Assembly: GCA_903822185.1 (NCBI GenBank)
Contig: CAIJOA010000011.1
Location: forward strand, 1 to 64,000
Reading direction: 5' to 3'
Length of the DNA stretch: 64,000 nucleotides
Source of the DNA: an uncultured Rhodospirillales bacterium
Lineage (GTDB): Bacteria > Pseudomonadota > Alphaproteobacteria > ATCC43930 > CGMCC-115725
Shown here: positions 1-64,000 of the stretch, piece after piece
Position numbering within the stretch: position 1 is the first letter of the stretch
Layout: each line of letters begins with the position of its first letter
Position numbers and translations under genes: made by a program
Notes under the pieces: model-generated
What the model saw: only the letters and a program-made list of their open reading frames with translations
What the model was told of the DNA's origin: nothing
The model's database searches: none

Positions 1-20
1 GGACAAGCCCGGCCATGACG
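1..20. repeat. partial intergenic palindromic repeat at window edge
   Basis: The first 20 bases look like the right half of a small hairpin repeat (AAGCCCGGCCATGACG). The complete unit resembles the one near 7507-7535. The left half lies outside the window, so this is a resemblance only. Confidence 0.35.
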
Positions 21-38
21 TAGAAAATATCCGAAAGC

Positions 39-1268
39 TTACTGTGCGCGCGCAGCGAGCCGTTGCGCTTTTACCTGTGAGATCGTTGGTTCGAGGTTGA
101 ACAGCTTCTTCGCATTTCCGCCGAGGATGTTGCGCTTGGCCGTTTCGCTAAGAAACGGAAGGTCGTAAATCGTCGAGGGCAAATCCATGTCCCAATGCGG
201 ATAGTCGGACGCGTAAAGCAATTGCGTTTCGGCATTGATCATCTCGAAGGTAAGTTCGAGCGCCTTGGTGTTGTGGACCATCTCCATCGGCTGCGTCGAA
301 TAAAACATGTCACGCATATAATCCGACGGCTTCTTCTTCAACAGCGGCACTTCGGAGCTGCGCATCATCCATTCGTTGTCGAGACGCTGCATCAGGAATG
401 GAATCCAGGCGAGACCGCTTTCGACCCACATCGTCTTGAGCTTGGGGAACCGTTCCGGCAGACCATTGCAGATCCAGTTGGTGCAATGAAGGATGTTGAA
501 CCACGAGAAGCCCAACGCGTGCGCCGCCATGAAGCGGTTGCAGAGATTGAGGCTCGGGTCGTTGGCGCCGCCGCCGAACTGGCTGTGGAAGATCAGGGGC
601 AGGCCGCGTTCTTCGACCGCTGCATAGGTCTTCATATAGACGTTGTCGTAAAGCGGCTTGTGCCGCGCGGTACAGACGGTGAAGCCGACCACACCCTGAC
701 GCCCGGCAAATTCCTCGACGACCTTATAAGCGGCTTCGGGATCGTTCATCGGCAGATAGAGCGACGATTTGATGCGCGGCTCGTGCGCGAGGACGGTGTC
801 GCAGAGCCAGCGGTTGTAGGCCCGCGCCAACGCCACTTCGACCTCGACGCGCGGCGTGAAGCCCAGGGCGAGCATCGGCGTCGGAAAAAGACAAAGGATG
901 TCGATGCCGATCGCATCCATCCAACGCCGCGTCAGCGAAAGATCGCGCAGGATGCCGGCGGGCGTCTTTTCCTTGCGCCGTCCGGGGTAGCGCGTGACGC
1001 GACCGCCCAAAGACTGATAGTTGCCGCCCGCGCCGATACCGGGCGCGCCGAAACCCTGATATTTCGCCTGATCGCGCATCACCGGGTCTTCGATGAAATC
1101 GCAAATTTGGGCGAAGGATTCGGTTTCGTAATGATGGCCATCGACATCGACGATGAGGAAATCCTCGTAGCGCCGCTGGATCGCCTGTTCGTTCGCATGC
1201 GATAGAAGAGTCGAGGTGTCGAATTCCTCGACGGACAAATCGCGGAATTTGCTATCGATTGTATCCAT
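39..1268 (-). CDS. amidohydrolase family (PF04909-type) metal-dependent hydrolase or decarboxylase
   Basis: A 409-residue protein. Near residue 41 it has the motif VDVDGHHYE, the metal-binding beta-1 strand seen in amidohydrolase-2 enzymes (ACMSD / resorcylate decarboxylase-like, TIM barrel). Later features fit the fold: a histidine-bearing strand (LIFHSQFGGG), an HCTNWICNG segment, and a C-terminal YASDYPHWD motif supplying the metal-binding Asp. The family hydrolyses or decarboxylates small cyclic or aromatic acids; the substrate here is unknown. ATG at 1268 follows a GAGG-containing stretch. The gene lies 29 bases downstream of a periplasmic solute-binding protein on the same strand, suggesting that the imported ligand is its substrate. 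Confidence 0.85.
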   Translation of the reverse strand: MDTIDSKFRDLSVEEFDTSTLLSHANEQAIQRRYEDFLIVDVDGHHYETESFAQICDFIEDPVMRDQAKYQGFGAPGIGAGGNYQSLGGRVTRYPGRRKEKTPAGILRDLSLTRRWMDAIGIDILCLFPTPMLALGFTPRVEVEVALARAYNRWLCDTVLAHEPRIKSSLYLPMNDPEAAYKVVEEFAGRQGVVGFTVCTARHKPLYDNVYMKTYAAVEERGLPLIFHSQFGGGANDPSLNLCNRFMAAHALGFSWFNILHCTNWICNGLPERFPKLKTMWVESGLAWIPFLMQRLDNEWMMRSSEVPLLKKKPSDYMRDMFYSTQPMEMVHNTKALELTFEMINAETQLLYASDYPHWDMDLPSTIYDLPFLSETAKRNILGGNAKKLFNLEPTISQVKAQRLAARAQ

Positions 1269-1297
1269 CTTCCTCGTTCCCTCTGCTATGCCCGCGA

Positions 1298-2287
1298 TTA
1301 CTTGGCGGCGACGGGCAGGAATTTCTCGGTATAGAGCTTCGTCATATCGGGCTCGGTCGGGAGCAAATTCAACTCGACGAAGGATTTCGACAGGACGGCC
1401 AAAGCCGCCGGGTCGAACCGGCCATCGTCCGAGAACATCGGCATGACCTCGTCGAACACCTGATTGATAATATCCAATGGAACGCGTGTCACCTCGTTCG
1501 CGATCCGAACCGATTCGGACTTATTTTTCCGCATATACGCAATAGTGTCGAACCAGCCGGCCAGGAACTTGCGCAAATCCTCGGGCCGCTTCTCGATCGC
1601 CGAATCATTGGCGAAGATGACGTGCATCATGAACGTCGGGACGATATCGCCGAACCGCACCAGAATACGGGCAACACCCTCCTTTTCCAGCTTCGTCGCC
1701 AGGAAGATGTCTGTCGGCATGCCTGCCACCTGCCCGGTGCGCAGCGCCGCGAACTGGGATGAATCGGAACCAAGGCCCAGCGGCGTGATGCCGTCTGCGC
1801 CCCAACCCTGTTGCCGCGACAGCTCACGCGCCAGCCATTCGGGCACGCCGCCCGGTGCAGACACCGAGACCATTTTTCCTTTGAGATCGGCGACGGTCTT
1901 GATCGGCCCGTCCTTCTGGACGACAAAAGCCATCAGATAAGGCTTACCCGCCATGGCGGCGATACCGAGCTGCGGCGCGCCCTTGGCGACGAAAGACAAG
2001 GCCGGCCCCGAACCGAGGCCCACATCGATCGCATCGGCGGTCAGTGCCTGTTGCTGCTTCGCGGCGCCGCCGAGGACGTATTCCTCGACCTCGACACCGT
2101 GTTTTTGAAACATGCCCTTTTCCATGCCGATATTGAGCGGTACGAAGGAAAAGACCTCGCCCTGCGGCTTGCCGATGCGGAGTTTTTCAGCCGACGCGGG
2201 ATGAAGCGCGATCAGGCAGCCGGCGGCCGCCAGAATAATGCCGAGCCCCCAGCGGGACTTTGACGGGTGATTGTTGCGGATGGGCAT
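1298..2287 (-). CDS. ABC transporter substrate-binding protein, NitT/TauT (NMT1/SsuA-like) family
   Basis: A 329-residue protein with a positively charged start and hydrophobic core ending in an ASA site near residue 33, a Sec signal peptide. The mature part begins LRIGKPQGEVFSFVPLNIGMEKG, then KHGVEVEEY, then the VADLKGKMVSVSAPGG block; these are hallmarks of periplasmic binding proteins of the nitrate/sulfonate/taurine class. It should bind a small organic ligand in the periplasm. The start is well supported: GGAGGAGGTGGGTC lies just upstream of ATG 2287. No ATPase or permease gene is nearby, so the transporter partners must be elsewhere. It probably forms an operon with the amidohydrolase downstream. 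Confidence 0.88.
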   Translation of the reverse strand: MPIRNNHPSKSRWGLGIILAAAGCLIALHPASAEKLRIGKPQGEVFSFVPLNIGMEKGMFQKHGVEVEEYVLGGAAKQQQALTADAIDVGLGSGPALSFVAKGAPQLGIAAMAGKPYLMAFVVQKDGPIKTVADLKGKMVSVSAPGGVPEWLARELSRQQGWGADGITPLGLGSDSSQFAALRTGQVAGMPTDIFLATKLEKEGVARILVRFGDIVPTFMMHVIFANDSAIEKRPEDLRKFLAGWFDTIAYMRKNKSESVRIANEVTRVPLDIINQVFDEVMPMFSDDGRFDPAALAVLSKSFVELNLLPTEPDMTKLYTEKFLPVAAK

Positions 2288-2349
2288 GACCCACCTCCTC
2301 CCAGAACGCGTTTTTGTTGGTCTTGATATAACGCGTTATGGGCCGGACT

Positions 2350-4977
2350 TCACCCTCGTTTGTCACGCGGCAAAGTTGTGAACAGGGCTTCCCGCAATTC
2401 TTGTAGTTTCGGCGGCTTGCTCAGCATGCGATCGACATGGGCCGGGAAATCCCGGTCGCCGACGATGCGCTGGCCCCAGCCGGTCAGAAGAATGACCGGG
2501 GTGGCGGCCGAAATCTGCTTGATCGACCGCGCGACCTCGTTGCCGTCCATATAGGGCATGCCCAGATCGCTGATGACGACGTCGTAGGGTTCGGGCGAAT
2601 TACGCACGGTGCGGAACGCATCGACCCCTGCCCGGCCGTCGCTGGCCGTGCCGACCGTGTGACCTTCGACCTCAAGCACCAGCCGCATCGAATCGAGAAT
2701 GACCGGATCGTCATCCACAACCAGGATATGAAGCGGTGGGACGATCATCTCTTCGGTCGGCGTCCCGACGATCGCAGCCGTCGCTTCCGCCACGATCGGG
2801 AATACGATACGGAAGGTCGAACCCTTGCCCGGCGCGCTGTCGATTTCGAGTTCGGCATTGTGGCGCTGCATGACGCCATAGACCATCGCGAGGCCAAGGC
2901 CGGTGCCGCGTTCGCCCTTGGTGGTGAAGAACGGCTCGAGACAGCGCCGCCGCACATGCTCATCCATGCCGACGCCGGTATCGACGATCTCGATCAACAC
3001 ATCGCGTTGCGCGGGCGTCGGTGAATCGAGCCAGGCTGAGCCGCGTTCCAGCGTGCGTACCGTCAATTGTCCGCCATGCGGCATGGCATCGACGGCATTG
3101 AAGATGAGATTGGTCAGCGCCTCGCGAATTTCGCTTTCGATGCCCAGTGCGGCGGGCAGATCGTCCTGCAGCTCTTTGCGGACATCGATGACGATACCGC
3201 TACGCAGCGGCATGTCGCCCCAACGCGCCCGCGTCAGATCGACGACCTGTTCGACCAGGACATTGAGATTGACCGGCAGCAGCACAAGCTGGGCGTCACG
3301 CCCACGATAGAATTCGCGCATTCGAGCAACGGTCGCCTGCACGTCATCGACCACGCGGCGGACGGTTTCGAGATGGCTGCGCGTGCGCGGACTTAAATCG
3401 GGTTCGCTCGACAGCAACGAATCGGTATAGAGCGCCATCGGCGAGATCGCGTTGTTGATGTCGTGGGCGATGCCGCTCGCCATCTGACCCAACGCGCGCA
3501 GCCGTTCCTGCTGCATCACCGCCTGCTGCGTCTGGCGCAGTTCGTCATAGGCTTTTTGTAAGGTGCCGCGAAGCTGCGCCTGATGTGCGGCGAGGGCGAC
3601 ATGCTCGCTGAGTTGCTTCAAGAACTCGCAATCGCTGCTGCTGAAGCTGCGTTCCTCACGCCGCGCCGCGATCAACACACCGAAAACTTCGCGCTCGACC
3701 ATCAACGGTACGATAACAAGCGCGCGCAAACCACCGCTCGCCAGCTTTTCCGGAAACGGAAAACCGACATAGCTGATGTCGGGCTCATAGACGAGTTGGC
3801 CGCCAACGCAGCGCGACAGACCGTTCTGATCGATCGGAATGCGGGCCTTTTCCGGCATCGCCAATTCGATCGCCAACGGACGGCTTTTGACGCCGACATT
3901 GCTGACGGTCAGAACGTGCACCTCTTTGTCGTAAAGACCGATACAGCCGAAATCGATCGGCAGTTGATCTTCAAGGCTGCGGATCACGACCTGAAAGATG
4001 CTTTGCAGATCCTGACGCTCGCCGATGGCGCGGGTGATCCGGTCGAGGAGGTTGAGACGGTCGAGTTGGGTTTGCAGCCGTCGCTCGGCCTGCTCGCGCA
4101 GCGAGTTCTCGGCGGTCAGCGCAAAGTTCGTGGTTTCGAGTTCGGCCGTGCGCTCGCCGACGCGGCGATCGAGATCCTTGTTGAGATCGGTCAAGGCGCG
4201 CTGCGCCCGGATGCGCTTCACCATCTCGATCGAGCCCATCTGCAGCAGGGCGATCAACAGGAACAACCGGCCAAGCAACATGCCGACATGGGCGGTCATG
4301 CCCGCGGCGTCGTTGGCCGTGCGCGAAAAGAGGATGGTGAAATTGGTGAGAACGAGAATAATCGACATGACCGCAATCGTGCCGGTGATGTCGTTGTTTT
4401 CGCGCCGCCGCCAGCAGACGACGCCGGCAATGGCCCATAGGATCGGCGACAGAATGAGGCTGGGCCGGCCGAGGCCGATCGCGTCACGATCCGCATAACG
4501 TGGCAGCAATTCGAACGCGACCAGCATCAACAGCGTCAGAATAAAAAGCGCCGCCGCGAACCGGCCCGTCTTCTCGGTAAAGCGGCGTGGCAGCCACATG
4601 ATCGCCAGCACGGCAAGCGGCAATAGGTGCGAATTCGGGCCCCACGTGCCGGCACGCCAGCGCGTCTCGGGCAGTCCCCAGATCACGAGATCGGACAGCG
4701 CCTCCAGCGCGGCGACCGTGTGCAAAAGTTCGCTAAGAGCGAGGATCGAGAAGGTGACGGCGAGCGCACGCGCGAATCCCTCGCCGGTTCGCGCAGCCAC
4801 GTCCCAGAACAGCATCGCGACGAGCCCGCTCGTCAGGAAGATGCTGGTGTCGAGAATGGAGTGGAAGATCGGGCTGTTGATATGGCTGGCTGTAAGGAGC
4901 GCCAGCGCGGCAATGGCGAATATTGCCAGCGCGATCGTGAGATTAAAGCCGAGGTTTAGCTCGTCTTCCCGGTCCAT
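2350..4977 (-). CDS. membrane-anchored hybrid sensor histidine kinase (multi-TM, GAF, HisKA, HATPase, REC)
   Basis: About 875 residues. The first ~250 form seven or eight membrane helices resembling a MASE-type sensory module. A charged coiled coil and a GAF domain (roughly 315-465) follow. The HisKA helix contains ASGIAHDIN with phospho-acceptor His505. The HATPase domain has NAVDAM, DTGVGMD and GERGTGLGLAM. A C-terminal receiver domain begins ILVVDDDP and carries Asp804 in VVISDLGMP. I start at ATG 4977, preceded by GGAAAG; a GTG at 5001 would add eight residues with weaker support. Signal and output are unknown, and no separate response regulator is adjacent. The built-in receiver suggests a phosphorelay or self-contained regulation. 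Confidence 0.88.
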   Translation of the reverse strand: MDREDELNLGFNLTIALAIFAIAALALLTASHINSPIFHSILDTSIFLTSGLVAMLFWDVAARTGEGFARALAVTFSILALSELLHTVAALEALSDLVIWGLPETRWRAGTWGPNSHLLPLAVLAIMWLPRRFTEKTGRFAAALFILTLLMLVAFELLPRYADRDAIGLGRPSLILSPILWAIAGVVCWRRRENNDITGTIAVMSIILVLTNFTILFSRTANDAAGMTAHVGMLLGRLFLLIALLQMGSIEMVKRIRAQRALTDLNKDLDRRVGERTAELETTNFALTAENSLREQAERRLQTQLDRLNLLDRITRAIGERQDLQSIFQVVIRSLEDQLPIDFGCIGLYDKEVHVLTVSNVGVKSRPLAIELAMPEKARIPIDQNGLSRCVGGQLVYEPDISYVGFPFPEKLASGGLRALVIVPLMVEREVFGVLIAARREERSFSSSDCEFLKQLSEHVALAAHQAQLRGTLQKAYDELRQTQQAVMQQERLRALGQMASGIAHDINNAISPMALYTDSLLSSEPDLSPRTRSHLETVRRVVDDVQATVARMREFYRGRDAQLVLLPVNLNVLVEQVVDLTRARWGDMPLRSGIVIDVRKELQDDLPAALGIESEIREALTNLIFNAVDAMPHGGQLTVRTLERGSAWLDSPTPAQRDVLIEIVDTGVGMDEHVRRRCLEPFFTTKGERGTGLGLAMVYGVMQRHNAELEIDSAPGKGSTFRIVFPIVAEATAAIVGTPTEEMIVPPLHILVVDDDPVILDSMRLVLEVEGHTVGTASDGRAGVDAFRTVRNSPEPYDVVISDLGMPYMDGNEVARSIKQISAATPVILLTGWGQRIVGDRDFPAHVDRMLSKPPKLQELREALFTTLPRDKRG

Positions 4978-5071
4978 GTGCTTTCCACGCCCAGGCGCCA
5001 CTCCGAACGGGAACCCTGAATTAGAGAAACTGTAGTAACCTTCCTCTAAATATACCAGCAGTAATAGCTTT

Positions 5072-6301
5072 TTACGACAATGGTTCCGGTTGTGTCGCCA
5101 TCCGCGGGATCGGCGATATGAGCACGATCACCGCTTGGATCGAGAAGCCGATCGCCGCGAGGATAAGACAAGTTTCCGCGTCGAATATTCCGCCCACAAG
5201 TGCACCGATCGCGGCGCCAAGCGGCCGAGCGCCTTGCGTTGCCGTCAGATTTACTGCCGCGACCCGGCCGAGCAATGCCGCCGGAGTGACGAGTTGGCGG
5301 ACCGTTGCGGTGCCGATGATCCACATCATCGGTCCGATTCCCATGATGAAGTAGCTGAAACCGGCGAGCCAACCCGACGGACACAAGATCGTGAGCGCCA
5401 TCAGAACCGATGCAGCAAAGCCGGCGAGCGGACCGATGGTGATGAACGTCCCATAACGGATCAGACGGGTAATGCGCGGCGCCAGCAACGCGCCGGCGAC
5501 GAGACCGACGCCATTCGCCGCGAGGGTCATGCCGACATGCGAGGCCGAGAGTCCCAGCGCCCGAACCGCATAGGGCACATAGACCGCCTGGATGATGAAG
5601 AACGACGTATTGAAAATGACCGCCGCCAGCAGGATCGGCCGCAACAGGAAATGGCTGAAGACGAAGCCCGCCCCTTCGCGCAGATCGTGCAGCATGTGCC
5701 GTGGCGGCAGCTTCGCGCGCGCCGGCTCCTTGAGGCCCGCGAACAGCAGCACCGCCAAGACCGACAATGCGCCCGCCAAGGCAAAGGCCGCCGACGCGCC
5801 GGTCCAACTGATCAAGGCGCCCGCAACCGCCGGCCCGGCGATGAAGGCGGTCGTTCGCGCCACCTCGAGCCGTGCATTCGCGGTACCCAAGGATTCGCGC
5901 GGGACCAAGGCCGGAATGAGCGACGGCGCGGCGACGGCATAGGCCACCGTCCCCGACGCACCGAGAAAGCCGAGCAAACCCAGCAACAGCAACGACAGAT
6001 CGCCGAACCACAGCAACGCGAGAACCACGATCAGCGAGACGGCACGCACCGCCTCTGCGATCGCCATCAATCCGCGCCGTGAGCGGCGATCGGCCAACAC
6101 CCCGAACGGAAACGAGAACAAGAGGAAGGGCAGCGTCTGCGCCATCTGCAACAGGCCGGTTTGGCCTTCCGCCGCCCCCAACACCAACACGGCGACGATC
6201 GGCGATGCTGCGAGGCTCACCTGCTCGGCCGATTGCGCGGCGAGGTTCGACCAAGCGAGCCGGGCAAAGGCCGAAGGAAGACGCGACAAAGAAGAAGACA
6301 T
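5072..6301 (-). CDS. MFS transporter, EntS-like exporter family (MFS_3)
   Basis: A 409-residue protein of about 12 hydrophobic helices. The loop between helices 2 and 3 has GVLADRRSRRGLM, the MFS signature, and a later loop has LGTANARLEVART, typical of the enterobactin-exporter-like MFS_3 group. Members export siderophores, drugs or metabolites across the inner membrane; the substrate here cannot be read from sequence. The gene follows the hybrid kinase on the same strand but upstream of it in transcription, with about 90 bases between. Those bases include a short A/T-rich stretch near 5040-5070 but no clear hairpin. It is probably a separate unit. Confidence 0.85.
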   Translation of the reverse strand: MSSSLSRLPSAFARLAWSNLAAQSAEQVSLAASPIVAVLVLGAAEGQTGLLQMAQTLPFLLFSFPFGVLADRRSRRGLMAIAEAVRAVSLIVVLALLWFGDLSLLLLGLLGFLGASGTVAYAVAAPSLIPALVPRESLGTANARLEVARTTAFIAGPAVAGALISWTGASAAFALAGALSVLAVLLFAGLKEPARAKLPPRHMLHDLREGAGFVFSHFLLRPILLAAVIFNTSFFIIQAVYVPYAVRALGLSASHVGMTLAANGVGLVAGALLAPRITRLIRYGTFITIGPLAGFAASVLMALTILCPSGWLAGFSYFIMGIGPMMWIIGTATVRQLVTPAALLGRVAAVNLTATQGARPLGAAIGALVGGIFDAETCLILAAIGFSIQAVIVLISPIPRMATQPEPLS

Positions 6302-6505
6302 AAAACCCAGACGCCGTTCGACAGAGTTAAAACTTCGTTTACGCCAACCCGCACCCGCCGGAACACGGCGCTAATCGGCTACGCAACGCGGGCATATCCA
6401 CCCTGCGACCGCGAAACCACGGAGCCAATAAGGAATTTTCGCGGCAAATGCACGCGGAGCACATTGCCGTAACCGGCGGTTAACCAGTTCGGCCTAGCAT
6501 CGTCG

Positions 6506-6886
6506 TTGAAGTTCCGGGGCTTAGAAGGCAATCGTACTTTGTCCACACGCGGTATCATCCGATCACAAGGCGACCGTCCACGTAATGACGTGGGTTGGGC
6601 AGAACGCCGTCAATTTCGTCGCAAGGCTGTAATCTGGGCTGCGAAACTCGAAACCCATATGGGCACGTTCGAGTGCATCACCCTTGATCTATCTCTGGGC
6701 GGCGCGCGTCTGCGTCTCGCGCAGAATATTGAACTGCTGGAACCGGCGACTCTGATCCTCGACAAGTTCGGCAAATTCCAAGGCGAGATCGTCTGGCACA
6801 CCCCGACCGAAGTCGGAATCCAGTTCACTGAATCCCCCGAAGCCGTCGCCAGCCGCTTCGGCAACATCCTCCCCCTCGGCGCTTAG
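6506..6886 (+). CDS. PilZ-domain protein
   Basis: Up to 126 residues. The core has ERRQFRRK followed about 30 residues later by LDLSLGGARL, which match the RxxxR and D/NxSxxG motifs that bind cyclic di-GMP in PilZ domains. It is a stand-alone PilZ with no attached output domain, so it presumably acts as a small c-di-GMP receptor on an unknown partner. The start is uncertain: the in-frame TTG codons at 6506 and 6539 and GTG 6590 all lack a convincing Shine-Dalgarno sequence, and the domain itself begins near the GTG. It stands alone between the divergent MFS gene and the pdh/lip block. Confidence 0.75.
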   Translation: MKFRGLEGNRTLSTRGIIRSQGDRPRNDVGWAERRQFRRKAVIWAAKLETHMGTFECITLDLSLGGARLRLAQNIELLEPATLILDKFGKFQGEIVWHTPTEVGIQFTESPEAVASRFGNILPLGA

Positions 6887-6910
6887 TTCTTAGCTTTCTG
6901 CATCTCGATC

Positions 6911-7011
6911 GTGCATCCCTCGACTTCGCTCGGGACGAGGATGATCGAATCTTTGCACTGACGAATGCAATACACCTTCGACCTCGTCCCGAGCGAAGTC
7001 GAGGGATGCAC
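6911..7011. repeat. inverted repeat with perfect 30-base arms
   Basis: Bases 6911-6940 and 6982-7011 are exact reverse complements, separated by 41 bases. The arms begin GTGCATCCCTCGACTTCGCT. This is an intergenic palindromic element between the convergent PilZ gene and ratA. Transcribed either way it could fold into a long hairpin and act as a terminator. It looks like a dispersed repeat rather than a gene-specific site, though only this copy is in the window. Confidence 0.85.
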
Positions 7012-7030
7012 GGCGTTCATGCAATAGCTC

Positions 7031-7477
7031 TCAGAGTGGCTTCGGTTTTCCATAAAGCTGATGCGCGCGCGTCTCGAAAGCGCCGACCATACGTTTGACC
7101 GCTTCGTTGAAGAACATCTCCATGATCTTCTGCAGCATCTTCGAGCGGAATTCGAAATCGACATAGAAGTCGATCAGGCAGCCGCCATCCGGCTGGGGCA
7201 CGAAAGACCAGTGGTTGTTCAGGTATTTGAACGGGCCTTCGCTGTAGCTGACATCGATGCTGTCCGGCCGGTTCAGCACGACGCGCGAGGTAAATCTCTC
7301 GCGGATCATCTTGTAGCCGATCAGCAGATCACCGACGATTTCATCGCCATTGCGTTCGCGAACGCGCGCGCCGACGCACCAGGGCAGGAATTCGGGATAG
7401 CGCTCGATATCCGAAACGAGATCGAAAAGCTGCTCTTGCGTGTAGGGCAGCAGCTTTTTTTCCGCATGAGTCGGCAT
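7031..7477 (-). CDS. ratA: RatA/Coq10-type START-domain protein (ubiquinone-binding)
   Basis: A 148-residue member of the polyketide cyclase/START family. It starts MPTHAEKKLLPYTQEQLFDLVSDIERYPEFLPWC, the standard N-terminus of the bacterial RatA / mitochondrial Coq10 group. The family binds coenzyme Q or other lipids and supports respiratory chain function; the E. coli member was also described as a toxin acting on ribosome association, which is not evident from the sequence. It is last in the lpdA-dinB-lipA-ratA run, 82 bases after lipA, with a small palindromic repeat between. Next to lipA is its usual place in Alphaproteobacteria. Confidence 0.87.
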   Translation of the reverse strand: MPTHAEKKLLPYTQEQLFDLVSDIERYPEFLPWCVGARVRERNGDEIVGDLLIGYKMIRERFTSRVVLNRPDSIDVSYSEGPFKYLNNHWSFVPQPDGGCLIDFYVDFEFRSKMLQKIMEMFFNEAVKRMVGAFETRAHQLYGKPKPL

Positions 7478-7506
7478 CAGTAAGTCATCCAGTCACGGCT
7501 GGACAT

Positions 7507-7535
7507 GGATCGCCGGGTCAAGCCCGGCGATGACG
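7507..7535. repeat. short palindromic repeat between lipA and ratA
   Basis: The hairpin CGCCGGG TCAAG CCCGGCG (7511-7529), flanked by GGAT and ATGACG, matches a small repeat common in intergenic spaces of Alphaproteobacteria. The right edge resembles the sequence at the very start of this window. Confidence 0.6.
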
Positions 7536-7559
7536 AAAGAAGAAGAACATGCGTCGGCA

Positions 7560-8498
7560 TTAAACGGGCGCGGCCGCCGTGAGTTTCGCGTTCCGCGCGG
7601 CGCGCAGCTTTTCGAAGTCATCGCCGGCGAAATAGGACGAGCGCGTCAGCGGCGAGGCCGAAACCATCAGAAAGCCCTTGCCGAACGCTTGGCGCTTGTA
7701 GGTCTCGAATTCCGCCGGCTCGACGAAGCGCGCGACGGCGTGATGCTTCACGGTCGGCTGCAGATACTGCCCGATGGTGAGAAAATCGACTTCTGCGGCG
7801 CGCAGATCATCCATCACCTGCGCCACTTCGGTCGCGTCCTCGCCGAGCCCGACCATGATGCCCGACTTGGTGAACATCGCCGGATCGAGTTCCTTCACGC
7901 GGTTCAAGAGACGCAGCGAATGAAAGTAACGCGCACCCGGCCGGACGCCGGCATAAAGCCTCGGCACGGTTTCGAGATTGTGATTGAAGATATCGGGCCG
8001 CGCCGCGACCACGGTTTCGAGCGCGCCGTCTTTCTTCAAGAAGTCCGGCGTCAGCACTTCGATCGTCGTGTTCGGCGCCGCGCTGCGGATCGCGGTGATG
8101 ACCTTGGCGAACTGGTTCGCGCCGCCATCGTCGAGATCGTCGCGATCGACCGAGGTGATGACGATGTGATGCAGGCCGAGTTTCGCCGCCGCCTCGCCGA
8201 CATGCTGCGGTTCGTGCGGATCGAGCAGATCGGGCTTGCCGGTCGCGACATTACAGAAAGCACAAGCGCGGGTGCAGACCGAACCGAGGATCATCACCGT
8301 CGCGTGTTTCTGCTTCCAGCACTCACCGATATTCGGGCAAGCCGCTTCCTCGCAGACGGTGTTGAGCTTGAGCGTGCGCATCAGATCGCGCGTCTCGAAA
8401 TATTCGGGCGAGTTCGGCGCCTTCACCCTGATCCAATCCGGCTTGCGCGGAATCGGATTGTCGGGTCGATGGGCTTTTTCGGGATGGCGAACGGTCAC
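7560..8498 (-). CDS. lipA: lipoyl synthase
   Basis: A 312-residue radical-SAM enzyme that inserts two sulfur atoms into octanoyl groups on lipoyl domains. Both iron-sulfur cluster sites are visible: the auxiliary cluster cysteines 49, 54 and 60 ([12 protein letters not shown]) and the radical-SAM cysteines 75, 79 and 82 (CTRACAFC). Length is normal for the family. The start is GTG at 8498, which overlaps the TGA of the upstream dinB-like gene (GTGA), implying translational coupling. It sits directly behind the pyruvate dehydrogenase genes, whose E1 beta and E2 lipoyl domains are its substrates. Confidence 0.96.
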
Positions 8499-9007
8499 GC
8501 AATCACCTGCGGCGTCACAAGGAAAAGGTCGGTGTCATCGGTCTTCTCGCCTGCTGCCGTAATCAGCGCATGAGCCTGGCCGCGATGATGAGTCTGATGA
8601 TTGAAGAAATGGGCGACGAGCAATGAGACCGGCGCGGTCACGTCGCGATTGGCCGCGCCGCTGAACCAGGTCATCGGCTTGCCGAGCCAGGGCTCATCAA
8701 CCTTCGACGCCCAATGCTCGATGCTGGCGTCGGCTTCGACCCGCGCCGTCTGCAGCGCCTCGAAATCATAGAATAGTTGTGGGCTTTGTTTCAGCACCCC
8801 GTCGGGCTTTTCCCAGCCGGCGAAGCGTGACATCCAGGCGCGGTCGCCCCACAGAATATGTGTCAGCGTTGCATGGAGCGAACCCCAGAACGCGCCGCGA
8901 TCCGCCTTGCGCGCAGCATCGGTAAGCCGTGAAGCCGGGCCGTAAAGCCGCCGGTTCATCTCCGAATTATAGGCCGCCATCGTGCGCACATAGGCGGGGG
9001 TGATCAT
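8495..9007 (-). CDS. DinB family protein
   Basis: A 170-residue predicted four-helix-bundle protein. The start ([34 protein letters not shown] in pieces) and the pattern [20 protein letters not shown] followed by [13 protein letters not shown] match DinB/YfiT-like proteins; the spaced histidines (near H45, H134 and H138) form the usual metal site. Some relatives are thiol-dependent hydrolases or transferases, but most have no known reaction. It lies between lpdA and lipA and overlaps lipA by four bases, so it is co-transcribed with lipoate genes. A role connected to them is not established. Confidence 0.88.
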
Positions 9008-9048
9008 CGAGAGGGTCGCTTTCTCGCGGCACGAAGCCGGCCGCCGCT

Positions 9049-10446
9049 TCAGATGTGGAGCGCGCGGCCGTAAGCGTCAAGCACCGACTCGTGCATCATC
9101 TCGGAAAGGGTGGGATGCGGGAAAATCGTGGCCATCAGATCGGCCTCGGTCGCCTCCATGGTCTTCGCGATGGTGTAACCCTGGATCAGCTCAGTCACTT
9201 CCGTGCCGACCATGTGCGCGCCCAGCAATTCGCCGGTCTTGGCGTCGAACACCGTTTTGATCAGGCCCTCAGGTTCGCCCAGCGCGATCGCCTTGCCGTT
9301 GCCGATGAAGGGGAAGCGGCCGACGCGAAGTTCATAGCCCGCCTCTTTCGCCTTCTTCTCGGTGAGGCCGACGCTCGCAACTTGCGGCATGCAGTAGGTG
9401 CAGCCGGGGACGTTATTGACGTTGAGCGGATGGACGCCTTTGATGCCCGCGATCTTCTCGACGCACATCACGCCTTCGTGCATCGCCTTATGCGCGAGCC
9501 ACGGCGCGCCGACGAGATCGCCGATGGCATAAACGCCCGGCTCGCCGGTGAAGCACCATTGATCGACCACGACATGGGTGCGATCGACTTTGATCTTGGT
9601 TTTCTCAAGACCGATATTTTCGACATTGCCGACGATGCCGACGGCGAGGATGACGCGCTCGACCTCGAGGGTCTGCGACTTGTCGCCTTGCACCAGCGTC
9701 GCGGTGACGCTGTCGGCGTTCTTCTTCAATTCCTTCACGTTGGTGCCGGTGAAGATCTTCATGCCCTGCTTCTCGAACGCCTTCTTGGCGAAGGCCGAGA
9801 TGTCTTCGTCCTCGACCGGCAGCACCCGGTCCAGCACTTCGACCACCGTCACTTCGCAACCGAGATTGCGATAGAAGCTGGCGAACTCGATACCGATCGC
9901 GCCCGAGCCAATGACGAGCAGCGACTTCGGCAGCTTTTCCGGCACCATCGCTTCTTTATAGGTCCAGACCAGCTTGCCGTCGGGTTCGAGGCCGGGGAAC
10001 GAGCGCGCCCGCGCGCCGGTGGCAAGGATGATGTTCTTGCCGGTGACGGTTTCGGACTTGCCGTCCTTCGTCACGGTGAGCTTGCCGCCACCCGCCAGCT
10101 TCGCTTCGCCGGGGATGACGGTGATCTTGTGCTTCTTCATCAGGAAGGCGACGCCATTCGAGAGCTGCTTGGCGACCTTGCGCGAACGCTCGACGATCTT
10201 CTTCGCGTCGAAGGTGATCTCCTTTGCCGAGAAACCGTACTGCTCCATGTTGTGCAGCAGATGATTGATCTCGGACGAGCGCAGCAGCGCCTTGGTCGGG
10301 ATGCAGCCCCAGTTGAGGCAGATGCCGCCGAGCTGATCGCGCTCGATCACCGCGGTCTTCATGCCGAGCTGTGCCGCGCGGATCGCCGCGACATATCCAC
10401 CCGGCCCACCACCGACAACGACCATATCGAAAGAACTATCGGCCAT
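9049..10446 (-). CDS. lpdA: dihydrolipoyl dehydrogenase (E3)
   Basis: A 465-residue FAD flavoprotein that reoxidises dihydrolipoyl groups with NAD+. Visible features are the FAD-binding VVVGGGPGGYVAA at the N-terminus, the redox-active disulfide GGICLNWGCIPTK (Cys43, Cys48), a second dinucleotide fold (VIGSGAIGIEFASFYRNLG), the YAIGDL motif, and the C-terminal catalytic HPTLSE. AGGAG lies upstream of ATG 10446. It is fourth in the pdhA-pdhB-pdhC-lpdA operon, 141 bases after pdhC with a palindromic repeat between. It probably also serves 2-oxoglutarate dehydrogenase and glycine cleavage unless another copy exists elsewhere. Confidence 0.96.
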   Translation of the reverse strand: MADSSFDMVVVGGGPGGYVAAIRAAQLGMKTAVIERDQLGGICLNWGCIPTKALLRSSEINHLLHNMEQYGFSAKEITFDAKKIVERSRKVAKQLSNGVAFLMKKHKITVIPGEAKLAGGGKLTVTKDGKSETVTGKNIILATGARARSFPGLEPDGKLVWTYKEAMVPEKLPKSLLVIGSGAIGIEFASFYRNLGCEVTVVEVLDRVLPVEDEDISAFAKKAFEKQGMKIFTGTNVKELKKNADSVTATLVQGDKSQTLEVERVILAVGIVGNVENIGLEKTKIKVDRTHVVVDQWCFTGEPGVYAIGDLVGAPWLAHKAMHEGVMCVEKIAGIKGVHPLNVNNVPGCTYCMPQVASVGLTEKKAKEAGYELRVGRFPFIGNGKAIALGEPEGLIKTVFDAKTGELLGAHMVGTEVTELIQGYTIAKTMEATEADLMATIFPHPTLSEMMHESVLDAYGRALHI

Positions 10447-10469
10447 GTTGATCTCCTATCTCACGCGCG

Positions 10470-10560
10470 CCCCCCCCACCCCGGCCCTCCCCCTCAAGGG
10501 GGGAGGGAGATTCAAAACCCGCCTTCCCTCCCCCCTTGAGGGGGAGGGTTAGGGTGGGGG
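10470..10560. repeat. GC-rich palindromic repeat between pdhC and lpdA
   Basis: Two hairpins of the type CCCTCCCCCTCAAGGGGGGAGGG face each other and are bounded by CCCCCCACCC and GGGTGGGGG. The design resembles the 67-bp elements found inside pdhC and copA, though it is longer and its sequence is only loosely related. It would form a strong RNA structure between the two operon genes and could attenuate lpdA or stabilise the upstream message. Confidence 0.75.
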
Positions 10561-10587
10561 GTGAACCGCGCATTGATGGTTCCAGAT

Positions 10588-11949
10588 TTAGAGAAGCAGC
10601 GCGCCGGGCGCCTCGATCAGCTTTTTCAGCGCCGACATGAATTGTGCGCCCAAAGCGCCGTCAATCACGCGGTGATCGAAGGTACCAGTGCAGCTCATCA
10701 CGGTCGCGATGGCGAGCGCATCGTTCTTCACGACCGGACGCTTCTCGCCCGCCCCGACCGCGACGATCGCGCTTTGCGGCGGATTGATCACGGCGGTGAA
10801 CTGCTTGGTGCCGAACATGCCGAGATTGGAAACCGAGATCGTGCCGCCCTGGAACTCATCGAGCTTGAGCTTGCCCGACTTGGCGCGCTCGGCCAGTTCG
10901 CGCATCTCAGCGGAGATCGTCGGGATCGATTTCTTGTCGGCGTTCTTGATGATCGGGGTGATGAGTCCATCGGGGATCGCCACGGCGACCGAGACATGGA
11001 CCTCTTCCCATTTGAGGATCGCGTCTTCGCTCCAAGACGCATTGGCCATTGGGACTTTGCGCAGCGCCAGGGCGATCGCCTTGATGATGAAGTCGTTGAC
11101 CGACGTCTTGAGGCCCAGCGCTTCATTGATATCCGAACGCACTTTCAACAGCGCATCCAGTTCACAATCGACCGTCAGGAAGAAGTGCGGCACGACTTCG
11201 GATTCGGCAAGCCGTGTCGCGATCACCCGGCGCATGCCCGTAATCGGCAGATCGGTGTGCGGCGTGTTGCCGGCCATCGCCAGAACCTGGTCTTTCGAAT
11301 AACGCTGGATGCCCGAACCGCTTGCGGCGATCGGTCCCGACGAGGCGATCTTGGCGGCCGGTGCGGCGGCGGGACGCGTGGTGCCGCCCTTCATCGCCGC
11401 TTCGACGTCATGCTTCACGATGCGGCCATGCGGGCCGCTGCCGGTGATGCTGGTGATATCGACTTTATTTTGTTCCGCAATACGGCGCGCGAGCGGGCTG
11501 GCGAAAACACGCGCGCCGATCGGTGCAACAGCGGCCTTAGGTGCGGGCTGAGAAGCCGCAGCCCCCTCACCCTCCCGCTTCGCGGGCCCCTCCCTCGCCC
11601 CTTGGGGAGAGGGTTGGGGTGAGGGGGGCGATGCAGCAGCCGGTGTGGCAGGCACAGCCGCGGCTTTCGGCGCGGGCTTCGCGGTCGTGATCGACGCCGC
11701 GTCCTCACCTTCTTCCAGCAGCACGGCGATCGGTTGATTGACCTTCACGCCCTGCGCGCCTTCGGGCACGAGGATTTTGCCGATGGTGCCTTCATCGACG
11801 GCCTCGAATTCCATCGTGGCCTTGTCGGTTTCGATTTCGGCGATGACATCGCCGGCTTTGACCGCGTCGCCTTCTTTCTTATGCCACTTCGCGAGGTTGC
11901 CCTCGGTCATGGTCGGCGACAGAGCGGGCATCAGGAGCTCGATGGGCAT
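10588..11949 (-). CDS. pdhC: pyruvate dehydrogenase E2, dihydrolipoamide acetyltransferase
   Basis: A 453-residue subunit that transfers acetyl groups from lipoyl to CoA. One N-terminal lipoyl domain has [11 protein letters not shown] with lipoyl Lys43. An Ala/Pro linker follows, then the E3/E1-binding domain (residues about 145-180, starting [13 protein letters not shown]), and the catalytic domain with the active site FDHRVIDG (His426, Asp430). Start ATG 11949 follows GGGAGAAGAGGG. Residues about 108-130 of the linker are encoded by an inserted palindromic repeat and read [11 protein letters not shown]...REGEG, out of character with the Ala/Pro linker yet in frame. It is third in the pdh operon, 14 bases after pdhB. 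Confidence 0.95.
11562..11628. repeat. 67-bp palindromic element inserted in frame in pdhC
   Basis: A GC-rich double-hairpin element bounded by CCCCCTCACCC and GGGTGAGGGG. On the coding strand it reads through the flexible linker of E2 without a stop. The same 67-bp design occurs in copA at 23059-23125, in the same orientation relative to coding and in the same reading frame. It is almost certainly a dispersed repeat that landed where the protein tolerates extra residues. Confidence 0.85.
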
Positions 11950-11963
11950 CCCTCTTCTCCCGC

Positions 11964-13349
11964 TTAGCGATAAAGAACGGTTTTGACGGCGGCGACGATA
12001 TCCGCGACCTGCGGCATCGCCAGACGTTCGAGATTGGCCGCATAAGGCAGCGGCACATCTTTCGCCGTGACGCGCTGAACCGGTGCATCGAGATGATCGA
12101 AGGCATGTTCCATGATCAACGCCGAGATTTCAGCGCCGATACCGGAATAGACCCAACCTTCTTCGACGCTGACGCAGCGATTGGTCTTTTTGACGGATTC
12201 AATAACTGTCTCGATATCGAGCGGACGCAGCGTGCGCAGATCGATCACTTCGAGCGAGATGTTTTCTTTCTCCAGCACCTCGGCGGCTTCCATCGCCACC
12301 TGCACCATGCGCGAGAAAGCGGTGATGGTGACATGCTCGCCGTGACGCGCGATGCGCGCCTTGCCAATCGGCACGATGTAATCGTCGTGGTCCGGCACCG
12401 GCATGCTGGTGCCATAGACCAGTTCGTGCTCGAGGAAGACGATCGGGTTCGGATCGCGGATCGCCGCCTTCAGCAGGCCCTTATGATCCGCCGCCGTGTA
12501 AGGCGCGATCACTTTGAGGCCCGGCACATGCGCGTACCATGAGCCGTATTCCTGGCTGTGCTGTGCCGCGACGCGGGAGGCCGCGCCGTTCGGGCCGCGG
12601 AAGACGATCGAGCATTGCATCTGGCCGCCCGACATGTAGCGCGTCTTGGCGGCGGAATTGATGATGTGATCCATCGCCTGCATGGCGAAGTTCCAGGTCA
12701 TGAATTCGACGATCGGCTTCAACCCGGCCATCGCCGCACCGACACCGAGGCCGGCAAAGCCATGTTCCGAAATCGGCGTGTCGATGACGCGACGCGGGCC
12801 GAATTCTTGCAGCAGATTTTGGCTGACTTTATATGCGCCCTGATACTCGGCGACTTCCTCGCCCATCAGGAACACGCTGTCGTCGCGGCGCATCTCTTCG
12901 GCGATGGCGTCGCGCAAGGCTTCGCGCACCGTCATCGTCGTGCTGGCGCCGGTCCATTCTTCTTCGCCAACCGGTACGGCATGTTTCGGCGCGGGCGGCG
13001 CCGCTTCGGCAGCAGCAGCCGGTGCTTTCGCTTCGGCGGCTTCAGCAGCGGGCGCAGCAGCAGGCTTTGCCGCCGGGGCGGCCTTCGCCGCTGCATCGAC
13101 GTCTTCGTCCTCGGCCGCGATCATCGCGATCGGCAGATTAACGGCGACGTGTTCGGTGCCTTCGGGAACGATGATCTTGGCGAAGGTGCCTTCATCGACA
13201 GCCTCCATCTCCATCGTCGCCTTGTCGGTTTCGATCTCGGCGAGGATGTCGCCGGCTTTGACCCTATCGCCCGGCGCTTTGTGCCACTTGGCGATCTTGC
13301 CCTCGGTCATGGTCGGCGAGAGGGCCGGCATCAATACTTCAATCGGCAT
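11964..13349 (-). CDS. pdhB: pyruvate dehydrogenase E1 beta subunit with N-terminal lipoyl domain
   Basis: A 461-residue subunit. Residues 1-80 form a lipoyl domain ([11 protein letters not shown], Lys43) nearly identical to that of E2. An Ala-rich linker (about 85-130) is followed by the transketolase-like E1 beta core with [13 protein letters not shown] and the conserved [18 protein letters not shown]. The lipoylated E1 beta arrangement is characteristic of Alphaproteobacteria. With E1 alpha it decarboxylates pyruvate using thiamine diphosphate and acetylates the lipoyl arm. It starts five bases after the pdhA stop, so translation is probably coupled. Confidence 0.96.
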
Positions 13350-13354
13350 CTGTT

Positions 13355-14371
13355 TCAGGCCTCGGCGTAAACGTCGGTCCAGAGCTCGCTCGGATCGGGC
13401 TCGGGGCTATCCTGGGCGAATTCCGCCGCAGCGGTGACGATGTCTTTAATCTCTTTGTCGATGTCCTTGAGCTTCGCCTCGTCGGTCATCGCCGCTTCGA
13501 GCAGGCGGTTCTTCAACTGATCGATCGGGTCATGCTCTTGGCGCATGCGGCTGACTTCGTCCTTGCTGCGATATTTCGCCGGGTCGGACATCGAATGGCC
13601 GCGATAACGATAGGTCTGCATCTCGAGGATGTAAGGCCCCTTGCCGGAGCGGACATATTCGATCGCTTCTTGAGCGGCCTGCGCGACGGCGACGACATTC
13701 ATGCCATCGACCTGATGGCCGGGGATGCCGAACGGCGCGCCGCGACCGAACAAGTCATGCGACGCCGAGGCGCGCACCACCGAGGTGCCCATGCCGTACT
13801 TATTATTCTCGATGATATAGAGCGCGGGCAGCTTCCACAGCGCCGCCATGTTGAGGCTTTCGCTGACTTGGCCCTGGTTCATCGCGCCGTCACCCAGGAA
13901 GGTGAGGCTGATCTTGCCGTTGTTGCGGTATTGATGGGCGAAGGCGAGGCCGGTGCCGATCGGCATTTGGGCCCCGACGATGCCGTGGCCGCCGTAGAAA
14001 TTCTTCTCGCTGCTGAACATATGCATCGAGCCGCCCTTGCCGCGCGAATAACCGCCGCGGCGGCCGGTCAATTCGGCCATGACACCTTTCGGGTCCATGC
14101 CGGCGGCGAGCATATGGCCGTGATCGCGATAGGAGGTGACGAGCGTGTCGCCCTCCTCCACCTCGGCCATCATGCCGACGACGACGGCTTCCTCGCCGAT
14201 ATAAAGGTGACAGAACCCGCCGATGAGGCCCATGCCGTACATCTGGCCGGCCTTTTCCTCGAACCGGCGGATAAGGAGCATGTCCTTATAGAGCTTGAGC
14301 AACCGCTCGGGATCGAGATTGGCGGAATTGTCGCCGCGCGCTGCCTTGGGCTTGCGTTTCGCTGTCGCCAT
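13355..14371 (-). CDS. pdhA: pyruvate dehydrogenase E1 alpha subunit
   Basis: A 338-residue thiamine-diphosphate-binding subunit. It begins [15 protein letters not shown] and has the E1 alpha landmarks: [17 protein letters not shown], the YRDHGHMLA active-site region, the ThDP/Mg motif GDGAMNQG ending [11 protein letters not shown], and the phosphorylation-loop-like [12 protein letters not shown] prefer ATG 14371 with AGGGAA upstream. A longer reading from 14449 adds 26 unconvincing residues that overlap the probable promoter. It is first in the pdh operon; a perfect palindrome lies about 140 bases upstream. Confidence 0.95.
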
Positions 14372-14507
14372 GCGTTCCCTAGAGCCCCCTTTGGACAGGT
14401 TGCCGCGCCGCTTGGGCCGGCTTGCGATTGCCAAGAGAATGACTCGCATGCCTTAACAAGGCAACTAGCGCGGTCACAAATTACTGTTTTGCAACACAAA
14501 ATGAAAC

Positions 14508-14526
14508 TTAACTGAATATCAGTTAA
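14508..14526. promoter_or_regulatory. 19-base palindrome upstream of the pdh operon, candidate operator
   Basis: TTAACTG AATAT CAGTTAA is a perfect inverted repeat with a five-base AT spacer. It lies in the 269-base space between ftsB and pdhA, in an AT-rich patch where a promoter would be expected. The shape fits a dimeric repressor site. No regulator gene is adjacent, so its reader is unknown. Confidence 0.5.
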
Positions 14527-14640
14527 GCCCGCTGATAACGAAGCCGAGTGGGCGCAACGCAGGTGCGAGAAGGCCAGCGGTGGGACAATCGCGGGCGATA
14601 AATATTTGTGGATAGAAGGGAGGAAGCCCGGGACCGCCGG

Positions 14641-14949
14641 TCAGCGGTTGAAGATGACGACTTCGTTAGCGCCGACAACGTTCAACGTCGCCCGCGCCCG
14701 CTCGTCGAGCAGATCGCGATCGATCGAGCCGCGCAACAGGCTGACCCGGTGAGCCAGCGGCAAGCGCTGCGCCTCGACATCGGCCAGCACGGCCTGGGTC
14801 TGATGGATTTCCTGAGTCAGCCGCATCCAGGCGATAAGGCCACGATCGCCCTGAAACAGGTGATAGGCGAAATAGACAACCAGACTGATCCCCAGGATCG
14901 GCCCAATAATCACCCTTCCGCGCTGACGGATTTCGGTAAGCACTTGCAC
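14641..14949 (-). CDS. ftsB: FtsB/DivIC-type septum formation protein
   Basis: A 102-residue bitopic membrane protein: a short basic start, one hydrophobic helix (about residues 12-32, VIIGPILGISLVVYFAYHLF), then a coiled coil and the conserved C-terminal segment with LLDERARATLNVVGANEVVIF. This matches the alphaproteobacterial FtsB family, which joins FtsL and FtsQ in the divisome and activates septal peptidoglycan synthesis. Its position just upstream of pdhA is the usual one in this class; the eno gene commonly found further upstream is absent. Confidence 0.85.
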   Translation of the reverse strand: MQVLTEIRQRGRVIIGPILGISLVVYFAYHLFQGDRGLIAWMRLTQEIHQTQAVLADVEAQRLPLAHRVSLLRGSIDRDLLDERARATLNVVGANEVVIFNR

Positions 14950-15097
14950 GAGGCCAGAGAATCACATCGCGAGTCACTGTGTCAACGACGAGTCGCGTCT
15001 TATTTGAGATAGATCAACGCATCAGCCGCTTTTCTTGATGCGACATAAACGCCAAACTCGTTTTCCAGAAGTCGAAACGAAGTTCGGGAGGATATCG

Positions 15098-15883
15098 GTG
15101 GCAAAACATATTCAGGGGCCGCTGTATGTCGCGCAGTTGGGCGAGACCGGTACGCCGATGATCTTCTGCCATTCGACGCCGGACGATCATCGGCTGTGGA
15201 TGTATCAGACCGCGCATTTTTCATCCTGGTACCGCTGCCTTGCCGTCGATCTGCCCGGCTATGGCCATTCGCCCGCGCCGCAACCCGGCATGAAAATCGA
15301 GGACATGGCCGAGGCCTGTTGGGAAGTCATCGACAAGGTCACGTCCGGCGGCGCGATCATCCACGGCAACTCGCTGGGCTCGCGCGTCGCGCAATGGATG
15401 GCCGCGATGCAGCCCGAACGCACCCTCGCCCTCATCGTCTCCGGTACCGGCTTTAGCACCTCAAGCGCCAACATGGTGACCTGGGCCAAGCGTTATCGCG
15501 AGGAAGGCCTGCCGCTGCGCCGCCGCCAGGTGATCGAGCATTTCGCGCCCGCCCTGCAGAACGATTCGACCCTGCAGCATTACGCCGACATGGTCTGCGA
15601 ACTAAGCAATGTCGGCACCGTCGATAGCATCGTCGCCGTGAACGAGGCGCTGGCGCTGCATTACCCGCCCGACTTGTTGGGCCGCATCACTTCGCCGACC
15701 CTCGTCATCGCCGGCACCAAGGATTTCAGCTTCGGCTCGGTCCATGAACACGGCAAACACATCAAGCAATCGGTCCTGCGCACCATCGAAGGCGCCGGCC
15801 ATGGTGTGCCGATCGAAGCACCGGCGGAGTATGACCGCCATTGCATCGAATTTTTGACGACGCTCGGTTTGTTCCCCGCCTAA
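15098..15883 (+). CDS. alpha/beta hydrolase
   Basis: A 261-residue enzyme of the alpha/beta hydrolase fold. The nucleophile elbow is GNSLG (Ser92), the acid is probably the Asp in VIAGTKDFSF, and the base is the His in GAGHGVPIE. The oxyanion region is MIFCHSTPDDH. I choose GTG 15098 (reading VAKHIQGPLY) because GGGAGG lies five or six bases upstream; a TTG/ATG pair at 15035-15040 would give an unlikely extension. The substrate is unknown, but the next genes encode a Rieske oxygenase and, facing it, a UbiD-like decarboxylase. It may hydrolyse an ester or a ring-cleavage product in that pathway. Confidence 0.85.
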   Translation: MAKHIQGPLYVAQLGETGTPMIFCHSTPDDHRLWMYQTAHFSSWYRCLAVDLPGYGHSPAPQPGMKIEDMAEACWEVIDKVTSGGAIIHGNSLGSRVAQWMAAMQPERTLALIVSGTGFSTSSANMVTWAKRYREEGLPLRRRQVIEHFAPALQNDSTLQHYADMVCELSNVGTVDSIVAVNEALALHYPPDLLGRITSPTLVIAGTKDFSFGSVHEHGKHIKQSVLRTIEGAGHGVPIEAPAEYDRHCIEFLTTLGLFPA

Positions 15884-15885
15884 AC

Positions 15886-15970
15886 CGTCATTGCGAGCGA
15901 AGCGAAGCAATCCATCGTGCCGCAAACTGGATTGCTTCGCCCCTTCTTCAAGAATGGGCTCGCAATGACG
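15886..15970. repeat. 85-bp palindromic intergenic repeat
   Basis: Arms CGTCATTGCGAGCGAAGCGA and a matching inverted partner ending GGCTCGCAATGACG enclose two internal blocks (GCAATCCA / TGGATTGC). This is a widespread bacterial palindromic element family. It lies three bases after the hydrolase stop and may serve as its terminator or as a stabilising hairpin. Confidence 0.8.
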
Positions 15971-16002
15971 TTTAAATAAAATATCGACCAAGGACGCACG
16001 CC

Positions 16003-17274
16003 ATGAACCGCAACGATCACGAAACCCTGGCGGAAACCGGTCCCGGTACGGTGATGGGCGCCCTGCTGCGGCGTTATTGGACACCCGCCGTCCTATCGAC
16101 CGAACTCGAAGCTGGCGGTGCGCCCGTTCGCGTGCGGTTGCTCGGCGAAGACCTCGTCGCCATCCGCAACACCGAGGGCAAACCGGGCCTCTTCGGTGAA
16201 CGCTGCGCGCATCGCGGCGCGTCGCTCTATTTCGGCAAGAACGATAACTGCAAGCTACGCTGCCTCTATCACGGCTGGCAGTACGATCTCGACGGCAATT
16301 GCGTCGAGCAACCGAACGAGCCGCCGTCCAGCCAATTCAAGGACAAGGTCAAACAGAAAGCGTATCCCTGCATCGAGCGTAACGGCGTCGTCTGGACCTA
16401 TATGGGTCCGCGCGAGAAACAGCCGCTCCTGCCCGACCTCGAATATCTCACTTTGCCCGAGAGCCATGTCCATGTGGCGAAGCGCATCCAGCATTGCCAC
16501 TTCACTCAAGGCCTCGAAGGCGACATCGATTCAAGCCATCTGGGTTTCCTACATGGCCATGCGATCTCGCTGCCGGATTCACCGATGCCCGGCACGGCTG
16601 CGCGGCTGGGACAAGGCGCGCCCAAGTTCGAAGTGAAGCTGACACCCGGCGGCCTCGTCCAGGCGACCTGCCGCACTGTCGATGACGCGCAGGATTATTG
16701 GCGCGTCGGGCAATGGTTCTTTCCCGGCTTCACCACCATTCCGCCGCGCGGCGGCGACGCACCGATGCACGGCCATTCCTGGACGCCGATGGAAGACGGC
16801 ACGAGCTGGGTCTTCACCTTCTCCTTGCACCCGAACCGGCCCCTCCTCGAAGAAGAACATCGCCGCATGAGCGAGGCGACGAACTTCCACGCCCATCTGA
16901 TGCCCGGCAGCTTCGAGCCGCGCGCCAACAAAGCGAATGGCTACGCCGCCGAAGGATTCGAAAACGAGAAACAGCCCTGGATGCGGATCAAATATTTCCA
17001 GGACCAGGACATCGGCATGACCGAAAGCATGGGTCCGCTCTATGACCGCACCCAGGAAAATCTCGGCAACTCGGATTTGGTGGTGACCCGCATGCGCCGC
17101 CGCCTCATCGAAGCGGCGCGCGATTTCGCCCGCGGTATCGAACCACCGGCGCAGAACCCGGCGGACTATCGGTTACGCCCGGTCTCGATGTTACTACCGA
17201 AAGATGCGATGTGGTTCGACGCGGTGACGGAGCGCATGGATGCGCGACCGGAGACTTGGCGAGAGTCCGTTTAG
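16003..17274 (+). CDS. Rieske [2Fe-2S] aromatic ring-hydroxylating oxygenase, large subunit
   Basis: A 423-residue oxygenase resembling the phthalate 4,5-dioxygenase / vanillate O-demethylase group. The Rieske site is CAHRG...CLYHGW (Cys68, His70, Cys87, His90). The mononuclear iron site starts at GDIDSSHLGFLHGH (His179, His184). The family hydroxylates or O-demethylates aromatic acids using electrons from a separate reductase, which is not encoded nearby. It follows the alpha/beta hydrolase on the same strand across a palindromic repeat and is convergent with the UbiD gene, together suggesting a catabolic island for a carboxylated aromatic. Confidence 0.92.
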   Translation: MNRNDHETLAETGPGTVMGALLRRYWTPAVLSTELEAGGAPVRVRLLGEDLVAIRNTEGKPGLFGERCAHRGASLYFGKNDNCKLRCLYHGWQYDLDGNCVEQPNEPPSSQFKDKVKQKAYPCIERNGVVWTYMGPREKQPLLPDLEYLTLPESHVHVAKRIQHCHFTQGLEGDIDSSHLGFLHGHAISLPDSPMPGTAARLGQGAPKFEVKLTPGGLVQATCRTVDDAQDYWRVGQWFFPGFTTIPPRGGDAPMHGHSWTPMEDGTSWVFTFSLHPNRPLLEEEHRRMSEATNFHAHLMPGSFEPRANKANGYAAEGFENEKQPWMRIKYFQDQDIGMTESMGPLYDRTQENLGNSDLVVTRMRRRLIEAARDFARGIEPPAQNPADYRLRPVSMLLPKDAMWFDAVTERMDARPETWRESV

Positions 17275-17291
17275 GCCTCTCACTTTTTAGT

Positions 17292-17370
17292 CGTCACCCC
17301 CGCGAAAGCGGGGGTCCATGCCTACCACAAAGACGCTGCATGATGGATTCCCGCTTTCGCGGGAATGACG
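17292..17370. repeat. 79-bp palindromic repeat, copy 1
   Basis: Two hairpins, CCCCCGCGAAAGCGGGGG and TTCCCGCTTTCGCGGGAA, are bounded by CGTCA and TGACG. The 79-bp length and layout recur exactly at 50522-50600 and 52473-52551; only the centre differs. Here it separates the convergent Rieske and UbiD genes and probably ends both transcripts. Confidence 0.88.
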
Positions 17371-17391
17371 GTCAAAAAGAAAACGCGGCCA

Positions 17392-18855
17392 TCACATCCG
17401 TGGGAACGGCAGTACGTCCTTATACTTCTCGACCATCGCATCGCGCTGGTCTTTGTCGATGCGGTTGACCATCGGGAATTTGTCGCGCCAGTGATAGGGC
17501 CGCACGGCGTAGATCACCGCACGGGAGCTGGTCCAGTCGCCGCTGGCTTTCTTTTCCGGCGGCAGGCGCGGATCGAGCGCGTTGGTGCGGGTGCCGTCGG
17601 TGACGGCGATGTCTTCCGCCGGGGACGAGCGGGTCGTCATCGCCCAGAGCACCTCGTTGAGATTGGTCGCGTCGATATCGTCATCGACGATGACGACATA
17701 GCGGCAGCCCGAAGACGAGTTCGCCCCCATGACGGCATTGCCGACCTGGCGCGCGTGACCGGGATAACGTTGCTCGATCGAAATCGCGATCAGGCCCGAG
17801 AGATGGACATAGACGCCGGTGATGCCGGGCACGCCCATGCTTTCGAGTTGATCCCACAAGCCGCCCGCCTCGAACCGCACCGAATGATGCGGCGCGCCGG
17901 GCCATTGCGGCGACATGTTCAGGATGATCGGGTTGTTACGATAATAAATCGCCTTCACACGAATGACTGGCTCGGCATGACCGGTGCCCAACGTGCCGCC
18001 GGAGTAGTAGCCGGTGTACTCACCGAACGGTCCTTCGTCGCGCGCTTCTTCGCTGGGCGGCGGGATTTCGCCTTCGATCGCGATCTCGGCATGGGCCGGG
18101 ATCGGCAGGCCGGTGACCGGTCCTTCGACCACATCGAGCGGATGGCCCAACAAGCCGCCGGCTTTTTCCAGTTCGGAAACGCCGTAGGGGAACTTCATGT
18201 AAGAGAGCATGAAGACGAGGAAGTCGCCGCCGACCGTCGCCGCGACCGGGCAGGCCTTGCCCTGCTTCCAATATTTCTCGGCGATGATGCGCGCCTGCGC
18301 ACCGGGATTGTTCCAGAGGCCGAGCAGATTGCCTTCATGCACCTGCAGCCGATAGGTGCCCGAATTGACGAAGCCGGTATCGGGATCTTTGGTGATGACG
18401 CAGCTGCCGGTGCCGATGTAACGCCCGCCATCCTTACGGTGACCATAGAGCGCCGGGAACTTCAGCAGATCGACTTCGTTGTCGCGCATTTTGTTCTGCA
18501 TGACCGGACCGTCGGGCACGACACGCGGCGGCGTGCGCGGCGCGCCATGAATCCGTTTCAGCGTGTGACGCAGCAGTTCGATGCGCGGCGTTTCCGGCGG
18601 CAGACCCAGCGCGATCGCCATGCGTCGGCGCGAGGCGGTCGGCAGGCTGAGAATGCGAAAGCCTTTCGGATAGCCTTTGATCTCGTCGAACAGCAGCGCA
18701 GGCGGCTCGGTGATAAGTTCGGCCGTTGTTTCCGACAAGGCGCCGATTTCGAGATTCCAATCAGCGTTGCGGATCGTCGCGATCTCGCCCATCGCCTCGG
18801 CTTGCACGAGGAACGAGCGCAGGCCGTCGTAAGCGGGCTTCTCGATCTCGGCCAT
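17392..18855 (-). CDS. UbiD-family (prenylated-FMN-dependent) decarboxylase
   Basis: A 487-residue protein of the UbiD (de)carboxylase family. Visible family blocks are NSGTYRLQVH near residue 165, an AATVGGDF stretch, EIAIEGEIPP, and EGPFGEYTGYYSGG, which carry the Arg and Glu residues of the proton-transfer network. Such enzymes decarboxylate or carboxylate aromatic or alpha,beta-unsaturated acids and need prFMN from a UbiX-type prenyltransferase, not present here. Because it is paired with a solute-binding protein only one base upstream and lies near a Rieske oxygenase, catabolism of an aromatic acid is more likely than ubiquinone synthesis. Confidence 0.9.
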   Translation of the reverse strand: MAEIEKPAYDGLRSFLVQAEAMGEIATIRNADWNLEIGALSETTAELITEPPALLFDEIKGYPKGFRILSLPTASRRRMAIALGLPPETPRIELLRHTLKRIHGAPRTPPRVVPDGPVMQNKMRDNEVDLLKFPALYGHRKDGGRYIGTGSCVITKDPDTGFVNSGTYRLQVHEGNLLGLWNNPGAQARIIAEKYWKQGKACPVAATVGGDFLVFMLSYMKFPYGVSELEKAGGLLGHPLDVVEGPVTGLPIPAHAEIAIEGEIPPPSEEARDEGPFGEYTGYYSGGTLGTGHAEPVIRVKAIYYRNNPIILNMSPQWPGAPHHSVRFEAGGLWDQLESMGVPGITGVYVHLSGLIAISIEQRYPGHARQVGNAVMGANSSSGCRYVVIVDDDIDATNLNEVLWAMTTRSSPAEDIAVTDGTRTNALDPRLPPEKKASGDWTSSRAVIYAVRPYHWRDKFPMVNRIDKDQRDAMVEKYKDVLPFPRM

Positions 18856-18856
18856 C

Positions 18857-19870
18857 TTACTTTTCCTTGGCGAGACGCTTGTCGGCTTCCTCGACGAAGC
18901 TCAGATCGGCGTAGTCCTTCACCGTGATCGAATGCGGGATGAAGCCGAGTTCGTGTTCGAGATCGATATTGGCCTGCAGCGCTTCGAGATCGGGAAGCTG
19001 CTTCGGGTCTTTATAAAGATCGCGTTCGGTATAGAGGTAATCGACCTGCTCGATCGGCTGCTTCAGGCCCTTCGCCACCATCGCGACGGCTTCGGCATGG
19101 TTCTTCGGATCGGTGATGTAGCGGGTGAAGCGAACCGAATCCTCGATGAAGTCCGTCACCGCCGCGCGGTTGGCTTCGAGAAAACCCTTGCGCCCGGCCC
19201 AGACCAGAAGCTGCGCCTTACCCATCGCGTCTTTCTGCGTGAAGAGCGTGCGCGCATTCTCTTTGATCGCCGGATCGTCCTTGAATGGGAGGATCATCGA
19301 GACGAGATCGGCCTTATGCTCCATCAGCAAGGGGCGCATGTTCGGGAACTGCGCCTCGACGAAGGTCACGTCCTTCTTGTCGTCCATGCCGTGTTTGCGC
19401 AGCATCGCGCGCAGGCCGATATCGACCGCCGAGCCGGTGGTCAGCGAAGCGACGACCTTGCCTTTGAGGTCTTCGATCTTTTTGATCGGGCCGTCTTTCA
19501 GCACCATATAGTTCGTCGTCGCGTAGTCGCCGACGCCGTCTTCATTGACGCCGGTGATGATGCGGATGTCATTGATCTTGGCGTTCTCGATCGCGAAGGC
19601 GAGCGAGGAATAAGCCAGCGTGCCGATGCTGACATCGCCGGTCGCGAGCGCCGTTATCATCGCCGCCGTGCTTTTCATCGAGATCGGATCGATGACGTAG
19701 GACTGGCCGTAATGTTTCAGCAGGTCTTTCTTGTCGAGCGACAGCGGCACCGAGCTCGCCGCCAGCGTCACCCAGCCGACATGGATCGTCAGCGGTTCCG
19801 CGCGCGCCACCCCTGCGGCCAAAACACCGGCGACGGCCATCGCGGCCGCGATCGTCTTCACGCTACGCAT
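18857..19870 (-). CDS. ABC transporter substrate-binding protein, NMT1/TauA-like
   Basis: A 337-residue protein with a clear Sec signal peptide (cleavage after ARA near residue 24). The mature start is EPLTIHVGWVTLAASSVPL, and the domain includes IEDLKGKVVASLTTGSAVDIGLRAML, the DLKG block typical of NMT1/TauA binding proteins. It should deliver an organic acid-like ligand to an ABC importer. No ATPase or permease is nearby. It ends one base before the UbiD start, so the two are surely co-transcribed and the ligand is probably the decarboxylase substrate or its precursor. Confidence 0.88.
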   Translation of the reverse strand: MRSVKTIAAAMAVAGVLAAGVARAEPLTIHVGWVTLAASSVPLSLDKKDLLKHYGQSYVIDPISMKSTAAMITALATGDVSIGTLAYSSLAFAIENAKINDIRIITGVNEDGVGDYATTNYMVLKDGPIKKIEDLKGKVVASLTTGSAVDIGLRAMLRKHGMDDKKDVTFVEAQFPNMRPLLMEHKADLVSMILPFKDDPAIKENARTLFTQKDAMGKAQLLVWAGRKGFLEANRAAVTDFIEDSVRFTRYITDPKNHAEAVAMVAKGLKQPIEQVDYLYTERDLYKDPKQLPDLEALQANIDLEHELGFIPHSITVKDYADLSFVEEADKRLAKEK

Positions 19871-20038
19871 CGTTCCTCCCCAAGTGACCGGCGCGGCATG
19901 GGAAGCCGCCTCGGCCGAAACTGTCTGGTGGTCAAACGATCACACGCGCCCCGCCCTGTCAACGCACCGGCCCATCGGACGGTAAAGGCGGCGCGTCACC
20001 TTGACATCCGGCCCCTCCGCCCCCTATTTCGGGGGCTG

Positions 20039-20113
20039 GGGCGCTTAGCTCAGCGGGAGAGCACACCCTTCACACGGGTGGGGTCGTAGGTTCAATCCCT
20101 ACAGCGCCCACCA
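20039..20113 (+). tRNA. tRNA-Val (anticodon CAC)
   Basis: A complete cloverleaf: acceptor GGGCGCT/AGCGCCC, D-arm GCTC...GAGC, anticodon stem CACCC/GGGTG around loop TTCACAC (anticodon CAC, reading GUG), T-arm GTAGG TTCAATC CCTAC, and an encoded 3' CCA. It is transcribed in the same direction as groESL, about 170 bases upstream of groES. Confidence 0.96.
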
Positions 20114-20196
20114 TTTTCCCAGTCTGTTTCCAAATCGCATTTTTTTGAATTGTGGCGGTTCAGGGGTTGAAATCCCTCAAATGCGCCACGATTTCC

Positions 20197-20223
20197 CTGG
20201 CACTCATTAACCGTGAGTGCTAA
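20197..20223 (+). promoter_or_regulatory. CIRCE element (HrcA operator) of groESL
   Basis: CTGGCACTC - nine bases - GAGTGCTAA closely matches the CIRCE consensus TTAGCACTC-N9-GAGTGCTAA. It is centred about 72 bases upstream of the groES ATG. A possible promoter (TTGAAA at 20167, weak -10 at about 20190) overlaps its left side, so HrcA binding would block transcription until heat stress. Confidence 0.93.
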
Positions 20224-20281
20224 TAACCGGCCATTCCAAACCCGGTACATCTACCCAAACTGAAGACTCAGGAGGAGTTTC

Positions 20282-20608
20282 ATGAAGTTCCGTCCCTTGC
20301 ATGACCGCGTTGTCGTACGCCGTCTGGACCAAGCCGAGAAGACCGCCGGCGGCATCATCATCCCCGACACCGCGCAGGAAAAGCCGATGGAAGGCGAAGT
20401 CATCGCAGCCGGCCCGGGCGCCCGCGGCGAAGACGGCCAAATTGCTGCCCTCGACGTGAAGGTCGGCGACCGCGTCCTGTTCGGCAAATGGTCGGGCACC
20501 GAAGTGAAGATCGACGGCGAAGATCTGATGATCATGAAAGAAAGCGACATCATGGGCATCATCGAAGGCACCTCGACCCCGGCGGCCAAGGGCCGCAAGG
20601 TCGCCTGA
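20282..20608 (+). CDS. groES: co-chaperonin GroES
   Basis: A 108-residue lid protein of the chaperonin. It starts [14 protein letters not shown] and has the mobile loop [11 protein letters not shown] that docks on GroEL, and the [14 protein letters not shown] core. A strong AGGAGGAG precedes the ATG. The last dozen residues ([12 protein letters not shown]) extend beyond the usual 96-97-residue form. It is first in the CIRCE-controlled groES-groEL operon, 35 bases ahead of groEL. Confidence 0.97.
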
Positions 20609-20631
20609 GCCCTATCTCGAAATAAATTTAA

Positions 20632-22287
<1,656 letters not shown>

Positions 22288-22313
22288 TCCATCCAGCACA
22301 GTCTCTAGGGGAA

Positions 22314-22340
22314 GGGCCGCAGCGCAAGCTGCGGCCCTTT
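22314..22340 (+). terminator. intrinsic terminator of groESL
   Basis: The hairpin GGGCCGCAG CGCAAG CTGCGGCCC is followed by TTTTCTTTT. The nine-pair GC-rich stem right after groEL is a classic Rho-independent terminator. Confidence 0.92.
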
Positions 22341-22398
22341 TCTTTTGCGCCTTGCGCTAGATCAAGGTCACGGGCTTTGCGGTGTCCATATTGGTTAT

Positions 22399-22551
22399 GT
22401 GGAAAAGACACCGCCCAAGCTTCTCGATGATCTCTCACGCTACCGCTCCCTGCTCCGCTGCGTCAGCGACGAGCAGGCCGAACTCGCGTTGAAAACCCTC
22501 ATTCGCGATATCGAGGACAAACTAACGCCGGACGAACCGATTCGAACCTAA
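22399..22551 (+). CDS. small hypothetical protein
   Basis: About 50 residues starting V/MEKTPPKLLDDLSRYRSL and continuing LLRCVSDEQAELALKTLI, a helical, charged, soluble small protein. Similar small proteins of unknown role (a helix pair with DEQA..AL..LI) occur in Alphaproteobacteria, but this is recall rather than a search. GTG 22399 is chosen because upstream residues read poorly; no strong ribosome site is seen. It ends four bases into the convergent csoR-like gene. Confidence 0.45.
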   Translation: MEKTPPKLLDDLSRYRSLLRCVSDEQAELALKTLIRDIEDKLTPDEPIRT

Positions 22552-22823
22552 GACGTGAGGTGCCCCAGCACCTCGACCAGCTCGGCGACCTTCTGGCGCT
22601 GATCTGTTGCGTCGCCCGAGACAATCGCGTGCTCGACGCAATGACCGATATGGTCGCGCAGGATTTCGTCCTGCACCTTTTTCAACGCCGCTTTCACCGC
22701 TTCCAGCTGGTGCATCACGTCGATGCAATAGCGATCCTCATCGATCATCTTGGCGATACCGCGCACTTGGCCCTCAATACGTTTGAGGCGGGCGGTCGCT
22801 GATTTCTTGACGGCGTCTCTCAT
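22548..22823 (-). CDS. CsoR/FrmR-family metal-sensitive repressor
   Basis: A 91-residue all-helical repressor. It starts MRDAVKKSATARLKRIEGQVRG, the family signature, and keeps the Cu(I) ligand set Cys33 - His58 - Cys62 (RYCIDV and DHIGHC), which favours a copper-sensing CsoR over formaldehyde-sensing FrmR. ATG 22823 is chosen because a longer TTG reading would place the operator inside the coding region. It diverges from the copper ATPase gene, with a TATACCC palindrome between. Copper binding should release it and induce copA. Confidence 0.88.
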   Translation of the reverse strand: MRDAVKKSATARLKRIEGQVRGIAKMIDEDRYCIDVMHQLEAVKAALKKVQDEILRDHIGHCVEHAIVSGDATDQRQKVAELVEVLGHLTS

Positions 22824-22834
22824 CGGCTCAATAC

Positions 22835-22853
22835 TATACCCCTGTAGGGTATA
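22835..22853. promoter_or_regulatory. candidate CsoR operator in the csoR-copA intergenic region
   Basis: TATACCC CTGTA GGGTATA is a perfect seven-base inverted repeat. It contains the ACCC/GGGT core of CsoR-type operators, as in known TACCCC...GGGGTA sites. It sits 11 bases from both start codons and so could control both divergent genes. Confidence 0.82.
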
Positions 22854-22863
22854 AGGCAAGACG

Positions 22864-25212
22864 ATGACCGATCACGATCACAGCCACCATCACGCACCGC
22901 CGAGCGACGGCAAGACCGCCAAGGACATCGTCTGCGGCATGCGGGTCAATCCGATCACGACGCCGCATCGGACAAGCCACAACGGCCACGACTATTTCTT
23001 TTGCGGCGCGCGCTGCAAAGAGAAGTTCATTACCGACCCGGAGAAGTTTCTGAGCCCGCCCCCTCACCCCAACCCTCTCCCCGCTGGGGAGAGGGAGGGA
23101 CCCGCACAGCGGGAGGGTGAGGGGGTTTCACACACGGCTGCTGGCAGCATCTGGACCTGCCCGATGCATCCCGAGATCCGCACCCACAAACCGGGCCCCT
23201 GCCCGCTGTGCGGCATGGCGCTCGAACCACTCGATCCGACGGTCGATACCGGCCCCAATCCCGAACTTGCCGATATGCAGCGGCGCTTCTGGGTCGGCCT
23301 GGTCCTGACCGTGCCAGTGCTCGCCCTCGCGATGGCCGGCGAGCGCCTTCCCTGGCTGCAATGCGCGTTGGCGACGCCGGTCGTGCTCTGGGCGGGCTGG
23401 CCGTTCTTCGAGCGCGGTTGGATGTCGCTCGTCCATCGCAGCCTCAATATGTTTTCGTTGATCGCGCTGGGCACGGGCATCGCCTATCTCGACAGTCTCG
23501 CGGCGTTGTTCTTGCCCGGCATCTTTCCGCCGTCGTTCCGCGACATGCACGGCGCGGTACCGGTCTATTTCGAAGCGGCGGCAGCGATCACCGTGTTGGT
23601 GCTGCTGGGTCAGGTGTTGGAATTGCGCGCGCGATCCGAAACCGGCGCGGCGATCCGCGCGCTGCTCGATCTGGCGCCCAAGACGGCACGCCGCATTGCC
23701 GCCGACAGCAGCGAAAGCGACGTACCGCTGGATCAGATCATGCGCGGCGACCGGCTGCGCGTGCGGCCCGGCGAGAAAGTGCCCGCCGACGGCACCGTCA
23801 TTGACGGCAACAGCGCGATCGATGAATCGATGCTCACCGGCGAATCGTTGCCGGTCGATAAAGCGCCGGGCGACAAGCTGACTGGTGCGACGCTCAACAC
23901 CAACGGCAGCCTTGTCATGCGGGCCGAGCGCGTCGGCAGCGAAACTTTATTGGCGCAGATCGTCGCGCTGGTGGCGCAGGCACAGCGCAGTCGCGCGCCG
24001 ATCCAAAGCCTCGCCGATCGCGTTGCATCGTGGTTTGTGCCCTTGGTCATCGCCATCGCTATCTTCACCGCTTTTGCCTGGACCATGTTCGGGCCACCAC
24101 CGGCCTTCGCTTATGCTTTGGTCAATGCGGTCGCGGTGCTGATCATCGCTTGCCCTTGCGCTTTGGGCTTGGCGACACCGATGTCGATCATGGTCGCGAC
24201 CGGCCGCGCGGCCCATGCCGGCGTCATCTTCCGCGATGCCGAGGCGCTGCAACGGCTCGCCGATATCGACACGCTGATTATCGACAAAACCGGCACACTG
24301 ACCGAAGGCAAGCCCCGCCTCGTTGCGGTCGTCGGCGAGAACGAAAGCGAATTGCTGCGTCTCGCGGCGTCATTGGAACGTCACAGCGAGCATCCCCTCA
24401 GCCGCGCCATCGTCGATGGCGCCAAGGCACGCGGCATCGACGTGACCGAGGCACGCGATTTCAAAGCCGTGACCGGCAAAGGTGTCACCGGCAGCATCGA
24501 CGATAAAAAGATCGCGATCGGCAATCTGACATTGATGCAGGAAACAGGTATCGGCCCCGACGCCATTCCGCGTGAGGCGAAGCTGCGCCGACAGAACGGC
24601 GAGACGGTGATGTTCGTTGCTATCGAAGGACGTTTCGCCGGTTTCATCGCTGTCGCCGATCCGATCAAGGCGAATGCTCGAAGCGCCCTCGCCGCCCTGC
24701 GCGCCGACGGCATCGCGGTGACGATGGCGAGCGGCGACAATCGCGCCACGGCGCAAGCCATCGCCGAAGAACTTGGCATCGATAAAGTCGAAGCGGAATT
24801 GTTACCGGAACAGAAAGCTGCGCTGATCACGCGCTATCGCGCCGAGGGCAAAAAGGTCGCGATGGCCGGCGACGGCGTCAACGACGCCCCGGCCCTCGCC
24901 CTGGCCGATGTCGGCATTGCCATGGGTACCGGCGCCGATGTCGCGTTGGAAAGCGCCGGCGTCACGCTGGTCAAAGGCGATCTCGATGCGATCCTACGCG
25001 CGCGGCGTCTGTCGCGTGCGGCGATGCGCAACATCAAGCAGAACCTGTTCTTCGCCTTCGTCTTCAACGCCCTCGCCATCCCGGTCGCGGCGGGGATTCT
25101 CTATCCGCTGTGGGGCCTGTTACTCAATCCGATGATCGCCAGCGCGGCGATGAGCGCCAGTTCCGTCACGGTGATCGGCAACGCATTGCGGCTTCGGCGC
25201 GTTTCTCTCTAA
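22864..25212 (+). CDS. copA: copper-exporting P1B-type ATPase with YHS and heavy-metal-binding domains
   Basis: A 782-residue inner-membrane pump. A His-rich start ([12 protein letters not shown]) is followed by a YHS domain (about 20-63, DIVCGM...[11 protein letters not shown]) and an HMBD zinc-ribbon-like domain (about 93-123, WTCPMHPEI...CPLCGM) instead of classic CxxC domains. The ion-path motif is CPC (Cys430/Cys432 in [12 protein letters not shown]), the phosphorylated Asp474 is in DKTGT, and [10 protein letters not shown] closes the nucleotide domain. These features indicate Cu(I) export, consistent with the divergent CsoR gene. Residues about 66-88, between YHS and HMBD, come from an inserted palindromic repeat and read [11 protein letters not shown]...REGEG. 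Confidence 0.94.
23059..23125. repeat. 67-bp palindromic element inserted in frame in copA
   Basis: Bounded by CCCCCTCACCCC and GGGTGAGGGGG, with two internal hairpins. It has the same length, layout, coding orientation and frame as the element in pdhC (11562-11628). It falls between the YHS and HMBD domains, where a linker insertion is harmless. Confidence 0.87.
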
Positions 25213-25239
25213 AGCCTCGCACTTTCACCGGAGCCGCGC

Positions 25240-25854
25240 GTGAATATTTTGGCCGTCCCTGGCTTGATACCCCTGTGGCTCAAGTTCGCTTACATCGCGT
25301 TTTTGTGCATCTTCATTCCAGTCTATGTCCGCGATTGGGGCTGGGCCAATTTCCTGTGGCTGTCGGATATCTGCCTTTTCTCGACCGCCGTCGCGGTGAT
25401 CTTCGAGCAACCGGCGCTGGCCTCGATGATGGCGATCGGCGTATTGCCGCTGGAACTGGCCTGGGCCGCCGACTTCCTCACCGGCGGCAAGGTCATCGGC
25501 CTCGCCACCTATATGTTCGACGACAGCAAGAGCCTGTTCCTGCGCGGCCTATCGCTGTTTCATCTGGCGTTACCACCGACGATCCTCTGGATACTGTATC
25601 GCTTTGGCTATGACCCGCGCGCGCTATGGCGTCAGGTCGCGTTCACCTGGGTCATCCTGCTCGTGACCTACGCGGTCAGCACGCCCAGCGATAACATTAA
25701 CTGGGTTTATGGCCCCGGCAGCAAGCCGCAGCAGATGATTCCCCCGAACATCTATTTCGCGATCGAGATGATTGTGCTGCCGCTCTGTGTGCTATGGCCG
25801 ATGCACTGGTTGATGCAGCGGCTGTTCGCCCTGCCTCACTCGGCGTCGGGCTGA
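25240..25854 (+). CDS. hypothetical polytopic membrane protein
   Basis: A 204-residue protein with about six hydrophobic helices and conserved-looking polar features inside or near them (DWGWANFLWLSD, ELAWAADF, SDNINWVYG). I do not recognise a characterised family. The start is GTG 25240. It follows copA by 27 bases on the same strand, so it may be transcribed with it, but nothing in the sequence (no Met/Cys clusters) points to copper. Its last 19 bases overlap the convergent maiA-like gene. Confidence 0.75.
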   Translation: MNILAVPGLIPLWLKFAYIAFLCIFIPVYVRDWGWANFLWLSDICLFSTAVAVIFEQPALASMMAIGVLPLELAWAADFLTGGKVIGLATYMFDDSKSLFLRGLSLFHLALPPTILWILYRFGYDPRALWRQVAFTWVILLVTYAVSTPSDNINWVYGPGSKPQQMIPPNIYFAIEMIVLPLCVLWPMHWLMQRLFALPHSASG

Positions 25855-26477
25855 CTTTCCGGCGCGGCGTCGATGAAGGCCGCAAGCTTCATGCAGTTCT
25901 CATAGACGCGCATGATGGTCGGATAGGGTGTGAGATCGAAGCTGGGATAGCGCCGTGCGTTGAAGACTTGGGGCACGAGGCCAATGTCGGCGACACCCGG
26001 CTGATCGCCGTGGCAGAATTTTCCGGTCTTGCCGTCTGTCGCCATCATCTGCTCGATGCCCTCAAAACCGGTCTTGATCCAATGGTTGAACCAGAGCTCG
26101 ACCTCTTTCTCTCCCTGCTTCAAGTTGCGCGACAGGAACTGCAGCACCCGCAGATTGTCGATCGGATGAATGTCGCAAGCGACCGCCTGGGCCAGCGCAC
26201 GGGCACGGGCGCGGCCCAGCGCGTCGGACGGCAGCAGCGCCGGCGCCGGATGGGTTTCGTCGAGATATTCGATGATCGCCAAGGACTGCGTCAGCGTCTG
26301 CCCATCGATGATCAGCGACGGTACCAGCCCCTGGGGGTTGAGCTTTAGATAGGTCGGCGACTGCTGATCGTTTTTGCGCAGATGGATGTAGGAGCGATCG
26401 TAGGCCAGTCCTTTGAGATTGAGCGCGATCCGTACCCGGAATGCCGCCGAAGACCGGAAATACCCATAAAGTTCCAT
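25836..26477 (-). CDS. maiA: maleylacetoacetate isomerase / zeta-class glutathione S-transferase
   Basis: A 213-residue GST. It starts MELYGYFRSSAAFRVRIALN and contains the glutathione-binding GLVPSLIIDG and QSLAIIEYLDE (Ser/Glu contacts), then a zeta-type C-terminal domain with DIHPIDNLRVLQ. The zeta family isomerises maleylacetoacetate or maleylpyruvate using glutathione. The usual SSCSxRVRIAL cysteine is replaced here (SSAAFRVRIAL); the second serine and arginine are kept. ATG 26477 has GGAAG upstream. A MarR regulator gene diverges from it. The FAH-family gene at 45400-46263 could be a functional partner but is far away. Confidence 0.85.
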   Translation of the reverse strand: MELYGYFRSSAAFRVRIALNLKGLAYDRSYIHLRKNDQQSPTYLKLNPQGLVPSLIIDGQTLTQSLAIIEYLDETHPAPALLPSDALGRARARALAQAVACDIHPIDNLRVLQFLSRNLKQGEKEVELWFNHWIKTGFEGIEQMMATDGKTGKFCHGDQPGVADIGLVPQVFNARRYPSFDLTPYPTIMRVYENCMKLAAFIDAAPESQPDAE

Positions 26478-26561
26478 AACTGCTTCCTTCCCCAAGCCGT
26501 CACGCCCGTCAGCCATCGCCAAATCTTGGGTCGCGACGGGGATAAAATATTGTAAGATTGC

Positions 26562-26578
26562 ATAACACTGGCAGTTAT
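26562..26578. promoter_or_regulatory. candidate MarR operator between maiA and the MarR gene
   Basis: ATAAC ACTGGCA GTTAT is an inverted repeat with a seven-base spacer, in the 188-base divergent space and close to an AT-rich patch (ATAAAATATTGTAAG). Shape and location fit a MarR-type dimer site; the arms are short, so this is tentative. Confidence 0.4.
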
Positions 26579-26665
26579 CGCCGGCAACCGATCGGCCCCA
26601 TCGCAGGGGGACGGCGGAAAACCGCCAATTGCGCATTTCTGAGGGCCTAAGGACCCGCGAATATT

Positions 26666-27184
26666 ATGACAAACGACGCGGCCCTGACCGCCCACCCTCT
26701 TCTGCTAAGCTTCGAACTCGGCAAATACCTGCCCTTTCGCCTCACGGTGCTGAGCAACCGGCTCACCCGTCGAGTCGCCCGTTTTTACGGTCAGCAATTC
26801 AAACTTTCCGCCCCCGAATGGCGCACGATAGCGGTGCTCGGCCAACAAAGCTCGATGAGCGCCAATGCCGTGATCGTCCATACGACCATGGACAAGGTCC
26901 GCGTCAGCCGCGCCGTGGCGAAATTGCTCAAGGCCGGCTTCATCACCCGCGACTCCGATTCGGACGACCGCCGCCGCGCGATCCTCGCCCTGACCCCGGC
27001 CGGCAACGAAATCTATCGTCAGATCGTCCCGTTGGTGCAGGAAGTCGAAGCCGAGATCGTCGCCGAATTGAGCGGCGACGAACGCAGCGTCCTCAATAAC
27101 GCCCTCGCCAAGATCGAGGCCTATCTGGAACATCTGGGCGAAACCGCCGCCGGCCTCGAAGAAGACGAAGACGACGAGGCCTAA
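26666..27184 (+). CDS. MarR-family transcriptional regulator
   Basis: A 172-residue winged-helix regulator. The core runs LPFRLTVLSNRLTRRVARFYG, then APEWRTIAVLGQ, a recognition helix region, and the wing DSDDRRRAILALTPAG, the MarR signature. The C-terminus is very acidic (EEDEDDEA). Such proteins release DNA on binding aromatic or phenolic ligands. Divergent placement from maiA suggests control of aromatic or tyrosine breakdown. Confidence 0.88.
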   Translation: MTNDAALTAHPLLLSFELGKYLPFRLTVLSNRLTRRVARFYGQQFKLSAPEWRTIAVLGQQSSMSANAVIVHTTMDKVRVSRAVAKLLKAGFITRDSDSDDRRRAILALTPAGNEIYRQIVPLVQEVEAEIVAELSGDERSVLNNALAKIEAYLEHLGETAAGLEEDEDDEA

Positions 27185-27192
27185 GCTGATCT

Positions 27193-29100
27193 TTAGGCGA
27201 CGCGAAGCATCGTCTTCGCGTCGCTGCTCGTCTCTCGGGCGAGCGGCAGACTGACCGTTACAACAGTCCCCTTCCCGATCGCACTATCCACCGTTATCGA
27301 GCCGCCATGCTGCTCGACGATGTTTCGCGCTGTCGGCAGGCCAAGGCCCATGCCGAAACCGCGCGTGCTGAACAATGTCTCGAAAATATGCGGCATGACC
27401 TCTGGCGCGATACCTGTGCCGGTATCCTCGACCGTGACCAAGAGCCGATCCGTCACCACCGTCGATATCGTGATCCGCGCGGGACGGATACCATTCGCAT
27501 CGAGAATCGCCTGCACGGCATTATCGAGAATATTCGCGATCACAAGCTGTAGGCGGCTTGGATCGATCGAGACGCGCGCGTCCGGCGCCTCGAATTGCCG
27601 GACCAGGGCGATGCCATCCGGCAGAGTTTGCCCTTCGAGATAGTCATCGAGCCAGCGCTGACCATTCGCCACCCGGCGCTTTAGGTCTCCGTCATAAACA
27701 TAGTCGGACAGATTGGCGATGATCCGGTCGCAACGCATGATGCTGCGTTCCAGCCGATGAATCGGACGCCCGACATCGACGCCGCTTGCTGTCGCAACGC
27801 TCTGAATGACGAAGACGGTGTTGCGTGCGGCGCTTAAAGGATTGCGCAGTTCGTGCGCCAGCGTCGATGCAAGCTGACCGACGGCCGAGAAACGTTCCTG
27901 CTTCATCAGTTCGCTTTGCGCCGCGGTCAGGGCCGAGGTTCGTTCGACGACACGCCGTTCCAGCTCCTCGTTCGCGGACTGCACGGCGCGCGTCGCCGAT
28001 TCCGCGACATCGCGCGCGGTTTCGAGTTCGCGATGACGTTCGGCCAGCATCGTCGCCATGCCGTTGAAGGCTGTCGCTAGTGTCGCGAATTCGTGCGCGC
28101 GTTTCGGCACTTTCGCACGGTGATCGAGATCGCGCCGGCCGAAGGCGATCGCGGCCTGGGTCAACTCGGACACCCACCGCAAGACCGAAAGTTCGGCCAT
28201 CAGCCAGGCACCAAGCGCCGCCAGCAGCGCGACGAACACCATCGCAATCAGGATTCCTTTGACCGCCTGATCCTCTGCCCCCAGCACTGCGTCTCGCGGC
28301 AAAGCGACAACGACCTTCGCACCAGTCTGCGGCACCTGCGTGAAAGCAAAAATCTGCTCGACACCGTCCGGTCCCACGCCGGCGTTCGCGCCTTCGATCT
28401 GAAGATTGACGGAGGGGACGAGCGGATGGTTGCCGGGCAAGCGTGCGCCGAGCCCAGCCTGACTTTCCGGATGCTGCGCCAGGATCGTCCCGTCGCGTCC
28501 GAGCACCATAACGGTATAAGGCAGACCCTCTGCGGCCGCACCGGTGCGCCGCTGTATCTCGGCAAGATCGATCACCGTGACCGCCGCTTTTTGAACGCCA
28601 TCGACGCCGAGCGGCAAACGCAAGCCCGCAAAAGCGATCGAGCGGCCGTGATCGTCGCGTTGAAATTCACTGATCTCGAGCGAGCGTGTATCGAATAAAT
28701 CGGCCAAGTATAATTTGTCGAGATGTCCGGTGATGATGCTGTCGGATTGCGATGAGCACAGCACCTCACCATCCCGACCGACGATCGCGACTTCCGCCGT
28801 CCAATGCGTTTGCCAGCCGAGGAAGCCAAGCTTTTGCACGCAATCGCCGCCGCGTGGCGCAATGCCGTCGGTCAAACGCAGCAGCACATTCGCTTCGTCG
28901 AGATATTCGCCGTTATGTTCGTTCCAGGCGCGGGCAATCTGCAGCGCTCTGTCTTCGGCCTGATTCAGAAGCCATTGGCGTTCATGACGCGTATGAAAGA
29001 CGAACAGCGCGAATGTCGGTAACGATGCGATCACCACCAGCAGGACAATCCGTCCACGCAAGCCAAAATGACGCGGCAGAAAAGGGCGTAGGAACTTCAT
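27193..29100 (-). CDS. membrane sensor histidine kinase with periplasmic CACHE-type domain and HAMP
   Basis: A 635-residue kinase. TM1 spans about 14-34 and is followed by a ~250-residue periplasmic region that looks like a double CACHE sensor (VAIVGRDGEVLCSS, VMVLGRDGTILAQHP). TM2 is near 287-310, then HAMP and a coiled coil. HisKA carries STLAHELRNPLS (phospho-His416), and HATPase has NILDNAVQAI, DTGTGIAPE and GFGMGLG. The periplasmic domain probably senses a small solute. No response regulator is adjacent. A convergent MarR gene ends eight bases before its stop. Confidence 0.88.
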   Translation of the reverse strand: MKFLRPFLPRHFGLRGRIVLLVVIASLPTFALFVFHTRHERQWLLNQAEDRALQIARAWNEHNGEYLDEANVLLRLTDGIAPRGGDCVQKLGFLGWQTHWTAEVAIVGRDGEVLCSSQSDSIITGHLDKLYLADLFDTRSLEISEFQRDDHGRSIAFAGLRLPLGVDGVQKAAVTVIDLAEIQRRTGAAAEGLPYTVMVLGRDGTILAQHPESQAGLGARLPGNHPLVPSVNLQIEGANAGVGPDGVEQIFAFTQVPQTGAKVVVALPRDAVLGAEDQAVKGILIAMVFVALLAALGAWLMAELSVLRWVSELTQAAIAFGRRDLDHRAKVPKRAHEFATLATAFNGMATMLAERHRELETARDVAESATRAVQSANEELERRVVERTSALTAAQSELMKQERFSAVGQLASTLAHELRNPLSAARNTVFVIQSVATASGVDVGRPIHRLERSIMRCDRIIANLSDYVYDGDLKRRVANGQRWLDDYLEGQTLPDGIALVRQFEAPDARVSIDPSRLQLVIANILDNAVQAILDANGIRPARITISTVVTDRLLVTVEDTGTGIAPEVMPHIFETLFSTRGFGMGLGLPTARNIVEQHGGSITVDSAIGKGTVVTVSLPLARETSSDAKTMLRVA

Positions 29101-29130
29101 CGTGACATCCGCTGCAACGGAACGAGCTGC

Positions 29131-29403
29131 TTAAAATACCCGCTGCACCAGCGGACATCTCGCGAGCCTGATCGAGGCGAAGGCGGCATCGAGGCCGAAG
29201 CTTTCCTCGATCCACGCGTCGGTGCGCAGGGCGCAGCCGACATAACAGTCGTCGCACCAGAGTTCGGCAGCGGCGCGGCATTCATGATCTTGCAAATGGC
29301 GGCGCGCTTCACTCAACGCCGCCTGTCCATCAACGCAATCGAAAGTGAGACTGGCGATAATCCGCGACGATGAATTCAAGAAATAGCAGCGATAGTGTTG
29401 CAT
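29131..29403 (-). CDS. small DUF6894-like hypothetical protein
   Basis: About 90 residues starting MQHYRCYFLNSSSRIIAS, a pattern (PxYxCYFL...xHI) typical of short proteins abundant in Alphaproteobacteria and grouped around DUF6894. Cys-rich in the second half (LWCDDCYVGC). ATG 29403 has GGGAG upstream; a longer reading from 29430 adds nine residues. It lies just upstream of the CACHE kinase on the same strand (30-base gap) and may be co-transcribed. Function unknown. Confidence 0.65.
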   Translation of the reverse strand: MQHYRCYFLNSSSRIIASLTFDCVDGQAALSEARRHLQDHECRAAAELWCDDCYVGCALRTDAWIEESFGLDAAFASIRLARCPLVQRVF

Positions 29404-29430
29404 GAGGATAACTCCCGAATTGATCGGCAT

Positions 29431-29722
29431 CCTCTGCGCAACGGATTGGCATATGATTAACGCCGCACCGAAAAGCTCAATTGCAACAATAGTGTAATAT
29501 TAAGTTCATGGAGCGCCGCAGCGTACCGGTTACCGTGACGCATACAATCTCGATGATTAATACGGCGACGACAATACTTACACGATTAACCTTAATATTA
29601 TTAACTATAAATACTTTCTTAATTAAATATTCATCTGAATTGTATTTCTCTTTTATTCAAATTATAAACATTTCCTTGACGGGGCACGCATCGACAGACC
29701 GCCTCTTCTTTGGAAACAGATC
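29431..29722. other. AT-rich intergenic region upstream of the glycosyltransferase gene
   Basis: The 292 bases between divergent genes include 29560-29674, which is mostly A/T (runs such as CTTAATATTATTAACTATAA), unlike the high-GC surroundings. A TTGACG lies at 29676-29681 near the glycosyltransferase start. An open frame at 29508-29762 crosses the region but its composition is that of the AT patch, so I do not call it. The region probably holds promoters and a silencer or UP-type element. Confidence 0.6.
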
Positions 29723-30748
29723 ATGCTCGATAAACCATTTTCTCGTCGGATCGCCCTGGTGACGCCCGTCTATAACGATTGGGTTTCGCTGGAACAGCTT
29801 TTGGACGCCATCGACACCGTGCCCGGCCTCGACGACGTGCGGTTTCACGTCATCGTCGTCGATGATGCCTCGGACAAGGCGCCTCAGGGCCTCGCCCTTC
29901 ATCCGCGCGAATGGCGCCGGATCGAACAAATCGAAGTCGTCAATCTGGTCTGCAACCTCGGCCATCAGCGCGCCATCGCGGTAGGCCTTGTCGCCGCGAC
30001 CCGTGCCGAAGGCATCGACGGTGCGATCGTCATGGACAGCGACGGCGAAGACCGCCCGGAAGACCTGCCTCGCCTCCTCGCCGCCGCGCAGGAAAATCCT
30101 TGGCGCATCATCTGCGCCCGCCGCGCCAAGCGTTCGGAATCGATGCGCTTCAAGGCTTGCTATGCGATGTACAAGCTTATGTTCCGCGTCATGACCGGCG
30201 CGAAGATCGGCTTCGGCAATTTCTGCTTCATTCCGCGTCAGGCGCTGGACCGGTTGGTTCACAACCCGATGCTGTGGAACTACCTCGCCGCGTCGATCGC
30301 GCGTTCGCGTATTCCGCTCCTGACGATCGATACCATTCGCGGCAAGCGCTATGCCGGTCAATCAAGCATGAATTTCATCTCGCTGGTGCTGCACGGCCTC
30401 AGCGCGATCTCGGTCTATGCCGATGTCGCCCTGGTTCGCGTGCTGGTCGGGATGTGCCAACTCGCCGGCATCACCATCGCCGGCATGGGCACGGTCGCGA
30501 TGGTGCGCTTGTTCAGCAACCTCGCCATTCCCGGCTGGGCCTCCAGCGTCATGGGTTCGCTCGGCATCGTTCTGCTGCAATCGCTGATCCTCGCAGCGAT
30601 CTCGGCCTTCATGCTGCTGTCGGCCCGCGGCGCGAAGCCGATTATCCCGGCGATCGACGCCACCCAATACATTCAATCCTACACGCCGCGCAAAGAACGT
30701 CGCCGCGCGCGCCCCGCAGATAGCATCCCAGAGAGTATCGCAATATGA
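29723..30748 (+). CDS. family 2 glycosyltransferase with C-terminal membrane helices
   Basis: A 341-residue GT-A enzyme. It has IALVTPVYND near the N-terminus, VIVVDDASD, the GHQRAIAVGL loop, and the metal-binding VMDSDGEDRPEDL, followed by two to four hydrophobic helices. This layout matches DPM1/GtrB-like transferases that attach sugars to polyprenyl phosphate at the inner membrane. The ATG is preceded by GGAAACAGATC. Its stop overlaps the next gene's start (ATGA), forming a two-gene operon that probably modifies a surface glycan or glycolipid. Confidence 0.87.
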   Translation: MLDKPFSRRIALVTPVYNDWVSLEQLLDAIDTVPGLDDVRFHVIVVDDASDKAPQGLALHPREWRRIEQIEVVNLVCNLGHQRAIAVGLVAATRAEGIDGAIVMDSDGEDRPEDLPRLLAAAQENPWRIICARRAKRSESMRFKACYAMYKLMFRVMTGAKIGFGNFCFIPRQALDRLVHNPMLWNYLAASIARSRIPLLTIDTIRGKRYAGQSSMNFISLVLHGLSAISVYADVALVRVLVGMCQLAGITIAGMGTVAMVRLFSNLAIPGWASSVMGSLGIVLLQSLILAAISAFMLLSARGAKPIIPAIDATQYIQSYTPRKERRRARPADSIPESIAI

Positions 30749-31455
30749 CCACGGACGCTTTTACCTATGTCGGCGGTGAGCTCGAGCTGTTCGAAGAAGC
30801 CGAGAACTGGAAGAATTATTGGGCGAGCGAAGTCATGCCTTTCATCGGCCCCCGCGTGGCCGAGATCGGCGCCGGCATCGGTACCAACACGCAACTGCTG
30901 AACCGCAAAGCCGAACGCTGGACCTGCGTCGAGCCCGACCAGGCGATGGCCCGCCGTCTCAAATGGCGTTCGCGCGCCAACGAGCTCGGCCCCAACTGTG
31001 AAATCGTCAATGGCTGGGTCGTCGATCTGCCGCGCAAGCCGGAATACGACACCGCACTCTATATCGACGTGTTGGAACATATTCCGACCGACCGGCTAGA
31101 ATTGTCCGAAGCGGCACGCCGCGTCGTACCGGGTGGTTACATCGTCGTCCTCAGCCCCGCGCATCAATGGCTCTATTCGCCGTTCGACGCCGCCATCGGC
31201 CATGTCCGCCGCTATGCGCGCGATACGCTGGGCGCCTGCCGTCCCGACGACTTCAAGCTCGTCTCGATGAAATATCTGGACTCGGTCGGCGTCATGGCTT
31301 CGCTCGCCAATCGCTGCTTCTTGCGCAGCGCCGAACCGACGCCGAAGCAGATTCAATTCTGGGACAAGAAGCTGGTGCCGGTGTCGCGCGCGCTCGACAA
31401 ACTCACCGGCCATCGCCTCGGCAAATCCATCCTGGCTGTGTGGCAGAAACGCTGA
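30745..31455 (+). CDS. class I SAM-dependent methyltransferase
   Basis: A 236-residue methyltransferase. The SAM motif I is VAEIGAGIGTNTQLL, motif II is near TCVEPDQAM, and YIDVLEHIPTD supplies the post-II acidic/His motif. The middle contains SPAHQWLYSPFDAAIGHVRRY, as in methyltransferases acting on polyprenyl-linked sugars or lipids. It starts inside the stop of the glycosyltransferase gene (ATGA), so the two are translationally coupled and likely act on the same product. Confidence 0.87.
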   Translation: MTTDAFTYVGGELELFEEAENWKNYWASEVMPFIGPRVAEIGAGIGTNTQLLNRKAERWTCVEPDQAMARRLKWRSRANELGPNCEIVNGWVVDLPRKPEYDTALYIDVLEHIPTDRLELSEAARRVVPGGYIVVLSPAHQWLYSPFDAAIGHVRRYARDTLGACRPDDFKLVSMKYLDSVGVMASLANRCFLRSAEPTPKQIQFWDKKLVPVSRALDKLTGHRLGKSILAVWQKR

Positions 31456-31542
31456 CGCGTCACACCCTTCCGGGGCATTTAAACGCATTGCCATCCGGCG
31501 AAACGGCGGTCATCATCCCGCGTTCGCCACAAGGAACTTTGC

Positions 31543-32484
31543 TTGGAACCCCGCCAACTCCGCGAGTTTCTCGCCATTCTTGAATGCGGTTCGCTCAGCG
31601 ATGCCGCCCGCCGTCTCGGCATCCTGCAACCGAATTTAACTAAGAGTCTTCAAAGTCTCGAACGCACCATCGGCGGTGCGCTATTCATCCGTACCAAACT
31701 CGGCATGAAAGCGACGGCGCTCGGCCTGTCGCTTGAGCCACGCGCGCGGGTCATCCTGCGCGAGATCGACCGTGCCGACCAGGAGATCGCCGAGATCGTC
31801 AACGGCACCCAGGGCCGCGTCGTCGTCGGCACCGGCCCCAGCTTCGCCAACGCGATCCTGCCGCGCGCCATCGCTCGCTTTCGCGCGCGTCATCCGCGGA
31901 TCGAAACCGTGGTAATCGACGGGCTTTATCCGCAGCTCGTTCCGAAGGTCAAAAACGGCGAACTCGATTTCGCCTGTTGCAACGGCACGGCGCTGGCCGA
32001 TGGCGAACTGGCCGGCGAGTCGCTGCTCGCGAACGAGCCGACCGTCATAGTAACCCGCGCGCAGAACCCGCTGACTCGCAAACGCAACATCACGATCCAA
32101 CAGATCAGCACCGAGCCATGGCTTCTACCGGTGAAGCTGGAACCGCTGCGCCGGCAGTTCGAAAACGTCTTCGTCAAAGCGCATCTGCCGCTGCCCACAC
32201 CGGTTCTCGAATGTCCGTCCTATTTTCTCGTCAAAGAAATCCTGCACGAGAACGATATCCTCACGCTGTTCAATCGCCTGATGGTGCAGGACGAAATCGA
32301 GCGTGGCGTCCTCAAGACGATCGCGGTGCCGGAATTCGAGTGGCCGCTGGATTATCACGCGATCTATCGCCGCGACGTACCGATGACGCGGGCGGCGCAG
32401 ATGTTCCTCGCCGAGATACAGGCTGTCTGCAACGACTATCGCAAGCGGGTTAAAAACCTCGCGCCGAGGCCGAGGCAGCGCTAG
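31543..32484 (+). CDS. LysR-family transcriptional regulator
   Basis: A 313-residue regulator. The N-terminal HTH reads MEPRQLREFLAILECGSL with SDAARRLGILQPNLTKSLQ, typical LysR. The effector-binding domain starts near residue 90 (GRVVVGTGPSFANAILPRAIARF). The start is TTG at 31543 behind AAGGAAC, supported by the family-typical first residues. It is convergent with the hydrolase gene (stops overlap by four bases). No divergent target gene is seen, so its regulon is unknown. Confidence 0.87.
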   Translation: MEPRQLREFLAILECGSLSDAARRLGILQPNLTKSLQSLERTIGGALFIRTKLGMKATALGLSLEPRARVILREIDRADQEIAEIVNGTQGRVVVGTGPSFANAILPRAIARFRARHPRIETVVIDGLYPQLVPKVKNGELDFACCNGTALADGELAGESLLANEPTVIVTRAQNPLTRKRNITIQQISTEPWLLPVKLEPLRRQFENVFVKAHLPLPTPVLECPSYFLVKEILHENDILTLFNRLMVQDEIERGVLKTIAVPEFEWPLDYHAIYRRDVPMTRAAQMFLAEIQAVCNDYRKRVKNLAPRPRQR

Positions 32485-33794
32485 GCGAGCGTTTCGTCCA
32501 GCCAATCGTATATCCGCGCAAAGGCAAGCCGGCTCGCTCCGACTTCGCAATGCGGACCGGCGCCTTCCGCGTCGGTGAATTTGAGCATCGTCTTCGGGCA
32601 GGTGAGATGATCGAAAAGCTGCTTCGCCTGGCCTTCGAAGAACAGATCCTTCTCGGCCTCGCACACCAGGGTTGGACATTTGATGCGCTCCGCGATTCCG
32701 TCGCGTAAGTGATACGCCTGCGCGGCCGCGAGGTAGGCGCGCGGCGTCTTCACGCCCATCACATAAATGCCATGGGTAAACGCCCAACGTGCGACGCTGT
32801 TGGCTTTCATCATCTGTTCAAGCCGGGCATCGAGTTGCGGCGCGGTCGGCGCGGCCAAGGCTTCAAGAACTTGAGGACGCAACGCCTCTGGAATACCGAT
32901 GAGCTGCGCGACACCGTAGTCGTAAACGCCATCGTCGGCGATGCAGGCGGCAAGACGCAGCTCGAATGCCGCGGCACGCGGCGCGAGATACCCGCCAAAG
33001 CTAACACCGTAAAGCGCGACCTTGCGCGGATCGACATCGCTGCGCTTTAGCGCGAAGTCGAGAACGGGTGTGACCACTTTTTCCCAGTCGGGGCGAAAGT
33101 GCAGACCTTGACGATGCACCGGACCGAACTGTCCCGGTCCGTCGAAAACAAGAACGTTATAGCCGCGCTCGACAGCGGCGCGCGCGCCGTTCCAATGCAT
33201 CTCTTCGGCAGAGCCATCGAAGCCGTTATTGAGCAGGACGGTCGGCCGTGGCCGTCCGGACGTATCAGGCGAATGAAAATAGCCGGGCAACGTCGTGCCC
33301 TCGTAAGGGATTTCGATCGGCTCGATCGTAGGCGCAAACAGCGGCGCTGCAGCTCTGTAACAGGCAGTCGAGCGTTCATAGGCACGTTTCACCCGCGGAT
33401 CGTCCGGATTGGCATGCAGGAAAAATTCGGAGCTGCGATAATAGTTACTGGCCCGCAAGTAGTTATCCCGCGCGCTGATGCGATGCCCCTTCTTCAATTG
33501 CGCCTCGGCTTCGCCGGCGATCCGATCGGCGAAAGCATTGTTGGCGTCATACCAGCTATCGTAATCGCCCGACGTGATCTTTTGCGCGATGGCGACCACC
33601 TCGCCGAACAAGGCCCCACCATATTCCGCGGCACCGAACAGACGGACTGTCTCGTACCAGAACTGCGGATCGTCCTGAAACAAAAGCGCGTCGGAATGAG
33701 GAACGGTTGGCCCCGCGCTTTGCGCGAGCGCTTCGTGTGCCATCGGAACAACGCTGAGAGCGGCCCCCAATTGCAGAAGAGTGCGACGGTTCAT
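32481..33794 (-). CDS. secreted alpha/beta hydrolase, DUF1100/FrsA-like
   Basis: A 437-residue protein with a signal-like start MNRRTLLQLGAALSVVPMAH and cleavage after ALA. After an all-helical region (RDNYLRASNYYRSSEFF, typical of dihydropseudooxynicotine hydrolase-like enzymes), the catalytic domain has LLNNGFDG, the elbow GVSFGGYLAPR (nucleophilic Ser), an Asp in LVCEAEKDLFF and a His in AGPHCEVG. These suggest C-C or ester bond hydrolysis. It diverges from a TetR regulator with palindromic operators between and is probably repressed by it. Confidence 0.82.
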   Translation of the reverse strand: MNRRTLLQLGAALSVVPMAHEALAQSAGPTVPHSDALLFQDDPQFWYETVRLFGAAEYGGALFGEVVAIAQKITSGDYDSWYDANNAFADRIAGEAEAQLKKGHRISARDNYLRASNYYRSSEFFLHANPDDPRVKRAYERSTACYRAAAPLFAPTIEPIEIPYEGTTLPGYFHSPDTSGRPRPTVLLNNGFDGSAEEMHWNGARAAVERGYNVLVFDGPGQFGPVHRQGLHFRPDWEKVVTPVLDFALKRSDVDPRKVALYGVSFGGYLAPRAAAFELRLAACIADDGVYDYGVAQLIGIPEALRPQVLEALAAPTAPQLDARLEQMMKANSVARWAFTHGIYVMGVKTPRAYLAAAQAYHLRDGIAERIKCPTLVCEAEKDLFFEGQAKQLFDHLTCPKTMLKFTDAEGAGPHCEVGASRLAFARIYDWLDETLA

Positions 33795-33819
33795 GATCTG
33801 CCTCCGTAAATGAGCTTAA

Positions 33820-33889
33820 CTAGACAATGTCTAGATCCATAGAACTTCACCCGAGGAACCTTGTCAACAACAATCTAGACAGTGTAAGG
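33820..33889. promoter_or_regulatory. paired palindromic operators between hydrolase and TetR genes
   Basis: CTAGACA A TGTCTAG (33820-33834) is a perfect 15-base palindrome. CTAGACAGTGTAAGG (33875-33889) is a degenerate second copy 55 bases away that overlaps the probable tetR promoter (TTGTCA at 33861). Two copies flanking divergent starts fit a TetR repressor that controls both the hydrolase and itself. Confidence 0.8.
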
Positions 33890-33896
33890 TTTTGCC

Positions 33897-34505
33897 ATGG
33901 CCAAAGCCCCCTACCATCATGGCGCCCTGCGCGAAGCGCTTCTCGAAGCAGCCGAAAAATTGTTGCGTGAGGAAGGGCTGTCCGCGCTTACCCTGCGTGC
34001 GATTGCCCGCGCGGCGGGCGTGTCGCACGGTGCGCCGGCGCATCATTTCGAGGATTTGTCTGCCCTGCTGAGCGAACTGGCCGCGGTAGGCTTTCGACGG
34101 CTGGTCGATCAGCTTGCGGCAGCTCGGGAGACACGCGGCAAAGTCAGTTTTCCATTACCAAAAGCGTATCTGTCATTCGCGATGGCGAACCGGGAATTGT
34201 TCGCGCTCATGTTCCGCGAAGAGCGTCTCGACGCCCGGCGCCCATCCCTGCTTGAAGCCAGAGCAGCGGCGATCGCGCTCCTCTCTCAATCTCTCGGCGT
34301 AAAGGCTCATGGCACACCGGCGGGCGGTCCGTCGCTGAAGGAGCTTGGCGCGATGACGGCGGCCTGGTCGTTGACGCACGGTTTCACCGTGCTTGCGATC
34401 GATGGACGACTAGCCCCGCTCTTGCGCGCAGCGCCAAGCGGGACCGCTGCCGAGGCGTTGCTCGAAGCAGCGCTTGGCGCCACCGCGCTTGTGGGCCGGA
34501 CCTAG
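33897..34505 (+). CDS. TetR/AcrR-family transcriptional regulator
   Basis: A 202-residue regulator. The HTH region is YHHGALREALLEAAEKLL followed by LTLRAIARAAGVSHGAPAHHF, the classical TetR N-terminus; the C-terminal part resembles the WHG-type ligand domain. Start ATG 33897. It diverges from the secreted hydrolase with operator palindromes in between, so autoregulation and control of the hydrolase are the simplest reading. Confidence 0.9.
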   Translation: MAKAPYHHGALREALLEAAEKLLREEGLSALTLRAIARAAGVSHGAPAHHFEDLSALLSELAAVGFRRLVDQLAAARETRGKVSFPLPKAYLSFAMANRELFALMFREERLDARRPSLLEARAAAIALLSQSLGVKAHGTPAGGPSLKELGAMTAAWSLTHGFTVLAIDGRLAPLLRAAPSGTAAEALLEAALGATALVGRT

Positions 34506-34576
34506 CTTTTCTTCGGATGATAAAGACCCAGCGGCAAGCCGGTGGGATCAATGAAGATCGAGATACGCGTAATGCC
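34502..34576 (-). pseudogene. C-terminal remnant of a glyoxalase/VOC-family gene
   Basis: Read on the minus strand, about 24 codons ending in TAG spell ITRISIFIDPTGLPLGLYHP and KKS. This has the last beta-strand pattern of VOC proteins (a DPxGxPxGL stretch). Nothing homologous continues upstream; instead a hairpin (34570-34596) and the next gene's end follow. The remnant overlaps the last bases of the tetR gene. I infer an eroded gene, from a short motif only. Confidence 0.5.
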
Positions 34577-34620
34577 CGGCCTTGTGCCAGGCATTACGAC
34601 TTAAATAATGTTATCGCGTC

Positions 34621-36270
34621 TTAGGAGGGTGCGCGCGTCAGAATGACGAAGTCTTTGTTGCGATACGTCGTGCGATAGCCCAGCGCATCGAGATGAGCCA
34701 GCGCCGTTGTATCGGTCACGGCGACGGCCGCCACCATCTTACGTCCCTGCCACGCCGGCAGATCCGCACCCTGCTGTAATAGGGCAGCCTGCTCGGCCTT
34801 ACGCTGCGCCGGATAAGGCGTGTTGAAGGAATGGGAATACCAGGCGCGCAGCGGGGTATAGGCCGTCGCGTAGTAAGGCAGTGTTTCGGAATCCGAGACG
34901 ATCAAGTCGTCGGCATAAGCCGGCGCGTTGAGTTCGGTCAGCGCGTCACGCATCGTCACCGGCATGCGCATATCGTGCGCTTCTTCACTCGCCGCCTCAC
35001 CCGCCCAGGAACGTTCGATGATCCGGGCGAACCAGATCGAATTGTCGAGGAACGCGACGACCAGCATGGCAGCGATGGCGAGACGCGCGACCAATGTGCG
35101 GCGCGACAGCAGATAATCCACCACCCGGACCATCATCGGCGCACCGATCAGGAACAGCGGTACCCAATCATAAGCATGGGTGAAGTGGACCGGCTGGCGC
35201 GGCGTGACGAACCAGTCGTGCTGCGCCAAGGCCATCGCGACGAGAAACCACGACCCGAGCAGGCGGAACTGACGATCTTTGATCGCAGCCATGAAACGCG
35301 ATGGCCAGGCGAGACGCGCGGCGGCCATCAGGCCGACCATGCCCAGCGTGGCGATGATCTGCGATTTGTAACGCACCCAGGGCAGCGTCCATTCTTCCTG
35401 CAGGGCAGCATGTTCCGGCGAGAAATGGCCGAGTGCGACCATGTAATAGGCGAAGTGCGCCATCAACACCGCGCCCGCACCGCAGAGGAACCAGAACGGC
35501 GGCGCAGTGCGGCGGCTGATCAGGAATTCGAGCCCGCCCCAGGCGCAAACCGTCAGCGCGAGTTCGAGGCCGCTGAATGGATGGCTCGCCGACAGCAGCG
35601 CGGTGAAGATCAAGGCAAAGCCGTAGCGGCGCGCCATCAGCAACAGAACGGTGCCGAAGAAGACCGCGTGGTAATAAGCTTCGAGGCTATAGACCGCGAC
35701 GCGACCGAGATTGGGCATCCACCAGCCGGCCGACGGCTCGAACGCAAACAGATCTTCGCCCGGCGCGTGATGCAGCATCCACAGCATGACGGCAAAACCA
35801 CCGCCGCCGAGGAACATCGCCAGCACGATCGTCCGCGCATCCCCGCCCTCGCCCGCAACGCGATGGAACAACGCGATCGCGAGACGGAAAGCGATCAGCC
35901 CGGCGATGATGCCGAAGGCGACGAACAACGCACCCGGATCGATTTGGGTCACATGCCAGATCACACCAAGGAACAAGGTCTGGGGCTGGAAATAAATATG
36001 CGGCGTATCGGCGAAGGGGCTGAACGGAAGGCCGTAGAGCCAATGAAACCCATCGGCGAAATAAGCCCGGGCATCCGCCATGTAATAAGGCTGGTCGTAA
36101 CTGACGAAGCCGGTGCGGATCTGACCCGCGGGGGTGCCGAGATAATGCGCCAGATAGAGGGCCAGCGTCGGCAACATCGCGATGAAAGCGATTAACCAAG
36201 GCAACGCTTTCGGCAGCCGCAGCGAAAGACTGCGCGAGGTCGTCGAGGCGTGGTCTTGGTTTACGGACAT
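34621..36270 (-). CDS. polytopic membrane protein, possible GT-C-type glycosyltransferase
   Basis: About 549 residues with ten or more hydrophobic helices. The first loop has SYDQPYYMADARAYFADGFH, with acidic residues where GT-C enzymes (which use polyprenyl-phosphate sugars) carry their catalytic Asp. A soluble C-terminal domain of about 110 residues follows (from LTELNAPAYADDLIVSDSE). The fold class is an inference from topology. The start is uncertain: ATG 36270 (MSVNQDHAS) looks natural, ATG 36339 is possible, and neither has a good ribosome site. It stands alone on the minus strand. Confidence 0.65.
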   Translation of the reverse strand: MSVNQDHASTTSRSLSLRLPKALPWLIAFIAMLPTLALYLAHYLGTPAGQIRTGFVSYDQPYYMADARAYFADGFHWLYGLPFSPFADTPHIYFQPQTLFLGVIWHVTQIDPGALFVAFGIIAGLIAFRLAIALFHRVAGEGGDARTIVLAMFLGGGGFAVMLWMLHHAPGEDLFAFEPSAGWWMPNLGRVAVYSLEAYYHAVFFGTVLLLMARRYGFALIFTALLSASHPFSGLELALTVCAWGGLEFLISRRTAPPFWFLCGAGAVLMAHFAYYMVALGHFSPEHAALQEEWTLPWVRYKSQIIATLGMVGLMAAARLAWPSRFMAAIKDRQFRLLGSWFLVAMALAQHDWFVTPRQPVHFTHAYDWVPLFLIGAPMMVRVVDYLLSRRTLVARLAIAAMLVVAFLDNSIWFARIIERSWAGEAASEEAHDMRMPVTMRDALTELNAPAYADDLIVSDSETLPYYATAYTPLRAWYSHSFNTPYPAQRKAEQAALLQQGADLPAWQGRKMVAAVAVTDTTALAHLDALGYRTTYRNKDFVILTRAPS

Positions 36271-36484
36271 GGCGGAATATTCGCTTAAATGTTTCTCTGG
36301 ATACGAATAAACATAGGGTCCCTGCGGTCGGCAATTCATTTCTATAGTTAACGCGCAAAGAAGAACGTTAATGGCCGCAGGTCGAATACATATCGCATCT
36401 AAATATTAAGATCGCACGCGGCGTTAACCATGGAAATGCAATCCGAACGCCGATGGCTATAATGGCATCAGGGAGAAAACGGGC

Positions 36485-37819
36485 ATGATGCATCTCGGTT
36501 GTTTCTTGAGTGGCCCTGGCCATCACATCGGCGCCTGGCGCATGCCGGGCGTCAAAGCGGATGCGGGACAGGATTTGCAGCACTACATCGAGGTCGCGCG
36601 CATCGCCGAGCGCGGCAAGTTCGATTTCCTGTTCAATGCCGACAGCAATTCGACCTTCGGTCCCGACGATCCGAATGTTTGGAAGCGAACGACGGCGTCG
36701 ATGCGGCTGGAGCCACTGACGCTGCTGGGCGCATTGGCCGCCGTCACGACACATATCGGCCTGGTTTCGACCGCGACTACGACCTACACCGAACCCTTCC
36801 AGATCGCGCGCTTCTTTGGTTCGCTGGATCAGTTGAGCGGCGGCCGCACCGGCTGGAATCTGGTTACATCGTCCGCCGCGTCAGAGGCACTGAACTTCAG
36901 CCAAGCCGCGCATGCGCCGCATGACGAGCGCTATGCCCGCGCCGCCGAATATATCCAGGTCGTGCTGGGCCTCTGGGACAGTTTTGAGGACGACGCCTTC
37001 CCGCTCGATAAGCAAGACGGCCTCTTTCTCGATACGCGTAAGATGCACATGCTCAACCACAAGGGAAAATACTTCTCGGTACGCGGACCGTTGATGATGC
37101 GCCGCTCGCCGCAAGGCCGTCCGGTCATCGTGCAGGCCGGCCAGTCCGAAGCCGGCCGCGAACTTGCCGCCGAAACCGCCGAGATCATCTTCGCCGTGCA
37201 GCAGGAGATCGAGCCGGCGCGTGAATTCTATGCCGACATCAAGAAGCGTGTCCTCAAATACGGCCGCAAGCCCGATCATGTGAAGATCATGCCCGGCGTG
37301 ATGTGCACCGTCGGCAACACCGAACGCGATGCCGCCGAGAAATACGAAGCGCTGCAAGCCTTGATCCATCCCGAGATCGGCGTGCAAACCCTCTCGGATA
37401 TGGTCGGGTTCGATCTTAGCTCCTATCCCCTTGATGGTCCCCTGCCCGAGGTGCCGCTCATCAACACGCAGCAGGGCCGGCAGAAGGTCGTCATCGATCT
37501 CGCGCGCAACGAGAACTTGACCATCCGCCAGCTTTACACCCGGCTCTCCGGTGCGCGCGCCCACCGCGCCATTCATGGCACGGTCGATCAGATCGCGGAC
37601 TCGTTGCAGCACTGGTACGAGACCGGCGCCGCTGACGGTTTCAACATCATGGCCCTGACCTTTCCCGATGGGCTGCGCGACTTCGTCGATCAGGTCGTGC
37701 CCGAGTTGCAGCGCCGCGGGCTATTTCATAAGGACTATGAAGGCACGACACTGCGTGCCAATCTGGGCTTGCCGATACCGGCGAACCGTTGGAGCGACGC
37801 GGCCAAAGCCGCCGAATAA
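36485..37819 (+). CDS. LLM-class flavin-dependent monooxygenase, NtaA/SnaA/DszA family
   Basis: A 444-residue FMNH2-dependent monooxygenase. The N-terminus (HLGCFLSGPGHHIGAWRMPG), AERGKFDFLFNAD, the GGRTGWNLVTS block and PQGRPVIVQAGQSEAGRELA are hallmarks of the nitrilotriacetate / dibenzothiophene-sulfone / pristinamycin monooxygenase group. It needs reduced FMN from a separate flavin reductase. A good TATAAT at 36458-36463 and GGGAG upstream of ATG 36485 suggest a strong start. An MFS permease gene follows after 47 bases, so the pair probably imports and oxidises one compound; the substrate is unknown. Confidence 0.9.
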   Translation: MMHLGCFLSGPGHHIGAWRMPGVKADAGQDLQHYIEVARIAERGKFDFLFNADSNSTFGPDDPNVWKRTTASMRLEPLTLLGALAAVTTHIGLVSTATTTYTEPFQIARFFGSLDQLSGGRTGWNLVTSSAASEALNFSQAAHAPHDERYARAAEYIQVVLGLWDSFEDDAFPLDKQDGLFLDTRKMHMLNHKGKYFSVRGPLMMRRSPQGRPVIVQAGQSEAGRELAAETAEIIFAVQQEIEPAREFYADIKKRVLKYGRKPDHVKIMPGVMCTVGNTERDAAEKYEALQALIHPEIGVQTLSDMVGFDLSSYPLDGPLPEVPLINTQQGRQKVVIDLARNENLTIRQLYTRLSGARAHRAIHGTVDQIADSLQHWYETGAADGFNIMALTFPDGLRDFVDQVVPELQRRGLFHKDYEGTTLRANLGLPIPANRWSDAAKAAE

Positions 37820-37866
37820 TCGACGACGCGGAAAAATCCGCGCGTTACGTGGGGGGAAGAAAAGCT

Positions 37867-39225
37867 ATGACGGATAATGTCGAAGCGGCGCGCCATATCA
37901 TCGAGCGCATGGAGCGCCTGCCCGCCTCTTTGTGGCAGGTTAAAGCCCGCGTCATCGTCGGCACCGCCACCTTCTTCGACGGCTTCGACGGGATGGCCAT
38001 CGCCATCGCCATGCCGGCCATCATCGCCGTCTGGCATCTCGCCCCGCACGAAGTCGGTATTCTGCTTGGCTCCGGTTCGTTCGGTCAGGCGATTGGCGCG
38101 ATTTTCTTCGGCTGGCTGGCCGAACGATGGGGGCGGCTCAATGTCGCGATCCTCACCATTGCTCTGTTCTCGATCTCGAGCCTCCTCTGCGTCTTCGCCT
38201 GGGACTTCAATTCGCTGTTGGTGCTGCGCGTCATCCAGGGCATCGGTCTCGGCGGTGAAGTGCCGGTCGCGGCGACTTATATCAGCGAGATCGCCAAGGC
38301 GCGCAATCGCGGCATGTTCGTCATGCTGTACGAAACGATCTTCGGTGTCGGCATCTTCGTCGCCTCGTTGATCGGCGTGTGGCTCGTGCCGAATTTTGGC
38401 TGGCAGTCGATCTTCGTCGTCGGGGCGTTGCCGGCCTTCCTCGCCATCGCCATGCGCCGCAGCCTGCCGGAATCGCCACGGTGGCTGGCGAGCCGCGGCC
38501 GCATCGCCGAAGCCGACCGCATCGTCGGTAAGATCGAGCAAACCATCGAAGGCTACGGCCACACCTTGCCGCCGCCGCAACCGCTGACCGTCGCGCCGCG
38601 TGTCGAGAATGGCCGCCTCGCCGAGCTCTTCAGCCGCTTTTATCTGAGCCGCACCATCGTTGCTTGGTCGATCTGTTTCTGCGCCGGATTCCTGTCGCAC
38701 GGCGTGACGCAATGGCTACCGAGCATCCTCACTACGGTTTTCCATCTGCCGTTGCGCGACTCACTCGCCTATGGCGTTCTCAGCACGACGATGGCGATCG
38801 CCGGCGGGCTCGGCTGCGCCTTCGTCATCGACTGGATGGGACGGCGTAACTGGTTCGTCTTGTCCTTCGTCGTCTGCGCGGCCTGCTTCCTCATCCTCGG
38901 CTGGGTTGGTCAGCCGACGCTGGGCCTCGTTATCGTCCTGACCACCATCGGCCGGTTCTTCTCTTCTTCGGCGGTGACGCTGATCTATCTCTATATCCCC
39001 GAGCTTTATCCGACGCGGCTGCGCGCGACCGGCAACGGCACGGCCGGGCTGTGGCTGCGCCTCGGCAACGGTGCGGCGCCGATGGTTGTCGGCTACCTGC
39101 TCGCTGCCGAAGGCATTGGCATTGCCTTCACGATCTTGGGCGGGCTTGCGGTGATCGGTGCGTTGGGCGTCGCGAAGTTCGCCTTCGAGACCAACCGCCG
39201 CGTGCTGGAAGAAATCTCGCCGTAA
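37867..39225 (+). CDS. MFS permease (sugar/aromatic-acid porter-like)
   Basis: A 452-residue transporter of about 12 helices. Family motifs are GWLAERWGRLNVAI after helix 2, the RVIQGIGLGGEVPVA helix 4 motif of the metabolite-H+ symporter group, PESPRWLASRGR before the central loop, and YIPELYPTRLRATGNG after helix 10. These point to a proton-linked importer of organic acids or sugars. ATG 37867 has GGGGAAG upstream; an earlier in-frame start would run into the upstream gene. It follows the flavin monooxygenase gene on the same strand. Confidence 0.88.
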   Translation: MTDNVEAARHIIERMERLPASLWQVKARVIVGTATFFDGFDGMAIAIAMPAIIAVWHLAPHEVGILLGSGSFGQAIGAIFFGWLAERWGRLNVAILTIALFSISSLLCVFAWDFNSLLVLRVIQGIGLGGEVPVAATYISEIAKARNRGMFVMLYETIFGVGIFVASLIGVWLVPNFGWQSIFVVGALPAFLAIAMRRSLPESPRWLASRGRIAEADRIVGKIEQTIEGYGHTLPPPQPLTVAPRVENGRLAELFSRFYLSRTIVAWSICFCAGFLSHGVTQWLPSILTTVFHLPLRDSLAYGVLSTTMAIAGGLGCAFVIDWMGRRNWFVLSFVVCAACFLILGWVGQPTLGLVIVLTTIGRFFSSSAVTLIYLYIPELYPTRLRATGNGTAGLWLRLGNGAAPMVVGYLLAAEGIGIAFTILGGLAVIGALGVAKFAFETNRRVLEEISP

Positions 39226-39228
39226 CGG

Positions 39229-39867
39229 TTACGGTTTCAGCAGACCGACGAGCGGGTTCGGCGTCGGCGCCGCGATCCGGCGTAGCGTGTTCGTGTCGCG
39301 GTGGTTGAAGGCCGGCGTCTTGCCATGCACCGCCAGATCGGTGCGCGTCACGTAGCTCCAACTGTCATCGGCATTGAAAGTGATGTCGATGCGATAATAG
39401 TCGGTGCGAAACGCCTCTTCGAGAAACGGCGTCGAGCAGATGCCGAAGCGGGTATCGCCGCGCTTGGCCTCGACCGAGATAGCCATGTCGTCGGGCTTCG
39501 CCGTACCGCCGGCCAGCACCACCTGCCCGCGCGGAATGGCGATGGTCTGCATGATCATCCCCGTCGCCGGTTCCCACAGCCAATAACCGACCTGATCGTG
39601 GAAGGTGACCGCTTCTTCGGGCGTGTTGATATGGATGTGATAACGCAGCCCATAAAGAAGCTGCGGTCCGTTGGTCTGCGGATCGATCGGGTCCATCCGC
39701 ACATGCTCGCGAAACACGCGGCGCTCAGGACCGTCCGCCTTGGGATTGATATCCACGCCCTTGTCGGATTCCCAGACACCGGCCAAGCGGCGTAACGGGC
39801 CGAGATTGGCGAGGGTATCGGGTGACGCTTCGGGTTCGGTGAAAATGTCGTCCGGAATGTTCTGCAT
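39229..39867 (-). CDS. FABP-like (nitrobindin/heme-binding beta-barrel) protein
   Basis: A 212-residue protein with LANLGPLRRLAGVWESDKG near the start, then YHIHINTPEEAVTFHDQVGYWLWEPATG and strands ending DTRFGICSTPFLEEAFRTDYY. This beta-barrel pattern resembles the fatty-acid-binding-like family that includes nitrobindin, though the haem-ligand histidine is not obvious. It ends three bases from the convergent MFS stop and is downstream of the pirin gene on the same strand. Function unknown. Confidence 0.7.
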   Translation of the reverse strand: MQNIPDDIFTEPEASPDTLANLGPLRRLAGVWESDKGVDINPKADGPERRVFREHVRMDPIDPQTNGPQLLYGLRYHIHINTPEEAVTFHDQVGYWLWEPATGMIMQTIAIPRGQVVLAGGTAKPDDMAISVEAKRGDTRFGICSTPFLEEAFRTDYYRIDITFNADDSWSYVTRTDLAVHGKTPAFNHRDTNTLRRIAAPTPNPLVGLLKP

Positions 39868-39905
39868 GATCCCCTCAATGTTCTTCGCCGCATTTGCTAC
39901 CGCGA

Positions 39906-40775
39906 TTATTCCGCCAGCGGAATGAACTCTGTCTCACCCGGCACGCTGCCGAACTTTCCTTCTTTCCAATCAGTCTTCGCCTGCTCGATACGATCCTTCG
40001 AACTGGAAACAAAATTCCACCAGATGTGACGCGGCCCATCAAGCGGCGCACCACCCAACAGAATCAGGCGCGAGGCCTTGGTTGCCTCGATCGTCAAGGT
40101 ATCGTCTTTGAGGAACACGAGCATATGGCCGGCTTCGAATGTCGTGCCGTCGATCCCAATCGTTCCTGCGGCGATATAGATCGCGCGCTCCTCATGGATC
40201 GGCGGCAACGTGAAGCGTCCACCGGCATCCATAGCGAGATCGCCGTAGAAGGTTTCAGAGAACATCGGCACCGGCGATTGCGCGCCATGGAAATCGCCGG
40301 CGATAACACGCAGCCGTGCGCCCGGTGCGTTGACCGTCGGCAGGTCGCTGGTGCCGCAATGGACAAAGCTAGGCGCGACCTCCTGATCTTTTTCCGGCAG
40401 GGCAAGCCAGCTTTGGATGCCATGCAATGATGAACCGGCCCGGCGCGCGCCATCGGGCGTACGCTCGGAATGGGCGATGCCCTTACCCGCCGTCATCCAA
40501 TTGACCTCGCCCGGCCGGATTATCCGAACGGTGCCGAGGCTGTCGCGGTGGAGTATCTCGCCGTCGAAGAGATAACTGAGGGTGGAGAGGCCGATATGCG
40601 GATGCGGCCGCACGTCCATCCCCTTCCCCGGCTTGAGGGTCAACGGCCCGAAATGATCGAAAAACACGAACGGCCCGACCGTCCGCCGCTCCGCCGCCGG
40701 CAGGACGCGCTTGACCATGAAGCCATCACCGAGATCGCGGGTGCGCGGGGCAATGACAAAATCGGGGACAGCCAT
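39906..40775 (-). CDS. pirin family protein
   Basis: A 289-residue bicupin. It has [12 protein letters not shown], the metal-site [19 protein letters not shown] (two His), [14 protein letters not shown] (further His/Glu), and [13 protein letters not shown], all diagnostic of pirins. Relatives act as quercetin 2,3-dioxygenases or as regulators of central metabolism. ATG 40775 is preceded by AAGGAG, which excludes the longer reading from 40940 that would overlap aroQ. It is divergent from aroQ. Confidence 0.93.
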
Positions 40776-40896
40776 CGGAACTCCTTGGGGAAATCGGACT
40801 TTTAGGGGTCGAACGGCAACAAAACCCCCGTTTGCCCGACTCGTCCGCCCACTGCTATATAAGGTATCACCACCAGCGAATGCGCGGGGAACGAAC

Positions 40897-41355
40897 GTGG
40901 CGAGTGCTACGATTCTGGTCCTGAACGGACCCAATCTCAACCTTCTCGGCGTTCGCGAGCCGAAGACCTACGGGTCCGAGACGCTCGCGGATATCGAAGA
41001 ATCATGTCTCGAACGTGCGGCCTCGCTCGACTTGGCGCTCGACTTCCGCCAGTCGAACCACGAAGGCCAGATGATCGACTGGATTCAGGAAGCCCGCGAA
41101 AGCGCCGACGGCATCGTCATCAATGCCGGCGCCTATACCCACACCTCTATCGCCATTCTGGACGCCCTGCGCGCCTGCGAATTGCCGATCGTCGAGGTGC
41201 ATCTATCGAACATTTTCGCCCGTGAAGCCTATCGGCATCACTCTTACATCAGCAGCGTCGCAAGCGGCGTCATTTGCGGCTTCGGCGCGCAGAGCTATAT
41301 CCTGGCCCTCGATGCAGTCGCCTATCTGCTCGAGCAGAAGTCACAGGACGATTGA
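40897..41355 (+). CDS. aroQ: 3-dehydroquinate dehydratase, type II
   Basis: A 152-residue shikimate-pathway enzyme that dehydrates 3-dehydroquinate. It starts [22 protein letters not shown], then catalytic Tyr in [18 protein letters not shown], the [13 protein letters not shown] stretch with catalytic His region, and [19 protein letters not shown] with substrate-binding Arg and His. The start is GTG 40897 behind GGGGAACGAAC. It leads the aroQ-accB-accC-aat run, 15 bases ahead of accB, as in many Alphaproteobacteria. Confidence 0.95.
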
Positions 41356-41370
41356 GGATTTCATTTCGGC

Positions 41371-41817
41371 ATGGCGATTAAAAACGATCTGAAGATCGAC
41401 GACGATCTCGTTCGCACCCTCGCGGCGCTTCTCGACGAGACCGGTCTCAGCGAAATCGAATATGCGGTCGGCGACAAACGCATTCGCGTCGCCCGCGGCA
41501 ACACCACAACCGTCGCGATGACGGCACCCGCCGCCGCGCCGGTCACGGCGGCAGCGCCAGCAGCAGCACCGACGGCCGATCATCCCGGCGCGCTGAAATC
41601 GCCGATGGTCGGCACGGTCTATCTGCGCCCGCAACCGGGCGCAGCGCTCTTCGTCCAGCCGGGCGATACCGTCCGCGAAGGTCAGACTTTGCTGATCATC
41701 GAAGCGATGAAGGTGATGAATCAGATTCCGGCGCCGCGCGCCGGTAAGGTCACACAAGTTCTCGTCACCGACGGCACCCCGATCGAATTCGGTCAGGTGC
41801 TGGTGGTGATCGAATAA
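41371..41817 (+). CDS. accB: biotin carboxyl carrier protein of acetyl-CoA carboxylase
   Basis: A 148-residue carrier. An N-terminal helix region is followed by an Ala/Pro-rich linker and the biotinyl domain (from about residue 72, KSPMVGTVYLRPQPGA), with the biotin-lysine motif EAMKVMNQI. It accepts carboxylate from AccC and passes it to the carboxyltransferase in fatty acid synthesis. It is separated from accC by only six bases. Confidence 0.96.
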   Translation: MAIKNDLKIDDDLVRTLAALLDETGLSEIEYAVGDKRIRVARGNTTTVAMTAPAAAPVTAAAPAAAPTADHPGALKSPMVGTVYLRPQPGAALFVQPGDTVREGQTLLIIEAMKVMNQIPAPRAGKVTQVLVTDGTPIEFGQVLVVIE

Positions 41818-41823
41818 TCATCA

Positions 41824-43164
41824 ATGTTTGAAAAAGTCCTCATCGCCAATCGCGGCGAGATCGCGCTTCGGATTCATCGCGCGTGCCACGAGATGGGCAT
41901 CCGCACCGTCGCGGTCCATTCGACCGCCGACGAGAACGCGATGCATGTCCGTCTTGCCGACGAAACCGTCTGCATCGGCCCGCCGGCGGCACGCGATTCC
42001 TATCTGAACATCCCGGCGATCCTATCCGCCGCGGCGATCACCGGCGCCGATGCGATTCATCCCGGCGTCGGCTTTCTGTCCGAGAACGCGAACTTCGCCG
42101 AGATGGTCGAGGAACACGGCTTTACCTATATCGGCCCAACCGCCGAGCACATCCTGCTGATGGGCAATAAGGTTTCGGCCAAGCGCGCAGCGAAGGAACA
42201 TGGCATTCCGGTCGTCCCCGGTTCCGACGCGATCGAGGATATCGAAGTCGCCAAGGCCGTAGCCGAACGCATCGGCTATCCGGTTCTGATCAAGGCAGCC
42301 GGTGGCGGCGGCGGTCGCGGTATGCGCGTCGCCCGCGATGCCCAGTCATTGGTCGAGAACGTACCGCAGGCCCAGGCCGAAGCGATGGCGTTCTTCGGCA
42401 ACAGCGCCGTTTTCCTTGAACGTTATTTCGACCGGCCGCGCCATATCGAGATGCAGATCCTGGCCGATGGTCAGGGCGGTGTCATCCATGTCGGCGAGCG
42501 CGATTGCTCGTTGCAGCGCAAGCATCAGAAAGTACTGGAAGAGACGCCCTCACCCGCGCTCAATGCGGCCGAACGCGACAAATTGGGCAAAGTCGTTACC
42601 GACGCGATCCGCAGTCTTGGCTATCGCAGCGCCGGCACGCTGGAATTTCTTTATCAGAACGGCGAGTTCTTCTTCATCGAGATGAACACGCGCCTGCAGG
42701 TCGAGCATCCGATTTCGGAGGAGATCAGCGGCATCGATATCGTCCGCGAACAAATCCGCATCGCCGCCGGCCTGCCGCTGGGTTATCGCCAAGAAGATTT
42801 CCAACTGACCGGCCACGCCATCGAATGCCGCATCAATGCCGAGCATCCGGAAACCTTCCGCCCCTCGCCCGGCATGATCACCAGCTATCACGCCCCCGGC
42901 GGTCTGGGCGTACGCGTCGATAGCGCGATCTATCAGGGCTATGCCGTGCCGCCGCATTACGACAGCCTGATCGCCAAGCTGATCGTCCATGGCCGCACTC
43001 GCACCGAATGTCTGATGCGGGTGAAGCGCGCGCTGGAAGAGTTCGTCATCACCGGCATCGACACGACGATCCCGATGCACCGGATGCTGATCGAGCAGCC
43101 CGACTTCATCAACGGCGACTACGACATCCATTGGCTGGAACGGCTGCTGGGTCACGGCACCTGA
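41824..43164 (+). CDS. accC: biotin carboxylase subunit of acetyl-CoA carboxylase
   Basis: A 446-residue ATP-grasp enzyme that carboxylates biotin on AccB. It starts MFEKVLIANRGEIALRI; further motifs are HPGVGFLSENANFAEM, the glycine-rich ATP lid KAAGGGGGRGMRVA, the catalytic GERDCSLQRKHQK, and FIEMNTRLQVEHPISE. Length is the family standard. It is co-transcribed with accB. Confidence 0.97.
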   Translation: MFEKVLIANRGEIALRIHRACHEMGIRTVAVHSTADENAMHVRLADETVCIGPPAARDSYLNIPAILSAAAITGADAIHPGVGFLSENANFAEMVEEHGFTYIGPTAEHILLMGNKVSAKRAAKEHGIPVVPGSDAIEDIEVAKAVAERIGYPVLIKAAGGGGGRGMRVARDAQSLVENVPQAQAEAMAFFGNSAVFLERYFDRPRHIEMQILADGQGGVIHVGERDCSLQRKHQKVLEETPSPALNAAERDKLGKVVTDAIRSLGYRSAGTLEFLYQNGEFFFIEMNTRLQVEHPISEEISGIDIVREQIRIAAGLPLGYRQEDFQLTGHAIECRINAEHPETFRPSPGMITSYHAPGGLGVRVDSAIYQGYAVPPHYDSLIAKLIVHGRTRTECLMRVKRALEEFVITGIDTTIPMHRMLIEQPDFINGDYDIHWLERLLGHGT

Positions 43165-43210
43165 GGGCCTGCTTGCACGCCACGCGACGTGGCGCTAAGC
43201 GCGTTCACGG

Positions 43211-43864
43211 ATGGTGACATTGACGCCGGACATTTTGCTGCGGGCGTACGCCGCGGGAATCTTCCCGATGGCGGAGTCGAGCGACGACCCGGAATTGTTC
43301 TGGGTCGATCCGGTAAAGCGCGGGATTTTCCCGCTCGACGGATTCCATCTCGCCCATCGCCTCGCCCGCACGATTCGGTCGGACCGATTCACCGTCACCT
43401 GCGACAAGGATTTTCCCGGCATTATCCGCGGCTGCGCCGAATCGACCACCGATCGGCCGCAAACCTGGATCAATGACGAGATCGTCCGAGTCTATTCGGC
43501 GCTTCATACGCAAGGCTTCGCGCACAGCGTCGAAGTCTATTCAGGCGACGATCTCGTCGGCGGACTTTACGGCGTCTCGATCGGCGGCGCGTTTTTCGGC
43601 GAGAGCATGTTCAGCCGCATCCCCGACGCCAGCAAGGTCGCGCTCGCGCATCTCGTTGCGCTGCTGATTCGCGGCGGCTATCGCCTGCTCGATACGCAGT
43701 TCGTGACCGATCATCTGAAGACGTTGGGCGCGATCGAAATTTCCCGCGCGCGTTACCGCCGCCTATTGGGCGAGGCGCTGGAAGTACCGGCTTACTTCCC
43801 GCCCGTACCGCTGGGCGGCGCCGAAGTCACTTCGGTTTTGCAATCCAAGACATTCACGTCGTAG
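43211..43864 (+). CDS. aat: leucyl/phenylalanyl-tRNA-protein transferase
   Basis: A 217-residue enzyme of the N-end rule that adds Leu or Phe to proteins with N-terminal Arg or Lys, marking them for ClpAP. Family landmarks are [63 protein letters not shown], and [19 protein letters not shown]. It follows accC by 46 bases. Its last 73 bases overlap the convergent DUF2155 gene. Confidence 0.95.
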
Positions 43865-44202
43865 ATCGGGTCTTCGAGCGCGGAAACGGCCGGGCTCGAC
43901 GCGAACATCCAGCCCGAAAAGACTCGCTTGGTCGATTGCCCGGTATCGTCGCCGGGGCGGATCTCGTCAATCGTCATAAAGGCTGTGCTCTCGGGCGGTT
44001 CTTCCGGCGGACGCTTGGTGCAGGATTGAACGGTGATCACCAGCGTGCCGAATTTCACCGGCTGCCCGATCGGCGCATTGAACCGCGACACCCGCGCCGA
44101 GGTCTTGTCGAGCCCTTGCAGCACCGCGACGGTCTCGGCCTGCGCCGCGGCCATCGGGACGACAAACAAAACCGCAAGAAGAGAGGCCCGCAACAACTTC
44201 AC
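43792..44202 (-). CDS. DUF2155 periplasmic protein
   Basis: A 136-residue protein with a Sec signal peptide (cleavage after AQA near residue 21). The mature part has [32 protein letters not shown] and [29 protein letters not shown], the DUF2155 pattern with conserved Cys residues. Function is unknown; its fixed position beside mlaD and NDUFA12 suggests an envelope-related role. The 3' end overlaps aat by 73 bases in the convergent direction, and its start overlaps the preceding small gene by four bases. Confidence 0.9.
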
Positions 44203-44429
44203 TTACCGTCTTTCCTATAAGGATTGGTCAAGCTTTGGGCGATCGTCTCGATAACCTGACGGAACTGCGTCTCGTCGCCGCCCATCAGGATTGCATCTTC
44301 CATCGCCTCTTGTGCCAGGGCCTGGATTTCCTGAAGGTTCTCGTTGAGGACCTTGATCTTCTCGATGCAGGAAAGCTTTTCGCCCGTAGGCGTCAACCAG
44401 GTCGGCAGATCGAGCTTCGCGTCACTCAT
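44199..44429 (-). CDS. small conserved protein between mlaD and the DUF2155 gene
   Basis: A 76-residue soluble, helical protein (MSDAKLDLPTWLTPTGEKL, then EKIKVLNENLQEIQALAQEAMED and MGGDETQFRQVIETI). Similar small proteins occupy this slot in related genomes by my recollection, which supports it as real; no function is known. It starts 26 bases after mlaD and its stop overlaps the DUF2155 start, so it belongs to the NDUFA12-mlaD-DUF2155 operon. Confidence 0.75.
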   Translation of the reverse strand: MSDAKLDLPTWLTPTGEKLSCIEKIKVLNENLQEIQALAQEAMEDAILMGGDETQFRQVIETIAQSLTNPYRKDGK

Positions 44430-44455
44430 GACAACCTCACCGCGGCGAACCGCCG

Positions 44456-44941
44456 TCAGGGATGGTCGCTGGCGGCATCCGGTTTTTTCTGGCCCGAGTT
44501 TTGAGCCTGGCTGTAGATCACCTGCCCGATCAGGCTTTCAAGGCTCATCGCCGCCTGGGTGTGGGTAATGGTGCCGCCCGCGGGAATGAGTTCATCCTCG
44601 TTGCCCGGCTCGATCGAGATGTATTTGTCGCCTAGCAAACCCGACGACGTAATCTGCGCCACCGAATCGGTCGAGAGTTTGATCGTCGGATCGATGCTCA
44701 GATTGACGATCGCCTGAAAGCTTTTGGCGTCGAGGCGCTGCGACAGGATCGAGCCGACTTTGATGCCGCTGACGCGGACATCGCCGCCGTCTTTCAGCCC
44801 GTCGGAATTGCTGAACCGCGCCGTAAGCTGATAGCCGCTGACCGAGCGCACTTGGCTGGTCGTGTAGGCGAAGAAGAGGAACACGGCTGCCACAACGAGA
44901 ACGAGGGCGCCCATGACCGTTTCAACGGCGTTGCGGCTCAT
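44456..44941 (-). CDS. mlaD: MlaD-type MCE-domain lipid transport protein
   Basis: A 161-residue protein with an N-terminal membrane anchor (about residues 8-28) and one MCE domain (YQLTARFSNSDGLKDGGDVRVSGIKVGSI, then DSVAQITSSGLLGDKYISIEPG). MlaD forms a periplasmic hexameric ring on the MlaFEDB complex and moves phospholipids between membranes to keep outer-membrane asymmetry. The other Mla genes are not in the window. It lies between the NDUFA12 gene and the small conserved gene. Confidence 0.92.
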   Translation of the reverse strand: MSRNAVETVMGALVLVVAAVFLFFAYTTSQVRSVSGYQLTARFSNSDGLKDGGDVRVSGIKVGSILSQRLDAKSFQAIVNLSIDPTIKLSTDSVAQITSSGLLGDKYISIEPGNEDELIPAGGTITHTQAAMSLESLIGQVIYSQAQNSGQKKPDAASDHP

Positions 44942-44984
44942 GATTTTCTTGCTTCCTTGGTGTTACGAATAACGAGAGACGAAA

Positions 44985-45362
44985 TCACTCGGGCTTCCAC
45001 GGCTCGTAATCGCCGGCGGCGGCCGCACGATGACCACCGCGCAGCAACGAACCCGGCGGCCGATAGGCATCGGGCGTGCCGGTCAGATTGGGCAGATGCG
45101 GCTTTTGCCATGAATGCGCTGGTTTGAAACCGGCGGGCGGCGCGTCGTTGACCGTGTGGTGCAGCCAGCCATGCCATTCCGGCGGCACGGACGTCGCCTC
45201 GGCGGCGCCCTTGTAAATGACCCAACGACGCTCCCGGCTATAGAAGCCGGCGCCGGGCTGCAAGGCGCGCTTCGACTTCGCGCGATAGTAACGATTGCCG
45301 AACCCGTCGGAACCGACGAGTTCGCCGTTAAGCCAGGTGAAAAGACGCGTACCGATGGTCAT
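44985..45362 (-). CDS. NDUFA12-family NADH:ubiquinone oxidoreductase accessory subunit
   Basis: A 125-residue protein. It reads GELVGSDGFGNRYYRAKS, RRWVIYKGAAEATSVPPEWHGWLHHTVNDAPP and ends near DYEPWKPE, the signature of the complex I accessory subunit (B17.2) shared by mitochondria and Alphaproteobacteria. It helps assemble or stabilise the peripheral arm. ATG 45362 is chosen because the family begins here; a start at 45425 would overlap the FAH gene. It heads the mlaD-DUF2155 run. Confidence 0.92.
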   Translation of the reverse strand: MTIGTRLFTWLNGELVGSDGFGNRYYRAKSKRALQPGAGFYSRERRWVIYKGAAEATSVPPEWHGWLHHTVNDAPPAGFKPAHSWQKPHLPNLTGTPDAYRPPGSLLRGGHRAAAAGDYEPWKPE

Positions 45363-45399
45363 GGGACGAGAATAGCTCCTGAAATTATTCGCCGCCTGA

Positions 45400-46263
45400 T
45401 TATTCGTCAGCCGTGATGCGGACATCCATCGCCGCGATCGTATCGATCTCGCAATGCATGACGTCGCCCGGCTTCACCTGGCTGACGCCCGACGGCGTGC
45501 CGGTCATGATGATGTCGCCCGGCAGCAGCGTGTAATATTCCGACGCGAATTGGATCTGACGTTCGATTGTCATGATCATGTCTTTGGTGTTGGACTTCTG
45601 CTTGGTCACGCCGTTGACCGCCAGCGAGAAGCCCAGCACGCTGGGATTCGGCACTTCATCGGCCGTCACCATCCAGGGGCCGAGCACGGCATAGGTGTCG
45701 ATCGACTTGCGCATCGAGCGATCCTGCGAGCCGCGCACCACCATGTCGAGCGCGATGGCATAGCCGGCGACACAGGACAGCGCGTCCTCGAGGCGGATGT
45801 TGGACGCCTTCTTGCCGATGATGACGCCCAGTTCCATCTCGTGATCGCTGCGGCGATCGGGGAAACGCAGCCGCACCGGCTCACCCGCGCCGATGAGCGA
45901 GCTGTTCGCCTTGAGGAACAGCCCTTGGTCGTCGATGTTGCTGGACGGACGCTTGTAGGTGAAGACGTCGCTCTGCTTTGCGGCTTCGGCGATATGGTCG
46001 TGATAATTGGTCGGGGTGCCGATGATCTTGGTCGGCGCGGCCACCGGCGAGAGGAATTTGACCGAGGCGGCCGGGATGCCGGTGCCGGTCGCGGCGGCTT
46101 CGAGATCACCGCGGAGCGCGGCAAGGTTCGCTATTAGCGTGTCGCCATGCCGCGATGCCGGATAGGTCGGCTTCGGCAGCTTTTCGAGCACCTTCGAGAC
46201 GTCGAACACCGTGTCGCCTTTGACGACACCGAGACGATTGTCGTTGAACCAGCAAATCCGCAT
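45400..46263 (-). CDS. fumarylacetoacetate hydrolase family protein
   Basis: A 287-residue metal-dependent enzyme. It has IGTPTNYHDHI, the metal ligands in DHEMELGVIIGKKA (Glu residues), VAGYAIALDMVVRGSQ, and PGDIIMTGTPSGVSQVKPGD, the FAH core. Such proteins act as ring-cleavage-product hydrolases, isomerases or oxaloacetate decarboxylases. ATG 46263 has GGGAGAAG upstream. The substrate is unclear; it could work with MaiA (25836-26477) but is not linked to it. It is upstream of and collinear with the NDUFA12 operon. Confidence 0.88.
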   Translation of the reverse strand: MRICWFNDNRLGVVKGDTVFDVSKVLEKLPKPTYPASRHGDTLIANLAALRGDLEAAATGTGIPAASVKFLSPVAAPTKIIGTPTNYHDHIAEAAKQSDVFTYKRPSSNIDDQGLFLKANSSLIGAGEPVRLRFPDRRSDHEMELGVIIGKKASNIRLEDALSCVAGYAIALDMVVRGSQDRSMRKSIDTYAVLGPWMVTADEVPNPSVLGFSLAVNGVTKQKSNTKDMIMTIERQIQFASEYYTLLPGDIIMTGTPSGVSQVKPGDVMHCEIDTIAAMDVRITADE

Positions 46264-46563
46264 CGTTCTTCTCCCGCTGTGACGCGTCTTAGAATCTGTT
46301 CGCACACTACACCGCGAAACCGGGAACGGGAACCGGTGCGTCGGAGTCGCTGTGCGGGAAATATCCCGATTTCCGTGGCAGGCGCGCGATGGCGTTTCGG
46401 CTGTTCGCCCGCCCCTCCCTAGAGCCACCCACCCCGCCAGCGGGAAGAAATTTTTCCGTTGACGCGAATCCGGCCGATTTTCGGCTGTCTGGACGATCGA
46501 AAAACGGCGGTCTGACACCAGGTCTAGTGTGTCAAGCGCGAACAACGACTCGGCGAGCGCGGC

Positions 46564-46610
46564 ACCCCATATCTGGTGTCGGGACAATTTTTATGCACAA
46601 AATCTTGTTG
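46564..46610. promoter_or_regulatory. candidate tandem NrdR boxes upstream of nrdJ
   Basis: Two sequences related to the NrdR consensus (ACACWATATATWGTGT) start 31 bases apart: 46564-46579 (ACCCCATATCTGGTGT, 12 of 16 matches) and 46595-46610 (GCACAAAATCTTGTTG, 11 of 16). The 15-base spacer is the usual one for tandem NrdR sites. A TTGACG at 46608-46613 could be the -35 box. Individually weak, the spacing makes the pair credible. Confidence 0.45.
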
Positions 46611-46660
46611 ACGATAGCCGCCATGAAAGCGCAATTTTGGTCATCCAGACATCACGTGCC

Positions 46661-46676
46661 ACACAACATATAGTGA
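46661..46676. promoter_or_regulatory. strong single NrdR-box match upstream of nrdJ
   Basis: ACACAACATATAGTGA matches 14 of 16 positions of the NrdR consensus and lies 39 bases upstream of the nrdJ start codon. It is 66 bases from the nearest upstream box, so it is not in standard tandem spacing. The remaining intergenic space (46264-46563) shows a further weak match at 46515-46530 and no gene. Confidence 0.5.
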
Positions 46677-46715
46677 GTGGGCACCCGGCGTAATTGTAGG
46701 CCCAGGGGAAGTTCT

Positions 46716-49700
46716 ATGCGTATTGAACGTCGTTTTACCGTCGCCGGCGAAGATGCCTACAAAGGGGTCGAATTTCGCTTTGCCACGAGCGAAATCCGCA
46801 ATCCGGACGGTTCACGCGTTTTCCACCTCCCCGACTGTGAAGTTCCGAACGATTGGAGCCAGGTTGCGTGCGATATCCTGGCGCAGAAATACTTCCGCAA
46901 GGCCGGCGTTCCGGCCAAACGCGTCCCGATCGTCGAAGAAGGCGTGCCGGATTGGCTGTGGCGGCAGGTCCCCGATGACGCCGAGCTGGCCAAACTGCCG
47001 GTGTCGCAACGATTCGGCTCGGAAAAGAGCGTCAAAGAGATTTTCCATCGCCTTGCCGGCACCTGGACTTATTGGGGCTGGAAGGGCGGCTATTTCGACA
47101 GCGAGGGCGATGCGCGCGCCTTCTATGACGAGACCTGCTTCATGCTGGTCAAGCAGATGGCCTCGCCCAACTCGCCGCAATGGTTCAATACCGGCCTCCA
47201 CTGGGCCTATGGCATCGATGGCCCGGCCCAGGGGCACCACTATGTCGATTTCCGCACCGGCGAGCTGCGCGCCTCGACCAGCGCCTATGAGCGGCCGCAG
47301 CCCCATGCCTGCTTCATCCAGTCGGTCGCCGACGACCTCGTGAACGAGGGCGGCATCATGGATCTTTGGACCCGTGAAGCCCGCATTTTCAAATATGGTT
47401 CGGGCACCGGCTCCAACTTCTCCAAGCTGCGCGGCAGCGACGAGAAGCTGTCGGGTGGCGGACGTTCGTCCGGCCTGATGAGCTTCCTCAAAATCGGCGA
47501 CCGCGCCGCCGGCGCGATCAAGTCGGGCGGCACCACCCGCCGCGCCGCCAAGATGGTGACGGTCGATATCGACCATCCCGATATCGAAGACTTCATCGAA
47601 TGGAAGGTTGTCGAGGAGCAGAAAGTCGCCGCGCTCGTCGCCGGCTCGAAGCTGGCGCACAAACATCTCAACCTGATCATGTCGGCCTGCCATGAGGCGC
47701 CCGAGGCGTTGGGCGACGACCGCTACGATCCGAAGAAGAATCTCGCGCTGAAGCTCGAGATCAAGGCCGCGCGCCGCGCGATGCTGCCCGAGAATTACAT
47801 TCAGCGCGTCATCCAATTCGCGCAGCAGGGCTACAACAATATCGACTTCAAGACTTACGACACGGATTGGGACAGCGACGCCTATCTGACCGTTGCCGGC
47901 CAGAACTCGAACAATTCGGTGCGCGTCACCGACGACTTCCTCGACCGCGTGGAACAGGACGCCGAATGGCACCTTACCCGCCGCACCGACGGCAAGGTGT
48001 CGAAGACACTGCCCGCGCGCGAGCTGTGGGAAAAGATCGCCCATGCCGCCTGGGCCAGCGCCGATCCGGGACTGCAATTCGATACGACCATCAACGACTG
48101 GCACACCTGCGCCGCGTCGGGCCGCATCAATGCGTCGAATCCCTGCTCGGAATATATGTTCCTCGACGACACGGCCTGCAATCTCGCCGCCGCCAATTTG
48201 CTCGCCTTCCGCGAGCCCGATGGCAGCTACGACATCGCCGGCTTCGAGCATGCGGTACGGCTCTGGACCATCACGCTCGAAATCTCGGTGTTGATGGCGC
48301 AGTTCCCGTCGCGCGAGATTGCGCGTTTGTCCTACGAATACCGCACGCTCGGCCTCGGCATCGCCAATCTCGGCGGGCTGCTGATGACCTCGGGCTATTC
48401 CTATGACAGCGACGAAGGCCGCGCGATCGGCGCAGCCCTGACCGCCATCCTCTGCGGCGTTTCCTACGCGACCTCAGCGGAAATGGCCGGCGAGCTTGGC
48501 CCCTTCCCCGGCTACGAAGCCAATCGCGAGCATATGCTGCGCGTCATCCGCAACCACCGCCGCGCCGCCCATGGCGAAACGAGCGACTATGAAAAGCTGT
48601 CGGTGAAGCCGGTGCCGCTCGATGCGCTCAATTGCCCCGACCCGAAACTGATCGACGCCGCGAAGCACGCCTGGGACGTCGCGCTCGCCCTTGGCGAACG
48701 CTACGGCTATCGCAACGCGCAAGCGACGGTGATCGCGCCGACCGGCACGACTGGCCTGGTGATGGATTGCGACACGACCGGCATCGAGCCCGATTTCGCG
48801 CTGGTGAAATTCAAGAAACTGGCCGGCGGCGGTTATTTCCGCATTATCAACCGCGCCGTGCCTGAAGCGCTCCGCACGCTCGGCTATGTCGAGGAGCAAA
48901 TCGAGGAAATCATCCTCTATGCCGTCGGCCATGCCGATATCGTCGATGCGCCGACGCTCAACCACGAACAACTGAAGGCCAAGGGCTTCACCGCCGGCAT
49001 GCTTGAAGCGCTGGACCAGGCGCTCTCGACCGCCTTCGACATCCGCTTTGCCTTCAACAAATGGACACTCGGCGAGGAAGTCTGCAAGGCGGCGTTCGGT
49101 TTCAGCGACGAGCAGATGAACGACACCAGCTTCGACATGCTAGTGGCGCTCGGCTTTTCCAAAACCGAGATCGATGCGGCGAACACCTATTGCTGCGGCG
49201 CCATGACGCTCGAAGGCGCGCCGCATCTGATGGAATCGCACTACCCCGTCTTCGATTGCGCCAATCCCTGCGGCCGTAACGGCAAGCGCTTCCTCTCGGT
49301 CAAGAGCCACATCCGCATGCTGGCCGCAGCGCAGCCCTTCATCTCGGGCGCCATCTCCAAGACCATCAACATGCCGAACGCGGCGACGGTCGATGACTGC
49401 AAGGACGCTTACATGCTGTCCTGGAAGCTGGGCCTCAAAGCCAACGCGCTCTATCGCGACGGCTCGAAGCTGTCGCAGCCGCTGCAATCGCAACTCCTCG
49501 AAGACGAGAACGAAGAGATCGAGGAAGGCGTCACCGAATTGATGGAGAAGACGCCGGTCGAGCGTGTACCGGTCGTCGCCGAACGCATCGTCGAGCGGAT
49601 CATCGAACGCGTCGTTCACGCGAAAGCGAACGAGCGCCGCCGCCTGCCCCAGCGCCGCAAAGGTTATACTCAGAAAGCCGTCGTCGGCGGCCACAAGGTC

Positions 49701-50414
49701 TATCTCCGCACCGGCGAATATGAAGACGGCTCGCTCGCCGAAGTTTTCATCGACATGCACAAGGAAGGCTCGGCCTTCCGCTCGCTGATGAACAACTTCG
49801 CGATCGCGATCTCGATCGGCATGCAGTACGGCGTGCCGCTGGAGGAATATGTCGAAGCCTTCACCTTCACCCGCTTCGAGCCGGCGGGCGTCGTCGAAGG
49901 CAACGACGCGATCAAGATGGCGACGTCGCTGCTCGATTACATCTTCCGCGAGTTGGCCGTGTCGTATCTCGGCCGCAACGACCTCGCCCATGTCCAGCCG
50001 ACCGACGTCCTGCCAGATACGATCGGCAAAGGCAGCGAGGAAGCGAGCCTGCCGCAGCGTCCCGAGTTCGTCGCCGCGGTGCAACGCGTTGCCTCGACCG
50101 GTTATGTCCGCAACCGCCTGACGGTGCTCCAAGGCGGCCAGTCCCTATCGAACACGACGGTCAGCCACGGCAACGTCGCGCTCGACATGACGACACGCGA
50201 AGTCAACGAAGTGACCATCACCAAGAGCTTCAAGGAAGAACTGACGACCAGCACAGTGCTGGGACACGGCGAAACACGGATCGATCAAATCCGGATGGCA
50301 CGGGCACAGGGCTATGAAGGCGACAGCTGCGGCGAGTGCGGCAACTTCACCTTGGTCCGAAATGGAACCTGTCTCAAATGCGATACCTGCGGCGGCACGA
50401 CGGGCTGTAGCTGA
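46716..50414 (+). CDS. nrdJ: vitamin B12-dependent (class II) ribonucleotide reductase
   Basis: A 1232-residue reductase that makes deoxynucleotides with adenosylcobalamin, independent of oxygen. The catalytic barrel includes [31 protein letters not shown], the substrate Cys/Asn/Glu loop [21 protein letters not shown], and [21 protein letters not shown]-terminal TSCPD domain ([23 protein letters not shown] in pieces) ends in the redox/zinc tail CGECGNF...[13 protein letters not shown]. Length fits the long alphaproteobacterial NrdJ form. ATG 46716 is preceded by GGGGAA. NrdR-like boxes upstream and a terminator at 50475 mark a single-gene unit. Confidence 0.97.
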
Positions 50415-50474
50415 TACGCATAACGGCCCGACCATAAGCCTCCCGGTCGGCGCCGCGGAACGAGGCAGAAATTT

Positions 50475-50506
50475 GGGATGCGATGAAAATCGCATCCCAT
50501 TTTTTT
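50475..50506 (+). terminator. intrinsic terminator of nrdJ
   Basis: A perfect ten-pair stem GGGATGCGAT / ATCGCATCCC with a GAAA tetraloop, followed by ATTTTTTT. It lies about 60 bases after the nrdJ stop. Confidence 0.95.
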
Positions 50507-50521
50507 CGCGCATAACACTAC

Positions 50522-50600
50522 CGTCACCCCCGCGGAAGCGGGGGTCCATGCCAGACAAATACTCGCTGTTCGATGGATTCCCGCTTTCGCGGGAATGACG
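50522..50600. repeat. 79-bp palindromic repeat, copy 2
   Basis: The same bounded double-hairpin as at 17292-17370, with CGCGGAAGCG in the left loop. It sits in the convergent space between nrdJ and the helicase gene, between their two terminators. Confidence 0.88.
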
Positions 50601-50650
50601 ATATGAAAATGCTTTTCGCTTTGGTCATTGTTGACTCAGCATAAAAGCAA

Positions 50651-50674
50651 ATGGCCGCCCCGAAGGGCGGCCAT
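50651..50674 (-). terminator. intrinsic terminator of the helicase gene
   Basis: ATGGCCGCCC CGAA GGGCGGCCAT forms a perfect ten-pair stem-loop 23 bases after the helicase stop. On the minus strand it is followed by TTGCTTTT; on the plus strand by TTTTCTT, so it may act in both directions. Confidence 0.88.
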
Positions 50675-50697
50675 TTTCTTATCGAAAGAATGAAGCG

Positions 50698-52029
50698 TTA
50701 GGCGCGCGCTTCACCCGACGGGCGGCGTGCGCCGTTGCCGCCGAAGCTCTTTTGACCACCGCCCTGCTTCGGGCCACGGCCCTGACCTGCAGCATGTTGG
50801 CCCGGACGGCCGCCGGGGCGGCGATTGCCGCCGCCATTGTTGTTGTGGCTGCGTGCCGCCGGCTTTTGCGGGTGCTTCGCGGTCGCGATCTGTTCGTTAT
50901 GGAACGGATGCGCCGCATTCACGGCAACCGGCATGCGGATGGTCTTTTCGATGTCGCGTAGATAGCCGGTTTCCTCGGCATCGCAGAACGAGACGGCAAT
51001 GCCTTCGGCGCCGGCGCGCGCGGTGCGGCCGATGCGGTGGACATAGCTCTCGGGCTCGTTCGGCAGATCGAAATTGATGACATGCGAGATGCCGTCGATA
51101 TCGATGCCGCGCGCGGCGATGTCGGTCGCGACGAGAACGCGGATCTTGCCGTTACGGAAGCTTTCCAGCGCCTTTTGACGCGCGCCTTGCGACTTGTTGC
51201 CGTGGATCGCGTCGGCCTTCACGCCGGTCTTGGCAAGCTGTTCGGCAACGCGATTGGCGCCGTGCTTGGTGCGGGTAAAGACGAGCGCGCGGACGAGGCT
51301 TTGGTCGCGCAGCAATTCGCTGAGCAAGGAACGTTTCTTTTCCTTTTCGACGAACATGACGCTCTGCTGAACCCGCTCGGCGCTGGTCGCGGCCGGCGTC
51401 ACTTCGACACGGATCGGATCGCGCAGCAGGCTGGCGGCGAGACCGGCCACCGAGTCAGGCATGGTCGCCGAGAACAATAAGGTCTGGCGCTGTTTCGGCA
51501 GCATCGCGACGATGCGCTTCACCGCATGGATGAAGCCCATGTCGAGCATGCGGTCGGCTTCGTCGAGGACGAAGGCCTCCAGCACGTCGAGTTTGATGTG
51601 GCCCTGTTCGATCAGGTCCATGAGACGGCCAGGCGTCGCGACGAGGAAATCGACACCGCGCGCGGTCGAGCTGACCTGCGCGCCTTGGCCGACGCCGCCG
51701 AAGACCACGGCGCGGGACATTTTGAGATTCTTGCCGTAGTTGCCGATCGATTCATGGATCTGCACCGCAAGCTCGCGCGTCGGGGTGAGGATCAAGGCAC
51801 GCGGCGAGCGCGGCATCGGCTTGCGGCCGGAGGTCGAAAGGATCTGAAGCAGCGGCAGGGTGAAAGCAGCGGTCTTGCCGGTGCCGGTCTGGGCAATGCC
51901 GAGCATGTCGCGGCCCTGCAGCAAGGCCGGAATGGCCTGCGCCTGAATCGGGGTCGGAGTGACATAGCCTTCGGCATCGAGCGCCGTTTGAATCGGCTCG
52001 ATAAGATTGAGATCGGAAAAAGTGGTCAT
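50698..52029 (-). CDS. DEAD-box ATP-dependent RNA helicase (RhlE-like)
   Basis: A 443-residue helicase. The motifs in order are the Q motif ([10 protein letters not shown]), [11 protein letters not shown], Ia [34 protein letters not shown] and [13 protein letters not shown] basic, Gly/Arg/Asn-rich tail ([13 protein letters not shown] and onward) probably binds RNA. It likely remodels structured RNA in ribosome assembly or decay, as RhlE-type enzymes do. ATG 52029 is chosen over a longer reading from 52140. The upstream leader is long and unpunctuated, as in cold-inducible helicases, but no specific element is recognised. Confidence 0.93.
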
Positions 52030-52335
52030 AGACTCATTTCTTTGTACGAAAAGCCGTACCCACGCGCGAAAACAACCGCGCACGGCACAGCAGATCAGGA
52101 CATCGGTTGATGTCCCGGGCGAAGTGCCCGGCACGCGCATACGGGGCTGATGTTGGAGAGATTATGTCTCGGGACAGAACCGCCAGCGGTTAACACTGGG
52201 GCGCCTGCGCGTTGTCGCGAGAAGCGAAGCCCTGATGGCTTCGGAACAATCAATGAACCTTTGGAGTCGCAAAGTCAAAGCATAACTTGACGCAGCGCCG
52301 GTAAGCGCCGGTTTTCTCAAATTCTTTTAACCTTT

Positions 52336-52447
52336 GCGGGCGGGGATAAGGCGTTTCGCGCCCGCGTACCACCTTCTGACCCTCGCTCCTGGCGAGGGGC
52401 CACGCGCAGTCACTGCCGGCCATCCTCAGGGTGGCCGGCCTTTTTTT
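52336..52447 (+). ncRNA. probable small RNA divergent from the helicase gene
   Basis: Three successive hairpins on the plus strand: 52336-52365 (GCGGGCG / CGCCCGC), 52380-52398 (CCCTCGC TCCTG GCGAGGG), and 52415-52439 (GCCGGCCA / TGGCCGGC) followed by seven T. The last is an intrinsic terminator, yet no plus-strand gene lies upstream, so a non-coding transcript is the natural explanation. The second and third loops expose UCCU, which could pair with ribosome binding sites. Its 5' end is a guess; a TTGACG lies at 52287. It does not match 6S, tmRNA, SRP RNA or RNase P as I know them. Apart from this RNA, the helicase leader and the repeat at 52473, I see nothing in 52030-52570. Confidence 0.5.
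52415..52447 (+). terminator. intrinsic terminator on the plus strand
   Basis: An eight-pair stem GCCGGCCA / TGGCCGGC with a nine-base loop, followed by C and seven T. The T-run is only on the plus-strand 3' side, so it terminates rightward transcription. Confidence 0.88.
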
Positions 52448-52472
52448 GGTTGATCGCCCTATCCCTTTATCT

Positions 52473-52551
52473 CGTCACCCCCGCGAAAGCGGGGGTCCAT
52501 GCCGACAGCACACCGGCTGCCCGATGGATTCCCGCTTTCGCGGGAATGACG
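52473..52551. repeat. 79-bp palindromic repeat, copy 3
   Basis: The same boundaries, length and double hairpin as the copies at 17292 and 50522. It lies just downstream of the minus-strand gene ending at 52571 and probably terminates it. Confidence 0.88.
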
Positions 52552-52570
52552 ATGAAGAAGGCGGCAGCTT

Positions 52571-53197
52571 TTATCGCAAAATCCCGCCCAGCAAAGGCGC
52601 GACCGCCTCGACCGGCAACTGACTCATGCCGGGCGGCACCGCGAAGAGTTCGGGCTTTTGCGGCCCCTCCTTCACGTTGCTGAGCTGCATGTCGATCTTG
52701 TTCTTATGGCCGCCCGGCGCGGTGATCGTGCCGAGCAGCTTCATCAGCACACCGCGCTTGCTGATCCAGGCGAAGCCCTCGCCATGCGTGCCGTCCGACG
52801 CAGTCTTATCGACGCGATATTTCGTGACCGGGATATGATCGACCGTGTCGTCCCCGACCGGAGTCTTGGTCAGATCACCTTCGAGGATCGTGGATAGCAA
52901 CGGGGGAAAGGGCGAGACGACATAAGTCTTGATGCCGGGCAGGACGAGTAGCGCCTGGTTCGCCTGATCGTCGAGAATGAAATAGGCATCCATGCCCATA
53001 AGCTGTTGTTGATGCCGCTCGCGCCCCGGCTCGTGATAGATCGGTCCGCTGTAGGGCTTACCATCGACATTCACCGTGCGCGTGGCGCTGTATGACAGTT
53101 GCGCGTCCAGCAGACCCGCCGCACTCACCGGAGCGGCAAGCGGAAGGGTCAAAGCCAGGGTGAGAAGGGTTTTGTCGATCGCGGGGCGCATTTGCAT
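52571..53197 (-). CDS. secreted hypothetical protein (DUF4412-like)
   Basis: A 208-residue protein with a Sec signal peptide (MRPAIDKTLLTLALTL, cleavage after VSA). The mature part (QLSYSATRTVNVDGKPY, then a central stretch with VPGIKTYVV-like strands, and DHIPVTKYRVDKTASDGTHGEGFAWIS) resembles beta-rich periplasmic proteins of the DUF4412 / LolA-like shape. It may be an envelope protein binding lipid or metal, but no function can be assigned. It is a single gene with a palindromic repeat downstream. Confidence 0.72.
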   Translation of the reverse strand: MQMRPAIDKTLLTLALTLPLAAPVSAAGLLDAQLSYSATRTVNVDGKPYSGPIYHEPGRERHQQQLMGMDAYFILDDQANQALLVLPGIKTYVVSPFPPLLSTILEGDLTKTPVGDDTVDHIPVTKYRVDKTASDGTHGEGFAWISKRGVLMKLLGTITAPGGHKNKIDMQLSNVKEGPQKPELFAVPPGMSQLPVEAVAPLLGGILR

Positions 53198-53308
53198 TGC
53201 ATTGATATAGGGTGTCGGGCGAAAATTTCAGGTGAAACTTTCGTCAGCCGGCATTTCCGCTTTATCGGCCGAATCGGCTAAACTCGAACCATCATTTGAT
53301 GGAGGACT

Positions 53309-53782
53309 ATGAGAATGCCCGGACGGATCGAACAGCGCCTTGCCGAATTGAAGATCGAGTTGCCGAATCCCGCCTCGCCGCTCGGTAGTTACATCCCCGC
53401 CGTGCAGACGGGCAACCTGCTCTATCTCTCAGGCCAGATCTGTCATTGGAATGGCGAGCGCCGCTATCTCGGCAAGCTCGGTGCCGAAGTCTCGGTTGAA
53501 GACGGCAAGGCCGGCGCGCGGCTGTGCGGCCTCAATCTTATCGCCCAGGCGAAACGCTTCCTCGACGGCGATCTCGACCGCGTCGTGCGCATCGTCCGGG
53601 TCGGCGGCTTCGTCAATGCCGTGCCGACCTTCACCGATCAGCCGACGATCGTGAACGGCGCGTCGGATCTGATGGTCGAAGTCTTCGGCGATGCCGGTAA
53701 GCATGCGCGCACCGCAGTCGGCGTCGGCTCGCTACCGGGTAACGCGTCGGTGGAAGTCGATATGATCCTGGAGATCAAATAA
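53309..53782 (+). CDS. RidA-family protein
   Basis: A 157-residue trimeric enamine/imine deaminase-like protein of the longer YjgF subtype. It has GSYIPAVQTGNLLYLSGQI, the GAEVSVEDGKAGARLCGLNLIAQ helix, RIVRVGGFVNAVPTFTDQP, and RTAVGVGSLPGNASVEVDMILEI with the active-site Arg and C-terminal Glu. The family clears reactive 2-aminoacrylate-type intermediates. GGAGGACT precedes the ATG. It is two bases ahead of the acyltransferase gene, so they form an operon. Confidence 0.9.
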   Translation: MRMPGRIEQRLAELKIELPNPASPLGSYIPAVQTGNLLYLSGQICHWNGERRYLGKLGAEVSVEDGKAGARLCGLNLIAQAKRFLDGDLDRVVRIVRVGGFVNAVPTFTDQPTIVNGASDLMVEVFGDAGKHARTAVGVGSLPGNASVEVDMILEIK

Positions 53783-53784
53783 AG

Positions 53785-54948
53785 ATGGCCGATGGCGGCG
53801 AGCGTCTGACGATCCGGGTGATCGAAGCGCTCGCCGCGATCCCTGCCGCTGATTGGGACGCCTGCGCCGGCCACGACAATCCGTTCCTCAGCTACGACTT
53901 TCTGCAATCCCTCGAAGAATCCAATTCAGCGACACGCGAGACTGGCTGGCTGCCGCAGCATATCCTGCTGCAGGACGAAAGCGGCAAGCTGCTGGGCGCG
54001 GTGCCGCTCTATCTCAAGAATCATTCCTACGGCGAATATGTTTTCGATCACGGTTGGGCCTCTGGCTACGAGCGCGCCGGCGGGCAATATTATCCGAAGC
54101 TGATTTCCGCCGTTCCCTTCACGCCCGCCACCGGGCCGCGTCTGCTGATTCATCCCAACGCACCGGACGATGCCGCAGAGTATCTGATCGGCGCGATGAT
54201 CGAGATTGCCAAGGCGCGCAAAGTTTCGTCGGTGCATGTGAACTTCCCGCTGGAAACCGAGTGGAAGCAACTGGGCGAAGCCGGTTTCCAGCAACGGCTT
54301 GGCCGCCAGTTCCATTGGGAAAATAACAACTACAAAAACTTCGACGATTTCCTCGCCGCGCTCCATTCCAGGAAGCGCAAGCAGATCAAGCGCGAGCGGC
54401 GCGACGCCCTCGACGGCGGCATCGAGATCGAGACGCTCACCGGCGATGGGCTCAAGCCCGAGCATTGGGATGTGTTCTTCGATTTTTATATGTCCACGTC
54501 GGACCGTAAGTGGGGTTCGGCCTATCTGACACGCGAATTCTTCGACCTGCTGCATCAACGCATGGCCGACAAGGTCGTCCTCATCATGGCGCGCAAAGGC
54601 ACGCGCTGGATCGGCGGCGCACTTAATCTCGTCGGCAGCGATACGCTCTATGGCCGGAATTGGGGCTGCAACGGCGACTATCCGTTCCTTCATTTCGAGG
54701 TCTGCTATTACCGCGCCATCGACTTCGCCATCGAACGCGGCCTCAAACGCGTCGAGGCCGGCGCGCAGGGCGAGCACAAAATTCAACGCGGCTACCTCCC
54801 CTCACCCACCTACAGCGCGCACTGGATTCGCGATCCTGGGTTCGAGCGCGCTGTCGCCGACTTCTGCCGCCGCGAACGCCGCGCCATCGAGAACGAGATG
54901 GAAGGCCTCGAAGAAGCTCTATCGCCGTTCAAACGCGAAGCGGAATAG
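53785..54948 (+). CDS. FemAB-like GNAT acyltransferase (PF04339 type)
   Basis: A 387-residue protein with the features of the FemAB-like/peptidoglycan-related GNAT family: DNPFLSYDFLQSLEESNSA near residue 30, LPQHILLQDESGKLLGAVPLYLK, HSRKRKQIKRERRDA, FYMSTSDRKWGSAYLTREFFD, and the C-terminal EAGAQGEHKIQRGYLP. Such enzymes are predicted to transfer amino-acyl or acyl groups; the substrate is unknown here. It is coupled to the ridA-like gene (two-base gap). Confidence 0.87.
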   Translation: MADGGERLTIRVIEALAAIPAADWDACAGHDNPFLSYDFLQSLEESNSATRETGWLPQHILLQDESGKLLGAVPLYLKNHSYGEYVFDHGWASGYERAGGQYYPKLISAVPFTPATGPRLLIHPNAPDDAAEYLIGAMIEIAKARKVSSVHVNFPLETEWKQLGEAGFQQRLGRQFHWENNNYKNFDDFLAALHSRKRKQIKRERRDALDGGIEIETLTGDGLKPEHWDVFFDFYMSTSDRKWGSAYLTREFFDLLHQRMADKVVLIMARKGTRWIGGALNLVGSDTLYGRNWGCNGDYPFLHFEVCYYRAIDFAIERGLKRVEAGAQGEHKIQRGYLPSPTYSAHWIRDPGFERAVADFCRRERRAIENEMEGLEEALSPFKREAE

Positions 54949-55096
54949 CCTTCAACGTTTCACGCTGCAGCGATAGGCGCGGCACGGATTCCAGCAAAGC
55001 TGACGCGACCGTAAGTGTTGCCTCTACGCGGAACGGTTTCGCCGATCCGATCACGACCTTGCCGCGCTCGCCGCCGGTGATTTCTATCATTTCACG

Positions 55097-55249
55097 CTAG
55101 ATCCAGCCGACTCCTCCGGAAATGACGCGTGCGTGAATTTCGAGCAGTTGGGCCAACGCAGTGGTTCGCATCCCTTGTGTCGATCGTATGAACAAGCCGC
55201 ATTCCACGATCCCCAAGAGATCACGAAGCGATCGAAGTTCCAGCCCCAC
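55097..55249 (-). pseudogene. LysR regulator remnant with the HTH deleted
   Basis: About 50 codons ending in TAG at 55097 read LELRSLRDLLGIVECG followed directly by LFIRSTQGMRTTALAQLLEI and HARVI. In intact LysR proteins, including the one at 31543-32484, about 30 residues carrying the helix-turn-helix lie between these two blocks. The rest of the protein is absent. It therefore looks like an internal in-frame deletion plus truncation. The surrounding space (54949-55445) holds no other gene I can support. Confidence 0.65.
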
Positions 55250-55445
55250 ACCTTCAAAGGGAATTTCTTCAGCCTTAACTTGTCCGGTCAACCAACCGTT
55301 ACCGGATTCAGCAAAGTGTGAACGCCGCGGTCCACGTCGATATTGCCGTTGAGTATGACATGATATAGGATTCGCATGACTAACCGATAGGTCACTCCTA
55401 TCCGGCTTATTTGAAGGTCGCCTAAGTTTAGGGAGGGAGCGCCGC

Positions 55446-55646
55446 ATGAACCTTGATCGCGAACGACCCCTGGACGATGACGATACGGCCGGCGACGAAA
55501 TCGAAGCGTCGCCCTATCTCGCTTTGGATCGGCTGCTGCGTTATGCGCGGCACGAGTCCATCCTTCAACACCGCGAAAAAGCAGCCACGCTTATTGAAGC
55601 GGCGATCATTTCGTTGCCCGATACCGGAACAGCGCTGAAACAATAA
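55446..55646 (+). CDS. small hypothetical protein
   Basis: A 66-residue acidic protein starting MNLDRERPLDDDDTAGDEI, then a helix-rich part (ALDRLLRYARHESILQHREKA). GGGAGGGAG lies 5-14 bases before the ATG, a good ribosome site that supports a real gene. No known domain. It stands between the LysR remnant and the isochorismatase-like gene. Confidence 0.55.
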   Translation: MNLDRERPLDDDDTAGDEIEASPYLALDRLLRYARHESILQHREKAATLIEAAIISLPDTGTALKQ

Positions 55647-55820
55647 ACATCAACGCGGCGCCCGGGGGGAACCGCGCAGACAGCTATCTCTCTGGCGCTC
55701 GTCTTCTGGCATCGGCTTGGCGCAGCCGACCTCGCAGTCTTGTGCGAGCAGCCGGGACTCGCCTGAAACCTTAAGCGCCGTCACACACTTCGCGGCGCCG
55801 GAAATCGCCAGGAGACGAAC

Positions 55821-56480
55821 ATGGCCACCATCGGACCCGAGATCGACAAATCGGCATTGATCGTCGTCGATATGCAGAATGATTTCGTCCATCCGGACGG
55901 CGGCTTCGCCCATCGCGCCCGTGAAAACCCCGAAGCGAAGATCGACTTCCCTTTCATCGCCGGAACGGTGCCGCAGGTCGCCCAGTTGATCGCCGCCTTC
56001 CGCAAGGCGGGCCGGCCGGTGGTCTATATCGCTCACGTCCTGAAGCCCGATTATTCCGACGCGCAATTCCCCTATTGGCGGGCGACGCGCGGCTCGCTCA
56101 GCGACAACCGCACCTTCATCACCGAAGGAAGCTGGGGCGCGCAGATCATCGATGATCTGAAACCGCAGGACGGCGAGCATGTGGTGATCAAGAAAGGCTT
56201 CGGCGGCTTTTCAAACACGCCACTGGACACCATCTTGCGTAATCTCGGTGTGACTACCTGCGTCGTGTCCGGCGTTACCACCTGCGTTTGCGTCTCCACC
56301 ACCGTGCGTGGCGGCGTCGAGCATAATTATCGTATGATCCTCGTCAGCGATGCCGTCGCCGAGGTTCATCGCGATACCCACGAGGCCGAACTCAAGACCA
56401 TGCAGCGGGTTTTTGCCGAGGTGAAATCGACGGCGGAGGTCGTGGCGATGTTAAATATGCACCTCGCAAATCCGACCTGA
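55821..56480 (+). CDS. isochorismatase-like cysteine hydrolase
   Basis: A 219-residue hydrolase with the full catalytic triad of the family: Asp17 in IVVDMQNDFVH, Lys in VVIKKGFGGF, and Cys157 in TTCVCVSTTVRGG. Relatives hydrolyse amides, carbamates (biuret, peroxyureidoacrylate) or isochorismate; the substrate is not clear from sequence. AGGAGACGAAC precedes the ATG. It is a probable single gene. Confidence 0.9.
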   Translation: MATIGPEIDKSALIVVDMQNDFVHPDGGFAHRARENPEAKIDFPFIAGTVPQVAQLIAAFRKAGRPVVYIAHVLKPDYSDAQFPYWRATRGSLSDNRTFITEGSWGAQIIDDLKPQDGEHVVIKKGFGGFSNTPLDTILRNLGVTTCVVSGVTTCVCVSTTVRGGVEHNYRMILVSDAVAEVHRDTHEAELKTMQRVFAEVKSTAEVVAMLNMHLANPT

Positions 56481-56598
56481 ACTTTGACACGTATTTTCAA
56501 CGTCGTGTGGTTTTGAGGTCTGCCAAAACGGACCTCTGTGCTATCAATTCTAGAATGATAATTCGACGCTCGCACCTTCAGCGATTAGTCCGAGGAAA

Positions 56599-58554
56599 AT
56601 GATGTTCGGGGCAATCAGCCAATTCTTTTCATCCGCGGGGGCATTGCCCTTAGGCGCGTGCCTGACCTGGGCGCCGGGGTTATTGGAACTTCATGCCGGG
56701 GCTGACGCCCTGATCGCCTTGTCGCTTTATTCGATCCCCGCCGCCTTGATCTATTTCGCGCACAAACGACGCGACTTCGCCGGCATGTGGCTGCTCGGCC
56801 TGTTTATCCTTTTCCTCATCGCCTGCGCCACGACTCATGTCTTGGGCATTTGGACGCTGTGGTATCCGGCCTATGGCATGGACGGCATGGTCAATGTTCT
56901 GACCGCCGCCTTGTCGGTACCGACCGCGATTGCGTTCTGGGCCGTCATGCCGCGCGTCCTGACCATCCGCGGTCTCGGCCGCCTTCAAGACGAAAACGAA
57001 GCCCTCGAACGCCGCATCCAGGAACGAACCAACGAACTGAACCGGCTCAACGCTCAGCTTCAAAACGAAATTAAAGAGCGCAATGCCTTGGTCGAGCAGT
57101 TATTGGACGCTCATACGACGCTGAGCGCGATCATCGACGCCTCACCGCAAGCGATCGTGACGCTCGGCCTCGACCGCAAGGTCTCGAGCTGGAATGCCGC
57201 TGCCGAAAGCATCTTCGGCTATCCGGCAAGCGAGATGCTCGGCATCGATTCCGTGCCGAAGATCGCCGCCGGTTACGAATCCGAATCACGCGCCATGATG
57301 GAACCGATCTTCGCCGGCAAGGTCGTTCCGCGCGTCGAAGCGCGGCGGCGGCGCAAGGATGGCGAGGAGATTTATCTCCGCCATTCCCTCGCCCCGTTCC
57401 GCGACCCCAACGGCGCCGTGACCGGCATCGTCGTCATCAGCGAGGACATCACCCGCTACAAACATGCGCAGGTCGCCTTGGTCGAACGCGAGGCACGCAT
57501 GCGCTCGATCCTCGAAACCGTGCCCGACGCAATCATCGTGATCGACAGTAACGGCGTCATCGAATCCTTCAGCCCAGCCGCCGAACGACTGTTCGGTTGG
57601 AAAGAAGCCGAAGTCGCCGGCGAGAATGTCAAAATGATGATGCCGTCGCCCTATCAGGAAAGCCATGACGGGTATCTATCGCGCTATGCCGAAGGCCGAA
57701 TCGCGCTGGGCCGCCGCAAAGACGGCAGCACCTTCCCGATCGAGCTTGCTGTTGGTGAAGTGCTGCTGCAAGGGTCGCCGCGTTTCACCGGGTTCGTTCG
57801 CGACATCACCGAACGCCAGACGACCGAAAAGCGCCTGCAGGATCTGCAGTCCGAACTGATGCATGTTTCGCGCCTCAACGCGATGGGCCAGATGGGCGCG
57901 GCGCTGGCGCACGAACTCAATCAGCCGTTGGCCGCGATCACCAACTATCTTCAGGCCAGCCAGAATATGATCGCGCGGCAGCTCGGCACGGTGCCGCCGC
58001 GCATCACCGAGGCGATGGACAAGGCGCTCGGTCAGGTCATGCGAGCCGGCGATATCATCCGCCGCCTGCGTGAATTCGTGACCGTCGGCAAGACCGATCG
58101 CCACCCCGAGCCGATCAATAAAATTGTCGAGGAAGCAAGCGCCCTCGCCCTTATCGGCGCGAAGAGCGGCAACGTCACGATACAGATGGAACTCGACCCG
58201 GCGTTACCGCCGGTGCGAATGGACAAAATCCAAATTCAGCAGGTGGTGGTCAATCTCGTCCGCAATGCCGTCGAGGCAATGAGCGACGTCGCCCGCCGCG
58301 ATCTGACCATCCGAACCGCGCTGGATGCGTCAGGAAATATATTGGTGACGGTCAGGGATACGGGCCCTGGCCTCAGCGAGGCCGTCGCCAGCCGGTTGTT
58401 CCAGCCTTTTGTCACCAGCAAATCCAGCGGGATGGGCGTCGGGCTATCGATCTGCAGTTCGATCGTCGAGGCCCATGGCGGGACAATCTGGGGCCGGACC
58501 AACACCGATGTCGGCACGACCTTTGGTTTCACTCTGCCGTTCGCCGGAAACTAG
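56599..58554 (+). CDS. PAS sensor histidine kinase with ethylene-receptor-like membrane domain (FixL-like)
   Basis: A 651-residue kinase. Three N-terminal helices (about 33-120) contain ADALIALSLYSIP and LIACATTHVLGIW, matching the ethylene/Cu(I)-binding domain of ETR1-type receptors; Asp36, Pro47, Cys76 and His80 align with plant Asp25, Pro36, Cys65 and His69. A coiled coil leads to PAS-1 (about 165-285) and PAS-2 (about 292-415). PAS-2 has SHDGYLSRY with His356, the FixL haem-ligand position, but the FG-loop Arg (Arg220 of Bradyrhizobium FixL) and several residues are missing. HisKA carries LAHELNQPL (His438); HATPase has NAVEAM, DTGPGLS and GMGVGLS. Known FixL kinases sense O2; ligand binding here is inferred. 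No paired regulator is adjacent. Confidence 0.9.
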   Translation: MMFGAISQFFSSAGALPLGACLTWAPGLLELHAGADALIALSLYSIPAALIYFAHKRRDFAGMWLLGLFILFLIACATTHVLGIWTLWYPAYGMDGMVNVLTAALSVPTAIAFWAVMPRVLTIRGLGRLQDENEALERRIQERTNELNRLNAQLQNEIKERNALVEQLLDAHTTLSAIIDASPQAIVTLGLDRKVSSWNAAAESIFGYPASEMLGIDSVPKIAAGYESESRAMMEPIFAGKVVPRVEARRRRKDGEEIYLRHSLAPFRDPNGAVTGIVVISEDITRYKHAQVALVEREARMRSILETVPDAIIVIDSNGVIESFSPAAERLFGWKEAEVAGENVKMMMPSPYQESHDGYLSRYAEGRIALGRRKDGSTFPIELAVGEVLLQGSPRFTGFVRDITERQTTEKRLQDLQSELMHVSRLNAMGQMGAALAHELNQPLAAITNYLQASQNMIARQLGTVPPRITEAMDKALGQVMRAGDIIRRLREFVTVGKTDRHPEPINKIVEEASALALIGAKSGNVTIQMELDPALPPVRMDKIQIQQVVVNLVRNAVEAMSDVARRDLTIRTALDASGNILVTVRDTGPGLSEAVASRLFQPFVTSKSSGMGVGLSICSSIVEAHGGTIWGRTNTDVGTTFGFTLPFAGN

Positions 58555-58556
58555 CC

Positions 58557-59153
58557 TTAGCGGCGAGGCGGCAGAAGCGGCGGCTGATCCGCATCGAGCT
58601 GCATGTCGAACGCGGTCAACATTGCCGCCGTCGCCGCATAGTTCCCCATCAGCGCGACAAGATCGACCAACATACGCTCGCCGAATTGCGCCAGCGCCCG
58701 AGCATAAGTGCCCGGCGTAACCTTGCGCGCCTCCAATGTCTCGCGGCCGAATTCGATGACCACCGCGTCGGCTTCTTCGAGTCCTGTCACTGGCTTGCCA
58801 TGCTTGACCACATCAATTGCCGCCGCCGGCACACCTTCCTTCAGCGCTGCGGGTTCGTGCGCCGCCCATTCGAACTGGCTATCGCAAGCACGCGCCGTTA
58901 CCAGAATGGCAAGTTCCCTCACCCGGCCGCTGAACCCAGCCTCGAAACGCAAATAGCGATTGAGCGGGCCCGCCAGCTCGCCGTATCTCGGGCTATGCAG
59001 TTGGATGCCGCCGGGGCCGCGAAGACCCCGGATCGTCCCGCCTTTCGGATCGACGGCCCGGTCGAAGATTCGTTGACCTACCTCATCCAACGCCTCGCGC
59101 CGCGGTAAAGGCAGACGACAACCGGACTGGGGATCAATATCGTTGGGGATCAT
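58557..59153 (-). CDS. carboxymuconolactone decarboxylase / AhpD-like family protein
   Basis: A 198-residue protein. The core (RVRELAILVTARACDSQFEWAAHEPAAL) has the CMD family pattern; the single Cys followed by Glu and His (C-x4-E-x3-H) replaces the CxxC of AhpD, as in the carboxymuconolactone decarboxylase-like branch. Function probably involves a small lactone or a redox role, not resolved. It is convergent with the sensor kinase, its stop three bases from the kinase stop. Confidence 0.82.
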   Translation of the reverse strand: MIPNDIDPQSGCRLPLPRREALDEVGQRIFDRAVDPKGGTIRGLRGPGGIQLHSPRYGELAGPLNRYLRFEAGFSGRVRELAILVTARACDSQFEWAAHEPAALKEGVPAAAIDVVKHGKPVTGLEEADAVVIEFGRETLEARKVTPGTYARALAQFGERMLVDLVALMGNYAATAAMLTAFDMQLDADQPPLLPPRR

Positions 59154-59365
59154 GCGCTTTCTCCTAACGGCTGGTTACGCACCAGGATAACCCGGTATCC
59201 GACGGCAACAATCCACCGTCTTCGGCACGGGTGTTAAGACGGCTCTACATCCGGAGATTGCAGAGCGGTAGGTCCCTGCACTGCGCTCCGTAAAATTTGC
59301 CGAAAGCGGCATTTCACCTCTCCGTTGTAAGTCTTTCTGAACGATTTTTAGCTCTTGTATGCAGT

Positions 59366-60700
59366 ATGACGTCGTCGCCTCCTCGTACCGCAGAAAGCGG
59401 GTCCGGAGCTCGTCCGGATACATCAGAACTGAACGAGATCGTTCTCGCTCACCAAGCGTTCCTCGCGGGCAAGCCCGACGGGCGGCGTGCGGCTTTTATT
59501 GAGCTCGATCTGTCGGGGCAGGATTTTAGCCGCGTCGATCTTTCCCAAGCCGATTTCACCGGCTGCAAGCTTCACCGCACCATTTTCGAGAACGCGCGCC
59601 TGCGCATGGCGTGCTTCTTCACCGCCGATCTGACGCTGGCGAATCTGAACGGCGCCAATCTTTCCGTCGCCGATCTGCGCGGTGCGTTCTTCCGCGGCGC
59701 CCAGCTCAACCACACGATTCTGACCAACGCCAATATGAGCGAGGCGGTGTTACCCGCGCACAAAGGCAGCGGTTCGATGGGCGCGCGCCGTCGCCGCACC
59801 GACCTCAGCGCGGTCGTGGCGCATGGCGCGGATCTTTCCGGCGCTCAGTTGGGCAGCAGCATCGTGCTGCGCGCCGACTTCACCGACGCAGCCCTGCGCG
59901 GCGCCAATCTCGAAGGCGCCGACGTCCGTAACTGCAACATGACCGGCGCGATCCTCGAAAACGCCAACTTGACCGACGCGAATTTCAGCGGCGCCAATCT
60001 GCAAGGCGCGGTCCTGACCGGCGCCAAAGCCAGCGGCACCGATTTCAAAGACGCGATCATCAACGGCGCTGTGTTCGATCGCGGCGTGCTCAACGCGTCG
60101 CAAATCGCCTCGGCGATTAAGCCGACCTTCCTGGTCTGGACCGATGCCGAACTGGCCGCCGCCCTTGCGGGTCATCTCGCTTGGGTCGAAAGCGAAGGCA
60201 AAAGCGGCAAACGCGCCGTCCTCAGCGCGGTCGATCTCAGCGGCCGCAAGATGGCCGAAGCAAAGCTCGCCTACGCCGTTCTTGCCAACGGCAAGCTGCC
60301 CGGCGTCGATCTGACCAACGCCAAGCTGGCGATGACCGATTTGTCGATCACCGATCTGCGCGATGCCAAGATGGCGAACGCGGATCTACGCGGCGCGCGT
60401 CTCGTCCGCGCCCATTTGCCCGACGCCGACCTGACCGGTGCGAATCTCAGCCCCCTAAAGGTCGTTGGCCGCGGCGGACGCGACATCCCTGCCAATCTCG
60501 AACGCGCCAAGATGATGCGCGCGAAACTCACCGGCGCCAATCTGCAGAACGCCATTCTGCTCGGCGCCGATTTGTCGGGCGCCGATCTCAGCAATGCCGA
60601 TTTGCGCGGTGCGAACCTGACGGACGTCAATCTTCAGGACGCCATCACCGACGGCACCTTGTTTGATGTGCCGCCGCCACAACTCGCAGCGGCCAGCTAA
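59366..60700 (+). CDS. pentapeptide-repeat protein
   Basis: About 444 residues with long runs of A(D/N)LxxA-type pentapeptides in two blocks (roughly 55-235 and 275-440) separated by a non-repeat segment containing FLVWTDAELAAALAGHLAWVESEG. Pentapeptide blocks form right-handed quadrilateral beta-helices; some mimic DNA (gyrase inhibitors) or serve as binding scaffolds. No membrane helices. ATG 59366 is chosen; an earlier in-frame TTG at 59297 lacks support. It is a single plus-strand gene ending before the CheY gene, which is convergent. Confidence 0.88.
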   Translation: MTSSPPRTAESGSGARPDTSELNEIVLAHQAFLAGKPDGRRAAFIELDLSGQDFSRVDLSQADFTGCKLHRTIFENARLRMACFFTADLTLANLNGANLSVADLRGAFFRGAQLNHTILTNANMSEAVLPAHKGSGSMGARRRRTDLSAVVAHGADLSGAQLGSSIVLRADFTDAALRGANLEGADVRNCNMTGAILENANLTDANFSGANLQGAVLTGAKASGTDFKDAIINGAVFDRGVLNASQIASAIKPTFLVWTDAELAAALAGHLAWVESEGKSGKRAVLSAVDLSGRKMAEAKLAYAVLANGKLPGVDLTNAKLAMTDLSITDLRDAKMANADLRGARLVRAHLPDADLTGANLSPLKVVGRGGRDIPANLERAKMMRAKLTGANLQNAILLGADLSGADLSNADLRGANLTDVNLQDAITDGTLFDVPPPQLAAAS

Positions 60701-60777
60701 AACGCAAAACGCCGCGGCAATGCCACGGCGTATCACATCATTCCATCGGAATTAAAAACGACGCAGGTGAAACCGCG

Positions 60778-61176
60778 TCAGCCGACGCGCATTGGCGCTT
60801 TGGTCAGCCAGCGATCGACACGCGCGAGCAACGATTTCGCATCGAACGGCTTCGTCAGGAAATCGTTGCCGCCGACTTTGATGCCTTCCTTGACGTCTTC
60901 GATCGTCTTACGTGCCGTGCAGAAGATGATCGGCACAGTCTTCCCCGTCGGGAGCATCCGAATCTGGCGGCAGGTTTCGTAGCCGTCCAATTCCGGCATC
61001 TGAATATCGAGCAGGACGAGATCGGGAAGCACTTCGGGAATCAGTTCGACACAGCGTCGGCCGCTGCGCGCGACGATGCAGCGATGGCCGGCCGAGCGGA
61101 TCACCGCGTTGAGAATCTCGATCATCTCCGACGCGTCATCCACAATCATGATCGTTTTGGATTTAAGTTCGATCAT
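60778..61176 (-). CDS. single-domain CheY-like response regulator
   Basis: A 132-residue receiver domain with no output module. The acidic pocket is Asp13/Asp14 (IMIVDDASEM), the phospho-acceptor is Asp57 (LLDIQMPELDG), and Thr87 and Lys109 (CTARK, LTKPF) complete the switch. GGAAA lies upstream of ATG 61176. It is 36 bases downstream of, and co-oriented with, an uncharacterised gene, and the nearest histidine kinase is 2 kb away. It probably acts by protein contact with a partner. Confidence 0.92.
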   Translation of the reverse strand: MIELKSKTIMIVDDASEMIEILNAVIRSAGHRCIVARSGRRCVELIPEVLPDLVLLDIQMPELDGYETCRQIRMLPTGKTVPIIFCTARKTIEDVKEGIKVGGNDFLTKPFDAKSLLARVDRWLTKAPMRVG

Positions 61177-61212
61177 TAGCGCGTTTCCACAATGTTCTGC
61201 ACGCATCGCCCC

Positions 61213-62268
61213 TTACGAGGCAATGCGCATTTTCCCGTCGCCGCGCGAGGCGAGAATTTCGTCGAATACGCGCAGCGCCTGATGCAACGCTTCGAGATTG
61301 AGGTGCCGGCGGTGGTGCCGTGCCGTGATGCGATCCCAGCACAGCAACGTATGGTCGAGCTTGCCGACCGCGTCGCCGAGACGCCAAAATGTGTCGCGAC
61401 AGTTGCGCAAGAAACCCAGGAACGCCCCGGTTTCTTTATGCTTGAACATCTTCTGATAGGCGGTTTCGAATTCGGCCAAATCCTTATCGACCGCAAGCCA
61501 CTGAGTGCGAAGTTCGGATTTGACACCGTTGAACATGCTTTCGAGCGGGCCGCGCGCGGCGGGCTGCAACAGCGCGATCGTGCCTTCAGCGTCCTTCAGC
61601 CAAGTCGCCATCGCGATTAGCTTCGGCCGCAACGAGTTGTAGAGACATGAATAGAAGGTGATGACTTTCCAGGCATAGAAAATTTCCATCGCCTTGTCTT
61701 CCGGAAGACGCAGCGCGATGATCAGCGGCGCGAGAGCGCGCTCGTCTTTGCATTCCCACAGTTTTTCGACAAGCTGCATCGTCTTGCCATGCGACGAAGT
61801 TTCCTCGGGGAAAGCGGATTTGATCAGCGGCACAAAACGTTCGCGGATAAAATCCTCGATCTTGAACCATTCTTCTTCGCTGATTTCGAGATAAGCGGGA
61901 TTTACTTCGATCCGCTCCGATTGCAGTGCATCTCTCAACAAGAACGGATCGAGCGTCGGCAGGGTATCGAGCGCGCGCAGGAGACGCACGTCCTGATCGA
62001 ACATCGCCTTGTCGCCACGGCGATCGAGACCGCATTTATCGGCGAGCGCCGCTTCGAGTTCCTTGTCGTGCAGGAAGATCGTATTGCCGCCGGCGTAGGC
62101 GTTATGTTCGTTGAAAGGGAAGAACAGCTTGGTGCCGACGGCTGGTGCAAATTCGGAACGACGCGCTTCAGCGGCGACGCTATGCTTGATGATAATGACG
62201 TTGTTCAGTCGGGCGTTCTGAAAGAACAAATGATCTTTGGGCGCATCCGGATCGTCTTTCAGCCGCAA
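61213..62268 (-). CDS. uncharacterised protein paired with the CheY-like regulator
   Basis: A 351-residue mostly helical soluble protein that I cannot place in a known family. It has HLFFQNARLNNVIIIKHSV near the start, FNEHNAYAGGNTIFLHDKEL, and a C-terminal AVGKLDHTLLCWDRI. The only available in-frame start is TTG 62268. Coding character continues upstream (NGIT, then FDCNG) to a TAG at 62299-62301 and beyond it (KENLLRPTVDGG) to TTG 62340. This suggests a longer original protein interrupted by an amber codon. It is upstream of and co-directional with the cheY-like gene. Function unknown. The flanking space 62341-62589 shows no gene. Confidence 0.7.
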   Translation of the reverse strand: MRLKDDPDAPKDHLFFQNARLNNVIIIKHSVAAEARRSEFAPAVGTKLFFPFNEHNAYAGGNTIFLHDKELEAALADKCGLDRRGDKAMFDQDVRLLRALDTLPTLDPFLLRDALQSERIEVNPAYLEISEEEWFKIEDFIRERFVPLIKSAFPEETSSHGKTMQLVEKLWECKDERALAPLIIALRLPEDKAMEIFYAWKVITFYSCLYNSLRPKLIAMATWLKDAEGTIALLQPAARGPLESMFNGVKSELRTQWLAVDKDLAEFETAYQKMFKHKETGAFLGFLRNCRDTFWRLGDAVGKLDHTLLCWDRITARHHRRHLNLEALHQALRVFDEILASRGDGKMRIAS

Positions 62269-62589
62269 CGTGATACCGTTGCAGTCGAAAACGCGGGACT
62301 ACCCACCATCGACAGTCGGACGGAGAAGATTCTCTTTCAAAGCGATTCACTCGTTCAGCTTCGTGCTAACGACGATGCCACGATCAACCCGAAATGAAGT
62401 CACGGATTTTCGCGGGACACCGCCATATTTCTGAACGCAAGTATCACGTCGTAGTGATGACAAACTTCTTAAGAAAAGCGCGCTTTCGGGTAATGCATGG
62501 AAGTTATGCGCATCTTACAGGGAAGTTCCCCGAAGACGGGTCCATCTCTTAACAAGACGTGAATGGTTAACTTCTTTAAAGAGTCTTGA

Positions 62590-63003
62590 TCAGCTCGTCG
62601 TGATCGCCGCTAAAGCAGCCTTGGCCACGATGACATCTTCTTCGAGTTGGGCGCCGCCTGCCGCGACACCGCCGATGACCTGTCCGTCCACTATGATCGG
62701 GAAGCCCCCCGGCACGTTGGTGAAATCACCGTCCATACGGATCTGCATGCTCAGCACGTTCTCTTCGGGCGCATATCCCGTCGGCAGACGCTGTGAGGCG
62801 GAAGTGATCGCTTTCTTCGTAGTCGTTCGGCCCGAAAAGAACCGCGCACCGTCCATCATGATGAAAGCCAAGGTCTGGCCGCTGGCATCGACGACGCAGA
62901 GGCTGATCTTCACCCCGATCTCATTTGCCTTGGCGAGCCCGGCTGCCAACATCTTCATGCTCGCTTCGTGGGTGATACGGTGTGTCGCGGCAAAATCCGG
63001 CAT
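62590..63003 (-). CDS. GlcG/HbpS family protein (DUF336)
   Basis: A 137-residue protein with the typical start THRITHEASMKMLAAGLAKA, the CVVDASGQTLAF strand, RMDGARFFSGRTTTKKA-like segment and C-terminal FPIIVDGQVIGGVAAGGA, matching the heme/cobalamin-binding HbpS-like GlcG family. Several members bind haem or tetrapyrroles and associate with degradative enzymes; the role here is unknown. It is a single gene. Confidence 0.9.
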   Translation of the reverse strand: MPDFAATHRITHEASMKMLAAGLAKANEIGVKISLCVVDASGQTLAFIMMDGARFFSGRTTTKKAITSASQRLPTGYAPEENVLSMQIRMDGDFTNVPGGFPIIVDGQVIGGVAAGGAQLEEDVIVAKAALAAITTS

Positions 63004-63074
63004 GACAGGCTCCCTAATCTGTTGCCCGTCATGCTAGCAGCTTCCGCCGGTTGTTAAACCGGCGCACAACCGTT

Positions 63075-63203
63075 TTACGGCGACGTGTAGCCTCGAGTCT
63101 GGTTCGTTGGCTTATAATCCGTTTGAGCCGGTCCCAACGTTTGACCGACGCACGCGGTCAAAAGCAAGACGACGCTCAGCCAAATGACAGGGCTGCCGGT
63201 CAT
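63075..63203 (-). CDS. small lipoprotein
   Basis: A 42-residue protein [18 protein letters not shown] followed by [14 protein letters not shown]. The lipobox LLTAC near residues 14-18 predicts signal peptidase II cleavage and lipidation. The ATG overlaps the TGA of the DUF1328 gene (ATGA), so translation is coupled. Too short for a database-supported family; inferred from its signal and context. Confidence 0.6.
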
Positions 63204-63376
63204 TGCCGTAATGCCCGGCCGGCCATCAGGCCCATGACCAAGAAGATCAGCGTAATCACCAGGAACACGACGAAGAGAATCTTTGCGATGCCGGCCGCTG
63301 CGATTGACAGACCGGTGAAGCCCAACAGTGCGGCGATGATCGAAATCAGGAAAAAAGCCAATGCCCAACGGAGCAT
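63200..63376 (-). CDS. DUF1328 small membrane protein
   Basis: A 58-residue protein [20 protein letters not shown] followed by [25 protein letters not shown], with two transmembrane helices, exactly the DUF1328 (YtjA-like) pattern. Members are stress-linked and of unknown function. GAGGAG precedes ATG 63376. It forms an overlapping pair with the lipoprotein gene. Confidence 0.9.
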
Positions 63377-63542
63377 GATATCGACTCCTCTAAGGTGAAA
63401 TTTCTTACCGTTGAAACGCCGCCCCCGTCGGAAATATCCCTCTCCTACTTGGCAGAGCGAAAACATCACAGGATTTCCACGGTTCCGTACCTGGCTTGCC
63501 ACGATCTCGCTCCCGATCCAGGCGCGTGCTAGCGTTCGGGGT

Positions 63543-64000
63543 ATGGAAACGCAGCAGAAACCTCTCCCTAGCCGGGTCAATCAATTCAGCGCCAACAAGC
63601 TGAAGCTTGGCCTCTTCGGCAGCAATTGCTCCTCCGGCCGCGCCGCGACGCGCGTGCCCGAACGCTGGGGCGCAAGCTGGGACGATAATCTCAAGCTGGC
63701 CCAGATGGCCGACGATGCCGGCATGGATTTGATGCTGCCGATCGGGCGCTGGAAAGGTTATGGCGGCGACACCAATTTCGAGGGCACGACGCTCGAAACC
63801 GTGACTTGGGCCTGTGGGCTTCTGGCCCAGACGAAACAGATCAACGTCTTCTGCACCGTGCATGCGCCGCTGGTGCATCCGGTTTATGCCGCCAAGCAAT
63901 TCGTCACCGTCGATCACGTCAGCCGCGGCCGCTTCGGCGTCAATATCGTCTGCGGCTGGAATCAAGACGAGTTCGACATGTTCGGCGTCGAGCAGCGCGA
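63543..64000 (+). CDS. LLM-class flavin-dependent monooxygenase (partial, 3' end outside window)
   Basis: At least 152 residues starting [15 protein letters not shown]. The sequence [24 protein letters not shown] followed by [19 protein letters not shown], the [21 protein letters not shown] stretch and [19 protein letters not shown] are typical of dimethylsulfone/alkanesulfonate (SfnG/SsuD) and RutA-like flavin monooxygenases. These use reduced FMN to cleave C-S or C-N bonds. The C-terminal part lies beyond base 64000. Confidence 0.88.

Follow-up and report, generated by a model that had tools for sequence, protein, structure and literature searches.

An ethylene-receptor-type membrane domain on a FixL-type histidine kinase with apparently remodelled sensor sites

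Can a single histidine kinase monitor two gases? The question is raised by a gene in a 64,000-nucleotide stretch of DNA (contig CAIJOA010000011.1, hereafter the window) from an uncultured Rhodospirillales bacterium. In a first-pass annotation its product was proposed to hold two gas-sensing sites, one of the copper type known from ethylene receptors and the other a haem site in a FixL-type PAS domain. The proposal survives in part: the ancestry of the domains and the residues that would ligate metal and haem agree with it, but a tyrosine, a lysine and the FG loop have changed at the two sites. The reading that we prefer, and hold to be reasonably probable, is that of a membrane-anchored FixL-type kinase which acquired its ETR1_N domain in a separate fusion, both sensor sites having since been remodelled, and which would work with a FixJ partner.

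Gene and domain architecture

The ETR1_N-kinase gene is genuine, and the first reading of its domains holds, all of them scoring above their Pfam cut-offs:

56599..58554, + strand: sensor histidine kinase, 651 aa, with the order ETR1_N, PAS, PAS (FixL type), HisKA, HATPase_c (open reading frame, Pfam)
56680..56964, + strand: ETR1_N membrane domain, residues 28-122 (PF25487; Pfam 103.6 bits, cut-off 27)
57136..57456, + strand: PAS-1, residues 180-286 (Pfam); by alignment, the FixL haem position lacks a histidine
57496..57807, + strand: PAS-2, FixL type, residues 300-403 (Pfam, alignment, structural match to FixL)
57883..58080, + strand: HisKA, residues 429-494 (Pfam 30.3 bits, over the cut-off)
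57910-57912, + strand: phospho-acceptor His438 in ALAHELNQ (position in alignment)
58222..58545, + strand: HATPase_c, residues 542-649 (Pfam 87.1 bits, cut-off 26.4)

A profile search found no ETR1_N domain in 14 control genomes, and the match to FixL has an E-value of 5.8e-44; both domain matches are far beyond chance. The initial description of a kinase uniting an ethylene-receptor-like membrane domain with a FixL-type PAS was right as to the ancestry of the two domains. The ETR1_N match is the sole one in its genome, and none was found in the one other genome of the genus. At least one is present in 8 of the 43 genomes of the order and in 28 of the 385 of the class, its own genome being counted in each.

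In AlphaFold2 models, residues 1-134 form three long helices and short ones (mean pLDDT 86.3), with helices at residues 26-56, 63-88 and 92-122, and residues 289-421 adopt a PAS fold (mean pLDDT 80.3). No solved ETR1_N structure was found either by sequence (best E 0.23) or by fold (none at E 0.001). The kinase core looks intact, and the membrane domain would anchor and probably dimerise it.

The two sensor sites

The residues of the membrane site that matter most here are the following:

56704..56706, + strand: Asp36, equivalent to ETR1 Asp25, kept (alignment)
56725..56727, + strand: Leu43 (CTT), replacing ETR1 Tyr32 (alignment, codon)
56824..56838, + strand: Cys76-Ala-Thr-Thr-His80, the copper-ligand motif (ETR1 Cys65 and His69), kept, with Ala77 for Gly66 (alignment; ligand role from PMC6586836, in part)
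56893..56895, + strand: Asn99 (AAT), replacing ETR1 Lys91 (alignment, codon)

Asp36, Pro47, Cys76 and His80 stand where they were first placed and fall, in the alignment, on the columns of the ETR1 residues that we take to be D25, P36, C65 and H69. This numbering agrees with the residue names in the available text of PMC11819568 and PMC8879215. Cys65 and His69 are the copper ligands of ETR1 (PMC6586836, in part), and beside Asp36, Cys76 and His80 the window protein keeps Ile46, Pro47 and Phe72 (ETR1 Ile35, Pro36 and Phe61). ETR1 Ile62 has become Leu73, a mild change.

The substitutions at the two remaining positions are found in no other protein of the sample, which consists of 113 relatives: 33 ETR1_N matches from genome searches and 80 (of 369) from genome_contigs, with L015/L089, L011/L098 and L013/L126 each probably one gene counted twice, and with L022 and four further matches left out. 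The search pattern behind the 80 loci fixed Phe61, Cys65, Gly/Ala66 and His69, so that the counts at these positions are biased; Tyr32 and Lys91 lie outside it. At the Tyr32 column, 109 of the 113 relatives have Tyr, three Cys and one Val, against Leu in the window; at the Lys91 column, Lys occurs in 110 of 113 and Glu, Leu or a gap in the rest, against Asn in the window. When only the 107 relatives with the copper Cys are considered, Tyr is present in 106 (L040 has Val) and Lys likewise in 106 (L043 has a gap). The reverse combination is seen in the ETR1_N proteins L019 (G010) and L020 (G011), which have Gly for the copper Cys and keep Tyr32 and Lys91. The bacterial PHG motif, moreover, reads PLG in the window, Leu18 replacing a His that is present in 28 of 28 other rows of one alignment, whose rows were chosen from the 80 genome_contigs loci. 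This His is likewise absent from L019, which lies outside that alignment.

The exchanges Y32A, F61A, I62A, C65Y and H69A are described as reducing ethylene binding by ETR1, the measured change at Tyr32 being to Ala and that in the window to Leu (PMC8879215, in part), and ETR1 Lys91 is described as a partner of Asp25 that is involved in output (PMC11819568, in part). The window protein thus carries natural substitutions at residues tied both to ethylene binding and to output. Since the Tyr and the Lys that nearly all sampled relatives keep are lost, high-affinity ethylene sensing seems unlikely: with its ligands still in place the domain may have retained copper binding, and it has probably lost tight ethylene binding. 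In a tree of 108 membrane domains, which rests on few columns, leaves the position of so long a row unsure and omits L040-L045 as degenerate or odd, the end branch of the window is the longest (1.42, median 0.12); from this we infer changed or relaxed constraint.

Alternatively, one of the sites may still be at work, the membrane domain binding Cu(I) together with low-affinity or non-ethylene ligands and PAS-2 acting only as a dimerising relay. This we regard as possible but doubtful. It would account for the retention of both copper ligands along with Asp36, Ile46, Pro47 and Phe72, and for the loop that PAS-2 has lost (see below); the longest end branch, with the relaxed or changed constraint it points to, is less easily accommodated. 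The same six residues conversely weigh against the remodelled kinase that we prefer, for their joint conservation would be hard to explain in a useless copper site.

At the second site, two features are of concern:

57664..57666, + strand: His356, equivalent to the FixL proximal His200 (alignment)
57685..57699, + strand: site of FG-loop loss, 9 residues (27 nt, in-frame), at Tyr363-Ala-Glu-Gly-Arg367 (alignment)

His356 falls, as had been recognised, on the proximal histidine of FixL (His200 of BjFixL) in the HMMER match to Bradyrhizobium FixL 8js5 (E 5.8e-44). The FG-loop arginine, which had been thought missing, is present: Arg367 aligns with FixL Arg220, and it is nine residues of the loop that are gone instead (FixL residues about 210-218, counted from His200 in the 8js5 alignment, with gap edges that may shift by a residue or two). 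The absent arginine was accordingly the wrong reason to expect a different mode of haem signalling, and the loop is the real difference. The loop of FixL is described as bearing distal-pocket residues and haem contacts; Pro212, His213 and Ile216 are named as loop residues and Ile215 as part of the distal pocket, all of them moving with the ligand (PMC10765370, in part). The lost stretch covers the residues named in that text, our count from His200 placing the loop Pro and His one residue above its numbering.

Among 56 FixL-type PAS domains, which are the best matches to PAS-2 itself rather than a random set and include the window as L130, the spacing from His to Arg is 20 in 54 and 11 in the window. 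The other exception, L184, has a spacing of 12 and Pro for the proximal His, so that the window alone combines the His with the absence of the loop. In another ETR1_N kinase, L027 (G399), the FG loop of the FixL-type PAS is short as well and the His is absent; given this case, the loop may have been lost more than once.

The best structural matches of the PAS-2 model in Foldseek and VIA-align are FixL structures (8js5, Z 18.7, 2.0 Å over 133 residues; 2vv6, chain 2vv6_C of 104 residues, Z 17.0, 1.1 Å over 95 residues), and the predicted fold is that of FixL; haem binding is still conceivable. In this model His356 could yet face a pocket large enough for haem, although its helix is covered by two blocks with pLDDT 68 and 59, the second being the least certain of all, and the underlying alignment holds five sequences. 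PAS-1 was discarded as a haem site for want of a His at the FixL haem position. Because PAS-2 has lost most of the FG loop, switching by O2 in the manner of FixL would be unlikely, the proximal His notwithstanding.

It might be supposed instead that PAS-2, its pocket now open, still takes up haem and signals either haem itself or the redox state, the membrane domain being only an anchor. We find this rather unlikely. His356, Tyr359, Arg362, Arg367 and Leu383 are identical to BjFixL in the alignment, FG214 provides an example of a haem PAS with other ligation, and FlrB is a kinase reported to sense haem itself (PMC13060918, in part). Against this, the stretch that has been lost takes in the loop His and the Ile residues of FixL (PMC10765370, in part), and no other His-bearing domain of the 56 lacks the loop.

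Origin of the fusion and the candidate response regulator

For the kinase half, the match to the FixL kinase in 8a7f has an E-value of 3.4e-84. In a tree of 78 kinase halves, this half falls into one group with 49 of the 53 non-ETR rows at an SH-aLRT of 92, a value from a quick search that lies below the program's mark of 95. The 24 other ETR1_N rows, among which at least two genes are each represented twice, fall outside this FixL-type group, L076 adjoining it on a very long branch; the window served as query when the rows were picked, a choice that biases the set towards FixL-like ones. Among the 49 grouped rows is L144, whose PAS scores 279.6 bits against BjFixL. As the kinase half groups with FixL-type kinases and apart from the 24 other ETR1_N rows, we infer that ETR1_N joined a FixL-type kinase in a fusion separate from those of the other sampled ETR1_N kinases. 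The end branch of the kinase half is itself long (0.7, median 0.25), and the faster change is thus not limited to the membrane domain. The FixL equivalog model NF041777 gives 479.6 for the window, under a cut-off of 850 that is strict: the full-loop FixL-type kinase encoded in this genome at C11:312 kb reaches 464.4.

Close relatives of the fused protein were sought in several collections. Exact peptide patterns of residues 1-130 gave 592 pattern matches in genome_contigs and no close full-length orthologue or other relative among them, and patterns from the whole protein gave 14 matches in viral_contigs, again with no relative. Searches for a full-length orthologue in 39 genomes of the family (E 1e-150) and in 385 of the class (E 1e-140, best three candidates per genome scored), the own genome being included in both, each returned one other match, which begins at residue 171 and has no membrane domain. 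A match on an Azospirillum lipoferum plasmid that seemed to begin at residue 75 is no fusion; a stop lies in frame before the annotated gene start. Among the papers listed for both subjects, as far as titles and the openings of abstracts reveal, none describes a protein that joins an ethylene receptor to FixL. The window protein is a new arrangement of known parts, an ethylene-receptor membrane domain on a FixL-type kinase, and stands apart from the other sampled ETR1_N kinases. A FixL-type kinase would have gained the membrane domain by this separate fusion, and the remodelling of both ligand sites would have followed.

A FixJ-like gene lies within the 1.5 kb flanks of 45 of 55 FixL-type loci (in three of these the match covers just the receiver part); none was found within 1.5 kb on either side of the window kinase. 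Of three GerE matches in the genome, a single one is strong, namely FixJ (NF006900, 260.9 bits, cut-off 255). Its gene is on contig C39 (L186:3882-5377; G000:C39, about 52-54 kb), a different contig from that of the window kinase, with no FixL alongside. A Crp-family gene is divergent from it and has FixK as its best model (171.2 bits, under the cut-off of 300). The window kinase would most likely pass its phosphate to this one clear FixJ of the genome, encoded beside the FixK-like regulator.

Two other kinases of the genome that are close to FixL could use the same FixJ. The first (L046:6467-8077, - strand; G000:C11, about 312.5-314.1 kb, at C11:312478) is of FixL type and has a full FG loop and Tyr for the proximal His; its neighbours, named by reading the open reading frames, are cytochrome-like and photolyase-like. 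The second (L187:2810-3610, - strand; G000:C39, about 157 kb) is a FixL-like kinase of 267 aa that has no sensor domain; the gene divergent from it carries a receiver domain at its end. In a further kinase of this genome, L005 (G000:C39, about 218-219 kb), the FixL-type PAS retains His and Arg at a spacing of 20; judged by these residues, this kinase is a better candidate O2 sensor than the window kinase. Within the window, a stand-alone receiver gene is found at 60781-61206 (- strand), about 2.2 kb downstream and on the opposite strand, with PleD as its best NCBIfam model (99.1 bits, far under the cut-off of 474). An HbpS-like protein, of a haem-degrading family, is encoded at 62593-63003 (- strand), about 4 kb from the kinase gene.

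One gas, two gases or none

The original idea was a dual sensor in which a Cu(I)-loaded membrane domain would bind ethylene and the haem of PAS-2 would bind O2 or NO, both feeding one kinase. The copper ligands, Asp36, His356 and Arg367 are all kept, the PAS-2 model fits FixL, and a two-input kinase with the same membrane domain has a precedent in SynEtr1, which responds to ethylene and light (PMC11819568, in part). However, the equivalents of Tyr32, Ile62 and Lys91 have changed, the His of the PHG motif is lost and the FG loop is nine residues shorter, and we now consider such a sensor very improbable; Leu43, Asn99 and the shortened loop are what demoted an ethylene-plus-oxygen sensor from its place as the leading reading. 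Metal-ligand residues alone are insufficient to call a protein a gas sensor.

Better candidates are to be found among the relatives. A FixL-type PAS scoring above 60 bits is present in 7 of the 113 ETR1_N rows, corresponding to six distinct genes, a count that may miss some because several ETR1_N proteins end at the edge of their locus. In four of these genes, L089/L015 (L089 from an Alphaproteobacteria MAG), L024 (G343), L096 (Methylomicrobium sp. RS1) and L017 (G013), the PAS retains His and Arg at a spacing of 20, and Tyr32 and Lys91 are kept. Two of the four look the most FixL-like:

L089:3896-6346, + strand: ETR1_N kinase with a full-loop FixL-type PAS (alignment)
L024:313-1920, - strand: ETR1_N kinase with a full-loop FixL-type PAS (alignment)

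As a possible ethylene-plus-haem sensor, L089 and L024 are each more promising than the window protein, although the motif alone is no proof of haem, and they would make the idea of an ethylene-plus-oxygen kinase testable. Like the window protein, all four genes combine ETR1_N with a FixL-type PAS in one kinase; unlike it, the three whose kinase halves were placed (L089, L024 and L096) lie outside the FixL-type group.

Hardly credible, finally, is a repurposing of both sites, the membrane domain reporting copper or a non-ethylene small ligand and an open-pocket PAS-2 reporting haem supply, with output to FixJ; if true, it would mean that one FixL-type kinase gauges two metal cofactors of respiratory oxidases and not two gases.

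The remodelled kinase that we favour may be set beside three known systems. Like FixL of Bradyrhizobium and Sinorhizobium, it keeps the proximal His and the G-strand Arg, and its PAS-2 shares 54% identity with BjFixL in the structural alignment; unlike FixL, it is without the nine FG-loop residues and an adjacent FixJ gene and has an ETR1_N membrane domain. AzoEtr1 of Azospirillum brasilense resembles it in that PAS and histidine kinase come after an ETR1_N membrane domain, in which the Asp, Cys and His are kept. AzoEtr1 differs in keeping all seven ethylene-binding residues as well as Lys98 and in having a receiver gene just downstream (PMC11819568, in part), whereas Leu43, Asn99, the presence of two PAS domains and a kinase of FixL type set the window protein apart, and no receiver gene adjoins its own. 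SynEtr1 of Synechocystis likewise joins an ethylene-binding membrane domain to a second input in one kinase, that input being light rather than haem (PMC11819568, in part).
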